From IMG/VR virus record IMGVR_UViG_3300036944_000403, positions 1-22,134 of that record: 22,134 nucleotides of DNA, one strand, 5' to 3'. The DNA comes from a virus. How positions within the stretch are numbered: position 1 is the first letter of the stretch; each line of letters starts with the position of its first letter. The position numbers and the translations under genes were made by a program. This document shows positions 1 to 22,134 of the stretch, in pieces. The notes under the pieces were generated by a model. It was not told the DNA's origin. It made no database searches and saw only the letters and a list, made by a program, of their open reading frames with translations.

Positions 1-12
1 AATAGAAAAAAT

Positions 13-585
13 ATGCCAACTTGTGGAACTTTATTAGGAAGATACGAACCATGTAAGCAGTTTGTGGGCGGTATCAAAGGTGCGTTCTTCGTACCCTTTG
101 AATTTACAAACGCAATTGCAACTGATGGAAGCGGTTTAGTAACTCAATTGAATAATGGTGCAACTCCACCCGTAAAATTGACGGGTTACTTTTGGGAGTT
201 GAAAGGTTTGTCAACCATTGAAACTGCGGTTATTGCATCACGCGATAACGGAACATCCGCATACGAAACCACCTTTACTTTGTCATTCAAACCAAGCGGA
301 AAAACTCCCGTAACGGGCGATTCTGATATGGATCAATTGAAGGTTTTGACACAAGGTAGATGGCAAATCATCGTGTGGGATAGAAACGACCAATTTTGGT
401 TGATTGGTGCAACTTTGGGTTGTGATGCCAATGGCGGAACATCTTCATGGGGTGTACAAATGGGTGATGCCCGTTTGAATACTTTGACTTTCATGTCAAG
501 CGAGCCAAACCCTCCGATGTCAGTAGATGCCGACACTTATGCTGAATTGTCAACGAGTGTTATTACCGTTGTTACTGGGGCTTAA
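13..585 (+). CDS. putative tail-tube-like structural protein
   Basis: A 190-aa soluble protein with no signal peptide or membrane segment, rich in beta-prone residues. The central part (about residues 57-165) runs ELKG...ASRDNGT, then a Q-K-V-L-T-Q-G-R-W-Q-I-I-V-W-D segment, then a Gly-rich MGDARLNTLTF stretch. From memory this layout (relative of a strand, long polar turn, W/Q-rich strand, 'MGD...TLTF...E..P') resembles a structural protein common in Bacteroidota phages and prophages that is often taken as the tail-tube subunit. ATG at 13 is preceded by an A-rich tract and no Shine-Dalgarno. The gene is followed by an intrinsic terminator at 613-642, so it ends a transcription unit whose start is outside the window. 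Tail-tube function is inferred; another virion protein is possible. Confidence 0.55.
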   Translation: MPTCGTLLGRYEPCKQFVGGIKGAFFVPFEFTNAIATDGSGLVTQLNNGATPPVKLTGYFWELKGLSTIETAVIASRDNGTSAYETTFTLSFKPSGKTPVTGDSDMDQLKVLTQGRWQIIVWDRNDQFWLIGATLGCDANGGTSSWGVQMGDARLNTLTFMSSEPNPPMSVDADTYAELSTSVITVVTGA

Positions 586-612
586 TTTGATTTCAGTTTT
601 ATAGTTTGACGA

Positions 613-642
613 CCCTCACCAAATCGGTGGGGGTTTTCTTTT
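613..642 (+). terminator. intrinsic terminator after the first structural gene
   Basis: An 8-bp stem CCCTCACC (613-620) pairs with GGTGGGGG (626-633), with one G-T wobble and a 5-nt loop. It is followed by TTTTCTTTT (634-642). It separates the 13-585 gene from the next gene, which therefore needs its own promoter or read-through. Confidence 0.85.
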
Positions 643-672
643 GTAACAAAAAGTTAGAATTGCGTTTTATAG
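643..672 (+). promoter_or_regulatory. bipartite element GTAACA-N15-GTTTTATAG before the gene at 675
   Basis: GTAACA (643-648), a 15-nt spacer, GTTTTATAG (664-672), then 2 nt to the ATG at 675. The same two blocks with the same spacer and the same 2-nt gap to ATG occur at 3996-4025. This copy follows a terminator, where a promoter is expected. The ATG is too close for an ordinary leader, so the element could instead be a translation or RNA-processing signal. What is seen is the repeat; its role is inferred. Confidence 0.45.
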
Positions 673-674
673 GT

Positions 675-1022
675 ATGCACATCAATAACACATCCACATC
701 AGTTACATTCACATCGTTCGTGGATTTTGAAGGTGTGTCAACGGCAACCATTGAGGTATGGCATAAACCCACAAAAACGATGGTTTCCACCACGACTGCG
801 TGTGTGAAGTCATATTCCTTCATCACAATGAATTTACCCGCTCTAACGCCAATTAACGCAGTGGCAAAGAACACGGATGAATTATTGTTTCGTGTGTACA
901 ATGGTGATGTGTTGATTTGGGAAACGATGGGATATTGGATTACGGGAACAACAAACATTTACAACACTTGGAAACAGTTCACAACGACTGCCCCTGGTAC
1001 ACCTAATTGGAAAACATTATGA
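675..1022 (+). CDS. small structural-region protein of unknown function
   Basis: A 115-aa protein, not recognised with confidence. It is beta-rich and Thr-rich (an N-terminal TSTSVTFTSFVDFEG stretch, then alternating hydrophobic strands) and ends with an aromatic segment (WETMGYW...YNTWKQF). I place the start at ATG 675. A TTG-started extension to 606 would run the coding sequence through the terminator hairpin at 613-642, which is unlikely. ATG 675 sits 2 nt after GTTTTATAG. The stop TGA overlaps the ATG of the portal gene (ATGA), so the two are translationally coupled and probably share an mRNA. A minor head or neck protein is a guess from position only. Confidence 0.7.
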   Translation: MHINNTSTSVTFTSFVDFEGVSTATIEVWHKPTKTMVSTTTACVKSYSFITMNLPALTPINAVAKNTDELLFRVYNGDVLIWETMGYWITGTTNIYNTWKQFTTTAPGTPNWKTL

Positions 1023-2803
1023 GTTTAGAATTTATACAATTACAATCATACACCGCACCATCCATCATTGAGCAAAAGAACAAAGATTGGGTGCAATATG
1101 GTGATGATAATAATTACTACCAATATCTGATTGACTTATACCATTCATCACCCACCAACAATGCGTGTATCAAAGGCACGGTTGACCAAATCTTTGGTAA
1201 GGGGTTGGAGGTTACAAGGGCATCAAGGGATTTGCCAGGTTACATTGAATTCAAAAAGTTGTTCAGTGCGGATGACCTTCGTGCCGTGACAATGGATTTG
1301 AAAATGTTGGGGCAAGCATCGTTCCAACTTGTAAAGTCAAAGGACCGCAAAAAGTATGTCCAAGCCAAGCACTTTCCACAACAAACCCTTCGCCCCGCTA
1401 AATGCAATGAAAAGGGTGAAATTGAAAAGTACTATTATTGCCCTGATTGGGCGAACATGAAGCGTAACCACACGCCAATTGAATTTAGGGCGTTCGGTTA
1501 TGACCAAAGTGCAAACGAATGTATTTTAACAATCAAACCATATTCAACGGGTTCGTTTTACTTCGCACCAGTGGATTACCAAGGCGGTACGCAATATGCC
1601 AACTTGGAAGCGGAGATTTCCAATTTCCATATTAACAACATCATGAATGGGTTAGCCCCATCGATGTTGATAAACTTCAACAACGGGCAACCATCCGCCG
1701 AGGTTAAAGACACTGTGGAATCCCAAATCAAACAAAAGTTTGGCGGATCGTCAAACGCGGGAAGGTTTATTATCTCGTGGAATGATGGCAAGGAATCGGC
1801 TGCGGATATTACACCCGTTCAATTGAGCGATGCCCACAACCAATATCAGTTCCTTTCCCAAGAATCCATGCAGAAAATCATGGTGGCGCACCGCATTGTA
1901 TCTCCTTTGTTGTTGGGTATCAAAGACAACACGGGTTTTGGAAGCAACGCAGATGAATTGAAGTCAGCGTCTATCTTGTTTGATAATGTTGTGGTACGGC
2001 CTTTCCAAAGATTGATAATTGATGCAGTCACCAAGGTGTTGAACTTTAACGGGTTTAATTTGAATCTTTATTTCAAGACCTTACAACCTTTGGAATTCAC
2101 CGATTTGAGTGGCAATGTCATTGATGATGAAACCCGTGAAGAAGAAACGGGCGTATCCTTGTCAAGTCAAAAAAAAAAGATTGATTTAGCGGACATGACC
2201 ATCCAAGACGAAAAATCTTGGATAGAACATTTGAAAGACAAGGGGGAAATAATTAACACCGATGAATGGGAACTTATTGATGTTCAAGAGGTTACAGACG
2301 CGGATGAAGAACTAAGATTTAACTTGGCGTATGACAACCCCAATAAAAAAAGTGATGACGATAAAGGGGTGTACAAAATCCGATACCGTTACGGTCCTGA
2401 TTTCGTATCCAACAAATCAAGGGAGTTTTGCTCTACAATGGTTCAAGAAGCCAAAAGCGGAGTGATATTCCGTAGGGAAGATATCATCCAAATGGGTGAT
2501 GCGGGTGTGAACGGACAATTTGCCCCAAGCGGTCAAAGTTCGTATTCAATTTGGAAGTACAAAGGTGGTGTAAATTGTCACCACAGATGGGAACGATTGA
2601 CATTCAGACGCAAACAAGTCAAAGGGAAATTCTTGCCAAAACAACCCAACGAAACGGGCGAAAGTAGGGACATTGATAATTACAACGAAGTATCAAACAA
2701 AAGCGCAGACAATGCGGGTGTGCCATTCTCACCAAGTGGGTGGAATACCGCCAAGACACGCCCCATTGATATGCCAAACAAAGGATCATTAAAGAATAAA
2801 TAA
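1019..2803 (+). CDS. phage portal protein with C-terminal MuF-like domain
   Basis: A 594-aa protein that would form the dodecameric DNA-entry ring at a capsid vertex and dock the terminase. Residues 1 to about 375 have the course of an SPP1/PBSX-type portal: an N-terminal SIIEQKNKDWVQYGDDN segment, a SPTNNACIKGTVDQIFGKG helix, and the SQESMQKIMVAHRIVSPLLLGI and FGSNADELKSA segments near 280-325. A charged linker follows at about 384-450 and contains a run of ten A. The last part (about 450-545) resembles the head-morphogenesis MuF-type domain, with RYRYGPDF, REFC, a REDIIQM block and GGVNCHHRW around 515-522. Start chosen at ATG 1019, overlapping the previous stop; a TTG four codons upstream is less likely. 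Portal assignment is strong; the C-terminal domain call is from motif memory. Confidence 0.85.
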   Translation: MSLEFIQLQSYTAPSIIEQKNKDWVQYGDDNNYYQYLIDLYHSSPTNNACIKGTVDQIFGKGLEVTRASRDLPGYIEFKKLFSADDLRAVTMDLKMLGQASFQLVKSKDRKKYVQAKHFPQQTLRPAKCNEKGEIEKYYYCPDWANMKRNHTPIEFRAFGYDQSANECILTIKPYSTGSFYFAPVDYQGGTQYANLEAEISNFHINNIMNGLAPSMLINFNNGQPSAEVKDTVESQIKQKFGGSSNAGRFIISWNDGKESAADITPVQLSDAHNQYQFLSQESMQKIMVAHRIVSPLLLGIKDNTGFGSNADELKSASILFDNVVVRPFQRLIIDAVTKVLNFNGFNLNLYFKTLQPLEFTDLSGNVIDDETREEETGVSLSSQKKKIDLADMTIQDEKSWIEHLKDKGEIINTDEWELIDVQEVTDADEELRFNLAYDNPNKKSDDDKGVYKIRYRYGPDFVSNKSREFCSTMVQEAKSGVIFRREDIIQMGDAGVNGQFAPSGQSSYSIWKYKGGVNCHHRWERLTFRRKQVKGKFLPKQPNETGESRDIDNYNEVSNKSADNAGVPFSPSGWNTAKTRPIDMPNKGSLKNK

Positions 2804-2804
2804 G

Positions 2805-3317
2805 ATGTACGCAAACGACGATATACTATTAGTAGATAAAGAACTAATCTTCAAATACACCCAATTGGGTGGTAATGTGGATGTGGACAAAATTTATCCC
2901 TTTGTCAAAATCAGTCAAGACATACAAGTTCAAGAACTTTTGGGAACTAAACTTTATCGGTACATTTTAACCCAGGTGGAAGCGGGGACATTGACGGGTA
3001 ACTACCAAACTTTGGTTTCGCACTATGTTCAACCGATGTTAATTCATTACGCCATGGCCGATTTGTTGTTGTTTCATGGTTATGAGGTAAGCAACGCGGG
3101 TATTTTGAGGAACTCACCCGAAAACACCACCTTGCCCGACAAAAGTGAAATTGATACATTGGTTCAACGCCAAAGAAACATCGCGGAAACTTATCGTAGA
3201 CGGGTTGTGGATTATTTGAGTTACTACCCACAATTATTTAGCCAGTACACAGAGGACCAACAAGCGGGTGAATACCCAAATACAAATCCGTCTAACTATG
3301 TTTCATGGAATCTGTAA
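2805..3317 (+). CDS. head-tail connector-like (gp6/DUF6712-like) protein
   Basis: A 170-aa, mostly helical protein one base after the portal stop. It starts with a short strand (DDILLVDKELIFKYTQLGGNVD), then helices through PFVKISQDIQVQELLGTKLYRYILTQVEAGTLTGNYQTLVSHYVQPMLI-type segments (written here in pieces), and ends with RRRVVDYLSYYPQLF and a disordered polar tail. This pattern (paired helices holding an 'LLGTKLY' turn, then a 'Y-x-x-P' tail) matches the connector proteins that sit under the portal in siphoviruses and in Bacteroidota phages. Its place directly after the portal supports that role. The exact family name is from memory and was not searched. Confidence 0.65.
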   Translation: MYANDDILLVDKELIFKYTQLGGNVDVDKIYPFVKISQDIQVQELLGTKLYRYILTQVEAGTLTGNYQTLVSHYVQPMLIHYAMADLLLFHGYEVSNAGILRNSPENTTLPDKSEIDTLVQRQRNIAETYRRRVVDYLSYYPQLFSQYTEDQQAGEYPNTNPSNYVSWNL

Positions 3318-3814
3318 AGAAAACATACAAGCCAAAGGATGAAAAGGTCAAGAAATTGACCACCTACATGACGCAACTTAAAATTGTCAAGGGGATAAAA
3401 TGCGACTTGTTCACAAAGGCAATTATCATATTGGTGATGTCAACGGGATGTTCTGCGCAGTATCATTTGAAACAAGCCATCAAAAAGAACCCCGCCATGG
3501 CACAAATAAGTGTGTATGGCATTGATACCATGTTTGTGCGTGATTCTGTGACCATTACAGACACTTTCACAACAAAAACGATAGATACCCTCACAATTGA
3601 AAAGGATGGCGTTAAAACGATTGTTTACAGAAATCACGATGTGATAAGAGTGCAAACAATTGTGAAGGCAGATACCATCCGTTACACCAAGACCATTCAG
3701 TTACCACCGCAAGTTCAGTACAAAGAACGCATCAGTGTACCCCAATTGGTGGGAACGGCAATTGGATTGGTATTGGCATTGTTATTTTTAATCCTTTTAA
3801 TTTTCAAAAAATGA
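3305..3814 (+). CDS. membrane protein with lipobox-like segment; unknown function
   Basis: A 169-aa protein not recognised. An N-terminal basic stretch (1-32) is followed by a hydrophobic segment AIIILVMSTGC ending in Cys49, which looks like an imperfect lipoprotein signal. The middle (70-135) is a run of T/I/V/D-rich beta-prone segments (DTMFVRDSVTITDTF, DTIRYTKTIQL), and residues 146-167 form a clear C-terminal membrane helix. The ATG at 3305 overlaps the preceding gene by 13 nt. ATG 3368 is an alternative, and a TTG start near 3407 would put the lipobox directly at the N terminus. The two membrane anchors around a periplasm-like middle recall unimolecular spanins, but the lysis genes lie 3 kb downstream, so this is only a possibility. 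Confidence 0.65.
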   Translation: MESVKKTYKPKDEKVKKLTTYMTQLKIVKGIKCDLFTKAIIILVMSTGCSAQYHLKQAIKKNPAMAQISVYGIDTMFVRDSVTITDTFTTKTIDTLTIEKDGVKTIVYRNHDVIRVQTIVKADTIRYTKTIQLPPQVQYKERISVPQLVGTAIGLVLALLFLILLIFKK

Positions 3815-3999
3815 GCAATTGGAACAACCCAAATAATCCGAACAATACACAGAATGGGTGGAAAACCCCATCAAGGTCATCCCCACAAGGTGGTGGAACA
3901 CGGGCGTGTTTGTGCAAGGACAAAAACACATATTCCAAAAAGTGTTGTGATGGCACTTTGTGGGCGCAAGGCATTGGGCAAATCACCCGTAATCCGTAA
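3811..3999 (+). CDS. small Cys-containing protein, unknown function
   Basis: A 62-aa protein with an Asn/Pro-rich N terminus (NNPNNPNNTQNG, residues 5-16), a Ser/Gly linker, and a C-terminal Cys cluster: Cys33, Cys35, Cys45 and Cys46 in ACLCKDKNTYSKKCC, then a hydrophobic WAQGIGQI tail. I recall similar short proteins among structural genes of Bacteroidota phages, with no known function. The ATG overlaps the previous stop (ATGA). The four Cys could bind a metal or form disulfides in the virion. Confidence 0.65.
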   Translation: MSNWNNPNNPNNTQNGWKTPSRSSPQGGGTRACLCKDKNTYSKKCCDGTLWAQGIGQITRNP

Positions 4000-4025
4000 C
4001 AATTAACCTTAAAATCGTTTTATAG
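3996..4025 (+). promoter_or_regulatory. second copy of GTAACA-N15-GTTTTATAG, before the gene at 4028
   Basis: GTAACA (3996-4001), 15 nt, GTTTTATAG (4017-4025), 2 nt, ATG at 4028. Block sequence, spacer and distance to ATG are the same as at 643-675. The first block overlaps the stop codon of the preceding gene. A phage-specific promoter or initiation signal is inferred. Confidence 0.45.
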
Positions 4026-4027
4026 AT

Positions 4028-4300
4028 ATGAGTATCGCAGGATCAGCATTTACCGCAGGTTACACTGGAAGTGTAGCCGTAGCCAATACCACCGCAAAAA
4101 CGGGTAGATTCCGTGGATTTTTTGTCAATTCAAATGCCGTTGTATCGGCTTGTTTGGATAAGGACGGCAATTCATTGATGACTACCATGGGATTGACGGG
4201 TACAACCTTGTTACCTGGTCCTTTCCATTGCGTTGCAGATGGCAACTACATTTCATCAATTACCTTGACATCAGGTTCAATCGTACTTTACAACGAATAA
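4028..4300 (+). CDS. small beta-rich structural-region protein
   Basis: A 90-aa Gly/Ala/Thr/Ser-rich protein with predicted beta strands throughout (AGYTGSVAVANTTAKTGRF, GFFVNSNAVVSACLD, SITLTSGSIVLYNE). No membrane segment or signal. Such short beta proteins commonly sit just before fibre genes in Bacteroidota phages; a fibre-base or decoration role is inferred from place and composition only. It begins 2 nt after the GTTTTATAG element and its TAA overlaps the next ATG (TAATG). Confidence 0.65.
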   Translation: MSIAGSAFTAGYTGSVAVANTTAKTGRFRGFFVNSNAVVSACLDKDGNSLMTTMGLTGTTLLPGPFHCVADGNYISSITLTSGSIVLYNE

Positions 4301-4458
4301 TGTTTGTTGGGATTGCAATGGGTGTAACTCCCTTCACCCAAGCGGGTGGGGCGGTGTTAGCGTTAGAATATACGAATAGGGTAACTGCCGATGGTGGTTA
4401 TTACGAAGGTGTGGACTGCATGATTTTCAAATTGGATAATTTAGATTCACAAGAATGA
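4300..4458 (+). CDS. 52-aa protein between structural genes
   Basis: A 52-aa protein, MFVGIAMGVTPFTQAGG at its N terminus, then a DGGYYEGVDCMIFKLDNLD tail. The start at ATG 4300 is set by the TAATG overlap with the preceding stop; a longer TTG-started version would lie entirely inside the preceding gene. The stop overlaps the ATG of the fibre gene (ATGA), so it is coupled at both ends. It reads like a linker or base-plate peptide, but no family was recognised. Confidence 0.6.
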   Translation: MFVGIAMGVTPFTQAGGAVLALEYTNRVTADGGYYEGVDCMIFKLDNLDSQE

Positions 4459-6191
4459 ATACACTTTTAGAACAAGCAAGTTTGGTAATGATACCAAGCG
4501 GATACAAAGAGGATGTTGTTTATTCTCAAATACCCACAAACGGCAGTGGCGATTTGTCATTCAACCGTGCATCGAACGGAACGCGAGTAAATTCTGCGGG
4601 ATTGGTTGAGGTTTGCCCGTGGAATTTGGCGCAGTATAGCGAGAATTTTAGTGCAAATTTTTCGGCAATAAATTCAAGTATTTCCAACAATACCACAACA
4701 GCACCCAATGGGACAACAACCGCAGATTCGTTAATTGAAAATACTGCAACGGACAACCATTTTATTTTTGCGGATTATACACAACAAAGCGGAACGCAAT
4801 ATACATATTCAGTTTATGCAAAAAGCATTGGAGGTCGAAACATTCGCATCAGTGGTTCGTCTGGATATGGTGGTGCAATTATTGTTGACCTTTCAAATGG
4901 TAGCATTTTAAGTGGTAGCGGTGTTGTTGAAAATGTCGGCAATGGATGGTATAGAATTTCAATAACTGCAACAACAACCACAAGCACGGTTCGTGTGATT
5001 ATTTATGCGGCTAACGGAACAAGTTTGTCATATACTGGCAATGGCACAAGCGGGGTGTATTTGTGGGGCGCACAATTAAACATTGGCTCAACCGCCAAAC
5101 CCTATTTCCCCACTACCGACCGATTAAATGTTCCACGCCTAACCTACCAAAATGGCGGGGGCGGGTGTCCAAGTTTGTTGTTGGAGAAGCAGAGTACGAA
5201 TTTGGCGCAATATAGCGAGCAGTTCGATAATGCGTATTGGAGCAAAACAAACGCAACAATATCGGCAAACAATACCACAAGTCCCGACGGAACGCAAAAC
5301 GCGGATTTGATTATTGCAGACACAACAAACGGAGTACACCAATTTCGCACAACCATTTCAAGTGTAACGGCACAAAATTACACAATGAGTATTTTTGCGA
5401 AAAAATCGGGTATTAATTTTATTCGTTTTTGGGAAGATGGGCAAACGGGGAAACAATGTTATTTTAACCTAAATACGGGCGTTGCAACAAATGTTGACAT
5501 GACATCGGTTAGCATTGAAAATATAGGCAATGGTTGGTATAGGTGTATTGCGGTAGTTCCAATTCCAGCAAGTGGTGTTTTTGGATTTCGTGTTTTAGTT
5601 TCCCAAGATGGTAGCGCAACGGCATATGCGGGAAACGGAACGGATGGAGTATTTATATGGGGCGCACAATTGGAAGCGTCATCTTACCCCACATCCTACA
5701 TACCAACAACCTCAGCAAGTGCAACAAGGGTTGCAGATGTTGCACAAAAGACGGGTATAAGTTCGTTGATTGGGCAGACGGAGGGTACGGTGTATTTTGA
5801 GTTACAAAGAAATAATACAGACAATGACACGCGTTTACAAATTTCAGACGGAACGACCAGTAATTGGTTATTTGTATCTATTGAAACGGGATTAAATCCT
5901 CGCGCTTATTGTAATGTTGGAGGTGTTAATCAATTTAGTGCTTATGGTTCAGCCGTTAGCAATTCAACGCACAAAGTAGCATTTGCATATAAAAACAATG
6001 ATTTTAAAGTATACATTGATGGTGTTGCGTCTATTACTCAAACAAGCGGAAGCGTTCCCGCTTGTACTCAATTAGATGTTGGAAGTGGGTCACCGAGCGG
6101 GTCAGTTTTAAGTACATCATTAATTAAAGAAGTTGTCCTTTTCAAAACCCGCCTAACAAACGCAGAACTTGCATCACTAACCACAATTTAA
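4455..6191 (+). CDS. fibre/receptor-binding protein with tandem beta-sandwich domains
   Basis: A 578-aa protein. Residues 30-56 carry the DLSFNRASNGTRVNSAGLVE segment common in Bacteroidota phage fibre-type proteins. Two homologous domains follow, about 57-221 and 249-419. Each opens with NLAQYSE, has a P-[ND]-G-T...AD stretch, an IGNGWYR or VGNGWYR strand, a GNGT.GV..WGAQL block and a Y.P(T)T end. The second copy is shifted by about 192 residues at its start, and the DNA repeats in parallel (near 4623 and 5200). Residues about 440-578 resemble a LamG/concanavalin-type sandwich (GTVYFELQ...VAFAYKNNDFKVYIDG). The likely job is binding a host surface glycan on the virion tail or head fibre. Its own target cannot be told from sequence. 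Confidence 0.7.
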   Translation: MNTLLEQASLVMIPSGYKEDVVYSQIPTNGSGDLSFNRASNGTRVNSAGLVEVCPWNLAQYSENFSANFSAINSSISNNTTTAPNGTTTADSLIENTATDNHFIFADYTQQSGTQYTYSVYAKSIGGRNIRISGSSGYGGAIIVDLSNGSILSGSGVVENVGNGWYRISITATTTTSTVRVIIYAANGTSLSYTGNGTSGVYLWGAQLNIGSTAKPYFPTTDRLNVPRLTYQNGGGGCPSLLLEKQSTNLAQYSEQFDNAYWSKTNATISANNTTSPDGTQNADLIIADTTNGVHQFRTTISSVTAQNYTMSIFAKKSGINFIRFWEDGQTGKQCYFNLNTGVATNVDMTSVSIENIGNGWYRCIAVVPIPASGVFGFRVLVSQDGSATAYAGNGTDGVFIWGAQLEASSYPTSYIPTTSASATRVADVAQKTGISSLIGQTEGTVYFELQRNNTDNDTRLQISDGTTSNWLFVSIETGLNPRAYCNVGGVNQFSAYGSAVSNSTHKVAFAYKNNDFKVYIDGVASITQTSGSVPACTQLDVGSGSPSGSVLSTSLIKEVVLFKTRLTNAELASLTTI

Positions 6192-6195
6192 CACA

Positions 6196-6570
6196 ATGAA
6201 ATCCTTTAATAAATTCGAGTTCACCCCTACCGAATGGGCTACACTCCAAAAAGACATACAACAAACCACAACCACCCCAAGCGGGGAAACCGTGACAACT
6301 TGGAAAGATTGCGCAGTTGTTGAAATTGGGTTTATTTGTTTAGAGTGGGGGCAAGTGGATGACAAACCCGTTTGCACAAAGCAAAGCGACAAGTGGGCGG
6401 TTGACATTCTATTCTATTCAGAACCCCCCGCAAGTTTTGCCCCGTTTGAGGTTTTTCCAAATCCGTGTGGTGTGCATACTTTCAGCGGTGATGATTCGTT
6501 GTATCTCAAAACTTTTTGCGCTAAATATCCTGATTCACCATATTGTATTGTTCCTGATCCCGTAATATAA
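6196..6570 (+). CDS. conserved phage protein after the fibre gene, unknown function
   Basis: A 124-aa protein with an acidic, Trp/Phe-rich body. It has a threonine run (QQTTTTPSGETVTTW), then AVVEIGFICLEWG, a KWAVDILFYSEPP strand, PNPCGVHTFSGDDSLYLKTFC and a C-terminal YPDSPYC. I recall similar C-terminal 'DILF...P.PCGVHTF...YL..FC...P..PYC' proteins next to fibre genes in Bacteroidota phages. Function is unknown. Cys residues cluster near the C terminus and could pair by disulfide in an extracellular virion protein. Its TAA overlaps the next ATG (TAATG). Confidence 0.65.
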   Translation: MKSFNKFEFTPTEWATLQKDIQQTTTTPSGETVTTWKDCAVVEIGFICLEWGQVDDKPVCTKQSDKWAVDILFYSEPPASFAPFEVFPNPCGVHTFSGDDSLYLKTFCAKYPDSPYCIVPDPVI

Positions 6571-6845
6571 TGGCTACACCAAAACCCAATGCCTTGCCAG
6601 TGTCGTTTGACCAATTTCGCAAAAACCCAATTGCTGCCGTTGCTTTTTGTATGCTGTTGGCTGTTTCTTATCTTTACTTTGACCTTCGTTCGGGCTATAA
6701 AGAACAGATTGAAAAGGCAAACCAAAAGATTGAAGCGTTGGATATGAAGATTGACAAACTCACATACGCCCTTAAAAAGTCCGATTCGTGTTTGGCCGCA
6801 ACCATGACCGAAATCCGCATCATGCAAACAATGAAGAAACTATGA
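6570..6845 (+). CDS. single-pass membrane protein with coiled coil (lysis region)
   Basis: A 91-aa protein. Residues 20-38 form one membrane helix, and residues 43-72 (EQIEKANQKIEALDMKIDKL) form a heptad-like coiled coil. The N terminus is short and proline-rich, so an N-in topology with the coiled coil outside is likely. The layout, next to holin and amidase genes, fits an inner-membrane spanin-type (Rz-like) or accessory lysis protein. It is coupled to the next gene by ATGA. No sequence family was recognised. Confidence 0.6.
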   Translation: MATPKPNALPVSFDQFRKNPIAAVAFCMLLAVSYLYFDLRSGYKEQIEKANQKIEALDMKIDKLTYALKKSDSCLAATMTEIRIMQTMKKL

Positions 6846-7189
6846 AAAATCTTTTAATCGTATTTAGTGCATTGTTTATCACTGGTTATGTGTTCACAAT
6901 TGCCCACGCTAAACCAAGCCCTCAGATTGACGAAATAGATGCGTTGCTTAGCAAGGTATCAAAAAACCTACAAAGTGCGGGAGAAGCCACCAAAATGGCT
7001 CAAACGATGAACGCGGAGATGGTTGAATCAAAGGTTGCAGAAAAAGAAGCGTTAAAAGCGGATGTTGTTAAGGCACAAGCCAAGGCGGAAAAGTACGCAA
7101 AGACCATGATGTTCATGGGTGTTGACACGGCCATTGCCGACATGGACACTGTGAGTTTAAACAATATGCTAAAACTAAACGGATTGTAA
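6842..7189 (+). CDS. exported alpha-helical protein in the lysis region
   Basis: A 115-aa protein with a signal peptide: basic start MKN, hydrophobic core 4-19, and a likely cleavage after AHA at residue 23. The mature part is nearly all helical, Ala/Lys/Glu-rich (KVAEKEALKADVVKAQAKAEKYAK), with a C-terminal helix DMDTVSLNNMLKLNG. There is no lipobox. The start at 6842 is set by ATGA overlap. Together with the coiled-coil membrane protein just upstream it could form an envelope-spanning pair, which is inference from context. Confidence 0.6.
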   Translation: MKNLLIVFSALFITGYVFTIAHAKPSPQIDEIDALLSKVSKNLQSAGEATKMAQTMNAEMVESKVAEKEALKADVVKAQAKAEKYAKTMMFMGVDTAIADMDTVSLNNMLKLNGL

Positions 7190-7305
7190 TGGCAAAGGCA
7201 ACCAACACAACGACATTTCGCGTTAAACCCAAAAACAAGTTGGGTAGACACACCAAGCACATCAATAAACACAAATCAAAAAAGCCCAGTGTGGGACAAG
7301 GATAA
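7189..7305 (+). CDS. 38-aa highly basic protein
   Basis: A very small protein whose start overlaps the previous stop (TAATG) and whose stop overlaps the next ATG (TAATG); both junctions support translation. It contains many Lys, Arg and His residues in the segment KNKLGRHTKHINKHKSKK, with no acidic residue. Similar short basic proteins are known in many tailed phages without assigned function. Binding to nucleic acid or polyanionic surfaces is plausible. Confidence 0.6.
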   Translation: MAKATNTTTFRVKPKNKLGRHTKHINKHKSKKPSVGQG

Positions 7306-7511
7306 TGGACAAATTCAAAACAAATGTAACGGGCATTGTAGCCATCCTAATTTTGGCATTGAGTTATGCCATTTTATTTTCAATTATCTTTTGGGATTTT
7401 CCAACGGATCAAAAAGACATTTATTTTACCATTGCGGGTGGGGTAACATCCATTGTGACTATGGTAGTATCATTCTATTTTGGAGCATCAAAGAAACAAG
7501 ATGAAAATTAA
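7305..7511 (+). CDS. holin-like protein, two membrane helices
   Basis: A 68-aa protein with two membrane helices at about residues 9-30 and 41-61, joined by a short polar turn (DFPTDQKD), and a charged C-terminal tail (SKKQDEN). Size, topology and position directly before the amidase match a class II holin, which would open the inner membrane and release the endolysin at lysis. The reading frame overlaps the amidase start by 11 nt. No specific holin family can be named. Confidence 0.65.
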   Translation: MDKFKTNVTGIVAILILALSYAILFSIIFWDFPTDQKDIYFTIAGGVTSIVTMVVSFYFGASKKQDEN

Positions 7512-8139
7512 ACAAGTACCATTTAGGGCATACAATCGCGAAGCGGTTAAAAAGACCCAGGTGTATTTACACCACACTGCGGGAAACGGAAGCGGTGAAC
7601 AAACCTTTGCATATTGGGAAAAGGTTGCCAACAAGGTTGCAACTTGTGTTGCCATCTCAACAGACGGAACAATCGTACAAGGTTTTGGAAGTGAGTATTG
7701 GGCTTACCATTTAGGGCTTGGCACAAAGCATTTCATGGGGCATGGTTGCCCGTATCTACCTTTGGATAGAACATCCATTGGTATTGAGGTTTGCAACTGG
7801 GGACCAATCACTAAAAAAGGCACAAAGTATTACAACTATGTGGGTGGTGAAATCAAAGAAGAAGAAGTAACCGAACTTGCAACGGCCTACAAAGGATATA
7901 AGTTGTGGCATAAGTACACAGACGAACAGATTCAATCCGTTAAGGACTTGTTGATCCTTTGGAATGAAAAGTACGGCATTGATTTAACCTACAATGAAGA
8001 TATTTGGGTTGTCACCAAGCGCGCGCTGAAGAACGAATCAGGTGTTTTCACCCATAATTCAGTTCGTGCGGACAAGGCGGATGTGTATCCTTGCCCCCGT
8101 TTGATTGAAATGTTGAAGTCACTCACAAAGGAAAAGTAA
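7501..8139 (+). CDS. N-acetylmuramoyl-L-alanine amidase (endolysin)
   Basis: A 212-aa amidase_2/PGRP-type enzyme that cleaves the bond between muramic acid and L-alanine in peptidoglycan. Visible features are the first zinc-ligand region LHHTAG (His24/25), the GSEYWAYHLG segment, IGIEVCNWG, and the C-terminal FTHNSVRADKADVYPCP with His185 and Cys198 as the other zinc ligands. There is no signal peptide, so export would depend on the holin encoded just upstream. ATG 7501 is chosen over an upstream ATG at 7480, which lies deeper in the holin gene. A terminator follows at 8153. Confidence 0.88.
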   Translation: MKIKQVPFRAYNREAVKKTQVYLHHTAGNGSGEQTFAYWEKVANKVATCVAISTDGTIVQGFGSEYWAYHLGLGTKHFMGHGCPYLPLDRTSIGIEVCNWGPITKKGTKYYNYVGGEIKEEEVTELATAYKGYKLWHKYTDEQIQSVKDLLILWNEKYGIDLTYNEDIWVVTKRALKNESGVFTHNSVRADKADVYPCPRLIEMLKSLTKEK

Positions 8140-8152
8140 CCATTTACAAAAG

Positions 8153-8177
8153 AAAGGGGTTAAAATCCCTTTTTTTA
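8153..8177 (+). terminator. intrinsic terminator of the lysis operon
   Basis: AAAGGG (8153-8158) pairs with CCCTTT (8167-8172) around an 8-nt loop, and the T run extends to 8176. It follows the amidase stop and precedes an early promoter at 8190, so it marks the boundary between late and early regions. Confidence 0.75.
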
Positions 8178-8189
8178 TTTGTGTATATG

Positions 8190-8220
8190 TTTGGAATTTC
8201 AAATATCAAATGTATATTTG
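8190..8220 (+). promoter_or_regulatory. Bacteroidota promoter with overlapping palindromic operator
   Basis: TTTG (8190-8193), exactly 19 nt, TATATTTG (8213-8220): a full match to the Bacteroidota primary-sigma consensus TTTG-N19-TAnnTTTG. The -33 block lies inside the near-palindrome TTTGGAATTTCAAA (8190-8203), also found at 8396-8409 and, with one change, at 18123-18136. The expected transcription start is about 8226-8228, at or beside the first ATG of the next gene. Confidence 0.8.
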
Positions 8221-8224
8221 CATC

Positions 8225-8395
8225 ATGAACATGACACTTAACATATACGAATGCGTTTATCGCACAGAACAAGGAAAAGAATTGTACACCAAAACATGGT
8301 ATGCACCAACATGGGAACACGCCTTTCGCATGGCCGAAATTTATCGCACAGTCACTTTACACGATGCATTTGATTTTATATTAAAACGCATTTAA
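8225..8395 (+). CDS. 56-aa early protein, unknown function
   Basis: A small soluble protein (NIYECVYRTEQGKELYTKTW, then APTWEHAFRMAEIYRTV) with no known motif. ATG 8225 and ATG 8231 are both possible; an ATG at 8210 lies inside the promoter spacer and is rejected. Because the promoter -7 box ends at 8220, the mRNA would be leaderless or have only a few leader bases. It is the first gene of the early region, so an early host-interaction or regulatory role is possible but not shown. Confidence 0.6.
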   Translation: MNMTLNIYECVYRTEQGKELYTKTWYAPTWEHAFRMAEIYRTVTLHDAFDFILKRI

Positions 8396-8427
8396 TTTGG
8401 AATTGCAAATACTTTAACCTATTTTTG
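8396..8427 (+). promoter_or_regulatory. second early promoter with the same operator-like palindrome
   Basis: TTTG (8396-8399), 20 nt, TATTTTTG (8420-8427). The -33 block is part of TTTGGAATTGCAAA (8396-8409), which differs by one base from the copy at 8190. The next ATG is at 8442, behind a short leader with GACAAATAAC. Confidence 0.7.
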
Positions 8428-8441
8428 AAAAGACAAATAAC

Positions 8442-8648
8442 ATGGATATCATTTACTTAATCATCGGAACACCCATCGCATTTGCCATTGGTTATTCATG
8501 GCACTGCATCAAACGCAACAACAAGCGTTTTGAGAACACACAAGAAGCAACGCCGTATCAGTTTGAAAAGGATGAATACATCCCCGAATTCAATGAGTTC
8601 ACTCAAATGTTGGTTCAACGCAGAATGTATAAAGGCAAAGCAAAATGA
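8442..8648 (+). CDS. small single-pass membrane protein
   Basis: A 68-aa protein with an N-terminal membrane helix (about residues 3-20, IIYLIIGTPIAFAIGYSW) and a charged cytoplasmic tail with basic stretches (KRNNKRF, RRMYKGKAK). It lies directly after the second early promoter and its stop overlaps the next ATG (ATGA). Function unknown; early phage membrane peptides often act on the host envelope or in superinfection exclusion, but nothing in the sequence shows this. Confidence 0.6.
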   Translation: MDIIYLIIGTPIAFAIGYSWHCIKRNNKRFENTQEATPYQFEKDEYIPEFNEFTQMLVQRRMYKGKAK

Positions 8649-8860
8649 TACAAACGTGTTTTATAAATCAAAAGGAGTTAGATGCAATGAAAGATTACAT
8701 TGTTAACAACAAAAAGGATTGGTCGATTGATTATATATCTATGGGAACAAGTGCGGGTGACAAATATCCTCATATGAGATTATACGAAGTCAATATAGAA
8801 GGCAAAATGAATTGCACAGATGCGTTTCATTTTGGATTGTTTTTAGCCAAGGCAAGATGA
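8645..8860 (+). CDS. 71-aa early protein, unknown function
   Basis: A soluble 71-aa protein (MIQTCFINQKELDAMKDYI at the start, GLFLAKAR at the end), coupled to both neighbours by ATGA overlaps. No motif or family was recognised. Its mixed helix and strand composition looks like a compact globular domain. Confidence 0.6.
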   Translation: MIQTCFINQKELDAMKDYIVNNKKDWSIDYISMGTSAGDKYPHMRLYEVNIEGKMNCTDAFHFGLFLAKAR

Positions 8861-9084
8861 TAACACTATACTTCAAAGAACTGACCCACATTGATGCAAT
8901 TGAAACATTGTTAAAAAGCATTTTGTATGACAACATCAAAGTGGTTCAAAAGAACTACAAAAACAAAGGCCTCTATTCAATAACCTTGGAAGGGTATTTT
9001 GAATGGCAGTTGTTCACACTCGGACAAGCACATCAAATTATCATCATAAATGACAACACACGAAGCACTAACACAAGTATTTAA
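8857..9084 (+). CDS. 75-aa early protein, unknown function
   Basis: A soluble 75-aa protein starting at ATG 8857, coupled to the previous stop by ATGA. It has a strand-helix-strand feel (MITLYFKELTHIDAIETLLK, then YSITLEGYFEWQLF) and no recognised motif. Its 3' end overlaps the HTH gene by 35 nt in another frame. It resembles its upstream neighbour in size and layout, but I see no clear residue identity. Confidence 0.55.
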   Translation: MITLYFKELTHIDAIETLLKSILYDNIKVVQKNYKNKGLYSITLEGYFEWQLFTLGQAHQIIIINDNTRSTNTSI

Positions 9085-9262
9085 CAAAAGCAACAAAGAG
9101 TTGGCCGAGTTATTACACGCCAACTACGCAACAGTAACCACATGGAAATTCCAATTCAAACGAAACGGCCTTTCAATGGAAAAACAATTTGAGATTTTAA
9201 CAAAACTAAACTACCAATTAAAAAACAAAATAGTATGGAACAACAAAAAAGAAGCGCAGTAA
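9050..9262 (+). CDS. small helix-turn-helix DNA-binding protein
   Basis: A 70-aa protein with a helix-turn-helix at about residues 14-36 (NKELAELLHANYATVTTWKFQF): the 'ELA-L-L' helix, a turn, and a 'ATVTTWK' recognition-helix start. The rest (GLSMEKQFEILTKLNYQL) is the usual third and fourth helix of small phage HTH proteins. The gene overlaps its upstream neighbour by 35 nt and the SSB-like gene by 28 nt. A repressor or activator role is likely; the TTTGGAATT(T/G)CAAA palindromes about 0.65-0.85 kb upstream are candidate sites, which is an inference. Confidence 0.6.
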   Translation: MTTHEALTQVFNKSNKELAELLHANYATVTTWKFQFKRNGLSMEKQFEILTKLNYQLKNKIVWNNKKEAQ

Positions 9263-9693
9263 CCAATGTAACTGCCAACGGAACTTACAATGGGCAGTAC
9301 GGCACATTGTACAAATTTGAAATCACCTTTGCCAATGGCGATTCGGGTGAGTACGCATCCAAAAGTGCGGATCAAACCAAATTCAAAGTGGGTGTGGAAA
9401 CCGATTACACCATCACATCCAAGGAATTCAAAGACCGCATTTATTACAAGATTGCACCCGTGATGGCACAACCAGGTGCGCAACCATTCCAAGCGAAGGC
9501 AAAGGACCCCGAAACGGACAAACGCATTACCCGTATGAGTGTATTGAAAGTGGCGGGTGATTTGGTCATCAATGGTGACATTAAATTACATGAGATACTT
9601 GCCTACGCCCAAGTGTTTGAAAAATTCGTGGTGGATGGGCAAGACACCTTGGCACAATTGAAACCAGTTTCACACGATGAAATCCCATTCTGA
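9235..9693 (+). CDS. single-stranded-DNA-binding (SSB-like) protein
   Basis: A 152-aa protein. The first 75 residues look like an OB-fold strand set (VTNVTANGTYNGQYGTLYKF, then EITFANGDSGEY and VGVETDYTI). After a linker, a helical segment at about 98-145 follows. The last six residues, HDEIPF, match the acidic tip with a terminal IPF that SSB proteins use to recruit replication and repair partners. It sits in the replication region, a few genes before the initiator and helicase. The call rests mainly on the C-terminal tip and the context; OB-fold identity was not checked by structure. Confidence 0.6.
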   Translation: MEQQKRSAVTNVTANGTYNGQYGTLYKFEITFANGDSGEYASKSADQTKFKVGVETDYTITSKEFKDRIYYKIAPVMAQPGAQPFQAKAKDPETDKRITRMSVLKVAGDLVINGDIKLHEILAYAQVFEKFVVDGQDTLAQLKPVSHDEIPF

Positions 9694-10094
9694 TGAAAAA
9701 AATGATTGAGCAACTATCGGACACAATGTTGGAGATAGGGGGTGGCAATTACTGCCCCCTACAATTCCACATTGAATTGAAAGAATTGGCGGATACCATC
9801 AAGAACTTTCAGGACCAAGTAAAACCCCTTGCATTGACCGAAGCGGGTAAATGGCATGGGCAAGTGTACCACGGCTACGAAATCACACGCAAGGCGGGTG
9901 GAGGGCGGTATAATTATGACCACATACCACAAGTGATGGAATTACGGGCAGAGTTAAAGGAACGCGAAAAACTCCACCAACACGCCTACAAACAAATGAA
10001 CCTTGGTATTTTCTTGAACGAACAAACGGGGGAAGTTTACGAACCCGCCCAGTACCTTCAAAATGAGGACACTATAATGTTGAAAAAGGCATGA
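9693..10094 (+). CDS. conserved phage protein of unknown function, replication region
   Basis: A 133-aa soluble protein, overlapping the SSB-like stop by one base (TGATG). It is mostly helical, with a central Gly-rich patch (EITRKAGGGRYNYDHIPQ) between two helices, the second being charged (ELRAELKEREKLHQH). I recall proteins with this 'GGR..YDHI..V..L...LKERE' pattern in Bacteroidota phages. Function unknown. Position between SSB-like and initiator genes suggests a part in DNA metabolism. ATG 9702 is an alternative start. Confidence 0.6.
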   Translation: MKKMIEQLSDTMLEIGGGNYCPLQFHIELKELADTIKNFQDQVKPLALTEAGKWHGQVYHGYEITRKAGGGRYNYDHIPQVMELRAELKEREKLHQHAYKQMNLGIFLNEQTGEVYEPAQYLQNEDTIMLKKA

Positions 10095-10273
10095 AACAAG
10101 CCATTAGAACGATTATAATAACCTTGGTGGTATATTGTGCCATCTGTTACATAAAAGCCGATTACAACGCATTTAATTGGACACAAGACCAAAGATTGTT
10201 TAGTGTGTTGTTGGTGGTGTTGATTCACATATTGGATTATGTGAAAAGGGAAGCCGATAATTTAGAGAAATAA
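10091..10273 (+). CDS. small membrane protein, two helices
   Basis: A 60-aa protein with two hydrophobic segments, about residues 6-21 (RTIIITLVVYCAICYI) and 36-50 (LFSVLLVVLIHILDY), and a charged tail. It is coupled to the preceding gene by ATGA and is the last gene before the non-coding region. Function unknown. Confidence 0.55.
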   Translation: MKQAIRTIIITLVVYCAICYIKADYNAFNWTQDQRLFSVLLVVLIHILDYVKREADNLEK

Positions 10274-10300
10274 AAAATGGGGGGCATCGGCATCCCCCCA
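10272..10300 (-). terminator. GC-rich hairpin acting as intrinsic terminator for the minus strand
   Basis: TGGGGGG (10278-10284) pairs with CCCCCCA (10294-10300), a 7-bp stem. On the + strand it is preceded by six A (10272-10277) and has no T run after it. Read on the minus strand it is a strong stem followed by TTTTTT, the usual intrinsic terminator. No minus-strand gene was found, so it may end antisense transcription. On the + strand it could protect the 3' end of the upstream mRNA. Confidence 0.6.
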
Positions 10301-10334
10301 CTAATCCCATGAAATGACAAATAACAAGAACGGA

Positions 10335-10367
10335 TTGATGCAAAGATAGTTCTTTTTTGTATATTTG
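10335..10367 (+). promoter_or_regulatory. promoter for the leader RNA / replication initiator
   Basis: A perfect -7 box TATATTTG (10360-10367). The -33 side is weak: TTG at 10335-10337 with 22-nt spacing. The expected start is about 10374, giving a leader of about 100 nt before the initiator ATG at 10472. On the opposite strand a -7-like TATCTTTG reads from 10348 to 10341. Confidence 0.55.
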
Positions 10368-10373
10368 TGGTGT

Positions 10374-10467
10374 TGAAAACGGAATGAGCAGATTCCTATT
10401 CAGAAAACCTTATTGCCCCTTTGATTTTGTATCACTGCTCTGATATAATTTCATCGGGGCTTTTTTT
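10374..10467 (+). ncRNA. structured leader or small RNA with predicted kissing loops
   Basis: Two hairpins carry complementary 6-nt loops. Hairpin 1: GGAAT (10381-10385), loop GAGCAG (10386-10391), ATTCC (10392-10396). Hairpin 2: an 8-bp apical stem (10427-10434 with 10441-10448, one G-U pair) around loop CTGCTC (10435-10440), then 2x2 mismatches, 3 bp (10422-10424 with 10451-10453), 2x2 mismatches, and GCCCC (10415-10419) with GGGGC (10456-10460). The loops pair perfectly over six bases. Hairpin 2 is followed by seven T (10461-10467), so it also looks like an intrinsic terminator. The RNA lies between a promoter and the initiator ATG. Either a short RNA of about 90 nt or a 5'-leader attenuator is possible. 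I do not recognise it as a known RNA family. Confidence 0.6.
10415..10467 (+). terminator. terminator-like end of the leader RNA
   Basis: The base stem GCCCC/GGGGC of hairpin 2 followed by TTTTTTT, ending 5 nt before the initiator ATG at 10472. If it terminates, most transcripts would stop before the initiator gene and read-through would set its expression. The stem is long and interrupted by two 2x2 internal loops, which is unusual for a simple terminator. Confidence 0.55.
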
Positions 10468-10471
10468 ATTT

Positions 10472-11134
10472 ATGAAAGAGCAAAATGAAGAATTGGGAAT
10501 GTTTGTGTTATTCCCTACACACTACCTGGAACACATGACACCACGCCAAGCCGTATTAATGGGAATGTTAATCGGAATGGCAAAACGAAGCGGTTACGCT
10601 TATCCATCCAACAAAACAATTGGGGCAATCTTGAACATGACAACAATCACAGTTCAAAGGGAATTAGCAATCTTGGAAGAAAAGGGATTTTTAACAAGAC
10701 AATTGATTCGTGACAACAACAATCAGGTAGTATCAAGAAAGATATACCCTCATATCAAAACTGATATACCCCTCATATCAAATTTGATACCACCCTCCCC
10801 TCAAAAGTGCAATAGTAATAAAGATAAAGATATAAGTATAACTGATAATAATAAAGATACTTACCCGTTTGAACAATTTTGGGAAATGTACAAGAAGAAG
10901 GGGGTGCGGTCCAAGGCGTTGAGGTCGTTTGAAAAGTTGACCAAGGCCGAAAAGGAATTGTTATTGGTGTATATCCCAAAGTATGTCAAAAACCATGTAG
11001 ATTCCGATAAACTCAAATACATTCCGCACTTTTCAACTTTCTTAAATGAAAAAAGGTGGCACGATGAATTGCCGTATGAAATAAAAAATACCATTGAATT
11101 CACACCAAAGAAACCTAAAATTGCAACACTATGA
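10472..11134 (+). CDS. replication initiation protein (winged-helix plus C-terminal domain)
   Basis: A 220-aa protein. Residues 18-95 form a winged helix-turn-helix (MTPRQAVLMGMLIGMAKRSG, then YPSNKTIGAILNM, TTITVQRELAILEEKGFLTR), the type found in phage initiators. A low-complexity Asn/Asp/Lys-rich linker (96-132) is encoded by the iteron and AT-rich DNA at 10741-10860. The C-terminal part (133-200: FEQFWEMYKKKG, YIPHFSTFLNEKRWHDEL) is the small domain common to phage initiators. The likely role is to bind the origin inside its own gene and load the DnaB-type helicase encoded next (ATGA overlap). ATG 10472 is chosen; a TTG start at 10421 would run through the leader hairpin. Confidence 0.78.
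   Translation: MKEQNEELGMFVLFPTHYLEHMTPRQAVLMGMLIGMAKRSGYAYPSNKTIGAILNMTTITVQRELAILEEKGFLTRQLIRDNNNQVVSRKIYPHIKTDIPLISNLIPPSPQKCNSNKDKDISITDNNKDTYPFEQFWEMYKKKGVRSKALRSFEKLTKAEKELLLVYIPKYVKNHVDSDKLKYIPHFSTFLNEKRWHDELPYEIKNTIEFTPKKPKIATL
10741..10808 (+). repeat. three iteron-like repeats inside the initiator gene
   Basis: Three tandem repeats of 22-23 bp begin at 10741, 10763 and 10786. The first two share GATATACC and then CTCATATCAAA, with one extra C in the second. The third is degenerate (GATACCACCCTCCCCTCAAA). Units one and two contain an inverted pair GATAT/ATATC, and TATCAAATTTGATA (10776-10789) is a perfect 14-bp palindrome across the second junction. This is the arrangement expected for initiator binding sites. 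Confidence 0.6.
10809..10860 (+). other. AT-rich tract next to iterons (candidate origin unwinding element)
   Basis: About 50 bp with roughly 16% G+C, purine-rich on the + strand (repeats of AATAAAGATA type near 10817-10859). It follows directly on the iterons and encodes the disordered linker of the initiator. By analogy to the lambda origin inside gene O it could be the unwinding site. Function is inferred. Confidence 0.5.
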
Positions 11135-12378
11135 ACACTGAACAAATGTTAATTAGCAACATCCTTTTCTATGCGGATGCAAGGCACTTTTTGCCACAGA
11201 TAAATCAAAACTGGTTCAAAGACCCGTTGTGTAAAAAGGTCATTGAGGTAATTACCAAACTTTACTATGGTAACGAAGAAATTGACTATCTCACTTTGAT
11301 GCCCCATTTTACCAACAAAGAATTCATTGATGTGATAACACTACAACAGAACGCAAGTGGAATCACCAATGTGAAACCACACTTAAAAAAGTTGGAGTAC
11401 ACATACATCAAAGAACAGTTGGTTGAAAGCATATCGGCAATTGACACGACTAAAGAACTTGGTGAATTAATCGAGGATATTCAAAACGCGTTGAATAGTA
11501 CCACATTTTCAACACAACAAGAACCTGAAAGCATCGTGAAGGTTACGAACAAAGTGGTGGATCAAATCGTTGCAAACGCGGAAAAGGGAGGTCAATTGGT
11601 TGGAAAGGAAACGGGATGGAAATTCTTGGATAAGTATTTGGGCGGTTACAATGATGGCGATTTGATTGTAATGGCGGGTAGACCTGGAATGGGTAAAACT
11701 GCAATTGCATTAACACTTACAAAGGAATTTGCACAACGAGGTGGAAAGGCGTTATTCATTTCACTTGAAATGAGTTCAGAGCAATTGGCAAAAAGGTATG
11801 TGTCATTGATTGGGCATTTGGAAAATTGGAAAATGCGAAACGGGGTTTTAACCAAACAAGAAATTGAAAAAATCATTCATGTTGCCAACCATCAAGAAAT
11901 TGAATTTTTTATTGATGATGACCGCGTGGGGGATTTGGAAAAAATCAAATCAAAGGCAAGGTTACACAAAGCACGAAAAGGACTTGATTTGTTGGTGATT
12001 GATTATTTGCAACTTATGAAAGGGACAAAGCAAAGCCGTGAACAAGAAGTTGCAGAAATATCGCGCGGTTTGAAATTGTTGGCCAAGGAATTAAAGTGTA
12101 CAATTATTGTATTGGCGCAGTTGTCACGGAAGCCAGAAGATAGGGCAGACAAACGCCCGTTGTTGTCAGACCTTCGCGAGTCAGGTGCGATTGAACAAGA
12201 TGCCGATGTTGTCATGTTCCCTTTTCGCCCCGCTTATTACGAAGAAGAAAAGCCACAAATTGAAGATGCGGAATTGATTATCTCAAAAAATAGAAACGGT
12301 GAATGTGCAACAATACCAACGACATACGAGGGGCAATACACCATGTACAAAGAAAGTTTGCCACCAATACAATTTTAA
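11131..12378 (+). CDS. dnaB: DnaB-type replicative helicase
   Basis: A 415-aa 5'-3' replicative helicase of the RecA-fold SF4 family. The N-terminal helical domain (1 to about 95) is shorter than in bacterial DnaB (about 450-470 aa total). The core shows Walker A GRPGMGKT (183-190), SLEMSS (211-216), Walker B LLVIDYLQL (287-295, Asp291), LAQLSR (328-333) and the SDLRESGAIEQDAD segment (346-359). It overlaps the initiator stop by ATGA, so initiator and helicase are made together, as in other phage replication modules. The host or a phage loader would place it on DNA; no DnaC-like gene is visible. Confidence 0.92.
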   Translation: MNTEQMLISNILFYADARHFLPQINQNWFKDPLCKKVIEVITKLYYGNEEIDYLTLMPHFTNKEFIDVITLQQNASGITNVKPHLKKLEYTYIKEQLVESISAIDTTKELGELIEDIQNALNSTTFSTQQEPESIVKVTNKVVDQIVANAEKGGQLVGKETGWKFLDKYLGGYNDGDLIVMAGRPGMGKTAIALTLTKEFAQRGGKALFISLEMSSEQLAKRYVSLIGHLENWKMRNGVLTKQEIEKIIHVANHQEIEFFIDDDRVGDLEKIKSKARLHKARKGLDLLVIDYLQLMKGTKQSREQEVAEISRGLKLLAKELKCTIIVLAQLSRKPEDRADKRPLLSDLRESGAIEQDADVVMFPFRPAYYEEEKPQIEDAELIISKNRNGECATIPTTYEGQYTMYKESLPPIQF

Positions 12379-12390
12379 TAATAAAATATA

Positions 12391-12398
12391 TATATTTG
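12391..12398 (+). promoter_or_regulatory. -7 promoter box before the small-gene cluster
   Basis: A perfect TATATTTG between the helicase stop (12378) and the ATG at 12408, inside an AT-rich gap. No good -33 TTTG is present at the expected distance, so it may be weak or need an activator. It would start the 12.4-14.4 kb small-gene operon. Confidence 0.45.
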
Positions 12399-12407
12399 TA
12401 GGGACAA

Positions 12408-12716
12408 ATGAAACAAGAAACAAGAACGGTGGTTATTGAGTTGTTAACGCAATACCCCACATTTAGAGATTCGGACGAACAATTGGTTGCATGGATTTGG
12501 GGTTTAGAAATGAACACCAAAGGTTATTCAACTGGAACACTTCCAACACAAAAATTTTTACGCATTTTGGCGGATGGGCAATTAACATCGAGTGATTCCA
12601 TCACAAGGATCCGAAGAAAGGCACAAGAAGAACACCCCGAATTGCGTGGTATGAAATACAACCAACGCCAAGACAGACAATCATCAGTTAAAAAGGATTT
12701 GGGCTATGAACAATAA
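12408..12716 (+). CDS. conserved phage protein of unknown function (RIRRKAQEEHPELRG motif)
   Basis: A 102-aa protein. It has an N-terminal LLTQYPTFRDSDEQLVAWIW segment, a middle PTQKFLRILADGQLTSSDSI and a C-terminal RIRRKAQEEHPELRG followed by YNQRQ. From memory this three-part pattern recurs in many phages of Bacteroidota and Firmicutes with no assigned function; the helical 'S-x-S-I-x-R-x-R-R-K' part may bind nucleic acid. The start follows a TATATTTG box by 9 nt. Confidence 0.65.
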   Translation: MKQETRTVVIELLTQYPTFRDSDEQLVAWIWGLEMNTKGYSTGTLPTQKFLRILADGQLTSSDSITRIRRKAQEEHPELRGMKYNQRQDRQSSVKKDLGYEQ

Positions 12717-13020
12717 AGCAAGGGAAATTAATTCATCCATAATCAAACAACTATTGGACGAAACAACAGCAGAAGAATTGGCTAAAATTGATGCGGAAAT
12801 GACAAACAATAAACAACAGACGGCAGTAGAGTGGTTATATAACGAATTACTCAATGCAGAGCCAAATATATTGGAATGGAATAAATTATTACAACAAGCC
12901 AAAGAAATGGACAAGATACAGAAATTTTATATGTTTAATTGTGGTAGACAGTATCAATTAACTGGCGAAGGAACATTCAAACAAGTTTACAACGAAACCT
13001 ACGGAGGAGGTGAGCAATGA
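12706..13020 (+). CDS. small protein with MTNNKQQTAV module (paralogue of 13812 gene)
   Basis: A 104-aa protein built of two parts. Residues 1-31 (INSSIIKQLLDETTAEELAK and DAE) read like a short helical module. From residue 32 the sequence MTNNKQQTAVEWLYNELLN begins, with later QQAKEMDK and VYNETYGG. The second part is homologous to the gene at 13812 (MTNNKQQTAV, QQAKEMEK, EVYG). An internal ATG at 12799 could give the second part alone. Similar proteins are common in Bacteroidota phages, with unknown function. The end encodes GGEQ because the reading frame passes through the Shine-Dalgarno of the next gene. Confidence 0.6.
   Translation: MNNKAREINSSIIKQLLDETTAEELAKIDAEMTNNKQQTAVEWLYNELLNAEPNILEWNKLLQQAKEMDKIQKFYMFNCGRQYQLTGEGTFKQVYNETYGGGEQ
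13006..13020 (+). promoter_or_regulatory. strong Shine-Dalgarno, copy 1
   Basis: The 15-mer GGAGGTGAGCAATGA, which contains GGAGGTGA, 3 nt, then the ATG of the 13017 gene and the TGA of the gene before. It pairs with the 16S rRNA anti-Shine-Dalgarno. The same 15-mer recurs at 13469 and 13649. Confidence 0.7.
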
Positions 13021-13190
13021 TTGATTGGATAAGAACTTATATCAAATTTGTGTTGTTGCACAAATGGAATAGAGTACGGGAAGATAACTTAAAAATGTTA
13101 GATGACCATTGGCAATACAAACCAACAAAAGGATTAAGGTTGTGGCTTTATAACAAAATAAAAAACATTAACAAAGGAGATAAAGAATGA
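13017..13190 (+). CDS. 57-aa protein, unknown function
   Basis: A small, Trp- and Lys-rich protein (MIDWIRTYIKFVLLHKWNRV at the start, LRLWLYNKIKN near the end). The amphipathic pattern suggests membrane surface or protein binding. It is introduced by a full Shine-Dalgarno at 13006 and overlaps its neighbours by ATGA at both ends, which together support translation. No family was recognised. Confidence 0.6.
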   Translation: MIDWIRTYIKFVLLHKWNRVREDNLKMLDDHWQYKPTKGLRLWLYNKIKNINKGDKE

Positions 13191-13483
13191 AACTATACAC
13201 AGAAGAACAAGTACTAAACTCAATGATATCAATGAAAACATATATTGAAAAATACGATGAAAGTGTAATTGATAGCATTATAAAAAAACACCTTCAATCA
13301 TTGGGGGGAATCGCCACAAAAAGAACTCTCATTATCTACAATACCAAAGAAACAACGGAAGAAGAAGCAAGGCATTTATTAGAGATTCTAAATTGTGATG
13401 ATTCTACTTTATGGGATAACGCAGACCATTGCGGAGTTCAAGTAATCGAAGTACCATTAAATAAGGAAGGAGGTGAGCAATGA
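13187..13483 (+). CDS. 98-aa protein, unknown function
   Basis: A soluble, acidic protein. The first half is helical (LYTEEQVLNSMISMKTYIEK, IIKKHLQSLGG). The second has a TEEEARHLLEILNCDDS segment and ends in KEGGEQ. AAAGGAGA (13174-13180) lies 6 nt upstream of its ATG. The stop overlaps the next ATG within the second copy of the 15-mer GGAGGTGAGCAATGA. Function unknown. Confidence 0.6.
   Translation: MKLYTEEQVLNSMISMKTYIEKYDESVIDSIIKKHLQSLGGIATKRTLIIYNTKETTEEEARHLLEILNCDDSTLWDNADHCGVQVIEVPLNKEGGEQ
13469..13483 (+). promoter_or_regulatory. strong Shine-Dalgarno, copy 2
   Basis: The 15-mer GGAGGTGAGCAATGA again. With the two bases before it, the sequence reads AAGGAGGTGA (13467-13476), the full complement of the canonical 16S rRNA tail. 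It serves the 58-aa gene starting at 13480. Confidence 0.75.
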
Positions 13484-13656
13484 GCAATACAAATATGCCA
13501 ACTTACTTGTCAGCAGTTGCATTGGCAATGAGTAATTCAGAAACATACTACGGAAGCAAGAGAGAATTGCAAAAATTACCGCTTAGCAAAAAAGCGGTTA
13601 AGGCAAGGAATAAAAACAAAAGAGCAAAACAAGCCCGTAAAAAACAAAGGAGGTGA
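13480..13656 (+). CDS. 58-aa protein with strongly basic C terminus
   Basis: A small protein with a neutral N-terminal helix (PTYLSAVALAMSNSETYYG) and a C-terminal tail that is mostly Lys, Arg and Asn (KAVKARNKNKRAKQARKK). The tail suggests nucleic-acid binding, as in many small phage proteins. It is too short for a typical gene call but has a perfect Shine-Dalgarno and stop/start overlaps on both sides. Here the 15-mer is read in a different frame than in the neighbouring genes, so its conservation is not due to the encoded peptide. Confidence 0.6.
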   Translation: MSNTNMPTYLSAVALAMSNSETYYGSKRELQKLPLSKKAVKARNKNKRAKQARKKQRR

Positions 13657-13663
13657 GCAATGA
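13649..13663 (+). promoter_or_regulatory. strong Shine-Dalgarno, copy 3
   Basis: Third exact copy of GGAGGTGAGCAATGA, before the ATG at 13660. Together with AA upstream it reads AAAGGAGGTGA. Confidence 0.7.
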
Positions 13664-13815
13664 CAAACAATAAACAAAATATCTTTAATAGAATCATAAA
13701 CTGGTTCAAACTAAAATGCCCTGATTGTAAATCTTCATTGTATCAAGAAGAACGAAGTTGGTTTAATAAAATAAATATTTATCACTGCACAAAATGTAAA
13801 AAACAATGGATATGA
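13660..13815 (+). CDS. 51-aa zinc-ribbon protein
   Basis: A small protein starting MTNNKQN, then a Trp/Lys-rich segment, and two CxxC pairs: Cys20-Cys23 (CPDC) and Cys43-Cys46 (CTKC), 19 residues apart. This is the pattern of a four-Cys zinc ribbon. DNA, RNA or protein binding is possible. The first residues repeat those of the next gene at 13812. A strong Shine-Dalgarno precedes it. Confidence 0.65.
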   Translation: MTNNKQNIFNRIINWFKLKCPDCKSSLYQEERSWFNKINIYHCTKCKKQWI

Positions 13816-14069
13816 CAAACAATAAACAACAAACGGCGGTGGGGTTTTATCTCGATAAAATATTTGACATAATTGGCGATGCTATTTTAGATAAATTATC
13901 TATTGAACAAATCAATAAAATTCACGATTTAAGTCAACAAGCCAAAGAAATGGAGAAGGAACAAATAGCCAAAGCATTTGATGATGGTGATTACAATTAC
14001 CACTATTCACGCAAAACGGGAGATGATTTTGAAGATGGCAAAGAATACTATCAAGAAGTTTACGGATGA
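13812..14069 (+). CDS. MTNNKQQTAV-type small protein (paralogue of 12706 gene)
   Basis: An 85-aa acidic protein. The start MTNNKQQTAV at 13812 is chosen because its ATG overlaps the previous stop; an ATG two codons upstream (13806) is also in frame. Shared with the gene at 12706 are the N-terminal 10 residues, a QQAKEM[DE]K helix in the middle and a C-terminal YxEVYG or VYNETYG. The DNA of the first 30 bases is also nearly the same in both, and partly in the zinc-ribbon gene. Such proteins are frequent in Bacteroidota phages; function unknown. Confidence 0.6.
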   Translation: MTNNKQQTAVGFYLDKIFDIIGDAILDKLSIEQINKIHDLSQQAKEMEKEQIAKAFDDGDYNYHYSRKTGDDFEDGKEYYQEVYG

Positions 14070-14278
14070 TCAAAATAGTGGTACACGATAAGCAATGGTT
14101 CATTGACCGCATTGGGAAAAGGATTTACAGAGAAAAAAATGTCTGTAATTGCCAAGTGTGTACCACAGTTCACAAAGAAGGGTTAATCATCACCGATGAG
14201 CAACACGCCAATTATTTATACGATTGCCAAGAATTAGATTTAATTTACTATGAAAACACCAATAGAAAGATTCGTTGA
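14066..14278 (+). CDS. 70-aa Cys-containing conserved phage protein
   Basis: A small protein with a CxCxxC cluster (Cys27, Cys29, Cys32 in VCNCQVC) followed by GLIITDEQHANYLYDCQELDLIYY. I recall the 'C.C..V...G.II.DE.HA.YLYD.Q..L...Y' layout in other Bacteroidota phages, without known function. The Cys group may bind zinc. Coupled upstream by ATGA; its 3' end overlaps the next gene by 29 nt. Confidence 0.6.
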   Translation: MIKIVVHDKQWFIDRIGKRIYREKNVCNCQVCTTVHKEGLIITDEQHANYLYDCQELDLIYYENTNRKIR

Positions 14279-14420
14279 GTGGTTGGAAGAAAACCACCCC
14301 ACCGCAGTACCAGGACCCGAAGTGATTCACCACCTGAAACGATTAGAACAAATGGACCAACAAATGGCATACAATGCGGGTTTTACAAAAGCCAAGTCAT
14401 TGTACCTTGACGCTGAATGA
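14250..14420 (+). CDS. 56-aa helical protein, unknown function
   Basis: A short gene: ATG 14250 lies inside the end of the preceding gene, and its TGA overlaps the ATG of the nuclease gene (ATGA). It starts MKTPIERFVEWLEENHP, has a central HHLKRLEQMDQQMAYNAGF helix and ends LYLDAE. The 'VEWL...LEQM..Q.AYNAGF' order recalls the MTNNKQQTAV family nearby, so it may be a diverged short member. Function unknown. Confidence 0.55.
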   Translation: MKTPIERFVEWLEENHPTAVPGPEVIHHLKRLEQMDQQMAYNAGFTKAKSLYLDAE

Positions 14421-14770
14421 AACATCTTGAAAGCCGTTTACAAGTCAACTGCGTTAAGTGGTTTCGGTTGGCATATCGCCAGTGGGCAAACCATTTGATT
14501 CATGTTCCCAACGGGGGATCACGCGATTTGCGAACGGCTCAAAGATTAAAAGCCGAAGGAGTATTGCCAGGGGTGGCCGACCTTGTGTTGTTCATCCCCA
14601 ACAAAACACACCACGGGTTATTCATCGAACTTAAAATCAAACCAAACAAGCAAAGCACACACCAAAAGGATTGGGAAAAGTTAGTCACTTCAATGAATTA
14701 CGCCTATGTGGTTGTATATTCGTTTGACGATTTCAAATTACAAATAGAAGCATACATTGGTAACACTTGA
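14417..14770 (+). CDS. VRR-NUC domain endonuclease
   Basis: A 117-aa PD-(D/E)XK-fold nuclease of the VRR-NUC family, close to its minimal size. Seen in order: Glu5 in the first helix, PNGG (31-34), PGVADL (51-56) with catalytic Asp55, and GLFIELKIK (67-74) with Glu71 and Lys73, then Gln83. Stand-alone VRR-NUC proteins are common in phages and are thought to act on branched or otherwise structured DNA. It lies between the small-gene cluster and the sigma-like gene, which overlaps its end by 14 nt. Confidence 0.88.
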   Translation: MKHLESRLQVNCVKWFRLAYRQWANHLIHVPNGGSRDLRTAQRLKAEGVLPGVADLVLFIPNKTHHGLFIELKIKPNKQSTHQKDWEKLVTSMNYAYVVVYSFDDFKLQIEAYIGNT

Positions 14771-15365
14771 AGCCATAGCGAAAAGGCACAACGAATGGTT
14801 AAAGATTGCCAAATACCTTGGGGCAACGGGGGATGAATCGGATGACATGGTACAATCAATGTATTTGAAGTTGGCAGAAATACAATTGGCGGAAGGAAAT
14901 TTCACACGGCTAACAAACCACCACGGAACAATCAACACCATTTATCTTTTCAAGATGCTTCACAATGCGTTTATGGACATCAAACGAAGCCAAAAGAACA
15001 CAATACCCCACCAAGACCATTTTGTCCCCGTAGAAAGCCCCGAAATGGCTGAAATGGCACATTCTGATTTGATGTGTGAGGTGAAGAACGCAATTGATGA
15101 ACTCCGAGATTATGACCAAATGTTATTGGAACTTCATTTTGTGTATGGGCATAGCATGAGGGAGATAGAAAAACGCACGGGGATACCAACACATTCGGTG
15201 TTTAACTCAATAAAGAACGCCAAACAATTTATCAAACAAAGGACACAAAACAAATACAAGATATATGCAGAAGAAAAAAGACACACGGAAACAGTTTACC
15301 GAATCACGACCATCCATCGGGGTGGGGGATATGATTCAGAAGGTAACGAAGGCCACGGGGATTGA
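14757..15365 (+). CDS. phage sigma-70-like factor
   Basis: A 202-aa protein related to ECF-type sigma factors. The first 80 residues look like region 2 (AKRHNEWLKIAKYLGATGDE, DDMVQSMYLKLAE, LFKMLHNAFMDIKRS). Residues 112-162 look like region 4 (LRDYDQMLLELHFVYG, HSMREIEKRTGIPTHSVFNSI) with the usual helix-turn-helix. Both sigma-core parts are present and there is a short linker between them. The start is TTG 14757, because the next ATG would cut into region 2. The last 34 codons overlap the next gene. It could direct host RNA polymerase to phage promoters, such as the GTTTTATAG elements; that link is a guess. Confidence 0.65.
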   Translation: MVTLEAIAKRHNEWLKIAKYLGATGDESDDMVQSMYLKLAEIQLAEGNFTRLTNHHGTINTIYLFKMLHNAFMDIKRSQKNTIPHQDHFVPVESPEMAEMAHSDLMCEVKNAIDELRDYDQMLLELHFVYGHSMREIEKRTGIPTHSVFNSIKNAKQFIKQRTQNKYKIYAEEKRHTETVYRITTIHRGGGYDSEGNEGHGD

Positions 15366-15672
15366 ATTTTTAACCAAGTTTGTGGCGGGGGAGGATTGCG
15401 GATGCGATGCCCGTAAACACAAATTGAACAAGATATTCCCAAACCGCAAACCATTGTGCATGACGGAAGGGGAATATGATTGGTTTACACATTTCAAGAC
15501 CATAAATTCCACCACCTTATCACCTATGGAAGCAGACCACCTATCCAAAATGTGGTCAAGGATATTCCAAAGCAAGAGAATTTACAAGCCGTGTACCTGC
15601 AATCCAAAGGAGTGGCAAAATATGATAAATGAATTGACACAAGTTTATGAAACTTATCAAGTGCAAGAATGA
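15265..15672 (+). CDS. Cys-rich conserved phage protein
   Basis: A 135-aa protein overlapping the sigma-like gene by 101 nt in another frame. It has the GVGDMIQKVTKATGIEFL segment (19-36), then EDCGCDARK (Cys45, Cys47), Cys65, and a C-terminal KPCTCNPKEW (Cys110, Cys112). From memory, the 'G.GD.I..VTKATGI...GEDCGC..R...LN..FP...P.C' start recurs in many Bacteroidota phages with unknown function. The Cys groups suggest a zinc site. The conserved start motif supports the ATG at 15265 despite the overlap. Confidence 0.65.
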   Translation: MQKKKDTRKQFTESRPSIGVGDMIQKVTKATGIEFLTKFVAGEDCGCDARKHKLNKIFPNRKPLCMTEGEYDWFTHFKTINSTTLSPMEADHLSKMWSRIFQSKRIYKPCTCNPKEWQNMINELTQVYETYQVQE

Positions 15673-15850
15673 ATGTGAGGTTTGTGACCACTATAAAGTA
15701 AGCACAGAAGAAAAAATCAACCCCACTGGACCCCACATCGATTCCAATTTGATTTATATTTGTGATAAGTGCAAAGTAAGGTTTGCGGATCGTGAACGAT
15801 GGGGGGAATGGTTAAAACAAATTAGGCAACTGAATGAAAATCCATACTAA
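15647..15850 (+). CDS. 67-aa Cys-rich protein (zinc-binding likely)
   Basis: A small protein with Cys6, Cys10 and Cys13 (CKNECEVC) and a second pair Cys39-Cys42 (CDKC), then an aromatic/basic helix (RERWGEWLKQIRQL). The Cys spacing fits a zinc-ribbon-like fold. It overlaps its neighbours by 26 and 17 nt. Function unknown; it sits just before an HNH nuclease. Confidence 0.6.
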   Translation: MKLIKCKNECEVCDHYKVSTEEKINPTGPHIDSNLIYICDKCKVRFADRERWGEWLKQIRQLNENPY

Positions 15851-16085
15851 AATTTACATGAACCATTTCGGGTACGACACATCCGATTTTATTCCATGCG
15901 AAGTGTGTGGAAGCCAGGCGGTTGATATCCACCACATAAAACCACGGGGTATCGGAGGATCAAAAACGAAAGACACCATAGAAAACTTGATGGCACTTTG
16001 CAGAAAGCACCATTTGGAGTTGGGCGACAAGAAACAACACATGGATTTTTTAATCATCACACACCAAATAAAAATGAACAAATGA
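15834..16085 (+). CDS. HNH endonuclease
   Basis: An 83-aa HNH (His-Me finger) nuclease. Visible: structural zinc pair Cys22-Cys25 (CEVC), DIHHIKPRG with His33 and His34 and Asp31, GIGGSKTKDTIENL, and LCRKHH (Cys56, His59, His60). All core residues of the fold are present in a nearly minimal protein. Roles of phage HNH proteins include homing, DNA packaging and recombination. The one here is not next to the terminase, so packaging is less likely. It is coupled to the ParB-like gene by ATGA. Confidence 0.85.
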   Translation: MKIHTKIYMNHFGYDTSDFIPCEVCGSQAVDIHHIKPRGIGGSKTKDTIENLMALCRKHHLELGDKKQHMDFLIITHQIKMNK

Positions 16086-16657
16086 TACAAACAGTAAAAA
16101 CCAAAGACATTATCGCCAACGAAAATAACCCACGGGTAATCAAAGACGATAAATTTAAGAAGTTAGTTCAATCCATTAAGGACTTCCCACAAATGCTACA
16201 ACTCCGACCTATTGTTGTGAACGATGAAATGGTTGTGTTGGGTGGTAATATGCGTTTAAGGGCAGTTCAGGAAGTGGGGTTGAAGGAAGTTCCAATCATC
16301 AAAGCATCAGACCTAACCGAAGAACAACAAAAAGAGTTTATCATCAAAGACAATGTTGGGTTTGGTGAATGGGATTGGGATGTTTTGGCGAACGAATGGG
16401 AACCAGAATTGTTGACCGCCTGGGGCTTGGATGTTTGGCAACAACCCGTTGAGGTGGATTACTCACTTTTGGATGAGGAAGATTTATCGGATGAACTTTC
16501 AGACATGGCCGACGGCGTAAAGAAAGCCATCCAAATCGAGTTTGAGCCAGACCATTATGATGAAGCGTATGAGTTGGTGAAGTTTTGGCGTGAACGCGGG
16601 GCGTATGTTGGCCACATGATTATGTTGTATCTTAAAGAAGAAAAGGACAAGTTATGA
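16082..16657 (+). CDS. ParB-like nuclease-domain protein
   Basis: A 191-aa protein with a ParB/Srx-type N-terminal domain: NPR (16-18), RPIVVNDEMVVLGG (42-55) and GGNMRLRA (54-61), then the KDNVGFGEWDWDVLANEW segment (89-106), typical of phage ParB-like proteins. The C-terminal part (125-191) is acidic, then charged, without a DNA-methylase domain. Phage ParB-like genes often stand next to DNA-modification genes; here the next two encode an FkbM-type methyltransferase and a TET/JBP-like dioxygenase. The ATG overlaps the HNH stop and the TGA overlaps the next ATG (ATGA), so the set is one operon. Confidence 0.8.
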   Translation: MIQTVKTKDIIANENNPRVIKDDKFKKLVQSIKDFPQMLQLRPIVVNDEMVVLGGNMRLRAVQEVGLKEVPIIKASDLTEEQQKEFIIKDNVGFGEWDWDVLANEWEPELLTAWGLDVWQQPVEVDYSLLDEEDLSDELSDMADGVKKAIQIEFEPDHYDEAYELVKFWRERGAYVGHMIMLYLKEEKDKL

Positions 16658-17346
16658 TGCAAAGTTCCATTAAAGGAATCAAGTTTTTCCACCGTGAAAA
16701 CACCAGTGATTTGAAAACATTTGAAGAAGTCATTGGGAAGGATGTATATCAAAAGAAAGGGATGAAGATATTGCCAGGTGAGGAATGGGTTGATTGTGGG
16801 GGCAATGTTGGGGCATTCACTTTGTTAGCGTGTGCATTGGGTGCAAAAGTTACGGTGTACGAACCCGATCCGAATAACTGCGCGATGATTGAAAAGAATT
16901 TAGCGTTGAACGGATTCACGGCCAATGTAGTTTGTGCGGGGTTAGTTCACAACCAAGTGAAGAAGGCAAATTTGTATGTGGGCAATAACGGCAATGTATG
17001 GCGTAATTCTATGTTCAAGAACTGGAACGGAAAAGGATTGAAGGTTGACTGCGTTAATTTTGACGAAGCGGTTAAAGATGGGGTGTGTGTAAAAATGGAC
17101 ATAGAAGGTGCAGAGATGCCGATATTGGAGAACACCGAGCGCAAATTCAAGAAATTAGTGTATGAATGGAGTTTTGATATAGACCCATCATTATCAAGAT
17201 TTTGGGGCATAATAGACAAACAAAAGAAAGATTACAAAATCAATTTTGAAGAACATAGAACTTGCTACGATGACAAAAGAGAAGGGCTATGGAAAAAGAG
17301 TTGGTTTCCCGCGTGTACAAATGTATTTTGCTATGAAAAGAATTGA
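16654..17346 (+). CDS. FkbM-type SAM-dependent methyltransferase
   Basis: A 230-aa Rossmann methyltransferase. SAM-site motifs: VDCGGNVGAFTL (46-57), YEPDP (69-73), and MDIEGAE (148-154), the last typical of the FkbM family, which methylates hydroxyl groups of sugars or related small molecules. The N-terminal 40 residues are family-specific and the C-terminal 70 include a WSFDIDPSLSRFW stretch. Sandwiched between ParB-like and dioxygenase genes, it could act on a modified base, a sugar attached to DNA, or a surface glycan. The substrate is not visible in sequence. Confidence 0.8.
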   Translation: MMQSSIKGIKFFHRENTSDLKTFEEVIGKDVYQKKGMKILPGEEWVDCGGNVGAFTLLACALGAKVTVYEPDPNNCAMIEKNLALNGFTANVVCAGLVHNQVKKANLYVGNNGNVWRNSMFKNWNGKGLKVDCVNFDEAVKDGVCVKMDIEGAEMPILENTERKFKKLVYEWSFDIDPSLSRFWGIIDKQKKDYKINFEEHRTCYDDKREGLWKKSWFPACTNVFCYEKN

Positions 17347-18109
17347 TTTAATAAAACAACCACACGATATCCAAATAGGTCAAGACTGCCCGTATATCGA
17401 ACCAAACATCACAGAAGATTGCATTTTTTATGAAGATGGAATCGCAGTTGGTTTCTACATAAAACAGATGCCCGAAAAGATGTGCAAGTTGGCCAATTTG
17501 GCAAATGCAGAATTGCGAACAAAGAATGTTCCCAAAAGCGAAATGAAGCGTTCAAGTGGTTTGACATCGCAAGACAAATCGAAAGAGGTTTTGCAGTATT
17601 CAACCATCATTGGAAGCATCCCGCCAAAGCCACACATGAAAAGACCATACGCAAGTATAAGTTCAGTTCACCAAGTTAAGACCGCGCAAAACTTTATTAA
17701 GGCGATGTTGATGTTGGCAAAAGAAAGTGAACAACTCATTAAACAAATTATGCCAGAACAATACGAAAAGCAGATGGAGTTATTCAAGGCAGTTCCCGAG
17801 CAATGGAAGTTTGCAAACCTTTTCACAAGTTCAATTTCTAATTACAACATTCCCGCAGCGTTTCACCGTGATGCTGGAAACATAGTTGGCGCGGTGAATG
17901 TGATTATTACAAAGCGTTTGAATAGCAAAGGTGGAAACCTTCATGTACCTGATTACGGAGCAACCATGGATAGCGCAGACAATTCAATGTTGGTTTACCC
18001 CGCATGGAAAAATGTGCATGGAGTTACCCCAATCATCCCAACACATGAAGGAGGTTATAGGAATAGTTTGGTATTTTATCCGTTGAAAGCATTTGTTGGA
18101 TTAAAATAA
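17333..18109 (+). CDS. TET/JBP-like 2-oxoglutarate/Fe(II) dioxygenase
   Basis: A 258-aa protein with the double-stranded beta-helix signature of the TET/JBP group. Iron ligands are His178 and Asp180 (FHRDAGN) and His229 (NVHGVTP). Arg243 (GGYRNSLVFYP) would hold 2-oxoglutarate. Upstream are a DCPYIEPNITED segment and GSIPPKPHMKRPYASISSVH, which I recall from phage members. Such enzymes oxidise 5-methylpyrimidines in DNA, for example 5-methylcytosine to 5-hydroxymethylcytosine. Start placed at ATG 17333; ATG 17270 or TTG 17246 would lengthen the overlap with the methyltransferase gene. It shares an operon with the ParB-like and FkbM-type genes. Substrate and exact subgroup are not shown. Confidence 0.7.
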   Translation: MKRIDLIKQPHDIQIGQDCPYIEPNITEDCIFYEDGIAVGFYIKQMPEKMCKLANLANAELRTKNVPKSEMKRSSGLTSQDKSKEVLQYSTIIGSIPPKPHMKRPYASISSVHQVKTAQNFIKAMLMLAKESEQLIKQIMPEQYEKQMELFKAVPEQWKFANLFTSSISNYNIPAAFHRDAGNIVGAVNVIITKRLNSKGGNLHVPDYGATMDSADNSMLVYPAWKNVHGVTPIIPTHEGGYRNSLVFYPLKAFVGLK

Positions 18110-18122
18110 ATTTCACAAATAA

Positions 18123-18154
18123 TTTGGTATTTCAAATATAAAACACCATCTTCG
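18123..18154 (+). promoter_or_regulatory. promoter-like site with third operator copy
   Basis: TTTGGTATTTCAAA (18123-18136) matches the near-palindrome at 8190 except for one base, and the similarity goes on through ATAT. The -7 region, CATCTTCG at 18147-18154, has two changes from TAnnTTTG. The downstream ATGAATATGACA also resembles the ATGAACATGACA start region at 8225. Confidence 0.5.
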
Positions 18155-18158
18155 CATT

Positions 18159-18446
18159 ATGAATATGACAAACAACATCACAATCAACGGAATTAGCGAA
18201 TCAATTGCCTACTGCGAAGCAAAAGGATTATCAAAAGTTTTCATGGCTTACGCCAACGAATGTACAAGGATGGAAATAATGGAGGTTGGATTTAATCCAA
18301 ATTCAGGTTATGTTTACATAGCCCTTGAAGATGGTATTTCCATTTGCTCAAACCTAGGCAACGATGTTGAATTTTTGGTGACCGATTTTAACAACGGAGA
18401 AGAAACATTTTATAATAGTTATAAAGAAGCATTAATGTTACGATGA
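18159..18446 (+). CDS. 95-aa protein, unknown function
   Basis: A soluble protein with an N-terminal MNMTNNITINGISESIAYCE, a conserved-looking GYVYIALEDGISI strand pair and a C-terminal EETFYNSYKEALMLR helix. ATG 18159 and ATG 18165 are both possible. It follows a promoter-like site with the shared operator and is coupled to the next gene by ATGA. No family was recognised. Confidence 0.6.
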   Translation: MNMTNNITINGISESIAYCEAKGLSKVFMAYANECTRMEIMEVGFNPNSGYVYIALEDGISICSNLGNDVEFLVTDFNNGEETFYNSYKEALMLR

Positions 18447-18625
18447 AAGCATGGAGGAAGATTGAACGAACTTTACCCGAGGAAAACACCCCCGTATTGG
18501 TACACACCGAACGGGGCATTCCTTTTGTGGCAACTTACTTTGATGAGCAATGGCATTGCTACCATACCGATGCAAGGTTGGAAGTAATTTACTGGATGCC
18601 CATCCCAATAACACCTAACGAATAA
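18443..18625 (+). CDS. DUF551-family protein
   Basis: A 60-aa protein with the DUF551 pattern: W..I....LPEENTPVLV, then IPFVATYFDEQWHCY, then LEVIYWMPIP. DUF551 proteins are small, widespread in phages, and of unknown function. It starts at ATG 18443 overlapping the previous stop. Confidence 0.75.
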   Translation: MKAWRKIERTLPEENTPVLVHTERGIPFVATYFDEQWHCYHTDARLEVIYWMPIPITPNE

Positions 18626-18627
18626 CT

Positions 18628-18834
18628 ATGACACCCAAAGACAAGGCGAAAGAACTGGTTGACAAATTCACCGTGGTTGGATTACAACAAAGAAATGAAG
18701 GGATTCAATGCGCGTTAATCATGTGCGATGAATTGTTATCTAACTCAACATTTTTATTGAGTAATGGGGAAATTTATTTTTGGCAAAAAGTAAAACACGA
18801 AATCGAATTAATTGGAAACCAATTTGGCGAATAA
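18628..18834 (+). CDS. 68-aa conserved phage protein
   Basis: A small helical protein that starts MTPKDKAKELVDKF and later has ALIMCDELLSNS and FWQKVKHEIE. From memory this 'TPK.KA.ELVDKF...CAL...DE....WQ.VK.EIE' order is frequent in Bacteroidota phages, usually near the terminase, with unknown function. Its TAA overlaps the ATG of the small terminase gene (TAATG). Confidence 0.65.
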   Translation: MTPKDKAKELVDKFTVVGLQQRNEGIQCALIMCDELLSNSTFLLSNGEIYFWQKVKHEIELIGNQFGE

Positions 18835-19208
18835 TGGCATACGATAGAAACGAATTAGAACAAACCGCATTGGAAGCCATCAAGAAAAACAAGTTGTTTT
18901 TTATCCAAGATGTAATTGCATACTTACCATGCACAAGCAGTACTTTTTACCACCTTCAATTGGAAAAATCGGAAAGTATAAAAGAAGCGTTGTTAGAAGT
19001 CAAAACTAACATCAAAGTATCAATGCGTTCCAAGTGGTACATGAGTGAACAACCAACTTTGCAATTGGCCTTAATGAAATTGATAAGTAGCGAAGAAGAA
19101 CTGCGCAAACTTTCAATGAGCCACAATGTATTGGAGGAAAAAGAAAAACCGATTTTCAATGGTATCAATATAGATGTTGCAGAAAACGACGGCCCAGGTC
19201 AAGATTAG
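18834..19208 (+). CDS. terS: terminase small subunit
   Basis: A 124-aa protein. The N-terminal YDRNELEQTALEAIKKNKLF, FIQDVIAYLPCTSSTFYHL segment is a helix-turn-helix that recognises phage DNA, followed by oligomerisation helices (VKVSMRSKWY-type, PTLQLALMKLISSEEE). The pattern matches small terminases of Bacteroidota phages. It overlaps the large subunit by 35 nt. Start at ATG 18834 by TAATG; a longer version from 18780 would sit inside the preceding gene. Confidence 0.82.
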   Translation: MAYDRNELEQTALEAIKKNKLFFIQDVIAYLPCTSSTFYHLQLEKSESIKEALLEVKTNIKVSMRSKWYMSEQPTLQLALMKLISSEEELRKLSMSHNVLEEKEKPIFNGINIDVAENDGPGQD

Positions 19209-20331
19209 CCAATTACGCAAACGGGTTAGAATTGTTAGGGGCGGAACATCCAGTTCAAAAACCTTTTCAATTATTCCGTTGCTGATTGATTACGCAGTCA
19301 AAAACCCCAAATGTGAAATAAGTGTGGTATCTGAAACCATCCCGCATTTGCGAAGGGGTGCTATCCGTGACTTCCTCAAAATCATGGAAATGGTTGGGAT
19401 GTTTGACCCATTAAAATGGAACAAGTCATCATGGACCTACAAGTTCAGCAACGAAAGTTACATTGAATTTTTTAGTGCAGACCAACCCCAAAAACTAAGG
19501 GGTGCAAGGCGTGATGTGTTATTTGTAAACGAGTGCAACAACATAGATTGGGAATCATACTATCAAATGGCAATCCGTACCCGTAAATTCATTTATTTGG
19601 ATTACAACCCCGTTGCGGAGTTTTGGGTAGATAGCGAATTGGTAAACGACCCTGATGCGGAAATGATTGTACTCACCTACAAAGACAACGAAGCGTTGGA
19701 TAAATCCATTGTGGCGGAAATTGAAAAGGCACGGGATAGGGCAGAAACAAGCAATTATTGGCGTAATTGGTGGAAAGTATATGGGCTTGGTGAGATTGGA
19801 AACCTACAAGGGGTTATCTTTTCAAATTGGCAAACCATTGATAAGATTCCCGAGGATGCAAGGTTGCTTGGTTGTGGTGTCGATTTCGGTTATACAAACG
19901 ACCCTACGGCAATTGTGGCCGTATATGAGTACAATGGTCAACGCATCGTTGACGAGGTCGCATATCGCACGGGAATGCTTAATTCGGACATTGCAAAGGC
20001 ATTGCCCAACTTTGTGCCAGTGTATGCAGATAGCGCAGAACCAAAATCAATTGACGAGATAAAAAGATACGGTATAAGAATCAAGGGGGTGACCAAGGGA
20101 AAGGATTCCATCAACTACGGGATTCAAATCATGCAATCACAATCGTATTTGGTTACATCAACATCTACAAACCTAATTAAAGAACTGCGAAACTATTGTT
20201 GGGATACTGATGCCCAAGGGCGTACAATGAACACACCAACGGGTGTATGTCACGGGCTAGATAGTTTTAGGTATGCAGAAATGATGATGTTGGGTATCAA
20301 ATCAAACTACGGAGTATATTCAATCAAATAA
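19174..20331 (+). CDS. terL: terminase large subunit
   Basis: A 385-aa DNA packaging motor. ATPase: Walker A GGTSSSKT (23-30), Walker B VLFVNE (115-120, Glu120). Nuclease: GVDFGYTNDP (Asp237), YADSAEP (Asp286) and HGLDSFRY (Asp363), all three metal-binding acids present. It docks on the portal and cuts concatemers. A C5-MTase-like gene follows after a short promoter region. The portal gene is not next to it in this window, which would be usual. Confidence 0.95.
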   Translation: MLQKTTAQVKISQLRKRVRIVRGGTSSSKTFSIIPLLIDYAVKNPKCEISVVSETIPHLRRGAIRDFLKIMEMVGMFDPLKWNKSSWTYKFSNESYIEFFSADQPQKLRGARRDVLFVNECNNIDWESYYQMAIRTRKFIYLDYNPVAEFWVDSELVNDPDAEMIVLTYKDNEALDKSIVAEIEKARDRAETSNYWRNWWKVYGLGEIGNLQGVIFSNWQTIDKIPEDARLLGCGVDFGYTNDPTAIVAVYEYNGQRIVDEVAYRTGMLNSDIAKALPNFVPVYADSAEPKSIDEIKRYGIRIKGVTKGKDSINYGIQIMQSQSYLVTSTSTNLIKELRNYCWDTDAQGRTMNTPTGVCHGLDSFRYAEMMMLGIKSNYGVYSIK

Positions 20332-20363
20332 ATTGTTTATTTCGTGTGGGTTTCTTATATTTG
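20332..20363 (+). promoter_or_regulatory. promoter before the methyltransferase-like gene
   Basis: ATTG (20332-20335), 20 nt, TATATTTG (20356-20363). The -7 box is perfect and the -33 has one change. It is followed by the GACAAATAAC leader and the ATG at 20380, so the C5-MTase-like gene has its own promoter. Confidence 0.65.
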
Positions 20364-20379
20364 CAATGACAAATAACAA

Positions 20380-21012
20380 ATGAAAGTATTAATTGCTTGT
20401 GAATACAGTGGCGCGGTTCGTGATGAATTCATAAAACTTGGACATGATGCCACGAGTTGCGATTTGCTTCCAACTGATTCACCTGGTCCACATTACGAAG
20501 GCGATGTGTTTGACATCATTAACGATGGTTGGGACATGATGATTGCATTTCCACCATGCACACATTTGGCGTTGAGTGGTTCGCAGTGGTTCAAAGAAAA
20601 GATTGCAGACGGAAGGCAACAACAAGGATTGCAATTTGTACGCGATTTAATGAACGCACCCATTGAAAAGATTGCCATTGAAAACCCAATTGGTATTATC
20701 AGTACACAAATACGCAAATACGACCAAATCATTCAACCATATATGTTTGGTGATCCGTTTCAAAAGTCAACTTGTTTATGGTTAAAAGGACTGCAACCAT
20801 TGATTGCAACTGATGTTGTTGGCAAAGGTGATTTTAAGGAATGGATTGATAAAAAGACGGGGAAAAAGAAACGCCAAGCAACATGGTATGCAGAAACATG
20901 GGGAAAAGGGGATTTGAGATGGAAAATAAGAAGCCAAACATTTCCAGGGATTGCAAGGGCAATGGCTGAACAATGGAGTGGACCACAAACAATACAAACA
21001 AAATTATTTTGA
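20380..21012 (+). CDS. short C5-cytosine methyltransferase-like protein
   Basis: A 210-aa protein. It has a SAM-site-like VLIACEYSG at residues 3-11, GDVFD (41-45), the catalytic-type FPPC (57-60, Cys60), IENP (100-103) like the ENV motif, and a C-terminal TFPGIARAMAEQW (187-199). These are the signature pieces of C5-cytosine methyltransferases, but the length is well under the usual 300-400 aa and no target-recognition domain is evident. I recall this short family from many phages. It has its own promoter. If active it would make 5-methylcytosine, the substrate of a TET-like enzyme as encoded at 17333. Activity is inferred. Confidence 0.7.
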   Translation: MKVLIACEYSGAVRDEFIKLGHDATSCDLLPTDSPGPHYEGDVFDIINDGWDMMIAFPPCTHLALSGSQWFKEKIADGRQQQGLQFVRDLMNAPIEKIAIENPIGIISTQIRKYDQIIQPYMFGDPFQKSTCLWLKGLQPLIATDVVGKGDFKEWIDKKTGKKKRQATWYAETWGKGDLRWKIRSQTFPGIARAMAEQWSGPQTIQTKLF

Positions 21013-21614
21013 AAAGTTTTAAGATTTGGACGGAATCCGAAATAAATGAATTTCGCTTGTTGTTTCCAGTAACCCACAACAAGGACTTGGCGGTGAAGTT
21101 TAATTGCACACCGAATGTCATCAAAAACATTGCCTACAAAAACGGGTTAAGAAAGGATAAAGATTTTTGGCATGGTTATTTGAAAAATACCGCGCATCAG
21201 CATTTGCCTAAATTCAAGAAAGGATGCACAAGTTGGTGCAAAGGAACAAAGGGTGTAATGCTGAATGGGGCTGAAACTCGATTTGTCAAAGGGCAACGCC
21301 CACACAACTACCATCCGATAGGGCATTTAAGCAGTTATAGGGACTTTATAACGATTAAAACCGAGCAAGGGTACAAACCCCTTCACCGATTAACTTGGGA
21401 ACAACACAACGGCAAAATCCCATTATTCAAATACATAGTGTTTAAGGATGGCAACAAAGAGAATTGCGACATAAGCAACTTGGAAATGGTGGACAAAATG
21501 CACTTCATGAAGGACCACCACCCAATGAAGTACCCCAAAGAAATCAAAGATGCAATCAATATCAAACGAGAAATAACAAAATACATAAAAAAACATGGCA
21601 AGAAACAAGATTAA
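20973..21614 (+). CDS. HNH endonuclease with N-terminal HTH-like part
   Basis: A 213-aa protein. Residues 18-60 (ESEINEFRLLFP, NKDLAVKFNCTPNVIKNIAY) look like a helix-turn-helix. The nuclease part (137-171) has LHRLTWEQHNG (His138, His145) and YIVFKDGNKENCDISNLEM (Asn169), the usual HNH_3 arrangement with a 'KDGNK.NC' turn. ATG 20973 overlaps the methyltransferase-like gene by 40 nt; a TTG start at 21009 (TTGA overlap, 201 aa) is also possible. Proteins of this kind are often homing endonucleases in phages, but no intron or interrupted gene was seen here. Confidence 0.78.
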   Translation: MEWTTNNTNKIILKSFKIWTESEINEFRLLFPVTHNKDLAVKFNCTPNVIKNIAYKNGLRKDKDFWHGYLKNTAHQHLPKFKKGCTSWCKGTKGVMLNGAETRFVKGQRPHNYHPIGHLSSYRDFITIKTEQGYKPLHRLTWEQHNGKIPLFKYIVFKDGNKENCDISNLEMVDKMHFMKDHHPMKYPKEIKDAINIKREITKYIKKHGKKQD

Positions 21615-21810
21615 CGATGTGCGTGACCACTTATTTGAAGTGTTGGAACGCTTAAAGGATGGTGACATTGACATCGAAACGGCAAAAACAATGGCGGATG
21701 TAAGCCAAGTAATTATCAATTCGGCAAAGATTGAAGTGGATTTCATCCGTATCACTGGTGCAAACCAAAACACGGGATTTATCAAACTAACGGAAGGGGG
21801 TGAAAAATGA
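21595..21810 (+). CDS. 71-aa conserved phage protein
   Basis: A small helical protein (NKINDVRDHLFEVLERLKDG, TAKTMADVSQVIINSAKIEVDF) ending in a FIKLTEGGEK tail. I recall similar 'NKI.D.RDHLFE..E.L' phage proteins with unknown function. The stop overlaps the next ATG, and the sequence before it (AAGGGGGTGA at 21794) resembles the strong Shine-Dalgarno of the 13-kb genes. Confidence 0.6.
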   Translation: MARNKINDVRDHLFEVLERLKDGDIDIETAKTMADVSQVIINSAKIEVDFIRITGANQNTGFIKLTEGGEK

Positions 21811-22134
21811 CAAGCCATTACCAAGAAGTGCATAACCTTAAACAAGAAATCAGGCGGATGCGGTTGCAGATGATTGAACAAAAGTCGGACTACGATAATT
21901 TAGTTCGTGCATTGAAGCGTGAAATCGTTCAACCCAAAACCGATATCAATTTAGAACCAACCCCATGGCGTGAAGTGTTACGGGCAATCTGTGAGGTTTA
22001 CGACCTTACCCCCGACACGGTGATAACAAGGTCAAGGAAACGAAGGCCATTGTATGCTCGTCATATGTTCAACCACATTTGCAGAAAGCGTTTAGAAATG
22101 ACCTTTGAAGAAATTGGGCTAATCTGTGGGCGGG
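21807..22134 (+). CDS. DnaA domain-IV-like DNA-binding protein (partial, 3' end outside)
   Basis: A gene cut by the window end, with 109 residues visible. Residues 4-40 form a charged coiled coil. From about 53 the sequence WREVLRAICEVYDLTPDTVI, TRSRKRRPLYARHMFNHICR, MTFEEIGLICGR follows the order of DnaA domain IV, the helix-turn-helix that reads DnaA boxes. In full-length DnaA the signature GRDHSTV comes at this point, and the window ends at GR. There is no AAA+ ATPase domain in front, so it is a stand-alone DNA-binding version. A full Shine-Dalgarno-like AAGGGGGTGA precedes the ATG. Confidence 0.7.
   Translation, partial: MTSHYQEVHNLKQEIRRMRLQMIEQKSDYDNLVRALKREIVQPKTDINLEPTPWREVLRAICEVYDLTPDTVITRSRKRRPLYARHMFNHICRKRLEMTFEEIGLICGR

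Follow-up and report, generated by a model that had tools for sequence, protein, structure and literature searches.

The window analysed here is the whole of a 22,134-nt IMG/VR virus record, in which a short leader precedes a replication operon on the plus strand. The leader carries a promoter element of the Bacteroidota type, two hairpins with complementary loops and a tract of seven T residues that ends 4 nt before the ATG of a replication initiator gene, which is followed by a gene for a DnaB-like helicase. The features of the locus and the evidence for each are as follows.

10360–10367, plus strand: -7 promoter element TATATTTG, Bacteroidota type (sequence)
10373–10403, plus strand: hairpin 1 (folding; family pairing)
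10373–10377/10399–10403, plus strand: outer stem of hairpin 1 (folding)
10381–10385/10392–10396, plus strand: inner stem of hairpin 1 (folding; covariation)
10386–10391, plus strand: hairpin-1 loop GAGCAG, partner of 10435–10440 (100% paired in the family alignment)
10404–10414, plus strand: unpaired linker from hairpin 1 to hairpin 2 (8–12 nt across the family)
10415–10460, plus strand: hairpin 2, terminator-like, base GCCCC/GGGGC (folding z -7.7; family covariation)
10435–10440, plus strand: hairpin-2 loop CTGCTC, partner of 10386–10391 (sequence, folding, family covariation)
10461–10467, plus strand: T7 tract, predicted termination point (sequence)
10472–11134, plus strand: initiator of 220 aa, ATG at 10472 (phrog_270, E 5.6e-26; Pfam HTH_36)
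11131–12378, plus strand: DnaB-like replicative helicase, same operon as the initiator (Pfam DnaB_C, E 1e-86)

Folding of the window leader gave a z-score of -4.4, and -7.7 for hairpin 2 alone, with none of 200 shuffles equally stable. Of 20,000 dinucleotide-shuffled leaders, 3 contained a pair of hairpins with complementary loops of 6–7 nt, and when both strands of the window were scanned under strict hairpin-plus-kissing criteria, this leader was the sole match. A preliminary description of the window had proposed a kissing-loop RNA in the initiator leader, with a -7 box just upstream and a second hairpin that has two 2x2 internal loops, a GCCCC/GGGGC base and a T7 tract; each of these parts lies where it had been placed. 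The 5-bp stem it described for hairpin 1 also stands, as the inner stem, and the outer stem had been overlooked. Elsewhere in the window, a gene for a Tet/JBP-family oxygenase domain protein, labelled queuine tRNA-ribosyltransferase in PHROGs, adjoins one for an FkbM-type methyltransferase (17246–18109 and 16654–17346); these are possibly DNA-base modification genes.

A conserved RNA before replication operons

The family comprises 149 copies in viral contigs, 86 of them distinct, all arranged as a Bacteroidota-type promoter, hairpin 1 and terminator-like hairpin 2 followed by the first gene of a replication operon. This architecture was present in all 35 viral contigs reached via the initiator protein, in 30 of which the element lies directly before the initiator and in five before a small ORF upstream of it. 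Further elements were recovered with DNA patterns that did not specify loop pairing and with a covariance model without loop pairing (R1). In two of the DNA patterns the first base of loop 1, or some of its other bases, was preset, which accounts in part for loop positions 1 and 2 being invariant; none fixed loop-2 bases or pairing. A loop-complementarity scan supplied part of the 38 sequences used for model building; complementarity had no role in selecting the 51 distinct elements added later. Those pattern matches without complementarity that we inspected were chance matches in coding sequence. The model-fitted alignment used below (A3) holds 85 elements. The most diverged member found by the model (L354, 11647–11744) has an 8-nt loop, TGTGGTAG, with the partner CTACCACA.

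The window had no match in Rfam 15 at the gathering threshold, three relatives had none up to an E-value of 5, and loose thresholds yielded for the window leader only chance-level matches, all far below gathering. The RNA family to which positions 10373–10467 belong is not represented in Rfam, in keeping with the earlier remark that the structure was not recognised as a known family. A pattern scan of ~85,000 genomes gave two chance matches and no prophage copy, and DNA similarity searches of GenBank phages and plasmids found no homologue of the family proper. Among GenBank phages, the window initiator protein has only remote relatives, in phages of Firmicutes. By terminase and DUF6291-type initiator the nearest cultured relatives are Flavobacterium phages, and RNAs of the window type are carried by many phages of Flavobacterium-like bacteria. 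Some records of ~31 kb look complete by gene order; Phage_integrase was absent in 23 records and a resolvase in 10, many of the records being fragments.

Nearly all records hold one RNA per phage. One record of 61,996 nt whose ends are repeated over ~127 bp (G010) carries two elements (L303 and L304). The two halves share many homologous genes, and each has its own RNA, with the different loop codes GTCGCAT and GTGAGAG. A second RNA copy in one phage was rejected here in favour of two ~31 kb phages joined, each with one RNA; the join could be an assembly artefact or a real cointegrate.

The genes that follow the RNA are not related to one another: HTH_36 initiators, DUF6291, Lin1244_N, a GIY-YIG-like protein and small ORFs all occur in first position. 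DnaB is present in 21 of 23 records and, where both are listed, lies on the same strand, ~0.5–1.4 kb downstream. The RNA is a module common to non-homologous initiators, a point beyond the reach of the preliminary description, which had a single sequence before it.

A modular plus-strand RNA with covarying loops and stems

Sequence comparison across the family demonstrates that the two loops co-evolve. Perfectly complementary 7-nt loop pairs are found in 84 of the 85 elements of A3, and the window pairs at 6/6 positions. The codes number 15 in all, and on a tree from which the loops were left out the loop type switches 21 times or more. Across 84 distinct sequences, 100% of the cells in the kissing helix are paired and 123 are changed on both sides; all 593 of 593 cells are Watson–Crick with zero G–U, whereas hairpin 2 has 17.6% G–U. 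Covariation in the kissing helix was 0.597, compared with 0.122 for shuffles; sliding the helix gave no more than 0.142. Because related sequences inflate covariation counts, columns were also simulated on the tree built without loops, and the five variable kissing pairs covaried above all 300/300 simulations (G 53–183, null maxima 19–88). Cognate loop duplexes averaged -8.95 kcal/mol against -2.95 kcal/mol for permuted ones (0/2000 permutations). Runs of 6–7 contiguous pairs were given by 11 of 210 non-cognate loop combinations, and neighbouring loop codes could cross-pair through G–U or a shorter run. A YUNR U-turn, a feature looked for in antisense RNA loops, was not seen on inspection of the 7-nt loops.

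The stems covary too, with changes on both sides at three of the five pairs of the hairpin-1 inner stem (98.3% of cells paired) and at 17 of the 19 pairs of hairpin 2 across the family; support for the outer stem of hairpin 1 is weak in the AGTTRT-stem subfamily. Covarying column pairs outside the model were few and weaker and formed no helix, and the strongest all fall inside it. Compensatory changes, on which the preliminary description had staked its reading, are thus abundant in homologues and include the changes between two hairpin loops that mark a kissing-loop RNA in general. Mean entropy was 0.92 bits in the linker, 0.69 in the hairpin-1 internal loop and outer stem, and 0.77 in the inner stem; a metabolite riboswitch was rejected, since neither of the first two sets of columns clearly exceeds the inner stem in conservation.

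Each of the 86 distinct elements has TAnnTTTG directly before hairpin 1, 79 in exact form and the others as a near variant, with 29 of the elements having come from a pattern that required it. The first T run after hairpin 2 spans 6–9 nt in 72 of the 86 and 4–5 nt in the other 14, so that the predicted terminator-like end noted earlier in the window recurs in every element, and the model ends mostly 1–5 nt before the ATG. Together, the promoter box, the T tract in fixed register and the frequency of G–U in hairpin 2 point to a plus-strand RNA, which is most likely the functional molecule; a short RNA of about 90 nt, as first proposed, fits the same features. A scan for antisense promoters of the TAnnTTTG type found them in 9 of the 84 elements, where 11.8 were expected, indicating no enrichment, and the window has none. 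No conserved leader ORF was found, and the short leader ORF of the window is not kept in its relatives. Most loop codes place an AUG at the hairpin-1 loop with a stop codon immediately after. The inner stem and loop of hairpin 1 often spell AUGUAG, AUGUGA or AUGUAA (e.g., L074, L127), and this AUG-stop is absent from some codes, such as GUCGCAU, GUACGAG and that of the window. A conventional anti-terminator was rejected by a permutation test for co-evolution with the 5' arm of the terminator, in which cognate pairing averaged -5.07 kcal/mol versus a null of -5.03 and 855 of 2000 permutations were as low. Taken column-wise, one candidate anti-terminator helix was 76.6% paired with weak covariation, mostly a subfamily split.

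Phages with 97–99% identical promoter and gene bear unrelated RNAs. The window and L004 share 98.7% of the promoter and 98.0% of the gene but 65% of the RNA, and the window and L011 have RNAs 98% identical and genes 76–80% identical. The same swap of flanks versus RNA is seen in L163/L383 and L331/L418, and in L331/L378 the RNA and promoter are 100% identical with unrelated sequence after them. These precise replacements resemble the exchange of specificity cassettes and give the RNA the look of an identity tag; they could also reflect easy recombination at conserved flanks, not selection on the code.

Diverged versions are found in cultured phages, with loops GTGAGACG/CGTCTCAC in five Flavobacterium phages (tooticki6-1 and relatives), GTGAGAAG/CTTCTCAC in morran9-1, GTGAGATG/CATCTCAC in elemoA_2-5C and CGGGCAGG/CCTGCCCG in phage 11b. 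Between the tooticki6-1 group, morran9-1 and elemoA one loop pair differs and passes through three complementary states, C–G to A–U to U–A. A second element in tooticki6-1 (L442, 11597–11690), with loops GTCGTCG/CGACGAC, ends a few nt upstream of a gene for an HNH-type endonuclease and is identical in four related phages (L442, L454–L456). Weaker candidates, with weaker fold support, precede replication genes in Cellulophaga phi13:2 (L449; CTCTCACAA/TTGTGAGAG) and Olleya Harreka_1 (L450; GTGGTGG/CCACCAC). The family covariance model did not match the diverged elements of cultured phages. They were found by a loop-complementarity scan, for which a shuffled background gives 0.3–0.7 expected matches per genome, so each needs individual support and they are weaker evidence than A3. 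The scan gave no match in FpV9, a Porphyromonas phage and one gut contig. Phages of the hosts LMO6/LMO9, among them tooticki6-1 of Flavobacterium sp. LMO6, have been described as virulent (PMC7077304).

Proposed mechanism and alternatives

These features suggest an unrecognised RNA switch for phage replication. With a terminator between promoter and initiator, attenuation is the natural reading; it is inferred from sequence, as are the start and stop sites. Transcription would begin just past the TATATTTG box, and hairpin 1 would form, then hairpin 2. Once hairpin 2 is fully closed, RNA polymerase would halt on the T7 tract, a few nt short of the initiator, and free a short two-hairpin RNA, a leader of ~95 nt, while read-through would produce the mRNA for initiator and helicase. 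The released RNA may then pair with nascent leaders that carry the same loop code, hairpin 1 of either molecule with hairpin 2 of the other, which would remove hairpin 1 from play and favour termination. The outcome would be a self-limiting, type-specific brake on replication. Because no co-evolving anti-terminator was found, nothing beyond kissing defines the ON state. We give about an even chance to the combined model, in which the element attenuates the replication operon and its released leader recognises its own type by kissing. The trans step taken alone falls short of even and is speculative, as is the sign of its effect.

Kissing in cis with both hairpins closed would need 93–106 Å (bends of 0–60 degrees) and the linker spans ~63 Å, lengths estimated from idealised helices with flexibility ignored. 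Opening ~4–5 bp of the terminator base, or the outer stem of hairpin 1, would make it feasible; because the linker is too short, kissing within one molecule comes at the expense of part of the fold. The same estimate indicates no geometric conflict for kissing between two molecules. Geometry, the strict code, its diversity and the cassette swaps together favour self-recognition between RNA molecules. We tentatively propose, at clearly under an even chance, that the terminated leader is its own antisense partner and stops initiator synthesis only on genomes of the same code, so that exchangeable RNA incompatibility types carried by virulent phages would decide which co-infecting genome replicates.

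A switch confined to cis, in which kissing within one nascent RNA attenuates the replication operon and the codes drift neutrally, is possible, though we consider it less likely than the combined model. It could delay or weaken closure of the terminator base or clamp the finished fold, and so act as a fixed read-through or a timer. Partner loops ~50 nt apart in one transcript have a high local concentration, the contact is within reach once one of the two stems above is open, and a single RNA per phage is the rule. Neutral drift, however, predicts G–U or mismatch intermediates, which are absent from the 593 kissing cells although hairpin 2 tolerates them; replacement of the whole RNA between near-identical flanks is unnecessary for a cis contact, and tooticki6-1 has two elements with different codes. 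The promoter and terminator of its own and the occurrence before unrelated genes would also suit a free-standing phage small RNA or oligomer with a packaging, structural or host-RNA-directed role, multimerising through its loops, its position being incidental. The kissing loops of ROOL and GOLLD, first seen by covariation, proved intermolecular (PMC12286853). Such a role is improbable for an RNA that nearly always heads a replication operon, mostly ends within 1–5 nt of the ATG and has no three-way junction; the large terminase is an ordinary Terminase_3 protein.

Adjacency to the initiator gene and recombination as a cassette would fit a DNA-level element, in which hairpins extruded in single-stranded DNA would serve as an origin of replication or as a primosome or recombination site, the swaps being the product of recombination at that spot. 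This is very improbable: every element has its promoter box and T tract on one strand in fixed register, G–U-type pairs are common on that strand only, and complementary loops would have no obvious role. The preliminary description had looked to IncI/IncB-type replicons, where a pseudoknot activates initiator translation under antisense-RNA control, and pairing of a loop with the leader near the start codon is indeed shared. That parallel is not supported by comparison with the family and we regard it as the least credible reading: antisense promoters of the TAnnTTTG type are not enriched, a leader ORF is not conserved, and hairpin 2 is terminator-shaped with the RNA's own loop as partner.

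This would be a new regulatory RNA family, widespread among phages of a bacterial group of major ecological importance, placed at the control point of replication, with at least 15 naturally diversified loop codes. Action in trans would mean RNA-based incompatibility among virulent phages and would yield a set of kissing-loop pairs tested by evolution. As cultured phage–host pairs carry diverged versions, the family is open to test now.

Comparison with known systems

Kissing loops in phage RNAs are known from phi29 pRNA, GOLLD and ROOL, the last two of which form homo-oligomers (PMC12286853). The present RNA differs in place and size and in having no three-way junction, no large ornate fold and no Rfam match. 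The phi29 pRNA type was rejected on the two-hairpin fold and Terminase_3, in place of a three-way junction and a gp16-type packaging ATPase. The P4 CI and P1 C4 immunity RNAs are small phage RNAs from the leader of a replication operon that act with premature termination; they belong to temperate elements, and their pairing partners are leader sequences apart from the RNA itself. Our family likewise consists of small phage RNAs at the head of a replication operon with predicted premature termination, but here the RNA would be its own partner, and integrase (23 records) and resolvase (10 records) are absent in a set with many fragments.

Among plasmids, control of the IncI/IncB type also uses a leader peptide, whose translation opens the target hairpin. 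Its antisense RNA kisses the rep leader (PMC10724649). As in the IncI/IncB/IncK and ColE1 copy-number RNAs, short complementary loops define the type; those systems belong to plasmids and use an antisense RNA, whereas here we find virulent-looking phages and a sense RNA only. In pT181, an intrinsic terminator lies between the promoter and the initiator gene repC, and specificity is set loop to loop (PMC4878617). The terminator between promoter and initiator, the setting of specificity by kissing and the interior loop under the sensing loop are shared with pT181 (PMC4878617), where an antisense RNA acts as partner and the anti-terminator is a sequence of its own; in our family the putative terminator likewise precedes the initiator start codon and both loops lie in one sense RNA, but for these two defining features of pT181 we found no enrichment of antisense promoters of the TAnnTTTG type and no co-evolving anti-terminator. 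We assign the RNA to no known family, and its logic appears most like pT181 attenuation (PMC4878617) combined with a plasmid-like loop specificity (IncK, PMC10724649).
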